From NCBI RefSeq assembly GCF_000151315.2, contig NW_011887299.1, positions 345,939 through 409,938 on the forward strand: a stretch of 64,000 nt of DNA, written 5' to 3'. Source of the stretch: Capsaspora owczarzaki ATCC 30864 (lineage: Eukaryota > Opisthokonta > Filasterea). A model generated the notes under the pieces. The model saw only the letters and a program-made list of their open reading frames with translations. It was not told the origin of the DNA and made no database searches. The position numbers were made by a program, and so were the translations under genes. This document shows, in pieces, positions 1 to 64,000 of this stretch; position 1 is the first letter of the stretch; the number at the start of each line of letters is the position of its first letter.

Positions 1-3000
1 CAGCTCAGTCCTGCTCCACCCATCCACACTCATCGTCGTCGCAGTCGCAGGCGCATATGCACTGGTCAGAGTCGCGCAGGATGGCAGGCTGCCGTCGCTC
101 TTGAGCTGGGTCACGATTGCCCGGCCGTCGTCTCGTTCCCAGGCTCCGCTGCTGCCAGCGACGACAGCGAATGCTGCAGCCGCCGTGTGTGCTGTATGCC
201 AGTCGGACAAGTGCAACCATGCAGACCGTCTCGTCAAACGGAACGGTGGCGTCACTGCGCAGTCGTCAGCATCTTTAGCTGGTGCGCCCGGCGGACTTCC
301 AGCCATGGCGTATGCGCAGTCGGGTTCGTCTGGACTAACGTCATTCACTGGCGCTGTTCAAGTGCCAGAAACCCTGGATCGCGCGGTTCGACTCTACCTC
401 GACAAACTGCTCGCCGATTACGTTGATTACTGGTTCACCCCAATCAGCGCAGACACGCTCTTTCTCGACGAGCTGCGCTCTACACTGCGGTTTGTGGTAC
501 TAGGCATGGTAGATCGTGGTTGCAAGGTACGCTGCTTTTCGTTTTGCTTTTGTTCGATTTTGCAAGACATCTGTTTTGCCGTGGTTGTTGTTTGTTGTGA
601 TCTGCTCTTGTTGCTCAGCCCTCCAACCATGCCTGAACCAATCCGTGTGTGTAGGTCGATTGGGAGGCCGTCGCTTGCACAGACATGCTCCAGGTTGCCG
701 CAGAACTGCTGCACGCGTACATGTGCGCGCTGGAGGACTTGAAGCAACAAAAGCGCGCCAACCCAACGCGGTCGCATTTCATTTCCGATCAGGAGATGGC
801 CAGCGCAACTCTAAAGCGTCTCCCCAATGGCGGCCATATCTGCATGCAAAGCCCCGAGCTCGAGCTCGAGTATTGGCGCAAGATTTCCGACCGCTTGGCC
901 AGCCTGCTCATGCCCGCTCCTTTACCAGACTGCCAGTCTGCGCAGCACTTGTTGCGCGAAATGTTTGCTGCGAAAGTGCTTGTGCCCAGCCTGCCTGCAA
1001 TCTACGACACGGACTTTGTCAATCGAATGCTGTACAAGGCACTGTGCGAGTACGTGCCATTCGACGGCCCTGTCATGGATGGTCCCATTACGCGCCTTCG
1101 CCGCCCCGATTATCATACTGTGCCACCCACTCAGGCTGTGCTATTGGCTGGCTATGGTGGTGGAAGCCCACTCGCCTCTGTGCTGCACGTCGCCCTGCCA
1201 GACATTCTGTCTCAACCGCCGCTCTTGTTTGTATTTATGAAGTTCCTGGGCACTCAGCAAGCCTTGCACATTTTGCAGTTCTGTTTGTCGGTTGGTACGT
1301 CACTGATGTTGTTGTTGGTTTTGTTTGCCTTCTTCCTGCTTTCTGCTTCGTTCGGCATCAATCTGACGTTGTACGAACTGGCTGCTTTTGCTTCCTGTTT
1401 TTTTTTTGTTTGTTTTGTTTTTTTACAGAAAACTACAATGAACAGGCTGTGCAGGCCACGCGTGCAGATCCCGAACAGCAGGAGGCGTTGGCCACGCAGG
1501 CCAAAGACCTTTTCAAAATGTACATAAAACCCGTCGGAATCTCCGCGCTGCCAGTCGAAGACGCAGAGCGCGTGCGTATCGAGCGCCTGATTTTCGGGCA
1601 AGAAGAGTCTGGGCGGCGGTTCCCCGATGCCACTTGCTTTATGACGACCTACAGCACTTGCTACAAGCTCCTCGCCGAAGTGTACTGCCCACTGTTCCAG
1701 CGTAGTGAAATGTATTTCAAGTTTCTCTGCCATGACAGCAAAGCCCTGTCTGGGCAAACACCCACACAGAGCCAGGCCGTCCGGCCAGTGACACGGCAAG
1801 CTGTAGCGCCAACCTCAAGAGCTCCCCTCCGTGGCGCGGCTCCGCCAATGTCTGCCGCGACAGGCCAACACTCCAACACTAATGCCGCCACCAAACCCAG
1901 CAAAATGGCAACGTTCAAGGCCAAGAATGGCGTCGGGCTTCAAACGTCTGCCGTTCCAATTCCCGTCACCAAGTCAGGCTCCAATAACAATAACAATAAT
2001 AATGGAAGCTTGCCACGAACACCAACTGTATTGAGCTCGTCGCCATACGCACTGAGCAGCGGCATTCCCTCCGCGATTGCTGGAAGCTCGCGTCGCCTTG
2101 AGCACGCGAGGACATCGAGCACGTCTTCCAGTGCTTCCGATCCAGTCGCGCCGCTCTCAGAAGCTGGCAATGTCGAGAGCACAGACAGCCTTGCTGTTTC
2201 CCAATCACCGCCTCTCCGTGACGCCACTGAGGGGGCGACTACGGACGATCTTTCGCCTTCTGCGTCTGTGGGCCCGTCGGCCTTGGCGTCAACGGCTCAC
2301 TCGCAGGATGTGTCGCTGGCTGCATCGCCGGTGGAATCTCGAGCGCATTCCAGGTCACACTCCCGGTCTACGTCTGCCGTCTCCTTGGCCGGAGTTGAAA
2401 GTGCCGTGCAGCAACAGCAGATGCCACCACGCCAGACGTCCAACCCGTCAAACTCACCCAGTCGACCCCTCACCCCTGTCGCTGCCACCCTGGGATCAAC
2501 GCCTCCAACACTACCACATCCAACCTCCGACCTTGCTCCTGTGCGCCAGGGCATTGATATGAAACGCTGGCGGATTGCCATTCGCAACGTTTCCACGCAG
2601 CGCGAGAATCTGAAAAAGTACGTCCTCTACCGAATTGCAGTGACTGCTCCGATGAACACGCTTCAACAAGTCGTGGATCCCAGCTCGATCGCCGAGTACG
2701 CGTCCATGCCTGGTCGCGATGAAGAGACATGGATTGTCAGCCGGCGGTACAGCGACTTTGACGCGCTCGACACGTGTCTCCGCAACTCTTCCTACGGCGA
2801 TCAGGGCCAGCTCGAACTCCCGGGGAAGAAGACGTTTGGCAACATGGATGCAAACTTTGTCGACACGCGTCGCGCCTCTCTCGAAAAGTATCTCCAAGCA
2901 CTCATTGCAGACGTCAACCTGCACGAAAGCGTGTTGCTGCATGCCTTTTTCACCCCGACTCCAACATTCCGGCAGCTGATTCATGATCTCAACGACCACG

Positions 3001-4112
3001 ATGTCAGTCGCGTCCTGAAGGCGGTTCCGCAAAAGATCAAGGAGATTTCTGTGGGTATCGTCAGCGCGCCAATGCAATGGTTTAGCGAGGCTGGAAATCG
3101 CGCTCGAGAGCTCGAAGGGGCCGTCCAGTCGTTCGTTCCTTCTCTCCCAGCGGCGTTGTTTGACTGGCAGCAACATCGGTTTCAACGGAAGCGCGCTGCC
3201 GCTCGATTGAATGAAGGTCGGTTCCACCAACAAAAAAAAATCAACTTTTTAGCACCCAACAAAAGCAGGGATTGCGTCGTCGTCGTCGTCGTCGAACTAA
3301 CATTGGTCATTTGTCGTATGCGTAGATGTTACCTCTGCGAGCAACGATCGCACTCAAAATCTTACCATTTCCGGACCAATGGAGACGGCTCTATTCGTCC
3401 TTGAAAATGCAGCAGACGTCCCACGCTCGCGTTGGAATGCTGCAGCGTCTCCGCCGGCAGAGCGTGCTCCCGCTTCGACTCCGGGTCTACCGCTGCTTCT
3501 TGCGCTTGGAAAATTCGCGGCTGGTGCCACATTTGATGACTTTATTGAACGGTATGTTCGAGTGAGTTTGTTCTCATTGGAAGCCCCACGTAAACTCACA
3601 CCAACGACTGTGCTGCGGTTGACACGCTCCGACCCTCTTTTCGATCAATCCTTTTTCAGAAAGCTCCGTGATAACATTGAGTTTCAGCTGAGAGAAAATT
3701 CCGCCCTCGACTTGCTCCAGCTCTTGTACGCTGCAACATTCGACGCTGCCCCTGTTGTGACCGACGAAGAGCGCGCGCGAAACAAGCAAATTGCTTACGA
3801 CGAAATGTTCAAGTTTCTTCCTCGTGAGTGACTTTGACTTTGACTTTGATGCTTGTTTCTTTCGCACTCGTGACTTACTCTTGGGTGTCGTTTGGTTTTT
3901 TTTTGATGACCCACCACCTTTGATGTTTGTTCCTGCCTACAGCCATTGCTCATCACATTGTCGGAGTCGAGTACTTGCGAAATTGCGCTGAAAACTTTTT
4001 CGAGCTTCTCCAAAACCCACAACTGTCCAAGCAGCTCGTTCTCAGTGTTCTTGACATCACCATCGTCAAGTTCTTCCCCGAACTATCTGCTAGCGCCACC
4101 CCAATCCCTTGA
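1..4112 (+). CDS. RGS-PX sorting nexin (SNX13/14/25 type), 5' end beyond or at window edge
   Basis: A membrane-associated sorting nexin expected to act on endosomal or ER-contact membranes through phosphoinositide binding. Domain order read from the spliced frames is PXA (from about 350, split by an intron at 529-654), an RGS-like fold (about 1220-1740, split by an intron at about 1297-1429), a low-complexity Ser/Thr/Pro/Asn linker, a PX domain (about 2560-2970, with RRYSDFDALD and the LELPGKK region) and a C-terminal nexin domain (3326-4112). The intron at 3217-3325 joins codons cleanly to give a GAT, and the last intron ends at about 3942. The open frame reaches base 2 without a convincing ATG and contains a hydrophobic stretch (about 26-70) like the N-terminal membrane anchor of this family. 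An internal ATG at 305 is the fallback start. The family is clear; the exact paralogue is not. Confidence 0.85.
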
Positions 4113-4495
4113 TAAGAAAAAAAAAGCAACCACAACAACCTGCCTTGATACTTTGATGTCGCGAAATTGTAATGATACAATCTGAGTTGATTTTATGCTT
4201 CAAAATGATGTTTGTACATTGTGTGTTTACAGAACGCCAGGCGCTGGAATTCCGACCAAAAAAAAAAGAAACATAGCTTTGCAGATGGGAGAGTAAGGGG
4301 TGAGTGAGAATGGGGAGGAAATGAGGTGAGGTGAAGCGCGAAATTGAATACACGCACTACGTGGAAGGAACGAAAAAAGGGGGTAAGGAGGGCAATGGCA
4401 TTGATCAGGTGGTAAAGATAAGGGGGGGGAGGAGGAAAAGCGTCATCCAGAAAAAAAATACAGAAAAATAAGCAACCCATAGAAAACAAAAACAA
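4113..4495. other. Intergenic gap between convergent genes
   Basis: These 383 bp lie between the stop codons of the sorting nexin and FBXW7 and presumably hold both 3' UTRs. I see A-rich runs and purine-rich stretches but no gene, RNA or repeat element. Confidence 0.7.
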
Positions 4496-7400
4496 TCATG
4501 GAAGAAGAATCATTTCTCGAGCACTCCTCAAAATAAGCTCGTGCATGGCTTGTGCGTACGCCGGGAATTCGGAACGGTTGCCGTGCACAAACCGCAGCGT
4601 AATTCCGCAGTTGGCCAACAGAGATCTTACGTCGGACGAAGTGGTAACTTCGATGGTATAGCGGAAGGCTGGCAGCGTGCAGTTCAAGACATATGCCGGG
4701 CCCTCAGTGTAGACAATGTTGTCCATGTCGAGCAAGCGAGTAATCATCGTGAAGAAGCGGCGTGGGGTGCAAGGCACAACACACGGCACGCTCTCGTCGT
4801 GACGCGGAATGGTTGAGCTGGCGACCTTCCAGGCGTCCTTCTCCAAAAAGTTGAGCATCAATATGCGTGTACCGTTTGCGTTGGGCGTGCCGCCAAGCTC
4901 GGTGATGGCCTCGAACAACCGTTCTTCTTGGGCGCGTTGGACGGGATTGTCCGCGTTCGCCGTGATGGAGCCAACGACCTGCGCATTGTTTGGCAAACTC
5001 AGATCCCGGTCAACCACCGTGTACTGCATCGTGCCACCCTGGTGGGCATGGGTCTGCGTGGTTGTGACGGGGAAGGATGAGCCGCCTTTGATGGCGGCCA
5101 CCAACCGTGTTTCGTTGAACTGCAGTCGCCAGACAACCGCTTCTGGGCCCAGCGTGACAAGGTTGTGCAGGAGCTGCCCCGTTTTGAGATCCCACACTTT
5201 GATGTGACCATCATCCGAGCCCGAAACGATTTTCTCGTCGTCGAATTGCACGCACGTGACGGCAGAGTCGTGACCGCGAAGGGTGTGCAGGCATTTGCCC
5301 GTCGTGACATCCCAGACCTTGAGCATGAAATCCGCATTACCAGACACGAGAATGTTTCCGCGGAGCTGCATCTGGCCGACCAGCGACTGGTGGCCTTCGA
5401 GCGTGAAGATGTTCTTGCCGCTGCGAGCATCCCAGATCTTGATGAACGAGTCCAGCGAGCCGCTTGCAATCAGGTTGCCGTCGAATTGAAGCGAGTAAAT
5501 GTTTTGCAGGTGACCCGTGAGGACGTGCAAGCATGATCCCGTTGCAAAGTCCCAGACCTGTGTGGTTTTTTTTGTTTGTGTGGTCAACGAGGTGATTTTT
5601 TTTTTTGTGTGTGTGGTCAACGAAGTGAGTCCAACGAAAAACGAAAATGACACGCGAAAGAAGGCACATAAAAACCAAACAACAACAACATGAAAAGGGG
5701 ACTCACACGCAACGTGAAATCATACGAGCCAGACACGATGAGGTCGTCGGAAACGCAGACGCAGCGAACAGCCATCGTGTGACCGGTCAGAACACGCACA
5801 GTTTGCAAGCTCCAAATGCGCAGTGTTTGGTCGCGGGAACCACTCACGACGTACTTGTCGGTCAAGCACAAGCAGCGCACAGTAGAGCTGTGGCCTTCCA
5901 GAACACCGACGAGTTTCCCTTGCTGAATATTCCAAATCTGAACAAGAAAAAGTGCAGGAAAGAGCAAGTCGAACAGAAAGAAACATCAGAACAAAAACAA
6001 AATGGCCACAAGCAGAACATGCCAAACGCGGTCCAACCGGGGAAAACCAAACAAACACCCGAACCAAAAAAAAAAAAAAATCAAAACCCGTACCCTCAAA
6101 GTCCGATCCGTAGAACCGCTAACAATCAAAGCGTCGCGAGCCTGACAGCACCAAACGCCGCCAGTGTGACCATGCAGAGTGCGCAAAAGATTGCCGGAGA
6201 CTGCGCACCAGATGCGCACGGTTCGGTCGTCGGCGCCGCTGATAATGTGCGTGTCGTGAAGCAACAGACAGGTAATGACGGCTTCGCCGTGACCGTACAT
6301 GGCCCAAGCGTTGAACTTTGCAGACTTCCAGTTTCGGTCTGACCAGCGCCGAAGCAGGCATCGACGTTTCCAAGAAATCCTTGGTGCCAGAAAGTCAGGC
6401 AAGTTCACCGGGCGAGGCACGGCCTGCAGGAAGAAGGAATCATCGATTTTCAGCTGATCGCACTTGAGTCGCCACATTCTACGACATTCAAGGCAGGGAA
6501 TGGGAAGGCACAAGCACGGTGAGAAGGTGCGTGAAACAAAACCAACGACGCAGACACGCAACACTTTGAGCGTCAACACAAACTCACGCATCGTCATCAA
6601 TCACTCGTCGCCATGAGCGCGAGACGCGGGCGGCAGTTATGAGGGTATCGACATCCAGGTGTTGAAGAATAGACAGAGCAAGCTCGTGTGGTAGCAAGGA
6701 AATGAAATCTCTTCGGAAGAGCGGCTCGAGGAGAGATTCTGCCACGCTGTATGTCAAAACGAGACAAAAAACGAGACGCGGAGGTTGATTGCAACGATAT
6801 GAGTCGAAGATCCCAAAGCCCCAACAAAAAACACAACAAAATCGTCCCAGACACCAGTTGGACGGGAACGTACCGCAGTTGAGACAAGGAACAGCAGCGC
6901 AGCAAGGTCTCGAGCAGCTGCGCTTGCAGAGCCGGACTGGACTGGGTGAACTGGCCAACCCAGCTCCGTGCATCGTTATTACCACCGGCGGCGGGAACAA
7001 GATCTTGAACAATCATCTCGGTGGAGCCTGCGGGGTGCAAAGGGTAGGCGTGATCAAGATACCGGCGAGAGTCTGGCGCGTCCTGGCTGAGGGTCGCGAC
7101 AACGTGTGGCAGATAGTGGTACTGTGCGAGAATTCTCACCGTCTCGCTATCGAGGGGAGTCGCGGGAATGCTCGCCGACTCTGGGCGGAAGTGCTGCCTG
7201 TCGACGCGCGCGTGTGTGCCAATGGGCGAGCTGAGAACATCTGCAGACGATGCACCAGAGCGGCCGGCGCCAGAGACGGCTTCAATGAATGAGGCCGACG
7301 CCGATGGTGGCTGGTGCATGTGCTGGTTGTCGTCCAGCTTCATGACCTGAGACTCGGTCCAGTGGGCCCCTTGGTTGTCCGCCTTCAAGTCCGGTCTCAT

Positions 7401-7526
7401 GTTCCACAGCGGCTTCTCGCGTTTGGTCGCAAAGATGCTCGTCTCCTGGGGTGCGCGCTGATTTGGCAGCACCTCAAGTGCTTTGGCATCTGGCTTGCCT
7501 GGCCACAACGTCCATTTCTGGCTCAT
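4496..7526 (-). CDS. FBXW7: FBXW7/Cdc4-like F-box WD40 ubiquitin-ligase receptor
   Basis: Substrate receptor of an SCF ubiquitin ligase that binds phosphodegrons. Translation starts at 7526 and runs leftward through about six exons. An N-terminal tail is followed by an F-box (6590-6745, with FISLLPHELALSILQHLD) and a WD40 propeller (about 6400 to 4900). The blades match human FBXW7 closely, including WDLKTGQLLHNLVTL in the last blade. The three arginines that grip the phosphodegron in human FBXW7 have counterparts here (STVRC, GSRDQTLR, AVRC), so the degron pocket looks intact. Introns lie near 5560-5707, 5939-6090, 6478-6590 and 6746-6874. After the last blade comes an insert of roughly 70 residues, the closing strand (RILMLNFLEKD) and about 100 further residues not present in the human protein. 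It is divergent from the methyltransferase gene on the right. Confidence 0.93.
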
Positions 7527-7854
7527 TCTGATTCACAGTGGCAACTTGTAGAGGTTTTTGTTTTTGTGCTATTTGAAGGAGAGGGGCTTTTGTATGTGTG
7601 TCCTGCAACAAAAAAAAAAAAACGGTGAGAACACACAGCCAAACACCCAAAAAGTAATCCAGACAGCTGCTAAACTGGGGCGTGATGTCTGATCGCTTCT
7701 GCTTCTTCTTCCTCTTCCTTACACGTCACCACTCCTATGTTTGAGGACTGAAATGCATTCACAGACTTGTCGTGACAGAGAAAGAACGGAGACTTTTTTT
7801 CTTCTTCTTCTTCTTGCTTTCTTTTGGTTGAAGACTTAAAACATAGCTTTTTTT

Positions 7855-7885
<31 letters not shown>

Positions 7886-8262
7886 AAGATGAGTTTTTTT
7901 AGCTGGGCCTTCTTCTTCTTCCGATATGTTCCTCCTCGTTCCTGTGTGAGTGAGACAGACACGGGAGGGGGAGCTGCGCCCCGCCGCACTTCCTCTGAGA
8001 GAGCATTCTTCACTTGTCGGAAGGTGCTCGCGGTGTCAGGGGAGAGGCGAGAAGGTCGAGAGGACACGACAGTGACAAAGGAAGAAAGGGAAAAAAAAAA
8101 AAGCATAGTTTGCCCTCCATCTCGGTTGTCCCGTGCTGCAGAGCCGGCGGCAGGTCGCTCGGGTTGACACACACCATAACACCTGCGTCCGACAAAAGCG
8201 CAACCTCGCTGCCCCGTCCCGCAGCCGAGACCAACGCCAAGCAAAAAAAAAAAAGCCACTGC

Positions 8263-8303
<41 letters not shown>

Positions 8304-8830
8304 TGACAAACAACAAGGCTAAGGAGGAACATTGCAAGCTGGACCAGCGATAGAGGCGTCGAGAGGGGTTGCGGGGTGGGGGATGAGCAAGGGGTGAAGA
8401 GTAGAACAGCATCAACGAAGCACAAAGTCAGGGAGCGAGGCTGCTCAGCGGGGCTGCGTTGAGCTTCAAGCTGAAATCGCAATGGAAAAACTCACTCAGA
8501 ATGAAAAAAAGACTGCTCGCTTTTTTTTTTTCTTTTTTTTTTGGATTTGGTTCTGCTGGGTGTTGATCTGGTCTGATTTCCCCTCAATTCTCATCATCGC
8601 TTTGCTGCTGCTGGAGATCAAACTGCCACCAAACCAATGCTGAGCATCCGGAGTGATAAAGACAAACCCCAAGCTTCCAATTGGCATTTGGCTGTGAAAG
8701 CACTTCTGGTTCATCCAGCCCCCATGTTCAGCAACTGAGACCAGAGTACAACTAGCAACAAACAATTCTAGCATCGTAGTTAAAGTGAAGAAGGCTCGCT
8801 CAGTCTTCACCCATCGAATCTCGCAGAAAA
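7527..8830. promoter_or_regulatory. Shared 1.3-kb divergent upstream region
   Basis: It separates the start codons of FBXW7 (-) and the O-methyltransferase (+). It holds several T tracts (7850-7885, 8521-8541) and an A tract of about 34 bases at 8267-8300. A CTCAGTC sequence lies at 8799-8805, 26 to 32 bp before the methyltransferase ATG. Short open frames here are homopolymer-driven and resemble nothing I know. Confidence 0.55.
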
Positions 8831-10441
8831 ATGGCTTCCGTCTCTGGCGTTCCAATCTGGCCCGACGCAGGCATCCGCAGCGCGTGGCTCTCGCAGTGGC
8901 AGCTCCCGTCGCTCTCAGTTGCGTTTCTTGACTTGTTGCTGCCCCGGTTGAGCCGGTGGGCGCGGGGGGGAGGAGGTTTGCGCAGTCGGGCCAGATTGCA
9001 GTTCAGAGGAGGAACAATCTGGCCCGTCTTGTTGGCATAGGACAGTCACGCAGAGTGCCTGGATAGTAGTCGGCAGCGCCCTTCTTACACTTGGCTGTGC
9101 TGTGATTTTCTTTTGCACTTGCGTCGACATGCTGGCAGGTTGGCATCCAGATTGGCCTGTTCAAGCTGCTCGACAGCAACCCCGGGTTGACGAGTGCGCA
9201 AATCTCAGAGTCGCTCAAGGTGTCCAAGCGCGGGTAAAAAACGATGAAACATACACGATCCAATGCATCTTGCAAATCGCGTGTCTTTGCATCGTGATGG
9301 TGATGTTGTCGTGCGCTCGCGAGATTGCCGGCACAATTCTAACTCTTTGCGCCACTCTGTCGCCAGAATCGACGCGCTGACGGCAGTGCTCGGTGCACTC
9401 ACCTTCTTGGAGTGCCGCGGAGGAGCCTTCCATAATTCGGTCGAAACCTCGCTGTACCTGCTCGAGGGCAGCCAGTTCTTCTGGGGACACATGCTGATGG
9501 GTCGCCCGGGTTCGGAAGCGTCCGCGTTGCACCGACGCCTGCACGACGCCATCGTGCACGACCAAGTCGACCCTGGAGCCGTCAACGAGTGGGAGGCTGG
9601 ATCGCTGCCAGATCCTGAGCGTGCGGCCGCCATCACGCGCGGAATGCACAGCCACTCGGTTGCACCGGCGATGGCTCTTGCGGCATCGCCTCGCTTTAAG
9701 GCTCTTAACGTTACCAAGCTTCTGGATGTTGGCGGTGGCTCTGGCTGCTTCCCGTGAGTATTTTTTCTTTGCTTCTTTGTTTTTGGGCGCGATGGCACCG
9801 TTGTCGATTATTCTCCGCGCTCATTATTCTCCTTCCATTGCTTGGTTGCACCACTCGTCGTCGTCGTTGTTGTTGTTGAGTGCAGGATTGCGATGGCTCA
9901 AGCCAATCCAGCATTCAAAGGTGTCGTGATGGAAATCGACACTGTCGGCAAGTGTGCGCTCGAGTTTGTTGCTGAAGGTAATAATTCTAGTCTTGCTATT
10001 GACAAAAACTGTTGACCAAGAAAACTGGCTGACCCGGGCTGACCCTGTGGCGAAACAGCAAAGGTGTCTGAGCAGATTACCACGATTGCCCGAAACATGT
10101 TCAAAGATGCCTGGCCGACACCAGCAGAGGGGTTCAACGGGGTCTTTTTCAGCAACATTTTCCACGACTGGAATCATGCTCAGAACACGCATCTCGCTCG
10201 CAGCGCGTTCAACACACTGGCGCCTGGTGGTCGAATTCTGTTGCACGAGACGCTGTTGAATGATGACAGCACCGGGCCCTTTGTTGCCGCGGCGTTTAGC
10301 ATGCACATGCTCGTGTACACGCGCGGCAAGCAATTCACGTTCAAAGAGCTGCAGGAGCTCCTGACCTCTGTGGGTTTTGTTGATGTCCAAGTGTTCCCCA
10401 CGTACAGCTTCTACTCGATCGTTCATGCTCGCAAGCCGTGA
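8831..10441 (+). CDS. SAM-dependent O-methyltransferase (Methyltransf_2 / ASMT-COMT type)
   Basis: Predicted to methylate a hydroxyl on a small molecule using S-adenosylmethionine; the substrate cannot be told from sequence. Exon 2 (from about 9139) carries the N-terminal dimerisation helices (IQIGLFKLLDSNPGLTSAQI). Exon 3 (about 9367-9753) contains the glycine-rich SAM loop LLDVGGGSGCFP, and exon 4 (9885-9979) the acidic SAM-ribose strand (VVMEID). The last exon (about 10061-10441) has the catalytic-region motif NIFHDWNHAQ and the LAPGGRILLHETLL strand typical of the family. The junction of exon 1 (ATG at 8831) with exon 2 is uncertain: no in-phase GT donor is obvious, so exon 1 may be shorter or a small exon may be missed. 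It is convergent with parvin, with 181 bp between them. Confidence 0.82.
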
Positions 10442-10622
10442 CCGAGGAGCAGAGTGAAAAGAATGGCATTGTTGCTGTTCATTGTTTTGAGTTTGTGTTT
10501 TTGCTCGTTGTCAATCGACATACAAGAGCAGACCAGGCAATCGTATATATTGGAGCCGGACACCATTTTTAAGAAGCTACACAACACGAAAAGGGACGCA
10601 AGAGTCTGAGCAAACCAGGCGA

Positions 10623-12523
10623 TTTAGGCGTCGGTTGGCCTGTACGCCGTGTAGAGCAGGTACAAGAATCGCACGATCGTCTTGAGGTTGCGCGTGACAA
10701 TTTCTAGCAAAAGACAAAACACCAAGGCACACGTCAGCCACAAAACCCAAACCCAAACGAAAACAAAAACAAAAACAAACAAACAAAAAAAATGGCATAC
10801 CGCGCGCGTAAATGCCGTTGCGAGACAGACCCATCTTTTCGAGGAGCTGGAGGCACACTTCAGCGTTGTGAACCTTCATGTCGTCGTTGATGGGTGTCAA
10901 GTGATACATGTTCATGGGCACATAAAAGTCGCCCAGCGATCCGAGAAGCAGAATCAGGTAGACTCCGTCGTGGAACTGAAGCGCCAGATCTGTGACCTGC
11001 ACGCTAATCTTTCGCAGGTGGTTGTTGACAAACTGAACGAGTTTCTGCAAGATGCAAGACAGACAGAGAGCGACAGTCAGTAGAGAGCAGAACGACACGC
11101 GAAACACAAAGAAGCTTGCACATACCTCTTGGATGAGTTGCAATCGTTCGGGGTCGTTGGCCTCGAACAAATCATCAATGACATCGCGAGTAGAAATGGC
11201 TGGCAAATGTCCAAAACGTCCGAGTGAGCGTCACATGCAAGACTTTCCCCCTTCATCCGAGCACAATTTAGCTTACCAACATCCTTCTCATCTGCGAGCA
11301 CCTTGCTGTAAAGTCGAAAAAAATGCAAACAATGAGTTTCTCGAGAAAGGAACTAACGCTTGCACATAAAAGAGAAACAGGAGACTCACGCTGCGCCTTC
11401 GGCGCCAAGTGCGCCCAGATGCTGGCGATTGTCGGTAATGTCATAGGCCACAGTCTTGTTCGTGATGACGCCGTTGTTGCTCTAGCAAAAGGTCGACATG
11501 TGCTGAGTCAAAGAGGAGGTACAAATGCGCAAATAGAACGACTCCAAAAAACCTACCACTCGGTTCACGACAGCAACGCGAACGTTGGATGGAATTTCGT
11601 TCGGGCACTCCAGACGGTAGCCGAGCTCGACGCACAACATGAGGATGGCAGCAATATCCTTGCGGAAGATGCCTGCAAAAGCAACAAAAGAAGCAATTGC
11701 AATAAACCGAGAAGAAAACTGAGTTCGCACCAATGAAACTTGCATCGCATCAACAGAACAACAAGATGCCAAACCTTCAAAAGTCCAGCGCTCTTCGGAC
11801 GGCTCCATGTTGAACTCTTGCTTCAGGAACTTGAACAAGAAGGTCAGATTTTCACGCTTGCTCTTATCGGATTGCGCGAGGAGGTTGTACTTGATTTCCT
11901 TTCCCGTGACCGTTTCTGGGGGAGGGGGAAGGGGTGTGATGATGATAATGGAGAAAGGTCAGTCATAGCTTCAGTCGCTCTTTGCAGTTGTACTCCAGAA
12001 CGAGATTGCTGACAAAACCAAGAAAAAAAGCGATCATCCAAGACTTACGGAGGAAGTTGATCAAAATAATGCCGTCATACAGATCTTGTGCAAGATCACG
12101 CACGATGACTTTTTGAGAGGCGGTGATGGAGTTGAGCCACACCATCAGATTCTAAGCAAAAAAGTAAACTATTAGTCAAGAACGGGTGCAGGGCCCTCCC
12201 CCACCCCTGTCGGGTGTACTCTAAAAAATCACTGTACCTTGATCAGGCGTTTGACCTTGGGGTCGCTGTTGGAAGAGCTGTGCAAGAACGAGCTGACGGT
12301 ATATTCGCCCACTGTTGCAATGAATAATGTCAAAGTCAAAAAATGTTAGAATGGCGTTCAAGATCTCGCAAAAGCCGGGAATTTTTTTTGCAGCAATGGA
12401 TTGAATTGAGGTTTATGTGGTTGGTCAAAGGTCTTTGAGCAGTGAGTGGTTGGCGGTTGGATGTGCGCGACGAATTCAAAAATCCAATGCAAATCCTATC
12501 AAAAAACTCGAAAACCCGAAAAC

Positions 12524-12558
<35 letters not shown>

Positions 12559-13102
12559 TTGCCAAAACAGATCCGAAAAACGCCTTTTCAATAGCAGCGA
12601 GCAGTCAATGAAGTCCCCCCCCCACCCAACCCACCTCGCCTCGCATTGTGTGTTTGGGAGCACAGATGTCTGCTTGAGACTCGAGCGAAACTGCGACTGC
12701 ACCAGCAGCTCCGTGTGAATCGATGCGTGAAGCGTCGTGAGCGAATATGGAATTCTGGCAGGGCGAAGGTCGCTGCAGCAGCGCGTCGCTGGCAGTTGGA
12801 CTTGCAAGTACTCGTGTGAGTGTCGCCAGCAAAGTGCAAAGAACGACAGGCAGAGGCGGGTGATGACGCGGAGGAGGAGCGGCGCGGAAAGGAACAGAGG
12901 ATTGAGCGAAAAATCGTCCATTGCCTTTTGGCTGGATTGGACTTCCCCTTTCTCCCCTTCCCCTCCCCCCCCAATGAACACCACAGACCAACACAAGCCG
13001 CGAGGAGCTGCACAAAAGGAGGAGTTGGGAGGTGGAAGACGCACAGTCGCGCGAGTTGGTCTTGTCGAGATCGACAAACGCATTCACAGCGCTTTTCGTC
13101 AT
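10623..13102 (-). CDS. PARV: Parvin (tandem CH-domain actin/integrin-adhesion adaptor)
   Basis: In animals parvin joins ILK and PINCH at integrin adhesions and binds paxillin and actin. Two calponin-homology domains are visible. CH1 includes DPKVKRLIKNLMVWLN and VRDLAQDLYDGIILINFL (about 12040-12300). CH2 includes LRKISVQVTDLALQFHDGVY and FYVPMNMYHLTPINDDMKVHN (about 10800-11045). The protein ends RFLYLLYTAYRPTDA with a TAA at 10623-10625. The order and motifs match animal alpha-parvin well. At least eight short exons are needed. The first exon is a proposal: an ATG at 13102 with a donor at about 13044 is in the right phase for the acceptor at about 12316, giving a 0.7-kb first intron holding a long A tract (12524-12556). 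If that is wrong, the start lies elsewhere in 12320-13260. Confidence 0.9.
12524..12556. repeat. Poly(A) homopolymer tract in first parvin intron
   Basis: About 33 uninterrupted A residues on the + strand (T on the coding strand). It is one of a set of similar tracts confined to introns and intergenic DNA in this window. Confidence 0.9.
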
Positions 13103-13263
13103 TGCTGTGGAAGGATTGAAGTAAGAGTGAGCTCAGCTCGACTGAGATTGAGAACAGTAACAGTGTTACATGATGACATCGACCGAGCAGTGCACACGCA
13201 TACGAACAGATCAACAATCACACAAAGCCCAATCACATCAACCAAAAACAACCACCCCTCAAA

Positions 13264-14139
13264 CTACATCAAATTTTGAGAAATAACTTCATGCCAAATG
13301 TTGTGCGCATGAGCAATTATTCGGTCCATGTCCATCTCGGGCAGATGCTGCAGATAGGCAAGCAGGTCGGCATACTCGAGCTCCTCGATGGTCTCCTTGC
13401 AGTACGCAAGAATGGCTAGGCAGACGTACGGGTGCAGTGCAAAGCCGTCGTCCTGCGCAAGATACGTATCCCATAGCCGCACAACGCACGATAATGGCAG
13501 CTCCTTGGCGAGCAGCGACTGCAACCAGGGCACGGCCCATTCGTTTGGCTCGAGCTCTTCCTGCTCAAAGTGCGAGTACAGCTCAGACTGCGTCGCCCGA
13601 AACACGGCCATCAGGTCGGCCACCAGCTTGTTGGTGGCGGGAGGAGGGAGCCGCGGCTGGACTTGCCGCATCAACTGCGAGAAGGCGTGGAAGGCCTCAG
13701 CCTCGTTGTCCTCAAAGGCGAAAATCACGGGCCCGCACAGAGGCACGACGCTGCCAGTAAAGTCGGCCAAGTCCGAGTTGCGACTCAGAAACACGGACAC
13801 GACGTTCTCAAACAGCCGTTGGGTGGACTGCTGCTGGAAAAACTCGACGCCGTCCTGGAAGCGCTTGATTTCGCCGCGGACGCGCTTCACGGGGATGGCG
13901 TCGCTGGCACTGAGGTCCAGCTGGTCGCGCCGCCGCTGCTCGCTGTACTCTTGTGAGCGAGCCAGTGTGGAGGTCACTTCCTGCGACTTGTCTGGCTGTG
14001 CGACGCGCAGCAAGTACCGCCACACGTCCGCGCGCACCTCGTCCGGAATACCGTGCACGGCGAGGTCTTTCAGCCGATCCATGTCGACGTAGGACTCTTG
14101 GCCGAGCACTTCCTGGAAATCCTCTGCGCTTGCATACAT
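13264..14139 (-). CDS. TBC-domain RabGAP-like protein, intronless
   Basis: A single 291-residue open frame. It begins with a short acidic leader, then the TBC motif HGIPDEVRADVWRYLLRVA and later VVRLWDTYLAQDDGFALHPY, the signature near the end of TBC domains. The arginine-finger motif IxxDxxR appears as VRGEIKR, so the arginine is present with Glu in place of Asp. At the usual glutamine-finger position (YxQG) the sequence reads DFTG. TBC proteins accelerate GTP hydrolysis by Rab GTPases using both fingers, so activity here may be altered. The length is about that of a bare TBC domain with short flanks. It lies 160 bp downstream of the proposed parvin start on the same strand and is divergent from the Mpo1 gene. 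Confidence 0.88.
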   Translation of the reverse strand: MYASAEDFQEVLGQESYVDMDRLKDLAVHGIPDEVRADVWRYLLRVAQPDKSQEVTSTLARSQEYSEQRRRDQLDLSASDAIPVKRVRGEIKRFQDGVEFFQQQSTQRLFENVVSVFLSRNSDLADFTGSVVPLCGPVIFAFEDNEAEAFHAFSQLMRQVQPRLPPPATNKLVADLMAVFRATQSELYSHFEQEELEPNEWAVPWLQSLLAKELPLSCVVRLWDTYLAQDDGFALHPYVCLAILAYCKETIEELEYADLLAYLQHLPEMDMDRIIAHAHNIWHEVISQNLM

Positions 14140-15398
14140 GGGTCCAGTCCGGTCAGGGTTAGGGTCAAGGTCAGGGTTAGGGTTAGGGTCAGGGGATGTA
14201 AACGTTTCCTCGTGCTTTGTGCTCTGTTGGCTCGAGCTGGTTGGGCGGTGAGACAGCAGAGACGTATGGAGTGGGGCTGTTTCTGCTTCGTTCCCTTGTC
14301 GTCGACTTTGTGTTGGACTCGCGATGGACTCGCGATGGGCACGACGACGACGACGACGGTCTCAGCCGAAAGAAGAAGAAGAAGGAAAAAAAAGAGTGGT
14401 ACAAACAAAGGGGTTGGATGAATGAATGCAACAGTCCGTGCAATTGTGTGCGAGTGGTATGCGATTGAATTTCGATGATTGAGAGGGCGACGGGGCGGCG
14501 GAGGGGGAGGGGGGCAAATACGGGTAAAATTGCTGCAGAAGAGGCTCAGAGGCAAAGTCACTGTGTCAGTTCAATGGTGTGCTTGATCGGCGTTTTGTTG
14601 GAATTGGATGTTGTCAGTCCACGTCAGATTAAATTAGGCAGCTCAGTCCCTTTCCTTGCAATGTCAGTACACCACAGTGTTGGTCTGTTGAGTTGGTCTG
14701 CTGCTGTGAAGTGATCAGCGGTTGCGTCGTTTGAGCTGCGTGCTTCCGGCATGCGAGCAAATGGTGGAGGGGGGGACGCAGAGTGACCTTGACAGCCCCA
14801 TCGCGACAAAGTGCGACAAGTGCGAGACGGAAGGGGGAGGAGAGGACGAGAAGCGAGCGGAAGATTCAGCCGAGCAACCGGCAAGTGAAGGGAAGACAAG
14901 GGGGCCACAGCGCCCGACAAAGACCAAGCTCAGAACCCAACGACACGGCGTGAAATCACTCGATCTGACGCACAGACGGAGGGAGATGGGGACAGGGGGA
15001 CAGCGAAAAAAACTGCGAGGAAAACGAGAGCGAGCGGCAAATTCAAAAAAAAAAAAAAAAGGAAATCAAATGATCGGCTTTTCAAAAAAGCCAACGGCTG
15101 AATATGAACAAAAATCGTCCAACTGAGATAACTGAGATGTCAGATTTCACACTCACAACAGCATCATCACAAAGTAGCATGAGTGTCGCCCGTGATACAC
15201 GAGAGAATGGGGCGGACAGCAACAACAACAACAACAACAGAGTTTGAAAATCTTAGAAACAAAACAAAAAAGGCAGTCAGTAGGTCACACACACACACAC
15301 CCTCTCAACTCGGAAAAAAAAAAACAAGCTTGCGAGGTCACCAGACTAACTTTTATTGGTTGCTGCTTGGATTGTGCGCTCTCGCCAGATCCTAAATC
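14140..15398. promoter_or_regulatory. 1.26-kb divergent upstream region between TBC and Mpo1 genes
   Basis: It contains telomere-like hexamers directly next to the TBC start, purine-rich stretches, an A tract at about 15045-15060, a short CA run (15288-15300) and a GCTCAGTC sequence near 14641-14648. I see no convincing coding exon or RNA gene. Confidence 0.5.
14153..14194 (+). repeat. Interstitial telomere-like repeat (seven TTAGGG-type hexamers)
   Basis: Seven consecutive hexamers read TCAGGG, TTAGGG, TCAAGG, TCAGGG, TTAGGG, TTAGGG, TCAGGG. Three are perfect TTAGGG and the others differ by one or two bases. The array sits 14 bp upstream of the TBC start codon. On the gene's own strand it reads as CCCTAA/CCCTGA units, so it lies in the promoter or 5' UTR. 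Confidence 0.9.
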
Positions 15399-16001
15399 AT
15401 GTCTCGTCCGACTGCCGGTCTGTTCGACCTTCGTGGCCAAATTGGCTTTTACGCCCAGTACCACCACAACACCTGGAACAAGCTCATCCACATTGTCTGC
15501 GTTCCGCTGCTGCTGTGGACACCCATGATCTGGCTCGCTCGCACTGGCGCGATTGCCGCCCTGCCCGCTGGCGTCCAGTCCTTTGCCGCCGGCTTTGGCC
15601 TCAACCCCGTCTTTGACGGCGCAATGGTGCTCGCCCTCTTCTACGGCACCTACTATGCCATCCTTGAGCCCGTTGCTGGAACTGTCGCCGCTGGTATCCT
15701 GCTCGCCGGCGCTTACTCTGCCACGTACGTCTCGTTCAACGTCGACAACGTCATCAATCTCTCGATTGGCCTCCATGTTGTCTGCTGGATTGCCCAGTTC
15801 ATTGGCCACGGTGTTGCCGAGAAGCGTGCGCCTGCTCTGTTCCAGTCCCTGTTCCAGTCGCTCGTCCTCGCTCCCTTGTTTGTTTGGCTCGAGGTCCTCT
15901 TCGCTTTCGGCTACCGCAAGAGCCTTGCCAAGGAGATCAACATTCAAGCCATCAAGGACATCAAGACCTTCCGCGATTCTCAAAAGAACAAGGGCAAGTA
16001 A
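15399..16001 (+). CDS. MPO1: Mpo1/DUF962 family Fe(II)-dependent 2-hydroxy fatty acid dioxygenase
   Basis: An intronless 200-residue membrane protein. Yeast Mpo1 is an ER dioxygenase that shortens 2-hydroxy fatty acids in phytosphingosine breakdown. The family's conserved His motifs are visible: YHHNTWNKLIHIV near residues 20-32, and the later HVVCW and GHGVAEKRAPAL segments. Several hydrophobic helices lie between them. The C-terminus is lysine-rich (QKNKGK). The start is preceded by an A-rich leader and the length agrees with the family. It is convergent with ORC1, with 186 bp between the stops. Confidence 0.92.
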   Translation: MSRPTAGLFDLRGQIGFYAQYHHNTWNKLIHIVCVPLLLWTPMIWLARTGAIAALPAGVQSFAAGFGLNPVFDGAMVLALFYGTYYAILEPVAGTVAAGILLAGAYSATYVSFNVDNVINLSIGLHVVCWIAQFIGHGVAEKRAPALFQSLFQSLVLAPLFVWLEVLFAFGYRKSLAKEINIQAIKDIKTFRDSQKNKGK

Positions 16002-16187
16002 CTGCTGCAGCTACGCCTCGAGTCGCTCGTTTGTTGGTGGCGCGTTAAACCCTCTCGGATGTTTTCTGTGGAAGAATTCTGCTCGAATCAAACGAGACAA
16101 AAACGCTCTTGTATTTTTTTGTTTTTGTTGTTTCTTTTGTTTTCACGACCACATCGATCAATGTAACCATTTGCAAAGCCATCCGTT

Positions 16188-18459
16188 CTAAACGGGCCCA
16201 ACAACTCGTTTCAATGTTGCGTCGTCACGAAGGGCAAACGTTACATCCGACTGGCTCACATTCAGCCGCACACGTTGGTACAAATCATTGGCGCCATTCT
16301 CGACCAACAGCAGCCGCGATGCGCCAAGGCGAGCACAGATGGCAGCGACCGCCGACGTCGACGGGGCTGGAATTCCACGGATGCGACAAATGCCGACATG
16401 TCTTGTGAATAGCTGTTGTTTGTTCCAGTTGAGCAGTTGGGAGGAGGGGGGGGGGGTTCGAGTAGCGTTAGAGTAGACCAAAAAGAACAGTCGAAAAACA
16501 GTCGAAAGTTGGTTTCCAACACATGAAATCGCGGTGCAAAACATCAAAAGTCCTCTTTGCAACCGAAAAAAAAAGCTCACCTTGCCAAAGGTCGCCTCCT
16601 CCAAGCCCGTGCGGCCAAATTCGGAAAGAATCGCGCAAAGGAAAGTACGCTCTTGCACGGACGCTGTCTGCATTGCCATAATGCTTGGAGAGGCAAAAAG
16701 CTCAGCAATGGCCGAGTCCACGCTCTCGATCGTCACGGAAAATCCATCAAGCTCGCTACTCTCAGTCTGAGCATCGCCGCCGTCCTGTGTAGCAGCTGTG
16801 CGTTTCGTGCGATGGGCAGCCTCGGCAATTTCCGTGGCTCGCCGGCAAATGTCCAGCGCGCGCCGAGCATCGCCAGAGACGGCGGCCACCTTGCGTGTGC
16901 ACAGTGTGAGAGCTGCAGCATCGAAGGCGTGGACAATGCCTTCCAGTCGCGACTGCACAATGAGCTCCAGCTGCTTGAAAGTGTATGGCTCAAAGGTCAG
17001 ACGCGTCGGGCCCATTCGACTTTGAATTCGATTGGACAGATGGCGCTCGGGCAAGTCCATCGTGTTGGCAATCGCCAGTGCAATAAGACGGGCTCCGCGA
17101 CGTGTAGGCCACTCGAACATGTTGTACAAGACAGACTGCTTCTTTGTCACGAGCAAATCGAGCTCATCTACAATCAAGACGATGCTCTTTTGCTTGGGCT
17201 GTGAACGCAAGGTCTGTGACTCACGCTTTCCGGCACGAGTTGCTGCACGACCGCCGCGAGAACTACTACGGCTTTGTTGTGCTCGGAGAGGGATTCGAGT
17301 GACGTGGCCATCCTCGTCTTCAACCAACTGGAAGGAATTAGAACTCGGATTGGTATTTCGCCCTCCACGGTTGCGCGCCTCGTCGCTGTCGTCGGCATCG
17401 CCGTCGTCCTCAGAGCTTTCGCCTTCGCTACTCGAGTTGTTGAAGAATTCGTCGCCGTCACCGGCACCGACAGACTCGGCTCGTGTTGCGGCGTTCACTT
17501 GCTCGCGGCGAAGGCCGACTTTGCTCGTTGTGCCTCGCCCTCGTCCCCTGCCGGCATGAGCGTCTGACAAGATTGATGCAGATGAAGATGCAGAAAAGCG
17601 CTTCTCGAGTAGCTGGGCGGCGTGGGCGGCAGTGACCTTTTGCCCTGTCAGATGCTTCCAGATGGTGGCATAGGCTTGTTGAGGATCGGTCAGCTTCATG
17701 CCATTGATTTCAATGCAAATAAAGTCGTCGAGGTTCCGGTCGTCCACTTCTTGCTGCAAGCTGCGAATCACAGCGTGCACGGTAGCAGTTTTGTCCGGTG
17801 CCTGGCACGCCCGAAATGTACATGCATCCCGAGCTCCCGTCGCGCAGCTTGGACTCGACAAACGCATGCAGCGTTGCAAATTCACTCTCCCGACAAGGCA
17901 GCGAGTCGGGCTCTGCTGAGACGTGCAGCCGCGCGCGTGCCAGCTCCAGCAGCTCTTCCAACGACGGACCAGCACCCGTCTCCGCCTGGCCAGTCGTCAG
18001 CGATGCCGATGATCCCGACAATCCCGACACCGATGCGCCAGGCGTCTTTGGTGCGACTATTGATCGCAGACGTGCATTTGGTTTTGGTGCAGCGACTGTT
18101 GCTGCAGCGCGAGCCGCCTTTGCGCGAATGGCTTCGAGCATTGCACGACGGCTGGGTTCGTCGTCGTCAACTTTGTCCGATTCGTCTTGTTCGTCTTGTT
18201 CGTCTTGTTCGTCTTGTTCGTCGTGTTCATCCTCGTTCTCAGAGTACTTGAAATCCTCGTCCTCGTTCTCGTTGTCGTCGTCGTCGTTGTTCTCGTCCTC
18301 GTCGTCCTGTGTGCGCTTTGAAACGGCGTGCTTTCGTCTCGATTCCCGCGCCTTGTCTTCGTCGTCGTCCACGTCCGAGTGGTGAGTGCGATCCAATGCA
18401 GCCGGCTCGGCCACCTCGTCGCTGCTCGATCGGCGAGCGCGCTTGGTCGCTCGTGGCAT
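16188..18459 (-). CDS. ORC1: Origin recognition complex subunit 1, with a one-base frame discontinuity at Walker A
   Basis: The largest ORC subunit, an AAA+ ATPase that loads MCM helicases at origins. Starting at 18459 ([12 protein letters not shown], basic and nuclear-like), it has a long acidic low-complexity N-terminus with DEQ repeats but no visible BAH domain. Then come Walker A (GVPGTG followed by [12 protein letters not shown]), the ORC1 hallmark [14 protein letters not shown], Walker B ([15 protein letters not shown]), sensor 1 ([17 protein letters not shown]) and the C-terminal winged-helix region. An intron spans about 16414-16580. Walker A is split between two frames by one extra base near 17792; the flanking frames are otherwise well conserved, so either this is a sequence error or the copy is damaged. 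An insert of about 120 acidic and Ser-rich residues separates Walker A from Walker B. It is divergent from DCTN5, with 232 bp between the starts. Confidence 0.93.
18180..18225. repeat. In-frame TTCGTCTTG tandem repeat in ORC1
   Basis: About five copies of a nine-base unit encode a repeated Asp-Glu-Gln tripeptide in the acidic N-terminal region of ORC1. Repeat-length changes would keep the frame. Confidence 0.8.
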
Positions 18460-18691
18460 GCTTGTCGGGTCAGAAGAGCGAGCAGAGCTTGAAACGAGTG
18501 AACCTCGCTTGAATAAGGAACGAACGAATGTAACAATAAGTGCCCATCGCTGCAAATGCATTAACAATGAAGGGGGTTGATTACTAGCCTCTCGATTCAG
18601 AGACTACTGCAGTAGTGCAGTACCATTCACTTTGGAAGTACGATTTGGGGGGGACAGCTCAGTCTTAGAAGTTCTTGTGACTTGAGCAAAA

Positions 18692-19781
18692 ATGGAACTT
18701 CCGATCGAACGCTATGACAAGGGGACGTACATTGAGACGGTAAATGAAAAATAGATGGGAGGGCGGATGACGCGGAAGACGGGGAACTGGAAGGCCGAAG
18801 AGGTTGGTTTGAGAGGGGAGTTTGCAGATTTGCATTGCTTTGAAATGGGATTTGGCTGGATTTACTCACGCTGATGTGGTTGGGGGGCTTCGACTGGATC
18901 ACTGCTATAGAACACCAAGAACAAGATCAGTCGGCATAGCACTGTCTGCGGCACCCAGAACATTGTCCTCGGCGGCAAGGTCAGTCCGTCAGTCAGTCAG
19001 CGGGCAATGGTTGCTGTGGTCGGTTGATGGCTTTTGGGTGATCAGAGTCTTCTGGTGGTGTAGCTCGGAAGCCGCCTTTTGCAGAGGTCGAGAATGGGCT
19101 TGGGTGTTGGTCAGGGGCGGCAGGGCAGGAGCGGAGAGTGAGGGGGGGGGATGAATGTGCTTTTGGTGGAGGCGTCCTGTCATTCACCCAGAACTGTGTG
19201 AATCGGCAGAGCATTGTTCACGCAGAGTGCGTCATACGAGGTGATCTCAAGCACATCCAAGTCGGAAAGTACTGCATCTTGTCCAAGCGCTCCGTGATCC
19301 GACCGCCGCATCGTCTTTACAAAGGGTAAATACCTGGCTTACCAATCATTCGCGTCGTTTTTGATAACGTGCTGCTTCTTGTTTTGCCTCACTGTCTGTC
19401 TGCATACGTTGGGAAATCAGCGAGGTCGTGTTTTTCAAACTGGAAATGGAGGACTATGTTGTGATTGGAGAGGACTCTGTTGTGGCTGCGGCAAAGATTG
19501 GCTCGTATGTTCAGATTGGCAAGAACTGTGTCATTGTAAGGAACTGGGCGTTGGTATCGTGTGTGTGTGTGTGTGTCTGTACATGTGTGTGTGTGATGAG
19601 GGGGGAGGTGTTCTACAGACTCAGTGTCTCAATGTGTCACTCTCTGCTCTAGGGCGCACGATGCATCTTGAAAGACTGTTGCCGAATACTCGACAATACC
19701 GTGTTGCCGCCCGATACTGTTGTTCCGCCTTTTGCCGTGTTTGGCGGCAATCCAGGTGAGATCGTATGCAATTGTCGTGAT

Positions 19782-19824
<43 letters not shown>

Positions 19825-19944
19825 TGCTCACCACTACGGCTCCTGCTCCTTGTAGGAACCCTGGTCGATCAACTGCCTGAGTCGGCCAAGCTACTTCACC
19901 AGGAACTGGCGCAAACCTTGGCGGCCAACTTTGTACCGCAATGA
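18692..19944 (+). CDS. DCTN5: Dynactin subunit 5 (p25), left-handed beta-helix protein
   Basis: Part of the pointed-end complex of dynactin, which adapts dynein to cargo. Six short exons join to give [16 protein letters not shown], then [20 protein letters not shown] (from about 18907), a hexapeptide-repeat core with [20 protein letters not shown] and [56 protein letters not shown] and [10 protein letters not shown]. Hexapeptide repeats form a left-handed parallel beta helix, and the overall length of about 190 residues fits DCTN5. Introns carry TG/CA dinucleotide runs. It is convergent with integrin beta, with 316 bp between the stops. Confidence 0.93.
19783..19822. repeat. (CA)n microsatellite in last DCTN5 intron
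   Basis: About 19 CA dinucleotides lie between the donor at about 19755 and the acceptor at about 19855. A shorter TG run is in the preceding intron (19560-19595). Confidence 0.9.
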
Positions 19945-20260
19945 ATGCCGAAGAACAAATGACGTCGAAATTTACTTTGTCAAATTGTATGTATTCAAAG
20001 CAAGCTCTTCGACAGCGTTACAGCAAACAAGAAAGTCGGCCAACGGCCAAAACATTCCCAGGGTGATAAATGACAAAGACACTTTGAAGAAGAAGAAAAG
20101 AACAGCACAAAGAATGCAGAAAAAAACAACCTACACATGTTATAACAAACAGAAAGGAGAAAGGAGAACGAATGAGATGATAAGATGTGCACGGCGAAAA
20201 CAACAACGAAAGCAACAACAACAAAGAAGGGGGATCGACCACAACAAGCAGCGTGTGCAA
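19945..20260. other. Intergenic gap between DCTN5 and integrin beta stops
   Basis: These 316 bp of A-rich convergent 3' flank presumably contain both 3' UTRs. No gene or structured element is seen. Confidence 0.6.
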
Positions 20261-23200
20261 TTAGTGGGAACGATCGCCTTGGTACAAGGGGTTCTCCGTC
20301 TCCTTGACCGAAGACTGGAAAAGGGGGTTGTTGTCCGACTTCCACTGGGAAGCTTGACGACCCTGCTCGAACTTTTGCCATTCGCGCTTGTCCATCAACA
20401 TGCCGTACAGCTTGTAGGCAAGCAGTGCAAGCAGACCCGCGGCAGCCAGGCCACCACCGACACCACCGGCGATACCAGCCTTGGCTTCGTCAGACAGACC
20501 AGAGGTGGGGCACGTTCCGTTCGCGTACTTGGCATAGCACTCGGCAATGGCAGCAGACTTGGCCATGCAGAGGTTGTTGTCATCGCACCAAACGCAGCCA
20601 GGGTTGGACCTGCGCGAGCAGGCGTCGCAGTTGGTCGCAGCGCCGCAAGGGTCGGGGTCGGGTCGGTTGCACAAACGGCCAGTGTAGCCAGCCTCGCAAA
20701 TGCAGACGCCGTTGCAAGTGTCGCACGTGCCATGGTTGGAGCAAGTTTGGTTTTGGAGGTTGACGGGGCAGGTGACGCCAATCTTGCAGCTGCAGCCGGT
20801 TTCGGGGGTGCCATAGCCAGGTTTGCACTTGCACTTGCAGCCGTCGCATTCGCCGTTGGGGTAGTTGCACTGCTGGCCGCCGACCTTGATGCAGCCGGAA
20901 GTTGGGCAAGAGCAGTCGCTGCCAGTGTACAGCGGCGTGCCAGTCAGCGGATCACGGTTGCACAAGCAGATGCCGCACTGAGTGGCAGACGACTGCAGGC
21001 ACGTGCCTTGGCCAGAGCAGGGAAGCACAACGCCAGAGGTGGAGTTGCCAGTCGGGCACGGGTGAGCAACAGTATCGCAGTCGCACGCAGGTCCAGTCTT
21101 GCCAGGCGGGCAAGTGCAGATACCGCAGATTGGGTCGCAATCACCGCCATTGCAGCGAACGCCGCCAACAGAGGGGCAGACACCCTTGACGCAGCCGCAA
21201 GCAGGGCCGGCGTGCAAAGCATCGCAGACGCATTGGCCGCAGATGCACGTGCCAAAGCCGCTGCACTCCAGTCCATTTGTACCAACAGGGCAAGTGTTAC
21301 TCGAGCACTTGCAGTCAACGCCGCTCCAGCCCGAATCGCACTGGCAGACACCGCAGTTGCACGTGCCGTGTCCGTTGCAGTTACCGGGGCAACGAGTCGA
21401 GCAGTTGCACGCAGGACCAGTCCAGCCACCCTTGCAAACGCAAGTCTTGTCGCATGTGCAGGCCGAGGCGTGACTCAGCGGGTCCGTTCCAATACCACCG
21501 CACTCGACGTTGTTTTGGTCGCGAGGGCAAGAAGCCGTGCTGCACGAGCAGTTGGTGGCCGGGTCCCAGCCAGTGGCGCACTGGCACTGGCCGCACACGC
21601 ACTGACCACGAGGAGGGTTGCAGTCCGTGTTGGCACATTGCGAGCTGCAGTCACACTTGGGGCCAGACCATCCAATATTGCAGCGGCAAGTAGCAATGCA
21701 CGAGCCAGAGGTGGATGCCTCCGTGCAAACGCCGTGACCGGAGCACGAGTTCAGGGAGGCGCAGGTAACAGTTGCACTGGCAGCGCACTCGCAGGCAGTG
21801 CCGTTGTAGCCAGCGTTGCATTGGCACTGGCCGCAGACGCAGGTGCCTTGGCCGTTGCAACGAACGCCGTTGAAAGTGGGGCACGAGTCGATACACTCGC
21901 AACTAGCGCCAGTGAAGCCAGCATTGCATTGGCAAGCACCACACACGCACGTTCCGCGGCCAGAGCAGGCGTTGGGGCAAGTGCCGGCAGGATTGTTGCA
22001 GGAGCAGGTGGGACCCGACCAGCCCGGCGCGCAATTGCAGCGTCCGCACTCGCAGCTCGCAGTGCCAGGTGAGGAGCAGGCACCGGGGCAGGTGCCAACG
22101 GGGCAGTTGCAAGTCGAAGGAACCAGCGTGATTCTTGATTCGCCCAAGCCCAAAAAGACCACGCGAACGTCAGCAGCAGCAATGTTGTAGCCAATGGACA
22201 GCTCATCGTCCTCCAGAACAAGCGTAAAGGTGCGAGAATCGCCGCGGCTCAGACCAGTATAGCCTGCAGCGGGAGTAAGCGAGCGAACAAACTTGTCCAT
22301 GCCATTGTCAAACAGCTGCGGCTTGATTGTTCCCACAATCTGGTTGTAAACGCTTTCAATGACGCTCAACACGTTGCTCGAGTCGCCAGAAAGCCCAGCA
22401 CGGCCTCCGAAGCCAAGGGCGTTGATGAAGGAATCGTAATGATCATTGTTGGAAGAGTACGCGGTGATGGCCAAAATGGGAACCACATTCTTGTCCAGGA
22501 AGGCAGCCTTGATTTGAGGCCAGCTGGGAATCTCGTGGTCAAGCGTGGCTGCGTTGATCGTGTTTGCGAAATTGCTAGAGCTGGATGCGGTGCCGGGGGT
22601 AACGTGGCACTTTTGAAGTGCGCGACGCTGCGGGAAAGCGGTGGCAGAACTGAGGCGGTTGGAGTCAAACTCCATGTGTCCAGTAGCATCGGTGGCAAGC
22701 AGCAGAATGTGACGGCGGGCGGGGTTCCAGTTCACGCAAAGCAACGATTGCAGCATCGAGCTGTACTGAGACTCGGGGAAATCGTTACCCCATTCAGTGG
22801 CAGCGTTGCCAAGAGCCGTGCTGAAAGCGCCGAACGAGCCAAAACTGCGATCGTCACCGGATGCAATTCCCTCGATACGGAACTCGTAATCACCACTGCC
22901 ACCGAAAGGACCGTTTGGCCTGTCAACGTGCGAGCCCAACCTCCAGTAATGGCAATCTGACGAGATACTGCTGCTGCCTCTGCAGAGTGATTGCATTTTG
23001 TCCCTCAAATTGTTGCCCAGATTCTTGACGTTCCTCAAATCGTCACCCATCGAGCCAGACAGATCGAACAGGTAAAAGAATTCGACTTCCTTGCGCTGCG
23101 GGATGGTGACGACAATGCTCACAGTTTGGGGGACGCCTGCGAGATGGGGGAATGGAGTGACAATTTCGAGTGAGTCAGACATGGGCGAGGAAAAGAGTTA

Positions 23201-24058
23201 TGTTGAGAAGGTTGGACACAAACCAAAAAAAAACGGAAAAAAAGGAACAACAGAAAAAGAAAAAAAGACAAAGCAGGGAAAAAAAGAGGCGGATCTCTCA
23301 ATGCAATGTGCAGTTTCAGAAGGATCGAGAGATGATGAAGAAGAAGAAACATTGAAGGAACGAGAAAGGAACGAAAAGGAAAGAGAAAAAAAAAAAAAAA
23401 AAAAGGGAAAAAATGAAAGGAGGTTTTTTTTTTTTTTTCCTTCCTTTTTTTTTCGATTTTTGATTAATTCCTTTTTTTTTTTTCTTTTTTTCGTTGCTTT
23501 TTTTTTCAACTTTTGCTGTGCTTGCATTGTGTGGATGGGAGACATCTGCACTGCGCCACGAGGACAGTCGATGACGACGCCACGCCAGTCAACTCTACCG
23601 CACGCGTGATGGGAGCACCGCTACACCAACAACAACAACAACAACCCTGACAAACACGCTGCGGTTTTTGCTTTTTTTGCGCTCTGTTTTTTGTTGTTCT
23701 TTTTTCTTTCTTTTTTTTTTCTTTTTTTTCCATGTTTTTTATGTGTTCTGCTTGATTACTGACCTTTGCGGAGCTCGACGACAGCCGTGGTGGGACGGAT
23801 TTCGACAACGCCATCGGCGTTGGCAACATTGGTGGTCGAACGGATGTTGGACGTGGGGTTGAGGACGCCGGCAGGATTCGGGCAGAGCAGAGCGTTGTCA
23901 GACGGGCTTCGGCAAGTACCGTCCGCGACGCACCACGAGCAGCCGTAGATGGAGTCTCCGGTGATACACTCGTTGCAAGTGAGAATGTCAGTGCATGCTT
24001 GGCCATACGCGGAGCTTGCCAGCGCCAGAAGCAGCAGCAAAGCAGCGAAAAGCTTCAT
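20261..24058 (-). CDS. ITGB: Integrin beta subunit with expanded EGF stalk
   Basis: A type I membrane receptor chain pairing with integrin alpha. Two exons (24058-23764 and 23136-20261) sum to 3171 nt, giving 1056 residues. The signal peptide is MKLFAALLLLLALASSAYG, followed by a PSI domain (about 21-60). The hybrid/beta-I region has the MIDAS loop DLSGSMGDD: D123, S125, S127 and ADMIDAS D130, D131, at almost the same residue numbers as human beta3. The beta-I C-terminal helix motif LSGDSSNVLSVIESVY is also conserved. About twelve Cys-rich I-EGF-like modules follow (four in animals), then a membrane-proximal Cys module (CDACSRRSNPGCVWCDDNN) resembling a second PSI domain. The transmembrane helix is about residues 985-1005. 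The tail has DKREWQKFE, NPLF (1035-1038) and NPLY (1047-1050), the talin and kindlin/PTB-type docking motifs. It is head-to-head with integrin alpha. Confidence 0.97.
23137..23763 (-). other. Integrin beta intron 1 (627 bp)
   Basis: The GTCAGT donor follows the codons for VVELRK, and the CAG acceptor precedes GVPQTVSIVV, restoring a typical integrin beta hinge between PSI/hybrid and beta-I. The intron is dominated by A and T homopolymers on the + strand (23220-23510). No coding exon is seen in it. Confidence 0.85.
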
Positions 24059-24421
24059 TTTGGAAAAAGGGAAAAAAAAAAAAAAAAAAGCCAAAGGGGA
24101 AAAATAAAAAAAAAGGAAAAAAAAATGAACAAAAAAAAAAAGGAATGAAAATCGAAAAGGAAGAAAATAATCGAAAAAAAAAATCCACGTTCTTGAATTG
24201 GTAAGTGATCGAACGAAATGATCTGAAGCGGGAAAAGAGGAAAAAACGCGCCCCGCTCAAAGTTACCGGATAAAGCGAAAGGTCCTCAATTCCATACTAG
24301 AAAAAAAGGCTCGAGAAAGTCGACCGGGGGGGGGGGAAAAAAAAAAACACAAGGGTTTCGGCAACGGTGCTGTTAATTTTTTTGGGGTGGCTTGTTGGCG
24401 GTGGCGCAACTGGCCTTGGTG

Positions 24422-24452
<31 letters not shown>

Positions 24453-24565
24453 GGGGGAACGATGAGCCAACAACCGCTTTTTTTGTTCGACGGTTTTGTT
24501 GTGGACCCTTTGCGGAATGCATGACTCCCTCGCTGCAAGGCACTGCAAGGCTCGTTGGGATCGAC

Positions 24566-24585
24566 CCGCCGACGTGGATCGGCGG
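24566..24585. repeat. Inverted repeat (hairpin) 1 in integrin promoter region
   Basis: CCGCCGA and TCGGCGG are perfect reverse complements separated by six bases. This is a compact GC-rich stem. Confidence 0.85.
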
Positions 24586-24679
24586 TGTGTAAGAGAGGCA
24601 CGCGTCTGGATTGCCCCGGCGGAAGAGTGGCTGGCCGACCCGCATGGCGAGAAAGAGCGAACCTGTGTGGAACCGCGCA

Positions 24680-24697
24680 CCTGCCGAATGCGGCAGG
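24680..24697. repeat. Inverted repeat (hairpin) 2 in integrin promoter region
   Basis: CCTGCCG and CGGCAGG are perfect reverse complements around a four-base loop (AATG). A T tract of about 41 bases begins nine bases later. Confidence 0.85.
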
Positions 24698-24703
24698 GGG
24701 TTC

Positions 24704-24705
<2 letters not shown>

Positions 24706-24746
<41 letters not shown>
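24706..24746. repeat. Poly(T) homopolymer tract
   Basis: About 41 uninterrupted T residues directly after the second inverted repeat, midway between the integrin genes. Confidence 0.9.
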
Positions 24747-25162
24747 CTGCGGAACCTTTTTCTTTTATTTTGGCAAGGTGTTGAAAGGTTTTTTTGAGTT
24801 TTTGTTGAATAGATCATTTGGAGCGAGATCAAAACAAAACCAGACCTGCAGCGATCTAGATCGCAACCACTATTTGCATGGGTTGCTCATGGCGCGATGA
24901 GAAAAGGAGCGCAGCTGTCGGGTATTGCAGATCGAGTCGGATTGAATTTTTGATTTTTTTTTTGGCGACGGTGGTTACTCATTGCAATTTTGCGATTCAG
25001 CAAATTGGATAAGGAAAGGTAGCTTTTTTTTTTTTTTTTTTGGGAAAACTGAAAAAGAACAAAAATCATTCTTCTTCCTTTTTCTATCTTTTTTTTTTTT
25101 TTTTTCTGCCCCCTTTTTTTCTGCTTTTTTTTTCCATCCTCTTTTCTTCGCACTTTGCATCA

Positions 25163-28100
25163 ATGCTTGCTTTCAAGTCATTGGCGTGTGTGCTCCTTCT
25201 TTGCTCCTGGTTGAGCTGCAGCGGTATGGTTGACTCACGCTCTCCCGCAATCGTCTCCCAAAGAAAAACACGCAAAACAAAAAGAAAAAAAAACGTAAAA
25301 CAAAAACGGTAGCAAAAAGAGAGGTTTTTGACCCGCTCGTTGTACACCACCGCGAGCACAGGACGGCGAGCGTGTCGGACGCTCTTTGCGGCTCATCGTG
25401 CACCTGCCTCACGGTGCAGCATCCGCCCCCCCCCCCCCCCAGTGCACCGTGAATGCGGATTTTTCGACTTTTTTTTTTTTTGTTCGATTCTTTTTTTGTT
25501 CCTTTCTTTTTTTTTTTTTTTCTTTTTTTTTTTTTTTGACCTTGTCCTTCGGCTTGACTCTCGTCGTATCAGCGAGATCGCTTCACCTACGTGTTTCAGA
25601 GATACTTTGACACTGCTCATGACTTGTGCGCCGATCATGCGTCTTCGTGAGAATGAATGAGGCAACCTCCAAAGAAAAAAAAGACACACAAAAAAAAAAA
25701 AAAAAAAAAAAAAAAGGGAAAGGAAAAAAAAAAGAAGAAAACTCGCAACCGCAATGTCTCTATGCTCGTCAACTCGAGTGAGGGTGTACTTCTCATGGTT
25801 TATGAGGTCGTACACGGGGAGGGGAGGGGGTTGCCTTCGATCCCTGGCACAGTCTCCACTGTCTTTTCTGGCAAGCTTTCAGTCCAGCAGCCACAAACTC
25901 TAGCCACAAAAAAAAAAAAAAAAAAGCTTCTTTCAATCTTTCATATTTCTTTCCATCATTCTTTTCACCGTGCTTTCCCTCCATCAGCTTCCCTTCCCCC
26001 TCTTGTTTTTTGAACCCCGGCTCCTTCAACATTGTCATTGTCTTGCAATTTCAACTAACTTTTTTTTTTCTATTGTTTTTTTTCTATTGTTTTTTTTTTT
26101 GTTTTTTGGCTTCGCTCTCAGCCCTCGCCGGACCCATCTCCGCCGACCTCTCCGACCATGGTGTGCTCTTCCGTGGTGAGCCGACGAGCGACTGCGCTTC
26201 GTGGTCTGTTTTGATGCAGCTCAAGCATGGCGGCGCCAAGCCTGCGACTATGCCCAGCGTTGTGCGCGCAAACGACACTGGCGCCTTGGAGCGCCATTTC
26301 GGCGACTATGCCGTCGAGCGCCTGCATGTCGGCGAGAATGGTGCCGAACACACCATCACGCTCAACCGCGGACCGAGCTCGCCGTTTGCAGTCGAGTTTT
26401 CGCTGTCCCACGACGGCATTGCCTCTGCTCTGATTTCGGACGTTGACGGCGCGCTCGAGTTTACCACGGTCGGTGGCTGCACCTTCCGCTACGAGAAGCT
26501 TGAGGTTATTGATGCCACCGGCCGCAAGCTCGCAGCTCGCATGTCGTGCACCCCCTCTGCCACCTCTCCCGAGGTTGGCATTGTGTCGCGCGTGTCGTCG
26601 GGCCCCTGCGCTGTCTCGGTCGGCGGTGCCCCGCTGCCCTTCTCCCTCGACATTCTCGAAGCTGGCGTCTACCCCATCCTCATTGACCCCTTCGTGGCAG
26701 ACAACTACCCGATCGGCGCCATGACCACGCAGCTCTTCTCGCAAAATGGCGATAGTGTTAACGATTATTTTGGCGCGCAAATTGGCTCTGGCAACTTTTG
26801 GTCCAGCTCGAACGCCTACGCCGACTTGGTCGTTTCTGCACCTGGCTATTCAAGCAAACGAGGCACCATTTATGGGTACAAGGCGACTGGATCTTCGCTG
26901 GTCTACACCTCCACGCTGGCCTCTGGCTCCTGCGTGAGTAACGGCAACAGCTACGGCTTCCGCTTCCACGTCGGCCGCGCTCCCGGTGCTTCCTTCGACA
27001 CTGTCTTTTCTGGTACCCAGTTCTGTTCATCTTTGACCGCCTTCCAAGGCTCCGCGACCGGCCCGTCACGAACAATCTCTTCCACCAGCGTCAACTGCAA
27101 CTCTTACGCCATCGGCCAGTATCCCATCTGTGGTGTCATGACCTACTATGGCGAACCGAACGGCGGATCTGGCACCCTGTATGTGTCGTCGTCGTCAAGC
27201 TGGTCCTCAGTCTCGTCATACTCATCGAGCAGCCTTCTTGGCTCTGGCTCGAATGGCCGCAAACCGGGCCTCCATGTCTACACGGACTACCAGGTGCCAT
27301 CCGACTTCTTTTTTGCAGACCCTGCAGCAGACACCCCGAGCGGAGGTTACCTTGGCCGCGTTGTTGGTGTTTCGTCGACCGGTTCGCGCTTCTGGGCCGC
27401 CGACGGTCCCAACGGTGACTCTGGCTTTGGCCGTGCAATCATTCTTGCTGATGTGGACGGCAACGGAGCTCGCGATCTCATTATTGGTGTCCCGCACATG
27501 AACAGCCCCACCCGCACGGACTGCGGTGGCTTCCGTGTCTACCTGAATGTTGGTGGCTCTGCCAAGTACCAGACCTCGCCGGCGTTCACTGCGTATGGTG
27601 AACAAGACGCCGAGGAGTGCGGCAGCTCGCTCTCCAACGTCGGTGACTTGAACCGTGACGGTTTCCAGGATGTTGTGATGGGATGCCCCTACTACTCTTT
27701 CACTGCCGCCCTCTTCAACGAAGGTCGCATCTTTTTGTTCAACGGCAAGTCGGGTGGCGCGATGGTTGTCGGCCAGATTCTGCGCTCGAATGTCGCCGGC
27801 TCCTTGTTTGGCTACGCTCTGTCCACCACCGGCCGCGATCACAACAGCGATGCCTACGCTGATCTTGCCGTCGGCATGCCCGGAACCAACCAATACACTG
27901 GTCGTGCCGTTATTCTTGCTGCCGTTGGTAACAGCGATATTACCATCACCCTTTCCAGCAACCGCGGCTCCACGGGACCCGTGACTGTTGACACGTCGGT
28001 GGCCACCTTCACTGTCACGGCGACCATTAGCAACGCCGGTCCTGAAGCGACGTTGAACGGCATGGCTCTCGTCTGGTCCACCCCGACCGGCTTTGCCCTC

Positions 28101-31100
28101 TCCTCTGCCACTATTTCCCCCTCTTTGACCGTTACTGGCAACACGATTAGTCTCCCTGCCATTGCGGACGATGCGTCGTACAGTGTCACACTTTCTTACA
28201 CGCTCTTGCAGACTGTGCAGTACCCGAATGTCGCCACCTTCTCGGCCAGCATCGCCAAGAACCCCCCGCGCATTCTGACGAACGAAGCCGCCTCGCTCTC
28301 GTTCAAGTTTGTCAGCCAAGTCACAATCAGCTTTATCACCCCTCCCAAGGCGTTCCAAGAGGTCACCACCGCGCCCTACACGACTCCCTCTTGCACGACC
28401 GGTTCGTGCCAGATTGTCAAGGGCAAGCAGGCCGTTCTGCGCAACTTTGGCTTCCGAAACACCGGCACTGGCACGGCGTTCGGCAACCAGCTGACCATTA
28501 CCTCGCCAGCGGGTGTCGTGTTCAACTACATTCGCAAGATTTCCGATCAGTCTGCGGCCAATCTTGCCACTCTCGGCTGGTCTTGCTCGTCCACTGGCTC
28601 TGGCACAACCACCAAGTGTGTCTTCCCCAACCTTGTTGCGGCTGCCAACACTGACACTAACAGCAACACAAACCAGTATGAGCTCGTCTTCTCCACTGCC
28701 GGCCTGGCGACGGGCGGCAGCTGGGCTTTCCAGATCCAGCACGTGTTGGGAACCACACCGACCACGTCGACCTCGTCGAACAACTTGGTTGTCCCCGCGG
28801 CCCAGTGCGATCTTGCAGTCGTTCCCTCTGCCACTTACCTTGCTGGCGGCAGCTGCTGCGGTGGCGCTTCAACCGAGATTTGTGTCGGGGCGACCTCCCG
28901 CGTGACCTTCTATGTGACCAACCAAGGCCTCTACTCTTCTGCTGCCACGTCCTATGTCACTGTCGCTGTGCCCGCCTCGTTGGCCGTCTCTGCCGCTGAC
29001 TCGTACATTACTTCGTCGTACAACATTGGTGCGACCACCATTTCCAGCTCTGGCGCTTGCACTCTTTCTGCTGGTACTTTGCGATGCAATGTCCCTGGCG
29101 ATCCTGCCGGTGTGGTCAATCCCGATGGCCTTGTTGCCGTCACGGTGACGATGAACCCGGTCGCGACTGAGACTGCCACGTCGGCCTCCATGTCGGTGAC
29201 TGCCGTTGCCGGTGCCACGGTTACTGACACGAACCTCACAAACAATGTCTTGCCAAGCTTCTCGGTCCAGCTCTGCAAGTCGAGCATCCTCACTGCCGAT
29301 GTCTCTGTTGTTTCCTCGCAAGATCTGCCTGACTTGAACGGCGTCACTGGCTTTTACTCGACCTCTGTGGTGGAGCTGTCTGTCAACGTCAAGAACAATG
29401 GCCCTGCCGTCTATGTGGCCGGCTCAAAGTCGTTCACGTTCACTTATGACAGCGCTCTGACGGTGACTGCTGCTTTGTCGGCAAATCCCGGTCTGACGTG
29501 CTCTGGCAGCGGAGCTGTCGTCACCTGCGTCTTGAACAACGCCATGGCTGTCGGTGCCCAACTATCCTTCTCGACGAGGATCAAGCTGACCTCCCCTTCG
29601 GCAAGCGCCGTCGGACCCTCCTACCAGTATCTTGCTACCTCGACCGTCCAGCTCGTCGGTGGTTCCAGCACGGATTCTGCTGCCGTCAACTTTGTCGACT
29701 ATGTCAACCCCACCGTGTTCATGGCGGTCTCTCCCTCTACAATTGGCCCCGACGGCAACATTGTGACGGCCACTGTGAGCGTGACCAACCCCGGTGTTTC
29801 GAGTGATGCTACCAATGTTCGTCTCGTTGTTTCCCTTCCCTACGCCATCGGTACCCTCACTGCGAGCAATATCGCCCTCGCCGCGCCCTCGGCTTCCGGT
29901 TTGATCAACTCGCTGAACTGCGCCATCACCCCCATTCCCACTTTCACGGATTTCCAGTCGTACACTTCGTGGATTGTGAACTGCACCATTCCCACAATCA
30001 CTCCGTTGACCGCCGGCTGCGACTCCAACCTTCAGACCCAGCGCTGCCGCTACGAGCTCAGCATCACCGCTCCCACCGTCGCCTCTGCTTCGTTGCTTGC
30101 CAGCGCGTACAAGGACAACACTGTTTGGCCATTTGCTGCCGACATCTATTCCCCCAAGCCGGATGACTTTTCGGACAACTCGGACTCTGATGTTCTCAAC
30201 ATGGCCACCACGCCTCAACTCGCCGTTACTCTGGCTGCCCCCAGCTTGGCGTCCCTCACCGACAACCCCAAGATTGCCAATGGCGACACCATCCAATTCC
30301 AAGCACACATGACCAACTTTGGCACGGCGTCCACGAGTGCCACTATTACAATCGAGGTTAGCGGCTCTGGCTCAGGAACGCTCGTCACTCCTACGGCGTC
30401 CTTGACCTGTAGCTCGACGAGTTCCCCTGATGCCTACACTTACACGTGCACCCGCAACGCTTTTACAAAGGACAGCACCCAGACCATCTCGTTTGGTGTT
30501 CACGCCGGCTCGCCGAATGGCCAGATCCTCGTGAAGGCTACTGTCACTTCCTCGGTGGCCGAGCTCCCGACCGACACGGCAGACAACACTGTTGCAGTCC
30601 TCTTGACCAACGAGATTCCCGGTGTGGATTTGGCTCTTGACGTCTTTGTTGATAGCACGCGCATTTCTGGCACTGGCACGACCGTCTTCAATGTTGCCGT
30701 TTCCAACATCAACGGTCCTTCCCCCGCCAAGAATGTGACTGTGGTTTGCCCCCGCTTCTGGACGAACGCTACACAGTTCTCTTCCATCGAGATGGTGGAC
30801 GACTTTGGTGGCGACGTGTCCTTCACCACCACCACCCCTGCTGGTGGCTTCACGACTCTCACGTTCAACATCAAGACTCCGATCGCCCCGTTGAGCACGG
30901 CCCTTGTCTGGCGTGTTCCGTTCTCGTTCTCGGTCAAGACCCTCAAGCTCCCCGGTGCTCGCCCCATCACCTTTGACTTTGAGACCTCGGACAAACTCCT
31001 CGATACCACCGAGGTTCGCACTGCCTCTGTCACGCTGTACTACACCCCTGTGGCTGCGTCTGCGTCGAGCGAAGACAGCTCGTCCATCATTGGTGCCATT

Positions 31101-31226
31101 GTCGGCTCCATCCTCGGTGTTATCGTCATCGCTCTCATTGCCTGGAAGCTTGGCTTCTTTGACCGCAAGGCGAAGCCGCCGGCACTTGATGGCAGTGGCA
31201 ACCCGAAGACTGCGGATGATGATTAA
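25163..31226 (+). CDS. ITGA: Integrin alpha subunit with FG-GAP propeller and long repeat ectodomain
   Basis: The type I membrane partner of integrin beta. Exon 1 (25163-25223) encodes the signal peptide MLAFKSLACVLLLCSWLSC; exon 2 (26122-31226) encodes the rest. Together they give 5166 nt and 1721 residues, in frame. The N-terminal half holds FG-GAP beta-propeller repeats with cation loops DVDGNGARD (D464), DLNRDGFQD (D529) and DHNSDAYAD (about 593), each followed by a hydrophobic strand such as LIIGVP. No inserted I domain is seen. The propeller is followed by about 1000 residues of repeated beta-sandwich modules (DUF11/CARDB-like, rich in S, T, V) in place of thigh and calf domains. The transmembrane helix is about residues 1674-1694. 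It is followed by KLGFFDRK (1696-1703), the alpha-tail motif (animal KxGFFKR) that clasps the beta tail. The protein is far longer than the roughly 1000-residue animal chains. Confidence 0.96.
25224..26121 (+). other. Integrin alpha intron 1 (898 bp)
   Basis: It separates the signal-peptide exon from the ectodomain exon. The donor is after AGC G and the acceptor is CTCTCAG at 26121, joining to give SCSALAGPISADLS. It is rich in C, A and T homopolymers (25427-25440 C run; 25690-25715 A run; 25515-25537 T). No missed exon is evident, but regulatory sequence is possible given the size. Confidence 0.8.
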
Positions 31227-31564
31227 GTTAAAAAACTGCCGCGCTCTTGAACGCTGGTTCTTGCGGCTTTTTTTTTTCTTCTTCTTCTTCCTCTTCTCGT
31301 CCGTGTATGTTGTTACAATTTGTGTGTTGGACATTATTCGTCATCCTAGCACCCTCTTTTGTTTGTGTCCGTGTGTCATTTTCTTCTTTTTGTTTGTTGT
31401 TAGTGCTCTGCCGAACGACCCCCCGAATGTTCGCCTCCAAGCTGCACTATTTGCGTGGTTTTTTTTTTCCGTTGGTTGCGGTACTCTTTGGCTCAACGTG
31501 CTTTTGTTTCTTTTATGTGTCAATAGCATCAACATGTTGCCTTTTTTATTTTTGTTCATTCTCA
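31227..31564. other. Intergenic gap between integrin alpha and GTPBP1 stops
   Basis: These 338 bp of T-rich convergent 3' flank are likely both 3' UTRs. No gene is seen. Confidence 0.6.
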
Positions 31565-34500
31565 TCAACTGCGTGTCGTCGTAGTCGTCATCGTCGTCGA
31601 ACCCGCCAATGAAGAAGAGGAAGAGCTTGTCGTGGTTGTCGGGGCCACCACACCAGGTGGGGAAGAAGCAGAGGACGCCGACACGGATGCAGATCCAATT
31701 GCAGAAGCCACAGACATGGGGTGGCTCTCAATCTCAAAGGCCTGTGTCACAGTTCCAACGGCTTTGGTACGTCCTTCTCGGAAGACGAGTCGCGCACCGA
31801 TGCGAACAAACTCTGGGTGCTTCAGAAAGCGCAGCCGAACGCGAGCTTTATCGCCTGTCCGGAGCAGTTCGCGATCCATCGAAAGAATAGACGCGGTCTG
31901 ACGAATGCTACCGCAATGGACCATGGCTTGGTACCGCGTGCTGATCGTGGTGGGGTGGTGGAGAATGAGCAACTCTGCCTCAAACTCTCGGTAGGCCTTG
32001 AGGTGTGCATCCTTGGCGAGGAGCACCATGCCCTTGCGGATGGCCGAGCGCTTAATCTTTTTGAGAGCAAAGGATGCAGCCTGCCCGGCTCTCACATCTC
32101 GAACAGGCAGACGTTTCCGCTGAATCGTCTTGAGCTGCACCGGCTGGAAGTTGCCCAATGTATCCGGGCCCAAGTACAGCGTATCGGTGCTTCGGATGAC
32201 ACCCGCCATGACGGTGCCGGAGATGACTGTTCCGACACCCTTGGCGTGGCAACAGAACGCGAGCAACCAAACACACACACACACACACAAAAAAAAGGGG
32301 GGGTGAGCCGGAAACGAAGGCAATATCGCAGAGCCAGGGAGAGTCAAACACTCACTGGAACAGAGTAGGTCTCGTCAATCTGGAACTGAGCTGGCAGCGT
32401 TGGATCAAATTCACGGCGTGGGGAAATCAGATTGAGGAACATTTTGAGAAGGTCCAACACTCACTGGAACAGAGTAGGTCTCGTCAATCTGGAACTGAGC
32501 TGGCAGCGTTGGATCAAATTCACGGCGTGGGGAAATCAGATTGAGGAACATTTTGAGAAGGTCCAAATTCTCGCCGGTAACGTTGGAGATTTGGAAAATG
32601 GGGCACACCCTACCAAAAGGAAAAAGAAGTCAAGCGGAATTGAACCGGGAACTGCTCATTATTGTGAAAAAAAGTTTGCCTTACCGCTCAGACATAAAGT
32701 TGGTCGCCGTCACGACCACATCGTCCTTGTTGGCGACGACAAGTGGGATTTTTCTGCACCCAGGAGACTTGAGAATCTTGACGAGCAGATTCATCGTTTC
32801 CTTGAGCACATTTGGCGGGCACATGTCAATTTTGGTCACAACGACAATGACTGGCACGTTCAGAGCGAGGGCAAGTCCCAGATGTTCTGGAGAAGGGGAA
32901 AAACAAACGAGGAGAACGGAACCAAGACGGCGAAAATTGAGCACGCGAGTCATTCAGGCCCAACACGACGCTTCATGCATGCATGCCTCCAACGAATACC
33001 TTTGCTCATCCCGATAAGACCAGCATTGGCACCAACCTGCAGCGGTGGGGACAAAAGGGGAACAGAATTTCTGGTAAGTCGCCAGTCAGACAAGTTTCAG
33101 CTGTTTCGGCTATAGATCCGCTTACCATCAGCATGGCAAAGTCGGGGACATGGCCCGTCAAGCCAAAAACAGTTGTTTTAAGGTAGCGCTCGTGGCCCGC
33201 GAGATCAATAAAAGTCAACACTTTGGAGGCGCGCTCGCAGATCAACGTCCAGTCCAAGCCGCCAGTGTGCTCGTCCGGGGCGTTGACAATGCGGCCTTGC
33301 GAGTCGAAGCCAAGAATGTTGTGCGAAATGCTGCTCGTGCGCCCAGTGTCAGCCTCGTGCTTGTGCCTGAAGAGACGCAGACGGCTTTTGCCTCGGCCAT
33401 TGTCCAGCTCGCCGTGGGTGAGGACGCCAAGCAGGGTGCTCTTGCCGGCGTCGACGTTGCCAACGACGGCAACACGCACCTCGATAAAATCACTCTCGTC
33501 GTCCATGCGTCGGCGCACGAGGTATTCTGCCACAGTGCCCGCGTCCGCTTGTTTCTCGCGCAGCAACGAGATATCCGCCTTGCACTCGATGGCCAGTTGT
33601 CGCAATGTTGCAACAGACTGATCGAGTTGTTCTTGCGTGAGCCCGCTTGAGCCCCCGTCTGTATTCCAGCGACCGAACAAACCCCACGAAATAGACGACA
33701 TTAAAACAGCAAAAATAAATCACAAACAAGGAGGGGGGGAGGGAAGAGAGGTGACGTGTCGGCACAATTGAATCACAGCAAAGGGTGCGGCGGTGATGCA
33801 ACGTTGTCCGGAAATTTCGCATCACCAAGCCCTCACCTGCCACTCCAACCTCATAGATTGTTTCGCCCTGCGACTCTTGGAGCCGGGCGCGCAGTTGGCG
33901 CAGCAAGAAGGCGGTATCCTCAGCGTCGGGGTTGACCAATTGCAACTGTGGGCGTTCAACCAAATAGTGAGTTTTACACGACACACACACGAAACAAAGA
34001 CCCTTCTTGGGAGGGGTTTTATTCGTTTTCCTTTTGGTATCGCATTTCCAAACCCTCGCCGCCCTTATTCAAGCCATCCAGCGTGGTCGTGGAGTTTGGC
34101 GATCGCGCTCACCTTGGGATCGAGCAACAGCGTCGCGTCGTCTGTCGTGTCCACTTCTTGACGAGCCTTGTCCCGTGGAGCAGCGTCCTTGAGATCAATG
34201 GCATCACCATTGTCATCGCTTTCAGTGTGCTCGTCATCGTCATGGTCATCATCCTTGTCAGCGGCATCGTCGTCCTCGTCGTCATCTTGGCGGCGGCGGG
34301 CTTTCTCAGCAGCTGAGCTTGACGACGCTGCTGCGTTGTTGCTTGTTGACGCGCCGAGCTCCTGCTTTGGCCGCTGCTGTTGCTTTTGCTGTTGCTTTTG
34401 CTTTTGCGGTTGCTTCTGCTTTGGCTGCTGCTGCTGCGCTGTGGTGGTTGTTGCAGTCACTCGCGGTCCTTTGCCCTTGCTCGTCACCGATGGCTGCTGC

Positions 34501-34916
34501 TGCTGCTGCTGCTCCAGTGCCCGTTCCTCCGCGCCGTCGGCATCCCCGCCAGTCGTAGCACCAGCATTAAGGCCAGCTGAAGCCGTCGTCGCCGTCGCCG
34601 TCGCCGTCGCCACGGCGTTCGTCGGGTTGAAGTTGGAGAGGGTCAGATTGGTCATCGCCGAGGCGACCTGGTCCAATTGCTGCTGCTTCTGCACCCGCTG
34701 AGCATGAGCACGATGAGCATTCAGTGCTCTGTTGCTGCTCGCGTTGGTGTCGTCGGCGGCATTGCCATGGTCGCGCTCCTGCTTGTCGCCGTCGTCGTCG
34801 TCGCTGTGGTCGTCGTCAGCAGCGAACGCGTCCTGCTGGTCGAGCGCGTTCAGGTTGTCCTCGTCAGCGCGCTGCGAGTGCTTCTGGTAGTCCTTCTTGT
34901 GCTGCAGTCGGCTCAT
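31565..34916 (-). CDS. GTPBP1: GTPBP1/2-family translational GTPase
   Basis: An EF-Tu-like GTPase; the animal members act in mRNA surveillance and rescue of stalled ribosomes. Exon 1 (34916 to about 34112) is a polar, Gln/Asp-rich leader. A second exon supplies the family region ending [10 protein letters not shown]. The G domain has GNVDAGKST (G1), [10 protein letters not shown] (G3) and TKID (G4), with the hallmark [13 protein letters not shown]. The next segment, [12 protein letters not shown], is encoded by a 37-nt microexon at about 33003-33039. Domains II and III follow ([44 protein letters not shown]), then a Ser/Thr-rich tail. The match to human GTPBP1 is very strong throughout. The sixth exon is partly repeated by a 109-bp tandem duplication that reaches into the following intron. 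It is divergent from LAMTOR1. Confidence 0.95.
32349..32566. repeat. 109-bp perfect tandem duplication spanning an exon-intron boundary of GTPBP1
   Basis: Bases 32349-32457 and 32458-32566 appear identical. Each copy holds the 3' part of the coding exon (up to DETYSVP) and its GTGAGTG donor. The right-hand copy is the functional exon; the left-hand copy lies in the following intron and provides a second identical donor. Using the distal donor would add 109 nt (not a multiple of three) and soon reach a stop. Confidence 0.93.
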
Positions 34917-35497
34917 TCCCGCTCAAATCACAAACTCTCGCAGCTCTTCTTTTTGCTTTCTGTTGAAATGGTGATGAAATGTGCAAAACTGGAAACTGAA
35001 AAAAAAAAAAAAAATTCAGACTGGAACGATTTGAGAACGAGCCAAATTTTCAAAATGATTCGTGGTTTTGTTGTTTGCTTGAATGGTTGAATGATGAAGT
35101 GAAAGCGAACTTGAACTTGTGCTTTTGTTGAGAGAAAAGACGGGAGAGAGACGGGAGAGGGACGGGAGAGAGACGGGAAGAGGGGGTGATTCAATAGACA
35201 ATTGCCATGATGCAACAATTGGGGGGGGGGCGGCTTTTGGTACTCTCAGCCGGGGCGCGAAAGCTCGACTCGGATCTGGATGTGTGTTGGGGAAAAGTAC
35301 ATGCGAGACATGCTGGGGAAACGTGCATGGAATGATCGATTTTGCTGAGCGAGCGAGCAATTCAGTGCTGTAGTCTATCTCGCTCTCCTGTACTGTACCT
35401 TCAGATTGAGCCCTCTTCCTCCTTCCCCCAATGCTTGATTTTCTCAGAATTCTGAGCTCCTGTGCTCACACTCATTCCTCATTCACTCATCACACAA
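34917..35497. promoter_or_regulatory. Divergent upstream region of GTPBP1 and LAMTOR1
   Basis: These 581 bp lie between two start codons. They contain a short minisatellite of GACGGGAGAGA-type units (35138-35180), an A tract (34998-35015) and a G run (35220-35231). No coding signal is seen. Confidence 0.55.
35138..35180. repeat. Short purine minisatellite (GACGGGAGAGA-type units)
   Basis: About four near-identical 10-11 base units in tandem, in the GTPBP1/LAMTOR1 divergent promoter. Confidence 0.75.
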
Positions 35498-37319
35498 ATG
35501 GGCTGCAACCAAAGCACCAGCAAAGGTACAATGAAATTCAGCCACTTTGGCTCACCCCCTTCCCCCTTCCCCCGCAACGCGTAACAAAGGACCACGGACA
35601 ATGTTTATTGCTTTGTCATTTGGAGCGTTGGTGGGGGGGGAGCTTGTTGAGGAGCGGAGAGGGGAAGCGGGGGGCGGCGAGATCTCCAGTTTGGCGCTGC
35701 ACACGCGATTCTCTGTCGGAGACACGCACACACACGCCCCCAGTGCGAAAATGCCAATCGACTGTCGTGTGATTCATTCAGAAGGGAGTGCTGATTGTTT
35801 CCAATGGAAAGGTGAAAACGAGCGCGAGAGAGACAACGGAAAATAAAAAAAATAAAAAATAAAAATAAAAAACGCCAATGCATTTCCAGCCAAAAAAAAA
35901 AAAAAAAAAAAAACAAGTCGTATTATACTATTTGCGCTGTAGCTGACGCGGGGCACACTTCTCGAACGCGTCGACACACTCAGCAAGCAATGACTGGACA
36001 GACAGCTCATGTGTGCTTCACGTATGGCAGGTCGAGAGTGAGTGCGTGAGTGAGAGCGAAGAGCCAAACTGCGACCGCGTGCCCTCCCCATTGCACATTC
36101 TCCGACCAACCCCAACCCCAGTCAGCCTCACATCACATCACATCACTGCAGTCACTACAATCACTCCAGTCACTCGTTGATGGTGGTGCAAGCGGGGGGG
36201 GGAGTGTCGAGAGCATGTCGTCGCTCACTTGCTTCTCCCTCTTTGCTAGACGTCGACGACTCGGCTCGCGTCCGCGCACCCACTTCGTCCGTTGCACAGC
36301 AATCGCAGCGCCACCAGACGGCAGCACAGGACGCCCCCAGTCGCGCGTCCGCAGCAGGCCAGACCGCCGCCGCTGCATCCCCTGCCCGCGCTGTCCCCGC
36401 TGGAAAGAAGTCCGAGTACGTTTTGCTGCTGCCCAGTCAGTTGCCTTGCCTCAGGCTGACTTTCCTCACTCGCGCACTCACTTGTTCAATCCCATTCATC
36501 TTGTGATTCTTTGTCACGCACGCTCTTGCGAATCACAGAGGCAGCTCGTATCTGAGCAAATCCGAGCACGACCGAAAGCTCATCATGTCGGGCGAATTCT
36601 ACAAGCTGATTATCGACCGCACTGCCGGGTATGCATGCGTACTGCTGCGTGGTGGTGCATCCAGGTGTTTGTGTGCAGTTGGTCAGTGCGGTTTTATCGC
36701 TCACTGGCTGCGTTTTCGTTTCGATTTTTATGTTTGCCATCATCGCTTTGTACGCGTGATTCGTTTGCGCGAACAACAACAACAACACAGCAACTTTATC
36801 GATGTCATGCGTGATGATGATGTCACCTTGATCAGCAACGTAACGGCATTCGATCGCTCCAAGCAATACAAGTAACAGTCGATTTTGGCAATGCTGGTCA
36901 TTTTGGCCGTTTTTGGGCCGAAACTTTCACATCTGGTATGCTCACATCCGCGACTTTCTTTGTTTGTGTCTCGTCTCCAGCGCCGTCTTGGCACAAAGCA
37001 AGGTTGGTGACTCTGGCGCGCTCGTGTTCGACCTGCCCACACCGTCCAAGACGGTCACCGGCCCCGCTGCTGTTGATCTGCTTGCGGCACCAGCTCTTTC
37101 TAGCAGTGATAAGGATTTGGTATGTATCTCATTGTGCGTGGCCATGCGCGATATACCGCTCCTTGAAACATTGCGTTTGTTGACTTTCTGTTTTTGTTTA
37201 TTCGTTTGTTTGTTTGTCTGCTGTAGATTCACTCGGTCGCTTCGGCAATCGAGAAGGGCAACAAGCAAGTTGCAGTTCGATTCTCGGAAAGTATTGTTGC
37301 ATCGCTTCCTACCATCTAA
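35498..37319 (+). CDS. LAMTOR1: LAMTOR1 (p18/Ragulator anchor)
   Basis: The lipid-anchored subunit that tethers Ragulator and Rag GTPases, and so mTORC1, to lysosomes. Six exons (35498-35525, 36250-36415, 36539-36628, 36791-36871, 36981-37119, 37227-37319) sum to 597 nt, giving 198 residues. Exon 1 is only 28 nt and encodes MGCNQSTSK: Gly2 for myristoylation and Cys3 for palmitoylation, as in human MGCCYSS. Later sequence shows the family motif RKLIMSGEFYKLIIDRTAG followed by NFIDVMRDD, and a C-terminal helix with SVASAIEKGNKQVAVRFSE comparable to the human C-terminus. Every intron keeps phase. It is convergent with ORC4, with 211 bp between the stops. Confidence 0.88.
35526..36249 (+). other. 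LAMTOR1 intron 1 (724 bp)
   Basis: Unusually long for the window. It contains an A/AT-rich stretch (35838-35915, AATAAA-like units and a 22-base A tract) and G runs. No alternative coding exon is evident. Confidence 0.75.
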
Positions 37320-37530
37320 CCATCGGGCAATGGAAGTTACAGGGACTGTTCATCCCCTGGCGTTATTGGGTTTTGTGTGTGTGCCTCTATTGCAGTTTTC
37401 TTGTTTGTTCGTTCTCAAAGTTATGATTTTTACATGTTGTTGGTTTTTTTGATTTCGATTCAAAAACATCTCTCAGTGGTATGCTCTTTTTGAACTTGTT
37501 GATTCCAATTCAAAATACAAGTCCGCTTCG

Positions 37531-39559
37531 TCACTCTGCCCACTGGCTTCCCCATCGACGCACGGCAGTCGAGCAGTCTTGGAATCTTGTGACGGCATCC
37601 ACGATCTGGGCCGGCTCCACCATCATTCGCATCATGCGGTACTCTTTGGGCACATGGAAGGCGTTTGGATGCACTGGCTTGATGAGTTCGATCGCTTGCA
37701 AATGCTCAAATGCCTGTGGTTCATTGAAATTGTGGCATGAGTCTTGCTGTTTCGTGATCGCCTGGGCCAACGCGTTGTGGTCACGCTTGTTGGTCTCACT
37801 CACCTTCAGAGATACAGGCTTGCTAAAAAAGTCGATAACGTGCACATTCGAGTTTGCAAAAGCCTTGTACTCTTCGTACACCATTTCAAAGTTGAAGGGC
37901 TCGAGCACCCCGACTTTGACTTGAACGTGGTTGATCGCAATCATGAGGCATAGTTCCAAAGTCGAGAGACCTGTGCGATTGAAATTCGCAAAAAATGAAC
38001 AAAACAATAAAAGCAAAGTTGCTCAAATCTTTCACAGGACGACGAGCGTACCCTGCAAAACGAGTGCCTTGGCGTCGACGAACTGTGCCTGAATGATACT
38101 CACGACAGACGATGCCTGCAACCGCCCCGTGGCAGAAGCCGTCAGGGCAGAACTCTGAATCGACAAACAAAAAATGATTTTCAAGAGTTCTTGTTAGCCG
38201 CAGACCCACTCCAGTTGCGCATCAAAAAAAACAACTACTTGAGTATACACACCAGTACAGTGCTGATGACTCGAGGATCTTTGCTTAAATCGAACTGGAC
38301 TTGCAGGGCCGCGACCAAACTGCGGTCATTCATTGCCTCGGCAACCTGGGCGTTCCATGCACTTATTGCGGCATCGTGCTCGGCGCCAGCAATCAGCAAA
38401 CTATTTCTCGCAATGCTCAGGTACTCGTCAAATCCAAAATTGTGTAAAAAGTGGATTTGGCGATGGGAAAATCGTGACTTGACGCGTTTTTCGAGCAGTT
38501 CAATGACGTCCTGTTGTTTGTACGAACAGAACAGACGGTCGCAAACTGAATCGCTGCAAAACAATCATTGGCAAGCATGTCAAGACTTTTGGTTGTGTGC
38601 GTACCAGCCGACAGCTCAATCCCAGAACAATCATTGGAGCTTCAGCAGACTGGACGAGGTCAAACAGATTATACAAGAGTGTTTGCTTGGCGTGGTGTGC
38701 AAACTGATCAAACTCGTCCAAGATGACAATTAAAGGCTGAGACTGTCGTGATCCATTCCGCAGTGTCTCGAGGATGAACGCAAGGGCTGCCGCAAACGAG
38801 GAGAGCTGTGGTTTGTGTTTTTGGCATGAACGGAAGGTGAGAAGAGCAACACAAACAGACACACACACACACACACCTCCACCTCGAACTGTACACTAGG
38901 AACACTTACGTTGCCTGTTTCAAGTGCTCGCTGGACCTTGAGTTGGCTCGCAATGTCGCGCAGAGCGAGTCGATCGTCCGTGTGAATAAGGCCGTTTAGC
39001 CGCACTACGGCGAACGCGTCGCTTCCAAAGTCGGCCGTGATGGCAGCGATGCATGCATTGACAGCCTATCCATCATGGCAAAAAGACAAAGGTGCAGGGA
39101 CGACGTTAGTTTTTCGTCCATCCTGATAGTGTGAAACAGCCGTTTCAAAACAGGCAGCGAAAACATACAGCTGACTTGCCGCTGCCGCGTGGACCGATCA
39201 GCAGCGCCGAGTTGCTTTCCAGATTGGCGACCGTTCGTCTCATGAGTTTCTCGAGCTGCCTGCACACATCGAGGGCGAGAGTGACGGTGAGTTGAAGGGG
39301 CACATGCATTTGAGGAGAGCGCGAGCCATGCAGCCGAGCAGCAGCAGCAAGCAGCAAGCAGCAGCATCCACGCATGCTTGGATCTCCAAACTGGCTGTCA
39401 TAATGCCAGCAGAGGAGGAGCGGGGGGAAGAGGGAAGAGGGGGGAGGGACCGTACTCGAGTTGTGGCGTTACGCCGTAGAGCGTTCGCGGGCTTTGGTCT
39501 GAGAGCTGCAACCGGACTCGCGCGATAATCTCGGCCGTCGATGTGTGATTCGCCATCAT
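37531..39559 (-). CDS. ORC4: Origin recognition complex subunit 4
   Basis: An AAA+ subunit of ORC. Exon 1 (from 39559 or the ATG three bases inside) reads MMANHTSTAEIIARVRLQLS. Exon 2 carries Walker A (LLIGPRGSGKSAVC), exon 3 NACIAAITADFG and VVRLNGLIHTDDRLALRDIA, exon 4 Walker B (LIVILDEFDQFAHHAKQTLL) and APMIVLGLSCRL. The next exon has the near-invariant ELLEKRVKSRFSHRQIHFL. The C-terminal winged-helix part (37531 to about 37975) includes LELCLMIAINHVQVKVG and EPFNFEMVYEEYKAF. All of these align well with human ORC4 from memory. It has about seven exons. Together with ORC1 it is the second ORC gene in the window. Confidence 0.95.
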
Positions 39560-39766
39560 TGTCATGTTAACAGACGTCGCTTATTTGATCCGTTTTGTTT
39601 TGCTATTGCAGAATGTCAGAACGATGTGATGAAAGAGACTGAGCCATGATTGTTTGCAAAGAACTGAGAGTGTCTCACGCTTCTTCCATTCGCATTCGTA
39701 CCCATTGTGCCTTCACTCATTGCTTTTTTTTTTCTCTATCTCCACCACTCTTTTATTTTTTCCACT

Positions 39767-42700
39767 ATGGCGAGACTGAGCGAGTGGGCATCGCGGCTCG
39801 TGTCTCCCGCGGGCGGCTCCTCGTCCTCGTCCTGGTCGTCATCCGCCTCTTCCTCCTCCTCCTCCTCCGGCCTCGCTTCCCCGTCCCCTTCCAGCTTGGG
39901 CGCTGTCTCTGGTGGCCCTGGCTCTGGCACCATTGACTTTACCTGTAACCCACATCCATACGACGATATAGACCGCATCACGCTTCATTTTGCCCTTCTT
40001 TTTTTTTTTTTTTTTCTTTTGAAAAACGTTCGTCCCTTTTTCCCTTTCCCCCCTTCACCCTTTCCCTCTCTTCCTTCCGCCCAGCTTTCGGATTGTGCTT
40101 GGCATTCCACACGTCTTTGCCTTTCCCACCAACGTCGTCCACTCTTCCACTTGTTGGAGCGCTGGTTTGTCGCTCTATTTTGCGGTTGAGCGGTTTTTTT
40201 ATTATTTATTATTATTTTTATTTATTATTTATGATTATTTTTTATTTTTTTTTTATTGTTTTTTATTTTTGAACCTTTTGTTTTGACTTTTCGTATTCAA
40301 AGTTGGACGACAGCTGACACGAATGCAATACACGATGGAACAACAGAGAAAGCAAAGCCATGGATGATGATGGCTGCATTTTGACAATTGGAAGAAGGGA
40401 CGTGCGGAAGTGAATTTGTCGAGAGAGAGAGAGAGAATGAGAGTGTCAAAAGTGAGAGAGTGTGAAAAGGCGAAGCGCAGTGAAAGCGAGTGAGCAGGGT
40501 GGGCTTTTGTTGTTGTTGTTGTTTGCGAGTGAGTGAGAGTCATGCAGTAGTCAGGCTTGTCAAAAGAGAAAGACAAAAGCGCTTTGTGATGTACGCATAG
40601 ACACAAGGTGATTGGAAAAATGGAAATACCGAAAAAGAGTATGAAAACACGCTCGTGCAATGCGATGCGATGCGATGCGATTTGGAAAAGGAGGGGAAAC
40701 AAAGCCGTGCGTGTGTGCAAAACGAGTTGAAAAGAGCAGGACAGTGAGTTGTTTGATAAGGGTGCGCGTTCGCTTTTGGACGTACATGTGGAGAGGAGAG
40801 CGCTGGGTTGAACCAGTGCCAAATGGAAAAGAGAGGAAGGGAAGAAGGGAAAAAAATGCCAAAAGTGTGATCAGGATGTGAGCAAATGGAAATCCAGCCA
40901 AAATAAAAAATAAAATAATAAAAAAATAAAATATAAAAATATAAAAAAATTGGTCTTTTTTTTGTTTTTTTTTTTTTTTTGTTTGAACTTGACGCTGCCA
41001 CACACTCACCCAGTTCCGTTCAACGCATTCAACGACAACTACAACTACAACTACAGCATTCCATGACGACGCCGAGGTCGCGGAGGGCGTCGTGTCGAAC
41101 GAACCCGAGGCGTTCAACTCGAAATCGGCATCCAGCTCGACCGGCATGCTCAACGCGTCCACGCTCATGCGCTCGGCTGCCTACTTTCGCAACATCAAGG
41201 TAAAGAAGAAAACACAACAACAAAACCCAAGCTGCAAAAGCCCAAAAGACGGTCTCACTGAGCCATCGATCAAGCACTCTTCATGCATTGGCAAAAATTT
41301 CACTTCATTGCGGACTCACTCGAAATTGGCTTGCCCCACGACCCACCACTCTCTCGATAGTACGTTGGCTGCGAGGAGAGCAAGCACGAGTACGGTGACT
41401 TGACCATTGCCCACATTGTCGCCTTGCTCAAGGTATAAGCGCAAGTTCACCTCTTCAAATTTCTCGTCGTTTTTTGTACCGTTGACTTACTCTGCGCATT
41501 CTGCCCAAACTGCTGCCTGTTTTCGCCGATGCCCGAACTTTTGCTTGATCAACCCATTTCTAGGACGCAAAGTCACGTCCCCGCCGCATGACAATGGTCA
41601 TGTCCATCTACGGCGTCCAAATTCTGGACAAGACCGATGTTCGTGCTTTTTTTTTTTTGTTTTCTTTGTTTGTTTCTCATGTGGATGGCCAGGCTTGTAT
41701 TTCACCACGGCACTTACATTTTGGCATGGTTTTCTTGACGTCGTGCTTTGGGAACACACCCACAGAAACTGGTGGCCAATTTGCCAATCAGCCAAATTTA
41801 CTTTTCGTGCCAGCTGCCGTGGAATCCGGCGGTGATTCTCTTCTGCGTCCAAGAGAAGCGAGGCGGTATCTGCACGTACATTTCACACATCTTTTACAGC
41901 ACACGAGCGGTAAGCAGCTTGGACTTGGCTTCTCGACCCTTTGTTCCCTAAACTCATCTTCATCACTTTCCCAATGACGCGTAGAATGAAATCAACTCGA
42001 CCTTCCGTATGTGCTTTTCCCTCGCCTACAAGTGCTTGGTTCAGCTGCGAAAGACCAAGCCGGCTGTACGTCAATCGTCCACAAATCTTTGTTTTTGTTG
42101 TTGTCGTTTTGTCGCTGTTTTTCTAACCTCCGGCCCGCTTCCTCATCGCACCACCTTAGAACTCGGCGGCTTGGGCTGCGGAAAACGAGTCCATATCTCG
42201 CGCCCAAAACTCGTCCATTTTCACGGCGTCCCAGGAAGAGCCAGTGTCGGAAGATATCATTCGGGCCTTGGAAGCTGGAGAAGACAGCACAGCCCGATTT
42301 GAACTCAAAACACATTCGTCGATCAATCCCGATGATCTCAACGACATGACCTTGTTCGAAGCGCTCGGCAAGACCTCCAGCGTCAGCTATCAGACAGACG
42401 ATGAAGAGCTCAGCCCTAGCATGGTCGAAACATTGCTGCTCAATGGTTCCGTCCGCTATATGGATCTTCGGTACCAAGGCTGCGTGCCATGTCCAGACAG
42501 TGATGTGGCCGAGTTTAGTGCTGCGACTCAGCTGATGAAGGTAGGCAAGAAAAGGGGGACATTTATGGTGTTGCTCAGCCAATTCTTTTGTACTGCGCTC
42601 ACCCGCTGAATTGCAACAAACCGAAATTGCTGAGCAGAACAAAAGCAAGGCAGGCCGCTCGTTCATGGAAGTTAACGTCGAGTCGGTTCGTGTGGTCAAC

Positions 42701-45033
42701 CAAAAGCGGCCTGTACGTTGTCTTTGTTTAGTCGAATCGGACATTTGCGCATCATCGAAAGAAAAAAAAAACGAGATTCGTAACTCCTCACTTGCATTTT
42801 GATGCTGCTGCGATTGTGCGCGATCTGCTAGGAAATCTCGGCCGAATTCCCCACCACTCTCATTCGATATTCGTCCACGGTTCCCAACCAGCCCAAAATG
42901 TTTGTCTTTGTCGTGTCGGAAGGCCAGGAGTCGTTCATGCATGTTTTCAAGACTGACCGAGCTGTAAGAGACAACCCCGATCAACAATCAACAATCAACG
43001 ATGAATTTGTGCGAGGGTTGTTTGGTGGACTGTCCATTTTCTCATTGGATCTTGCGCGTGTCTTCATCTTCTCCTCCTCCTCCTCCTCCTCCTCCTCCTC
43101 CTCTGGATTGATGCTCCACTAGGCCGCTGTCAATCAAGCATTTGCCTCATCGTTCAAGCTGGCTGCTGCGCGCCGTGGCGTCCCTGCTGCCAAGCCAACG
43201 CAACTGCGTGTGGCTCCCACTCCGCCTGCTCTTCCGCCCAAGCCCAGCATTCCGATTCGCATTCCCAAATCGCTGGACGAGTCTGCCAAAACCGACACCG
43301 CGACAGCAGCTCCCAGCAGCTCCTCCAAGCCCACATCTCCCGCGCCGCGCGTTGAGGACGATGGCCCATCGATGGACTTTGGCAGTGAGCCCATCATGGA
43401 CTTTTCCGACACTCCACTCAGTGCAGGTGACGATGACGACGAGGACGAAGCAGGTGCCGGTGCAGTTGGTGAGTCTGGCGGTGACGCAGACGCTTCGCTT
43501 TTGTCAGACGCCAATCGCGCCGAAGCGGCAACAAAGACCTTCCGCAGCCGCTCCACTCCCAACCCGCATCAGGCATTGCTTTCCATGTTTGCTCGCTCCA
43601 CGACCGCAGAGCAGGACCTGGACGACTCGAGTAGTGACGAAGAGGACGGCATTGGTGCAAACCCGGGCCGTTCCCGTCCCCCGGCGCCACGCAAGAGCTC
43701 TGTACTGTCAGCAACCACGTCCAGCAGCAGTGAAGCCTCCCCGAGCCCAGCCGAGGCGCCTCGCACGCCGCAGCCCACCTCCCCGCGTCCCGATCCATTT
43801 GGACCCAACGCTGCGGCTCCTCGAACTCGCGAAGATTCTCGTCTTGCTCGCTCGCAGAGCGTGTTTCAGGTTTGTCGGCTTCTGAGGTTTTGATGTCGAG
43901 TTTAATTTGCGTGGTTTTTGTTAAATGCTTCTAACACTTGTTCATTTCATGTTGTAGGACGACACGGATCCGAACTGGTTTGAACCATTCCGCGACAAGG
44001 CCCTCGATGTGCAGTTTAGCAACCTGGCGAAAAGTAGAGTTGAGGAGAACGGAGCCGCGCAGGCGTCGTCTAATCCGACGGATGGCACCCCTTCACGACC
44101 TGCAGCAGCCCCCGTGTCTGCGGCATCGCCAGCAACCGCTTCGCCAAACTCAACCAAAGTCTTCGGGCCTGCCCCGGCTCGACCCGGATCTGCGCTTTCA
44201 GGCTCGTCGGCAGTGATTCCACTCGGTGCCCATTCTCTAACACGGTCTATCTCTGTCAACGTGCCGAGCGTTGGACCCTCCCTTGTTGGAGATGCATCGA
44301 ACGGCACATCAACCTCTGGGAACGCTGCGTCGGCCAGAGCCGGGTCGCTGGCCGATCATCGTGCTCGCACAACCGCTGCTCAGCCCCAAGAGGCAACTGA
44401 AATTGTGGTGGGAAACGCCACAGTTTCCTTTGCCAACATTCGTGTATGTGGCATGATGGGGGGTTTTGTTTGTTGCTGTCGTTGCCCTTGGAGAGACTCA
44501 CCTTGAACCCGGGTTTCTTTTTGTTTGTTTTGTGCTGTGCGAATCCAGTACCTCGGCATTTACAGCCTGGCAGACAACGAACTGCCGGTGGATGAAATCA
44601 ACGATTTCGTCAAGCACTCGACCAAAGGCCGCAAAATTCATTTGCTTCTCTCGACCGAGAGCGTTCGCATTGTCGACGCCAAGGTCAATCAGCCACTACT
44701 GCACGTGCCGCTCGTTCATGTCCTGTACTCTTCGCTGTTGCACAAGTATCCCAAAATCATCGTCTTCCTTGTGCTCAACGGCGTCGAGCGGATTGTGCAC
44801 GTTTTCGAGACCGAGCGCTCGGTAAGCGTTTGTTGTGTTGCGCTGTTGCTTGACTGGTGCTTGATCTCGAGTGCCGAACCTCACTTTGAGTTTCTGCGCG
44901 CTTGATGCTTGATGTTGGGTCAGTCTGAAATTCACTTGCTGTTCGCGGCCATGTTCACGGCTGCGGTGGAGCAACTGCAACAATTGCCTGCCCAGCCTCA
45001 GCGAAGTGCAACACCGCAAAAGCAACAACAGCC

Positions 45034-45065
<32 letters not shown>

Positions 45066-45729
45066 CGCAACAACAACAGCCGCCGCCGCAACCCAGCCCT
45101 GCGCGAACAACTCCTGCTCCAGCCGGCGCTGCGGCCCCGCCTCAAATCGCTCCTTTTGTGGCGCCAGCTGTGCCATCGCGCTCCAGCAAACCCATTATTC
45201 GCGGCGTCAACACCTTCGATTCTCGATCACCCGCACCGCTGTCCTCCCCTGCTCCGGTGATCAACCGCCCGCAATCCGTCAACATGGTCCCTCCTGTCAT
45301 CAGCCCTCCTCCTCCTTCTTCCAGCAGCCGTTCGGCGACTCTTGCACGCTCGCCGCCAGCAGCCATCAGCCCTCCGCAGGCAATCAGTCCTCCGCCGCGT
45401 GTCGACAGCCCACCTGCCCGTCCTCCGAAACGCGCTCAATCGTTCGTCGATCCCATCACCAGCTCTATCTTCAACGACGCCTTCTTTGTGAGTTGTCGTT
45501 TGCACTGCAGCCGTTTGTGGTTTTGCTCAGAGGACCTGTTGAACACTGACTTTCTCTTTTTTTTCTTCTTCTTCTTCTTCTTTTTTGTTTTGCACCATAG
45601 AACGAGAGTCCTGCCATGTCGAGCTCGTTCTCGCGTGAGCCCAGCCTGCCTCCAGGTGTGTTTGGGGCCGTCGAGCCTGAAGCTCCCATTCTGGAGTTTG
45701 CCGCGTCCGGCGAGCTGTCTTTGTATTGA
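39767..45729 (+). CDS. Adaptor with three PTB-like domains, proline-rich and polyQ C-terminus
   Basis: A cytoplasmic scaffold with no full-length counterpart that I recognise. Fourteen exons (39767-39944, 41057-41199, 41361-41432, 41564-41638, 41766-41909, 41985-42065, 42160-42540, 42638-42712, 42832-42963, 43123-43869, 43958-44443, 44549-44821, 44924-45487, 45601-45729) sum to 3480 nt, giving 1159 residues in frame. A Ser-rich leader precedes PTB1 (about 98-230: AYFRNIKYVGCEES, MVMSIYGVQILD, IYFSCQLPWNPAVILFCVQE). PTB2 is about 327-440 (VRYMDLRYQGC, FVFVVSEGQESFMHVFKTDR). PTB3 is about 832-948 (IRYLGIYSLADNELP, IHLLLSTESVRIVD, IIVFLVLNGVERIVHVFE). Each ends in a predicted helix, as PTB domains do. 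The C-terminus has polyQ and Pro-rich SH3-type sequence (SPPARPPKRAQ). PTB domains bind NPxY/F peptides, so integrin tails are candidate ligands. Confidence 0.85.
39945..41056 (+). other. PTB adaptor intron 1 (1112 bp)
   Basis: The proposed donor is GTAACC after DFT, and the acceptor ACTACAG is in matching phase. It holds an AT-only stretch (40197-40265), a GATGC-type pentamer run (40655-40681), a GA run, and AATAAA-like repeats (40902-40950). An alternative acceptor upstream (41013) would need a different phase. A separate small gene in this interval cannot be excluded, but I see no support for one. Confidence 0.6.
40655..40681. repeat. Pentanucleotide repeat (GCGAT units)
   Basis: About four to five tandem GCGAT units in the long first intron of the PTB adaptor. 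Confidence 0.8.
43074..43102. repeat. (TCC)n microsatellite in PTB adaptor intron
   Basis: About nine to ten TCC units before the acceptor of exon 10. They form part of the polypyrimidine stretch. Confidence 0.85.
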
Positions 45730-46061
45730 TTCAATTTCCGATCGCCCCTGAGCCACGGCTTCTCCGTGTCACATGCATGAGCGCGATCCTTTGTGTTTCC
45801 TGTGTGTTGTGCCTCTGTAAATGAAGTTGTCTAAACCTTTATCACCTGCCATGTGCGATGTTGCAAGTGCAACTCAAAACGACTTTTCAACGTCACGTCC
45901 ATTTGCCCCCCCCCCATTCCTCCACGCATGATGCTGCTGCTAAATCTCTTAAATCTCGAATGTTGTTGTATCGAGTGTATCTCTGCCAGTGGATCAAGAT
46001 TATTATTGCTCGGGATGGCCAGTCTTCTTCCATTCTCCTTCAAAAGCTCAAAGCTCAGAAA
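45730..46061. promoter_or_regulatory. Upstream region of INTS11 and 3' flank of PTB adaptor
   Basis: These 332 bp separate two tandem + genes. A CCAGTCTTC sequence about 40 bp before the INTS11 ATG resembles sequences upstream of DCTN5 and the methyltransferase. No gene is seen. Confidence 0.5.
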
Positions 46062-48855
46062 TGGTCATCCGAGTCCGCCCGCTCGGCGCCGGCCAGGATG
46101 TCGGCCGCAGCTGCCTGCTCGTCTCTATCGGCGGCAAGAACATCATGTTTGACTGCGGCATGCACATGGGCTACAACGACGCGCGCCGATTCCCCGACTT
46201 TGCCTCGATCAAGCGAACCGGTCCATACACGGATGTGATTGACTGCGTGATTGTCAGGTAGCCGCACGTTCACTGAGCTCCAAATTGCACATTGAATTTT
46301 GCTTGTGATCATGCCTCGGTGCTCCGATCCGACCCCTGGACTGGACGGAGACTCTGCCGGCCTCCTCTTCCCTGATGGCGCTTCCATTGAGCTTTGAGTA
46401 CCTGCAACCCTGACCCCATATAACACCATCCCTATCACTGACACCAACTTGCACTAACTCATCCTAGCATCAGAAAGCCAACACGGACTTGCGATCAGAA
46501 CCTCACATTTTACGACAACTTTTGATTCTGGCGTTTGGTAGTCACTTCCATCTGGATCACTGTGGCGCCATCGTGCACTTTAGCGAAGTCTGCGGATACG
46601 ATGGACCCATCTACATGACCCATCCGACGAAAGCCATCTGTCCAATCCTGCTTGAAGACTATCGAAAGCTGACGGTCGAACGCAAGGGCGAAACCAATTT
46701 CTTTACATCTGCAAACATCAAGGCCTGCATGAAGAAGGTGATTGCAGTCAACCTGCACGAAAGCGTTCGCGTGGACGATGAGATTGAAATCAAGGTGAGC
46801 TGCACACGGTAGATTGAGAGAGGCTGTTTCTCGTTTCGCATCCGCAAATCAGAAAATCGTTCAAGATTCTCTGTTTCTCATCTTCCTCCTCCCCCCACCG
46901 CGTTCATTCTGCGCTACACCTTCTTCAGGCATACTATGCTGGCCACGTCCTCGGTGCTGCCATGTTCCACGTTCGGGTGGGCTCTGAATCAGTCGTGTAC
47001 ACTGGAGATTTCAACATGACACCCGATCGCCACCTCGGAGCAGCCTGGATTGATCGGTGTCGGCCCGATTTGTTAATCACCGAATCCACCTATGCCACAA
47101 CCATTCGAGACTCGAAACGCAATCGCGAAGGGGAGTTTCTAAGAAAGGTAAGCAGCACGACGATCATCAATCTACAGCTTTTCCGATTTCTCGCTCATTG
47201 TTTTGTTTTTTTGTTTCTTTCCAGATCCACGAGTGCGTCGAGCAAGGCGGAAAGGTTCTCATTCCAGTGTTTGCTCTGGGCCGTGCCCAAGAGTTGTGCA
47301 TCTTGGTCGAGACATACTGGGAGCGCCTGGGTCTGACCGTCCCCGTTTACTTTAGCGCCGGCCTGACCGCCAAAGCCAACAACTACTACAAGCTGTTCAT
47401 CACGTGGACCAACCAAAAGATCAAGCGCACGTTTGTCGAGCGCAACATGTTTGAGTTTAAACACATCAAGCCTTTCGACCGCGCCTTCTTGGACAATCCA
47501 GGGCCGATGGTCTTGTTTGCCACTCCGGGCATGTTGCATGCCGGCATGTCCCTTGACGCCTTCCGCAAGTGGGCACCCAACGACAAGAACATGGTGATTC
47601 TTCCAGGCTACTGCGTGGCAGGCACTGTCGGCAACAAGGTTCTCGCTGGTCACAAGCAAATCGAGATGCCCGACCGCGCTCGCACCGTCATTGATGTCCG
47701 ATTGTCGGTGCAAAACCTCTCATTCAGTGCGCACGCTGACGCGAAGGGCATTGTGCAGCTCATTCGACACGCCGAGCCGCGAAATGTCATGTTGGTGCAT
47801 GGAGAAAAGGCCAAAATGGCCTTCCTAAAAGCCAAGATCATCTCTGAGATTGGTATTCCCTGCTTTGATCCGGCAAACGGGGCGACAGTCACCATAGAGA
47901 CCGCCCATCCCATCAGTGTGAGCGTCCCGCCAAACTATGTCCTCGACAGCGTTCTAGATGCGACACGGCAACGCCGCAATGCAGCGGAGATGGGACTGCC
48001 CGACGAAGCAGCATCTGCATCACTGACGCCGCAGCAAGCACTCCGGCGAGATGCCGAGCGGGACGCTTCCGAGTTGCTAGAGGAGCTTTGTACGCTATTT
48101 GTTTTGTGCTGGTTTTAAGGCTCTCCTCGGCTAACATTATGTTGTGGTTTTGGTGGATTGTTACACAGATCGCTCCAAACGAGTTCGCTCTGTTCCAGGG
48201 CTGCCAATTCAATCAACTACGGTTCGCGGTGTGCTGGTCATGAAGGAGAATGAGGTACAGTTTTGTTGCATTCGCGCTGGCAGGGAAGGTCAGCTTCCCA
48301 GCACTCCATTCTGACACCTGACCATCTGACATTTGGTACCTCAGCCGTTGCGGTTGGTGCATGCAAGCGACGTTACGTCTCACGACAACACCGCCACCAG
48401 CGACGAGGTCGAGTTTCATCACAGCATTGCGCTGCTGTTTGTTAGCCAGATGCCGTTCGCAGCGATTGTCGAGTCACTCCGGGGAAGCCTGCAGGCGTAA
48501 GTCGCGGCCCTGTTGTGTGTCCCAAGCGACCTGTTGCTCACAACGATTGCGCTGCATCAAGCAGTCTGGACAGTGCCATTCTCGAGACATCGCCCGCGAA
48601 TGACACCGAAAAGCTCTCCTGGCTTGTATCCAATGCCATCAGAGTCTCTCTGAACGAGCATGACGTTGAAGTTTCGTGGACTGCAAAGGTGTGTTGAGAA
48701 TTCTGTTCAGCTGTGTGCTTTGTATGCGGCCTTTTGCTGACTGATACCTCTATTTTTGCTCGCAGCATCATACCTTGGGGGAGCGGGTCGCTCATATTTT
48801 AGCCGATGCGTTGGATGAGATGGCTGTCGAATGTGCCCAAATGTCGTCCTCGTAA
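46062..48855 (+). CDS. INTS11: Integrator complex subunit 11 (metallo-beta-lactamase/beta-CASP endonuclease)
   Basis: The nuclease of Integrator, which cleaves snRNA and paused nascent transcripts. Eight exons give about 660 residues. The start, [20 protein letters not shown], leads to the INTS11-specific [18 protein letters not shown]. The metal site SHFHLDHCG is formed across the intron at about 46258-46541, and the later metal residues lie in [12 protein letters not shown]. The beta-CASP part includes [34 protein letters not shown] and [12 protein letters not shown]-terminal exons (about 48170-48855) carry the less conserved dimerisation region. The MHMGY sequence separates it from CPSF73. 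It is convergent with the BtaA-like gene, with only 143 bp between the stops. Confidence 0.95.
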
Positions 48856-48998
48856 AATCTGTAAAATCTGAATTCTGAATTTTATTGCGCAGTCGAATAG
48901 CCCTCAAACTCTGCGCTCAAACCCCAATCCAGACCAAGCCTCAACTTGAAAATGTAGGCCAGGTGTAATTTCCCTCAACAGCAAGCGCCAACGACTGC

Positions 48999-49934
48999 TC
49001 AAGGAGAGCTCTTGGTAATCTCCTCGACATGGAACTGGCTGTAAAAGAACAAACGATCGTGCGAGTGAACCTGCTTGGCCAGCTCGGTGTGGGCGCTAAA
49101 GTAGGTGCGCAGACTGTCTGAAGGGCAGCGCGGCACAAACAGATTCCAGAATGCAAGACGACCGCCAACACGGAACTTGTTGGCAAACGCCAGGAAGAGG
49201 GCGTCGGCAGCTTCGGCACTCATGTACTCGAAAATGTCCGAGAGGTTGGCCTTTGAGAAGACCAAGGGCGTGGAGCCAGGGCTCGACTCGCCCGAAAGTT
49301 GTTCCTCGATGCTTCCCGTCACGACCTGCAATCGAGGCAGCAACGAGCGCATTCGCTCATAGTTGGACGGGCGCAGATAGGGCTGTGCCGTTTCAAAGGA
49401 TCCCTTGTACTCGCCGAGCAAAAAGACGTGCATGTACGGATTGTCCTTGAGCAGCTGTGTGGTGAGGAGCGAGCGGAACTTGTTCCAGATGTACGTCGAA
49501 ATGTCACCATCCTTGATGAAGCGCATCTGGGCCGGATCGCGCCCCTGACGCTTCAGCATGTCTTCGCCAAAATACCAACGGAACTTGCTCTCGACTTCTG
49601 GGTTGGACAGAATGTGCTGCTGGACCAGGGCCACCTGCTCGGCGAGGGTGGGAGCGTTGCAGATTGCCTCAATCACGGGAATGGGCACGAGCTTTTCCAA
49701 GTAGTCAGTGTGGAACGTGTCAAAGTACTTTTCCAGGCGGCCAGCCTTGACGATACTAGACTCGATCGTGGCGAGGTTGTGGTCCCAGTATTTCTGCAGA
49801 AAAGAGCAAATGTTTCAGTCGAAATCGACCTGTGTGTGGGGGTGCACGCCTTATTCGACTAAATTCATACCTGGGCGTACTCGCTCATGTTGCTGCGGAT
49901 GTGCTTGTAAATATCAACACTGCTCAATAGCAGG

Positions 49935-49965
<31 letters not shown>

Positions 49966-50975
49966 GCGGTTTGTGAGTTTCCAACGCGAATTGCACTACA
50001 ACAAAGAATCCGACACACACTTGCGCTTGGAACTCACCGCTCTTGACCAGTCGCTGGCGCAATGCCAATCAGCTTGACAAACGCCTCGTGCGGCACCATG
50101 TGAATGGCAGCAAGCTTGAGATCGAGGACTGCGTTCTGAGACGCGCTCATATCAATTGCAACTGTAACCACCCCCAGCGCGTTAGGACGTGAGCCTTCTT
50201 GCGATTGATTGATCTCTTTCAAGGGCTCAGTACATGATATATCATGAAAAAGGCTTACCAATCTTTTGCGGTTCCAAGAGCAGCAGGTTGAGCACATTGT
50301 CGCCAGAGCTGTACAAAATCCAAAGCAAAGCAAGTAGATTGTTTCGTGAGCTTTTTTGACTTTAATGTCTGAGTTATAGTGAGTATATTCCGAGTAAGTA
50401 TCGTTGAGTGCAAAACCATTGACTGAAACAACGTGAATCAAAAAAAGCCATCTGAAATGACAGCTGGAGATTTCACATTTGGTTTTTTGGGTTTTTTTTT
50501 TTTTTTTTTTTTTTTGATTTGGATTTGGATTTGAGTGAAGTTTGCATTGAGCAGCGAATGTTTTCTCGCTTCGTCTTTTGTCCTTCGTCCGAGTCGTCGC
50601 AAAAAGTGCAACAATGCGTTTGCTGCGTTTCCTTGATTTGTGAGTTGCATTTGTGACTGTTGCCTGCCTGCCTGCCGCGCGCGCGTGCAGTTGTCGCATT
50701 TTGCGGTTGAGGGGAGCGGAGATTGAACAAGTCCCAATCAAAGACGTCTCACTCCACGATGCATGATGGCCCCACTGTTTTGATCATCATCATCATCATC
50801 ATCATCACAAGAGAGAGAGAACGACTTGAATGTGCGCGTGCCTGGTGATGGAGAGGACGACGTCGTCCGGGCGAATGTCCAGGGAGCGCTCGAGCAGTTG
50901 GTGGTCTTCCCAGACGCGCGAGTAGCGAATCACAGAGAGATCGAGCAGCTTGGCCACTTCGCTTTCAAGCACCAT
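48999..50975 (-). CDS. BtaA-like 3-amino-3-carboxypropyltransferase (DUF3419)
   Basis: In bacteria, algae and fungi BtaA moves the 3-amino-3-carboxypropyl group of S-adenosylmethionine onto diacylglycerol, the first step to the betaine lipid DGTS. Five exons join: MVLESEVAKLLDLSVIRYSR and LDIRPDDVVLSITS, then SGDNVLNLLLLEPQKIVAID (the SAM-binding strand and acidic residue), MSASQNAVLDLKLAAIHMVP, DIYKHIRSNMSEYAQ and the large exon (about 49794-48999) with WYFGEDMLKRQGRDPAQMRF and ANLSDIFEYMSAEAADALF. The order matches DUF3419. No BtaB N-methyltransferase domain is fused or adjacent, unlike fungal and algal BTA1. Intron 1 appears to use a GC donor. A SAM-dependent role other than DGTS synthesis is possible. 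Confidence 0.85.
49936..49966. repeat. (GA)n microsatellite in BtaA-like gene intron
   Basis: About 15 GA units, lightly interrupted, between exons 3 and 4 of the BtaA-like gene. Confidence 0.8.
50488..50515. repeat. Poly(T) tract in first BtaA-like intron
   Basis: About 27 T residues within the roughly 530-bp intron of the BtaA-like gene. An (ATC)n run of about eight units lies at 50785-50808 near the donor. Confidence 0.85.
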
Positions 50976-51289
50976 GACTGATGACTGAGTGACGTGGAAA
51001 AGAACAAAAAAAATGAAGGAGTGAACAACAACAAGGTACTGTACTAACCAGTGAAAGTCAAATTGAGATGTGGAAGAAAACAATAAATTCATTGGATTTT
51101 TTTCGATGTGAAACACAGACAAAGAGAACGAAGGAAGAGAAAACAAACAGTCAAGCAAAACGGGGAGGTGGGGAGGTGAGTGGGGGTCAATGCGACCGTT
51201 GTTGTTAGGGTGATGTGAATGTCAAAAAACGGGGCTGGAGTGGGCGTAAAGTCCTTGCACGACGACGAACAGAAATCAACAAGCCGCGC

Positions 51290-51734
51290 TTACACGGCCG
51301 ATGAATCGTGGCGGGACAAAGACGCCGACTCTCCTCGCGCATCGAGGCCAAATCCAACATAGTTGGAATGGTCGGCAAACAAGGAAGCGTAGAGCGAAGC
51401 GGGAGACTGGTCGCGACGGAAACGCGCAACGAGCTCTTCAATCGCACGCTTGCGCATGTTTTGGGGGCGGAGGGATGGCTCTTGCAGCTGGCGTACGAGA
51501 CGGCAGACATTCATGGCGGTTTCGCGGACCATCGGAGCAAGGACGCGGCGACTGACAACCATGCCGTCAAGCAGCGGGCCCATGAGCGCGTCGCTGACCA
51601 CGCCAATGCGATACAGTCCGCATGGCAGCGGATGGACAAAGATGATGGCCTTGGTGTTGGGAGGATGGTGAGCGCCCGTGGCAAGCGCGGCCGCGAAGTG
51701 CGGCGAGGTGCGCGAGGTTGTCGACGCCCCCCGC

Positions 51735-51765
<31 letters not shown>

Positions 51766-54700
51766 GGTTGATGCGGCTGCCGAATCGTTCGAAGCGCTTG
51801 CAGATGCCGAGTACTGCGAATCGGCACCAGCACTAGTGGCGGAAGCATCGCTTGCCTGCTGTGACGGCAACGGTGGCCGGAATTCTCGCGAGAAGGATGG
51901 GTTGAGGGAGACCACGCCGCTTCGGCCAGCAGTGCCTGGTCCGTGGCCTGGTGCGCCAATCGCGGCATGTGGCATGCGAAGCTGCGTCACGCCGTCCACA
52001 ATGAATGGGAAGGTCAGCGAGTCGTCAAAGTCCTCGAGCCAAGCGACAATGACTTGGTCTCGCTCGACGCCGCGCCGAATCTTGTCAATGCTGACATTGA
52101 GACGTGTCGGTGGGTTGGCGCCGCCCGGCGTTGTGACCCGGGATGCCTGAGACTCTGAAACCGAGGCCGCGCTCACGAGTGGCTTTGGCGATGCAGCCAC
52201 CTGCTGGGCCTGGCTCGTCGATGCAGTCGAGGTCGACCGCGGGAGATTGACTCCGAAAAAGTTCACGCTGCCGTCAGCTCCGCTCGCGTCCTGTGTGGAG
52301 GGTACATGGAGGAACATGGAGGGCACACGGAAGACGACTTCCGTCAGAGGATCTGCGTAGTATGGGAATGTGTTGCAGCACTGCGCGGAAAGATCGGCCT
52401 TGGCGCCTGGATGCGTCGTAATGTTCACAGGCCAGCCCAGACCCTCCACAAAGGTCGCAAAGTCGTGGCTGCCCACATCGTTGCCGAGAATGTCTTCTTG
52501 CGTGTTCTGTCCGCTGTACACGTAGAGAACACTGACAGTATCAACATCGCGCTCGGGCAGGTGATCGAGCAGATCCAGCGCCTTGACAAACTCGGGGCTA
52601 ATTTCGCACTCGACCAGTCTCGGCGGCGCCATCGGTCCTCCAGTGAGCACCCGGTTCAAGGCGGACGGCCCAGAGACTGCGGCGTTATGCGTCGCAGTCG
52701 AGCTGTTGGCAGATTGTCCGCCAACGACCGCCTGGAGCGCACTCATCGTCACACCAGACACCAGCGTCGAGCCAGCACTGATGAACGAGGCCAGCTGGCT
52801 TCTTTCTTCGCGGTTGGATGGGAATTCGAGGTTGGACGCCGGTCCGACAGAATGCTGCACAACGCCAGAGCGCTGAATCGCCAAACCAGCCGAAACGCCC
52901 ATGGAGCCTCCAGAGAGTGTTCCATAGCCGCTGCCACCACCAGAGGCAAGGTTACCCGAAGCCGCGTTTGCACTTGCGGTGCCGGTGGCGTTGATCGCCA
53001 CGCCGCCAGCGCCACCAGCGCCACTGGCGCCACCAGCTCCTGTAGACGCGTCACTGCTTCCGCCGCCAACGCCAGGACCAACATTGACAGTCACAGATGT
53101 CTTTTCGGCATTTTGAGAGATGGCAACCACGAGGTCGGACACGGACTGGCTGATAATGTTCTCCACGTGCCATTGACCAAACTGGGAAAGCAGAATGCGG
53201 CCGGCTTGGAACTTGCTGGCCCCAGAGTACATGCTGGTCCGAGGAGGAGGCTTGAGGGACGTTTCGGGGTCTGGGAAGGGTGTCTGTAAAATGTCTAGAG
53301 TGTTGGCGTCTGCGCGGGACGCCTCGAGCGCAATTTGCTTGCTCAGGACCGAGTCTAACGCGTTTTGCAGGCCTTGGACCCAGGTACCGGCGACCAGCTC
53401 GGACATGCTCGGGACGAACGAGCTCAAAGGCTTGACAGCCAGGTCGATCTGTCCCGTGATGCCAACACGCCCGGTGGTCGGGTTTTCGTCTGCCGGATAC
53501 CAGGGACGCGGGTCAAAGACGACAGGAAGCATGTCTTCGGGGTCTGGGCGGTTGGCAGGCACGACGCCCTTGTCCGTGAGCGCGACTTGACGCGAAAGAT
53601 AGCGCAGTTCGACCGTCCACGAGTAACGGCCCGTGTGGTCGCGAGCGACGACTGTCACAGCCGGCGAGGACGACGGGGTGGGGCTCTCCATCAAGCACAA
53701 CAGCGTGCCGTTGTCAATGGCAAAGTAGCGCAAGTAACCTTCGAGACGAGGCTTCTTTTCGGCGGGAGAAGGGAGCCCCATTGACAGCCGCTGGTTGATC
53801 GGAGAAGAAGCACCGGAATGGAACGGCGAGCCTGGCTCGTTTGCCGAGAGCGCCTGGGACTGGCGCAGCTGGTCTCGCAGCCCGCGAAGCAGATCGCGCT
53901 CTCGCGCCAGGGTTGATAGACATGCTGGTCCGGAAGAGGCCGGGAAGTTGCCGACATGGTTGGCGAGATAGACGAGAAGCAGCTCGGCAGCGTCTTTGAC
54001 ACGGCGCGACGCCGGATGGGCCTTTTTGACTGTCTTGGCCATGCCAGGGGGCACAATCGAGACGCCGGCCACCAGCAAAGCAGTGGTGTCAGTGCCACCC
54101 TCCGCGCCGTCGGCTCGGGAGGCTTTGGCGAGTGATTGAGCCTCGTCGCCGTGCGCCTCAGGCACGCTCGGCCTGCGTTGTTCGCCATTTTGCTCTTGGG
54201 CCGCATTGTCCGAGGCCGTCGTCGGCTTGTGCGGCTCCACTTGGGCGGTGGTGGCTGGATTGGTAGCAGCGGCCGTCTTGTCCGCGCTGCCGCGACGGGA
54301 CCTGCTGGCAGAGTCATCGAAAGTGACGGTCGGCGGCGGGGGGTTTGGCTGCGGTCCGAACGGGGGCGGGATGAGAATTTGCTGCGGCGTCGGCGCCGAG
54401 GGGTATGGTGGGATAAAGTCCATTGTCGGGGGCACGACCAAGTTGATAAACCCGTTGTCGTCCGCCTCCCGCGACTGCTGGCCAGTGAGACCAAGCTCGA
54501 TAGCCTCAATCACGGCTTCGAGACACTGCCGATCGCGCATGAGCCACTGGTCGGTCAGAATCCACGCAATAACGCAGTGGTATGCAGCGACAATCATCGA
54601 GTGCAAATCGCGGGTGTGGCGCTGCGTTGGCTGGTTGGCCTGCTCCTCAATGTACCAGCAGAGAGTCAAGACCAAGTCACGAGCGAGGGTGGGGTCGCAT

Positions 54701-57492
54701 CCCTCCAGCTTGCGATGCAGCGATGCAGCGCTCGACAAGACGCCAAAGGCAGCGTGTGTAACATCGGGTGGCCACGAAAATTGTCGCAATTGTTGCAGAA
54801 TTGTGCGGAAGGCACGGGAGCCGACCAGTGGGTTGAGCTCAATGTCCTCGTACACAATCACAAGCATCGAATACAGCAGGATCTGCCAGTTGAGATTGTC
54901 CGTTTCGGTGTCGAGTGCGAGCAAAAACACTTCCACCGTGCGTTGCTTGAGCTGGACGAACGACAGGGGCTCAGAAAGTGGCATGGGCACGGATGCGTCT
55001 CGAGATATCGCAACGCCTGGAATCGAGTTGTATCGGCGGTTGATCTGAGGTTTTGTCGCCTCGCGCATGGACGTCCGCGTGGCCAATCCGGGCTGAGGCT
55101 CCTCCTGGCCCATGTCCTCGCTCGTCACGCGCGTATGCCACTGAGCAGAGGGCTTGCCAAGCGTCGGTGATATGGACGACGCTGAGGCCTTTGGCTGAGT
55201 GCTGCCGCTGCCTGCTTCCGTGTCGGAGGCGCCTGTGGTCAAATCGTCCAAGGACGTGCCGATGGCGTTCGAGTACGACCCTTGGCGCGCAGGCCGAGGC
55301 GGCGGCGGACTGCCATCGACCAAATCTAAGGTGACTTGAGGGTTGGGGCTGCGCGGCGAATCGCTGGAACCGATCGGTTGCAGGTCGGTGGCTTCGACGG
55401 CGAGCATGTGATCCCGGAGTTGGCTAAGCTGTTGCTGCTGCTCGACTTGGAGCAGCGAGAGCTGCTGTTGATGCAACGCCAGTGCGAGTTGCAGCGGGGT
55501 CTGCAAGCCCGATTCCGCCGAGAAGGCGGGCTCTGGGCTGAAGCTGGCGTCGCCTGGCGGAAGGCCAATGGCGCCAGACGTCACGGTGAAATCAAGCGCA
55601 GAGAGCTTAGCGCCCGAGCTGACCTTGGCGGCAATGGAGGGCGAGTTGCTGACTGCAGCGGCAATGGTGCTGGTTGGCTGCTGAATGGGGAGCTCCCAAA
55701 AGTGATATGGCAGGCTAACAATGGTGTTGAGCAGCTTGATGGAGGCGCGACGCAGCTCGTTCACGGGTGTATCGTGGAACACGGACATGCTTTGCTGCTG
55801 ACGAGGGCGCAGACACAGGATGGCTTCGATGGTGCCTAAAAAGGACGGCACGAGCATGCGGCAGCCCTCCAGCTCGAGTGGGAAGAGGCGTCCGCAATAC
55901 AGAATGATGGCCGTCTGGGCCAGCGAGTCTTGCCGAAGGCCGACCAGTAGCGCACAATAAAAGCGAGCCAGGTATTTTGGCAAAAACTGGTCTTCGGTTT
56001 GATATCGGAGCGAGTAGTGTTGTTGGTTGGTGAAAAGGCGACACAGTGCATAGTGTGCCTCCGCGCGGCCTTCTTCCAACCCGTTCGGCGCTGTGTGCGG
56101 GCTGAACACGGCGGCGAACAGCCAAGAGCCGAGCACATGCAAAATGCTGTTGCCCGATGGCCGCTTCCCCGCACGCGTGTCGTTCGGCGGTGGTGGTAGT
56201 GGCCGGACTTCATCGTCGGGAATAAATATTTCGACAAGCCGCGCAAGACCCTGCATGGCGCTAAGGAAGATTTTGGGATCGGCAATGTTGTTGGGGTCGT
56301 CGATCAAATGGAGCATGCGGTGCCATGACTGGATGACGCAATCGTCGGGCATGTCAATGACGCTTTGGAAGACAAGGCTGCCCTTGTGGTCGACGGTGAA
56401 GAACACGGACGCCGTCCCCTCGGTCTCGCCGTAAAGGATGCGCATCATGCGTTTTGTGAGTGCCTGGTTGGCCGCATTCCACACCGCGATGAGGCCCATT
56501 CGATGACGCCACTTGCAGCACATGACCTTGAACGAGGCCCACAGAGTGGGAGTGGGAAAGCACGAGGCACAGGCGCGCAGCCAAGAGTTAAAGATGGTGT
56601 TTAACAAACTGGGACAGAGCAGCTCGGCCAAGTCGCCCGAACGAGCCGGTTGCTGCAAGAGCGAATCGGCAATGCCAATCAGCGTCTTTAACAACACATC
56701 CCATGTGGCGGACGTCATTGTGTCGCCAATTGCGCGCAGGGCGTTCTGCACAATGTCAAGTGCCTTCAAGCAGAGCTCGGCGCGTTTGAAGGTGCTTTCC
56801 GGCTGGATTGTTTTCCGCGTCAAAAATAGTAGGCTAAAGTGTTTGAACATGATTTGGTAGTAGTGCTCTGGCGTGTCGAGGATGCAGGTTGGCACGGCGA
56901 CGGTCGGGTAGTTTGAGCGACCTGGTAGCCAATCCTTGTACAAGTCTATTGTCTTTGCAATCGTGTCGGCATCGTCCAGAGGCAGTGCAAGCGACGTTCC
57001 AGTCACCTCCAGGATGAATCGCAGGTGTGCGTGGCTCGTAATGCGCTGGTGCACTGGCGCTGGCGGGTGCGCGGGCACTGGCGGTATTGCGCCGTTGAGC
57101 ATGGTGGTGCCAAACGTCGGGTTGAGTGACGCGACGCCGCTCGCCCCGCTCCCACCAGCTGCCCCAGATCCTCCCGCCCCGGATCCCGCCCCACCAACCG
57201 CCGTGAGGGTTGCTGATGTGGACGGTGTTGGCTGTCCAGATGCAGCGCCCGATGATGCGATCGTACCCGTTCCGGCACCACCGAATCCTCCTGCCCCACC
57301 AGCTGTAGCAGCAGCAGCAGCAGCAGTTGCAGCAGCAGCAGCAGTACTCGCAGTGGTGGCAGACGCGAGCAGCACGTCGCGCGAGTGAATCAGATGGTTG
57401 ACGACCAGCGACGCAATGCCGCGCCGGGCCTCCCACGGGAACGGCGTCAGCACGTTGGTGTCTGTCGGAAGTGGCGATTTTTGTGAACACAT
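51290..57492 (-). CDS. RALGAPB: RalGAP beta-like protein (RALGAPB), large near-intronless gene
   Basis: A regulatory subunit of the Ral GTPase-activating complex, which acts upstream of exocyst and mTORC1 signalling. From 57492 (MCSQKSPLPTDTN) an open frame runs about 1,900 codons: an N-terminal helical region (PFPWEARRGIASLVVNHL, FILEVTGTSLALPLDD), Ala/Gly/Ser linkers, then a Rap/Ran-GAP-like domain (LPERDVDTVSVLYVYSGQN, FVEGLGWPVNITTHPG, FPYYADPLTEVVFRVPS, VAWLEDFDDSLTFPFIVD). The conserved end (KAIIFVHPLPCGLYRIGVV, PLLDGMVVSRRVLAPMVRET) lies in a different frame, entered just after a GCA repeat coding poly-Ala (about 51738-51770). A small intron or an indel must account for this. The lack of a clear Asn thumb and the overall match favour beta over alpha, but I cannot exclude RALGAPA. 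Its product could meet LAMTOR1 in nutrient signalling. Confidence 0.82.
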
Positions 57493-57576
57493 TGAACAAG
57501 AATTGAATTTGTCAGCTGTCAGTTTGAAACAACGAACGAAAGGTCGGAAAAACACGACGAAAAACGAAAACGAAGC

Positions 57577-57631
<55 letters not shown>

Positions 57632-58404
57632 CGAATTTCAATTGAGTTTGAGTTGCATTGAGTGGCGAGGGGAGAGGGGGAGGGGGGGGGGCCGCGATCG
57701 CTGTGCTTGGGCTGCTGCTAGAAGAGGGGAGAGGAGGAGAAGGTCTTTGTTCCAACAAGGAATCACAAAGCGATGGGGGGCGAAGATGAAAAAAACGAAA
57801 AAAAAAAAAGCGCTTTGGTTTTTGCATTGGGTTTTGCATTGAGGCTAGCATTGAGGCTGCATTGGCGTTGGACGACCCTCTTCGCTCAGAGGAGGTGGCT
57901 TCAAACGACTCAAAGCCACAGGATGAACATGAACACAAAAACAACGGCACTCAGTCCGCCTCAGAACGCGCCGAATCGCAGAAGGATTGCCTGTGGAGAG
58001 ATGACGCCCCTCTTGTCGCGCTCTCTCTCTGGGTCTTGCTTACCTTCATCGTGCTGGAGCAACCCGAGCTGGGCAATCCAGTCAAGGAACATTTGCCGCA
58101 GGGGGAGAGCGCGGAACGAAGCGTGCGGAGGCGAGGAATCGAAACGCTAGAGCTGCAGCAAAGAAGAAGAAGAAAAAATAAAAATCTAAGAAAATAGAGA
58201 AAAATAAAAATAGAAATGGACTGAGAAAATCAATTCTGAGATTGAGATTGAACGGATCGCGCAACAAAAAAACGCGCTCATTCGAGACAGCTACATTGAG
58301 AACTTTTGGTCGGTCGGCAACAAAACGATAGAAAACGAAAGCAACAACAAATAAAAAGAATAAATCATGAGGTGGAAAAGACTCGCTAGCTTCAGAAGAT
58401 CAAA
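57493..58404. other. Upstream region of RalGAP gene and 3' flank of P4-ATPase
   Basis: These 912 bp hold an A tract of about 52 bases at 57579-57630, G runs, and an open frame on the + strand (57862-58197) without recognisable homology or splice support. I treat the stretch as noncoding. Confidence 0.55.
57579..57630. repeat. Poly(A) homopolymer tract (about 52 A)
   Basis: The longest homopolymer in the window, about 90 bp upstream of the RalGAP start. Confidence 0.9.
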
Positions 58405-61400
58405 CTAGGCCAGGAGGGGAGTGCTTGGGCTGGCCGGGCGATGGCCGATGGACTCGCGGGTCATCTGCGTGGCTGCGTAAGTGGTGTAAACGCGAGAGGT
58501 AGCCGAGTACACAGACCCAGTGGGCCTGAGAAATCGGACGCAATAGTCAGCAGACAAACACGCATTGTGAGGGCGGAGAAAAGAAGAAGAAAAAAAAGCT
58601 CGGCAGACCACAAAAGAGAACAAGGTTGTACAAAAGCAAAAACCACAAAAAGAAAACTTACCCTCGCGCGGCAAAGGGCTCGAGAACGCGATGCGCATCA
58701 AGTCGCCCGGAATTGGAGCGCTGCATCAGTTGCACCATTTCGACGGGATTGGGGTTGAATCCGAGCGCATACGCACGGAAGATGACCAGCGGGAACAGGC
58801 AAGCAACCGTAATCAGAAGCACGGTCAGCCAGTAGACGGGATCGCTAAAGAGCTTGAACATCAGCGAGTACATGGAGAGCGTGGGCACCAGCGAGGCGAG
58901 GGCAAACAGCACAAACACGGCAGCGAGCTGGCCCCAGATGGCCAGATGGTTGAGCCACGTGAAGGTGTGCGTCTCCAAGGCAACGTTGCCGATTTGCACA
59001 AAGATGGCCGCCGTGTAGGCGACCAAGGAAATGGTCTCTTGGTCCAGCAGTGTCCCGTCATGCAGAGCAAACTGCGCATTGTAGATGCCGAGCGTGAAAA
59101 ACAAGGTGACGGCGGCCTGGTACAGCGCACGCACCATCCAACGCATGAAGATGCGAACATGGAACGCATGGCCTCCCTGCGACCACAGGTATAGCTCTGG
59201 GAAGGTCATGACACTCTCTTCCTCGACATCGCGATCAAAAATGTAAAAGATGACGGGAATGCCGGTGAACAAAATGTTGTAAAACGTCAAACTGATTGAG
59301 TTGAAGAAGCTTGCTCCTGAAAATCCCGACAAGAAGGCAAACCTGCACAACCCAGCAAGAGAGCGAAAATGGAGGAGGGAAAGGGGTTTCAATTTGGTGA
59401 GCATCCCGCCTCATCTGATCAAAATAGTTAGCGACAAAAAGAGAGTAGGCAGACCCACTCACATGAGTTGGATCAACGCAATATAAATAGACTTGTGGAA
59501 GCTGTAGAGGGCCACGAACGAAGTGCGGTTGTACGAGTATCGACCATGGATGAGCACCAGTCGCCGCAGAGCTTTGAAAACTGCCCAAACAAACAGCATC
59601 ATCATCATCACCAAGAAACATTCAGCCATTTCGCGACAATTGTCCAACAACAAGACGCAATACCAAAACGACGACAATCTTACACGGAACGCTGTAGTCG
59701 GCCGCTCGTGCCGCCTGCAGACCTTCTTTGCCGTTGATGCCAATGCCAATGTGCGCTTCTTGGATCATGCTGACATCGTTGCCACCGTCACCAATCGCGA
59801 GAGTCACACGCGTGGTGCGACGCGTACCACGAGACACGGCACGTTGGTGATTGGCAAAGCGCGCATCCAAATCGCTCGAGTCGCTTTCTTCCTCGCGCAA
59901 GCGCGAAAAGCCGCTTCCTGCTCCGAACGGCGTGTCGGACGCACCAGTCGACGAGCAGCAGGAGCGCAATGTTTGCCAGCCCTCGGAAATGCCCTCGGAA
60001 ATGCGCTCAGACCACGAGAGCGGCGGTGGTGTATCGCCTGGGCTGGCGGGGACAAATCCATCGTACTTGACCAACGCCACCACTTGTGCCTTTTGCTGAG
60101 GAGTGACGCGGCAGCAAATCACAGTGTGCGCTTGCAAAGACAGCTGCAAGAACAATTCGGGGAGGGCTTCCAACGCCACTCGCAAGGTTGAACCCTCAAT
60201 AATAACAGAAAATTGGATGGGGAGCGGCTGGGAGCGGGAATGGGACTCTCGCCCGGCATCACTCGCACTGCGTCGGTGGGTCTCTTCCTCGGAATTCGCG
60301 TACAAGGCTGCACTGTGGCGGTTTTCAGGCGAGAGCATGCGCTGCACATGCAAAAGATGCTCTTGAACGGACGCCCGAACTTGCTCGGCCGTTGTGCCAC
60401 GAACGGGCAGCAGCTCGCCGTGCGGCGCAGGCGTCATCAAATTGCAGCTTGTGGCAATTTGCACGGCAGTCGCGTACTTGTCGCCAGTCAGCATCCAGAA
60501 GCGGATGCCAGCCTGTCGCAGCATGGAAATGGTCTGCGGAACTTGATCCTGGAGCTTGTCTTCAATGGCGCTCGCACCGAGCAGCGCAAGGCCTTGTTCG
60601 ATTTGCGCATAGCAAGCGGCAAGCTGTCGATCGCGGTCCTGCATCGCAGACTTGGCAGCAAGCAGTTGCTTCTGCCACTCGGCAAACTCGGCCTCGCTCA
60701 CAGGACGTTGAGCAATGCACAACGTGCGCAGTCCGAGCTGCGCGTACGTCTCTAGTTGTGGTCGGGTTGCATTGATAACTCGGGCGGCGCCAAGCACCGC
60801 AGACGGGTCGAACGCCGTGCTCGCAGCCGCCTCACCGCTGTCAGCAGAAATGCTCGGCTCCAAGTTCAATCCAACCGCGGCAGAGTCAGTTCCAAGGCAG
60901 CGAGGAAGCACAGTGTCGTCAGCACCCTTGGTGAACAAGAACAGCTTTTGCGTCAACGGGCCCTCGACACCGCGGACAACCACAGACATGCGCTTGCGGT
61001 CGGACGAAAACTCGAGGACAGCCAGTATCTCGTACTTTTCAACCGACCCGCAAACCGAGATGGTGACAATCGATCCCTCGCGACGCAACAGCTTGATGCG
61101 CATCTTGGCCGCCGCCTTGACGAGGGCCTCTTCGTCGGGAGACGACGCCTGGTAGACGAGCTCGCTCTCGTCTTGGCCTGGAGCGGAAACATGATGCTCA
61201 AAAGCTGCTCCGTGAGATCGAGCATGCTGATGCGCTTGCATGGAAGTCGCAGGGACAACCGTGTGACACACAGCAAGGACGCGGAAAAAGCTCAAGGCGG
61301 CAAAGGCGTCTGCAGAAGCAGACATGGAGCCACGCGGCGAAAGGCTGGCCGAGGCAGCTTCGGCGACCATGGCCTTCAGCCGCTCATCGTCCAATGCACT

Positions 61401-63602
61401 CAACTCGCCATCGGACCAAGTCGAGTGCTGTGGAACGTTGGCATGCTCTGTGGACGGCATGCTCAGCGATCCATACGTGCTGCCGTGAATGGTGCAAAAT
61501 TTGAACTCCATCACATTTTCCGTCAACGTGCCCGTCTTGTCGGTGAAAATGTACTCGATTTGGCCCAAGTCTTCGCTAATGGCTGTGCTGGTGGCATGAG
61601 CGCCGATGTTTTGGCGATCATCCCACAACGCCAAATCCCAATCAATGAAGACGGCATACGAGTACTTGCAAATATCCATCGTCACCTAATCAAGGAGAGA
61701 AAAAGGAACGAATGAAGCAAGGAGGAATGGGAAGAGGTGCGAGGGAAGGATGGCATTTTTGCCAGCGTTGTTTTGCAAAACGAAGCTCAAACTCACTTTC
61801 AACGAAATCGGAATCATGAGGGAGAGAAGCAGCAGCATTCTCAACGGAATGACAAACCAGTCGTACCAGTCTCGCACAGCTGGCACCAAGAGGTACCACG
61901 CCTTGCAGCAACGGAAAAAAGTAAAACGGAAAATAAACACCGAGTGTCAGAAATGATGCGCAAATCGCAAATGCATCATCAAAATACACCTACTTCGTGA
62001 GACTCTTGTTCGTCCACAACATCGCCACCAAAGCCAAAGCTGAAGGACAGGAGCAGTTGAAGGCAGAAGACGAATGCGGAAACAGCATTGACGCTCTGAT
62101 CCAGCTTTGTCCATTTGATCGGCGGCGCGGTTTTGTTCATACCAAGCTTCGTTTCGTTGCCTACGACAAGAGGGGTCCAACAAGGAGAAGAAGAGTTGGG
62201 GTCAGAAAACACGACCAAATACAAAACAAAGTTCACCAAAACAACAAAAAAAGTTTAAACCACCCTCCATCAACATACCAGTGTAGACAGCAAGAGCGAT
62301 GGCCCATGCAGTGTTGCGCAAGTGCGTTCCTTGCAGAAGCAACTGGGCAGAACTGAGCGATGCGGGTGCGGGAACAGAATGAGGAGAGGAGCGGTAGGCA
62401 TTCAGGTGACGAATGTCTGTAAAGAGCCGCGAGTCAAAGCGGTAAACTTCTGGGTTTGGTGCTGCGCACTCAACCACGCCCGTGAAAGCCAACAGGGCTT
62501 CTTCAGACATGGCGTGCGTGTCTTTCAACGAAAGACGGGTTTTCAGGTCCGTTTCGCCGTCAAGATTAGCGGTCTGGATGTAGCACAGGCCCTCGGCGCC
62601 TTCCGCTGAGGTTTTAAGGACTACTGCATCGCAAGGCAGTTCATTCTCGTTCTCCAGGTAGATAATGTCGCCGACATGAATGTCGGACGCCTTGATGGTT
62701 TGCCACACTCGCGGCGCACCCTCCACGCCGCCTTCCAAGCGCGCGACCGTTACAGGACGACTGTTTGCGCGAGCATCGGCAATGTGACGAAGGCGATCGT
62801 CCACCGCCTCCTTGGCGGCTGAAATGGCAACGATAAATATGAGCGGAACCCACGTCGTGAGCGGGTTGACGGGCGTCAGTGTTGGAAACAGCTGCAGGAT
62901 GGCGATGAGCAGAAAGTAGCGATTCATAAACCGGCTGCCAGGTTTCGAGCAGTCAACGCGTGTCATGATGCCAGCCAGCCAAGTCAAGAAATAAGAGGAT
63001 GGAAGGATTTTGACGTCCATTCCAAAATAATGATCACAACGAATGCAGACCACAACGTGAGTGAATTCAACATCCAAACTGGCCACATCGATACAAGAGA
63101 TCAGATGGATCCATCTAACAATGCTACGTCGCTCAGAAAGCAAAGCGCAGGCGAAAAAGGAGAATGGCCGAAAACGAATGACTCTCTCCACATCGGCAGT
63201 CAACGCTGAATCCCCTCACCTGAACTGCTCGTAGAGATTGAACGGGATGAACGTGAACAGCGTGTACTTTGAGTTGACAATGCGGTTGTCTGGGAAGCCG
63301 GCATTGAGCGCGGCCTGGTTGGCAGCCACAACGCGCGTTGGTCGCTGATCGGCCGCGCTGTCGTCATCCTCGCCGGACTCCGCTGCTGCAGGCTGCAAAC
63401 CAAAGCACACACCAACGAGAAACGATGAGAGTGAGGCAGCAATGAGAACGAATTGGGGGTGTTTTCAAGTGGGCTTTGTGTGCGTGATGGTTGAGTGGAA
63501 AGGGCGTGAGTGAGTGAGCGAGGAAGAGGTGGTGCAAAACGGGTGAAGCGTTTGGGTTACCAGGCCGCGGAGACGTCGCCACGAGCGCTGCACGAAGGAC
63601 AT
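58405..63602 (-). CDS. P4-type ATPase (phospholipid flippase), ALA2-like
   Basis: Moves phospholipid from the outer or lumenal to the cytosolic leaflet. Exon 1 (63602 to about 63562) encodes MSFVQRSWRRLRGL; about nine exons give roughly 1,350 residues. Landmarks in order are SKYTLFTFIPFNLYEQFRR, TM1-2 with FMNRYFLLIAILQLFP, the actuator TANLDGETDLKTRL (the DGET loop), YTGNETKLGMNK, TM3-4 with the PISLKV helix, the phosphorylation site FTDKTGTLT, the nucleotide-domain TSDRKRMSVVV-type sequence (SSDRKRMSVVVRG), FWMLTGDKYATAVQIA, CCRVTPQQKAQVVALVK and GDGGNDVSMIQEAHIGIGI. These are followed by VHGRYSYNRTSFVALYSFHK and the last helices. The wording throughout resembles plant ALA2 rather than animal ATP8/10/11. 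The last exon is short and ends RPASPSTPLLA. Confidence 0.93.
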
Positions 63603-63724
63603 TGTTGGAGAAACACTTGTCAAGGTGTGCGCTGTTCGAAGGGGGGTCGTGTGTGGGAAGGGGGCCCGAGAGACGGAGACACACGCGATCCCAAAAATGC
63701 CGTGATAACAGAAAAAGAAAACGG

Positions 63725-63755
<31 letters not shown>

Positions 63756-64000
63756 CTGGGACAAGATTGAGAAAAATGGCTTTGGATCGAATGTGATGCC
63801 GGCTTCCAAGGCAGTGGGCAGTGCAGTTGCTCCAGCACTCTTTGAAAGAGATCGGAGAGGATGGATCTTGTTTCAACGGGCATCGTCCGAGATACACAAA
63901 CACTAAATCTCGCAATTCGAACAGGCGGTTTGGTGCCTGTTACCCCGCGACGGGTCAGATCTCGCAACAGTTCATGCATTATCGACAATAGAGCACACTT
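63603..64000. other. Upstream flank of P4-ATPase to window edge
   Basis: The stretch contains a poly(A) tract of about 29 bases (63725-63753) and purine-rich sequence. I see no exon that can be supported. Confidence 0.5.

Follow-up and report, generated by a model that had tools for sequence, protein, structure and literature searches.

A divergent integrin beta/alpha gene pair

The window analysed here, a stretch of 64,000 nucleotides from Capsaspora owczarzaki, carries two complete integrin genes of two exons each that diverge from one another: a beta gene on the minus strand (B8, 20261-24058) and an alpha gene on the plus strand (A8, 25163-31226). An earlier note had described both genes at these positions as complete, and our exon models, built from the DNA sequence only with a home-made splice model and manual edits, agree: B8 runs from a putative signal peptide to a tail with NPLF and NPLY, and A8 from a signal peptide to KLGFFDRK. 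As for the species, two published GAPDH primers match the assembly exactly and face each other, and a 22-mer of the actin terminator matches at two places; three coYki primers and a 90-base coYki arm gave no match, which we read as a coYki locus that is absent from the assembly or concealed in it.

From start codon to stop, B8 is predicted to encode 1056 amino acids in exons 24058-23764 and 23136-20261, separated by a GT-AG intron. By inspection, exon 1 (23764-24058) comprises a hydrophobic leader, taken as the signal peptide, and a PSI-like cysteine-rich pattern; the Pfam PSI model was matched in the paralog B3 and unmatched in B6. The start of the gene is modelled in this upstream exon, ahead of a long minus-strand frame (20261-23182), and the ATG at 23182 that opens the frame is intron read-through according to the exon model. 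Exon 2 (20261-23136) holds a VWA/beta-I domain, EGF repeats, a transmembrane segment and the tail. The Integrin_beta VWA domain (PF00362, E 1.1e-22) is matched in two pieces within 22331-23089 (C8:368269-368766 and 368917-369027 on the contig). Its DLSGS (23051-23065), the glutamate of a PE motif and the aspartate of a TDA motif align to human beta-6, so that the MIDAS signature, which we take to consist of DxSxS, Glu and Asp, is present. The beta leg (20474-22111) is a cysteine-rich array of EGF repeats with 105 cysteines in 546 amino acids, and EGF_2 is matched in seven stretches of the long frame. It leads into a transmembrane segment assigned by hydropathy (20417-20473) and a cytoplasmic tail (20282-20413) that carries the two NPxY/F motifs and is matched by PF08725, the model for the cytoplasmic part of beta integrins (E 3e-17).

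A8 is modelled to encode 1721 amino acids in exons 25163-25223 and 26122-31226, with the signal peptide in the 61-nt exon 1 and an 898-bp phase-1 intron between the two exons. An N-terminal region (26124-26765), partly common to A3 and to bacterial proteins, is without a match in Pfam and NCBIfam. FG-GAP repeats are found in three stretches (E 8.2e-13), and human integrin alpha-5 is the best match of A8 among solved structures (E 4.7e-15), with 27387-27926 aligned to its chain residues 272-456. The leg, measured from the last FG-GAP motif to the membrane span (27837-31085; 1083 amino acids), contains three stretches matching DUF11, which we take to be Ig-like. The matches listed for A8 at E values up to 1 included none to the animal Integrin_A_Ig models, in a range in which HMMER drops most matches above about 0.1; A3 gave a sub-threshold match to PF20806 (E 0.028), and an iterated profile for counting Ig domains in the alpha legs recovered only its seed. 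The gene ends in a transmembrane segment and a short tail (31086-31226, including the stop codon), in which KLGFFDRK follows the membrane span. GFFKR is the motif that marks integrin alpha chains at this position, and the GFFDRK of A8 is a variant of it.

The spacer between the two start codons (24059-25162) measures 1,104 bp, matching the shared region of 1.1 kb proposed in the earlier note. It has a GC content of 41%, with long A runs near the beta gene and T runs towards the alpha gene, and presumably contains both promoters. Divergent genes whose start sites lie about 1 kb or less apart count as bidirectional pairs; the distance given here is between start codons, as distinct from transcription start sites. 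The opposite strands and the introns rule out an operon of bacterial style.

Four head-to-head pairs in the genome

In all, Capsaspora has four head-to-head integrin beta/alpha pairs, which we refer to as C2, C3, C6 and C8; B8 and A8 make up C8. Every beta gene found in the 27.46-Mb assembly (4/4) has an alpha gene head-to-head on the opposite strand, with start codons 356-1368 bp apart, and the adjacency of B8 and A8 is thus not due to chance. Because the arrangement recurs on four contigs, an assembly artefact can also be ruled out. Another candidate alpha gene, at C6:1575640-1576930, was set aside: its two frames match FG-GAP families, with PliI below the cut-off, and we take the gene to be GPI-phospholipase-D-like.

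Pairing of this kind is neither new nor singular to B8 and A8, as it was published in 2017 (Grau-Bove et al, 2017; PMC5560861). That paper reports four head-to-head integrin pairs for Capsaspora and a single one for Corallochytrium, describes the pairs as co-expressed and considers the arrangement likely to be of holozoan origin. In its passages on Capsaspora, the families, the orientation and the number of pairs are the same as ours, with no difference in arrangement; the exons, spacer lengths, legs, tails and inserted domains described here go beyond these passages. Corallochytrium limacisporum belongs to another lineage and has one pair only, in the same conserved head-to-head arrangement. 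Together with our analysis, these reports support the proposals of the earlier note that the DNA comes from a unicellular holozoan with a head-to-head pair and that an ancestral linkage is tied to co-expression. Of the two observations that the note had named as speaking against it, uncorrelated expression does not agree with the reported co-expression, and an adjacency unique to this assembly does not agree with the recurrence in Corallochytrium. De Mendoza et al (2015) further described two co-regulation submodules in Capsaspora, which they connect with particular paralogs of the alphas and betas.

Divergence between the four pairs is strong, with pairwise identities over ungapped columns of 16-32% for the alphas and 30-40% for the betas, which indicates that the linkage has lasted long. 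Nine flanking frames were scanned, including two at C6 without a Pfam hit and leaving out the beta-side flank of C3. The seven frames with Pfam hits are not the same from one locus to the next: Mpo1-like, Cdc6/ORC-like and EF-Tu-type frames flank C8, 2-oxoglutarate dehydrogenase-type and DOT1-like frames flank C2, and a MyTH4/PH frame flanks C3. The surrounding linkage has therefore not been kept, and a large segmental duplication was rejected, as the flanking Pfam hits at the scanned loci do not agree.

The C2 and C3 spacers resemble that of C8 in being A-rich beside the beta gene and T-rich beside the alpha gene, with a mixed sequence in between, whereas the C6 spacer lacks this polarity. 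With homopolymers masked and 100 dinucleotide shuffles as a control, the 6- to 8-mers shared by all four spacers or by the three long ones stayed below the shuffled expectation, except for a single 8-mer, CAAAACAA (1 versus 0.48 expected), which we do not take as a signal.

Legs, tails and added domains

Like animal integrins such as alpha-5/beta-1 and alpha-V/beta-3, A8 and B8 combine FG-GAP repeats, a MIDAS-bearing beta-I domain, an EGF-rich beta leg and a single membrane span with a GFF-type alpha tail and an NPxY/F beta tail. Unlike in animals, it is DUF11 that the alpha leg matches, in place of the Ig models for animal integrins, and A8 and A3 possess an extra N-terminal region. This region is in part common to A8 and two bacterial proteins, one from a Wenzhouxiangellaceae MAG (L035), with FG-GAP in 14 stretches, and one from an Armatimonadetes MAG (L036), without FG-GAP by Pfam in a frame that runs off its contig.

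The legs of both chains in C2 (alpha 982, beta 535 amino acids), C3 (1219 and 581) and C8 (1083 and 546) are about twice as long as those in C6 (489 and 265). The rank order of leg length is the same for the alphas and the betas. True pairing gives the best correlation of all 24 permutations with the PA14 insert either counted or removed (r for the true versus the next-best permutation: 0.984 versus 0.976, or 0.993 versus 0.991), a result driven largely by the one outlier pair, C6. Distances between the alphas and between the betas correlate with r 0.79, which places the true pairing third of 24. Four-taxon likelihood trees, built to look for co-duplication of alphas and betas, rejected no topology for either the alphas (1072 ungapped columns) or the betas (678), as the sequences are too divergent for such a test.

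At the alpha tails, KLGFFDRK is present in A8 and A3 and KRGFFARK in A2, and A6 is without a GFF motif. In C6, alone among the pairs, the motifs of both tails are missing, GFF on the alpha and NPxY/F on the beta. The MIDAS residues are altered in the betas of the C3 and C6 pairs, and the C3 pair carries a SUEL lectin domain in the beta and PA14 and FN2 in the alpha. Two Capsaspora beta tails have been shown to recruit human talin, one of them in dependence on its NPXF motif (Baade et al, 2019). In the passages of that paper concerned, both NPXY/F motifs are described as highly conserved in the aligned Capsaspora betas, with two betas named and the inclusion of the C6 beta unstated.

The matched ranks of leg length and the loss of both signalling tail motifs in C6 are what our analysis adds. 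They raise the possibility, which we put somewhat below an even chance, that each neighbour pair is a closed unit evolving as one receptor, with legs, tails and adhesion domains changing together in both chains, the linkage keeping co-adapted partners together and the N-terminal region sharing its history with bacterial FG-GAP adhesins. Among the titles listed in a search for earlier reports of the added domains, the altered MIDAS residues or the missing tail motifs, none but Baade et al (2019) was pertinent; Sebe-Pedros et al (2010), Suga et al (2013) and PMC4877666 lay outside that search. Concerted change within pairs, if true, would add to the published account, unless the 2010 paper already has it.

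Possible origin and use of the linkage

Integrins join cells to the matrix in animals, and their origin predates animals. For the Capsaspora pairs, we consider it probable that a single ancestral pair was duplicated and is co-expressed, that neighbours are natural dimer partners and that the spacer between them is shared and balances the two chains. The ancestral pair would likely predate the filasterean lineage, and both of its genes may have been duplicated in one piece. Neighbours would be expressed together, as published for Capsaspora, and their products, B8 and A8 among them, would preferentially dimerise with each other to form one heterodimeric adhesion receptor. In such a receptor, the beta-I domain would sit on the alpha propeller above legs of matched length, and NPxY/F on the beta tail would serve talin-type proteins beside the alpha GFF motif at the membrane. 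The spacer may act as one shared regulatory region that holds the subunit amounts in balance. Counting against this reading are the third rank of the true pairing by distance, trees too divergent to show co-duplication, the weight of C6 in the leg-length match and its narrow lead over the next-best permutation, and the spacer words, which are shared no more than in shuffled sequence.

Alternatively, the pairs could be passive relics, segmentally duplicated and kept in a compact, slowly rearranging genome, with neither a shared promoter nor exclusive pairing. The unequal spacer lengths and the lack of a shared spacer motif would fit this explanation, as would the slow evolution of gene order in Capsaspora (Grau-Bove et al, 2017; PMC5560861). 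Yet it seems unlikely to us given the strong divergence of the pairs, the differing flanking genes and the co-expression reported in the same paper. Another alternative, which we judge somewhat less likely still, holds that each spacer contains two back-to-back core promoters under independent control, so that adjacency entails no regulatory coupling. The polarity of the C8 spacer, seen in part in C2 and C3 but not in C6, lends itself to such a reading, as A runs near the beta gene and T runs towards the alpha gene hint that each start has T-rich sequence ahead of it; against it stands, again, the reported co-expression of neighbours (Grau-Bove et al, 2017; PMC5560861).

Co-location and co-expression might also go along with free pairing, in which any alpha joins any beta of fitting size. 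The similar leg sizes in C2, C3 and C8 make cross-pairing among these three compatible with size, and animal integrins offer a precedent, as vertebrate beta-1 pairs with many alphas. The short legs of the C6 pair and its deviating tails on both chains, however, speak against an unhindered swap of subunits with this pair, and overall we doubt that pairing is unrestricted.

If duplication of a co-expressed pair of natural partners is the correct account, a conserved alpha/beta pair would have been a simple answer to the problem of balancing an obligate dimer in a unicellular ancestor. Since Capsaspora is open to transfection and editing (PMC9170242), both the idea that one pair makes one receptor and the consequences of separating the two genes are directly testable.

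Anatomy and published record of the window pair

The integrin beta and alpha genes of the window (B8 and A8, on contig C8) form a real head-to-head pair that the earlier note described correctly and that has already been published for Capsaspora owczarzaki. B8 occupies a minus-strand frame at 20261-23182 and is recognized as an integrin beta by its Pfam matches (Integrin_beta VWA, EGF_2 and the integrin beta cytoplasmic domain). Reading of the upstream sequence places the ATG at 23182 within an intron; the splice model puts the start and signal-peptide exon at 24058-23764 and the start of exon 2 at 23136, both on the minus strand. A8, in a plus-strand frame ending at 31226, is recognized as an integrin alpha by FG-GAP repeats and DUF11 (Pfam). 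Its best match among solved structures is human integrin alpha-5 (E 4.7e-15), its tail carries KLGFFDRK, and its 61-nt signal-peptide exon (25163-25223, plus strand) is spliced to 26122. All gene models in this study were predicted by a small splice model and then edited by hand, without RNA support, and feature coordinates were checked by re-translation.

Frames, Pfam matches and exon models bear out the extent of both genes proposed from sequence alone (20261-31226), as well as their opposite, diverging orientation, with the beta gene on the minus and the alpha gene on the plus strand. The shared region, put at about 1.1 kb, measures 1,104 bp between start codons, and the modelled signal-peptide exons and tails agree with the earlier note that both genes are complete. 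By appearance, the genes adjoining the pair encode an Mpo1-like protein (15399-15998), a Cdc6/ORC-like ATPase (16191-17975) and an EF-Tu-type GTPase (31568-33701).

The integrin arrangement of Capsaspora was reported previously by Grau-Bove et al (2017, eLife, PMC5560861), who count four head-to-head pairs in this species and one in Corallochytrium, regard the arrangement as likely holozoan in origin and describe the pairs as co-expressed. Sebe-Pedros et al (2013; PMC3870316) also belongs to the published record, and De Mendoza et al (2015; PMC4739763) describe two co-regulated submodules in Capsaspora that are linked with particular alpha and beta paralogs. Among the matches listed, no further publication addresses the head-to-head arrangement in its title; the text of other papers may mention it. 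Our additions comprise the anatomy at the level of exons, the correspondence in leg length, tail differences within pairs, altered MIDAS sites, inserted domains and a bacterial-type region on two alpha chains, some of which may be in print already.

Four divergent pairs in the genome

The window occupies C8:345939-409938 of the 27.46-Mb assembly (29 contigs). Searching this assembly with the beta VWA family gave six matches, corresponding to four beta genes, on contigs C2, C3, C6 and C8 (B2, B3, B6 and B8). Alpha genes were found on C3, C6 and C8 by protein search, and the FG-GAP search (12 matches) recovered genes on all four contigs (A2, A3, A6 and A8) plus one other gene. The latter (C6:1575640-1576930) matched only FG-GAP families above the Pfam cut-off and was not counted as an integrin alpha; it presumably resembles a GPI-phospholipase D. 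After modelling, all four beta genes lie on the minus strand, each with a plus-strand alpha neighbour, and the start codons are separated by 1,368 bp on C2 (1,380 bp with the next ATG), 1,164 bp on C3, 356 bp on C6 and 1,104 bp on C8. Were the four alphas and the four betas positioned without regard to one another, the probability of such a match would be on the order of 1e-17, as calculated from the spacers and genome size; descent of the four pairs from one pair is the obvious reading.

The C3 pair (C3:11444-25039) lies less than 26 kb from the end of a 2.5-Mb contig and is possibly subtelomeric; the 330-bp intron that splits its beta tail into two halves (C3:11520-11849) contains a long TG repeat. 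Regarding the assembly itself, three published primers and a 90-base segment of Capsaspora coYki have no match, and this locus may be missing or hidden. Two Capsaspora GAPDH qPCR primers (PMC9170242) have exact matches in facing orientation, separated by about 530 bp, and a further published Capsaspora primer matches at two places with its actin-terminator part; on balance, the evidence favours Capsaspora.

Divergence among pairs and the probable pairing of neighbours

Cytoplasmic tails vary by pair. GFF-type motifs are present in A2, A3 and A8, and their neighbours B2, B3 and B8 carry NPLF and NPLY. Both the beta NPxY/F and the alpha GFF motifs are missing from the C6 pair (C6:352488-361380), in which A6 has a cytoplasmic tail of 463 aa and B6 ends in NELY with a basic extension. 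The integrin beta cytoplasmic-domain family, searched at E values up to 1, matches at C2, C3 and C8 and gives no match at C6.

Alignment to human beta chains further revealed altered MIDAS residues in two of the four betas. The compared DxSxS, Glu and Asp residues, which we take to be the metal site, are all retained in B8 and B2; B3 has DVSAT with Asn in place of Glu, and B6 has DASSG with Asn in place of both Glu and Asp. In the C3 pair, adhesion-type domains have been added to both chains: a SUEL lectin domain N-terminal to the PSI region in B3 (C3:16158-17231), and FN2 and PA14 domains in its neighbour A3 (C3:19239-24583). The altered MIDAS together with these domains fits a shift of ligand binding, which in this pair may have moved from the MIDAS to the added domains. 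A2 shows a weak, sub-threshold hemopexin match.

In the most likely working, co-expressed neighbours would supply the two chains of one receptor. Besides the tail motifs, leg length bears on this reading. Taken as the stretch between the last FG-GAP motif and the membrane, the alpha legs on C2, C3, C6 and C8 span 982, 1219, 489 and 1083 aa; the beta legs, counted between the first leg cysteine and the membrane, span 535, 581, 265 and 546 aa. The true pairing gives the highest correlation of all 24 (r 0.984), with the next-best close (0.976) and the value largely driven by C6; subtracting the 130-aa PA14 insert of A3 yields 0.993 versus 0.991. Also relevant is the recruitment of human talin by two Capsaspora beta tails, impaired in one of them by mutation of its NPXF motif, as described by Baade (2019; PMC6450878). 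Against neighbours as one receptor count the alpha and beta trees, which do not resolve, a distance test that ranks the true pairing only third of 24, and the spacers of the four pairs, which share no motif beyond expectation.

An N-terminal region related to bacterial proteins

A8 and A3 carry about 200 aa between signal peptide and propeller (26124-26765 in A8; also placed at locus L027, about 1242-1880) that match no family in Pfam or NCBIfam. The two chains align across this region; by BLASTP, the A8 segment matches the A3 N-terminus over 82 aa (E 2.6e-6) and finds no match at the N-termini of A2 and A6. Scanning prokaryotic genomes with the A8/A3 alignment produced 143 pattern matches, of which two encode relatives, a number that reflects the two short patterns used and is not a total of bacterial relatives. 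One is a Wenzhouxiangellaceae FG-GAP protein (locus L035) that matches query residues 23-586, and the other an Armatimonadetes protein (L036) that matches residues 45-197. Sequence similarity relates the N-terminal region of two of the four alphas to these proteins from bacteria, of which the first is an FG-GAP protein. Compared pairwise with the two relatives, the region alone gives E values of 3e-7 and 7e-9 (single comparisons).
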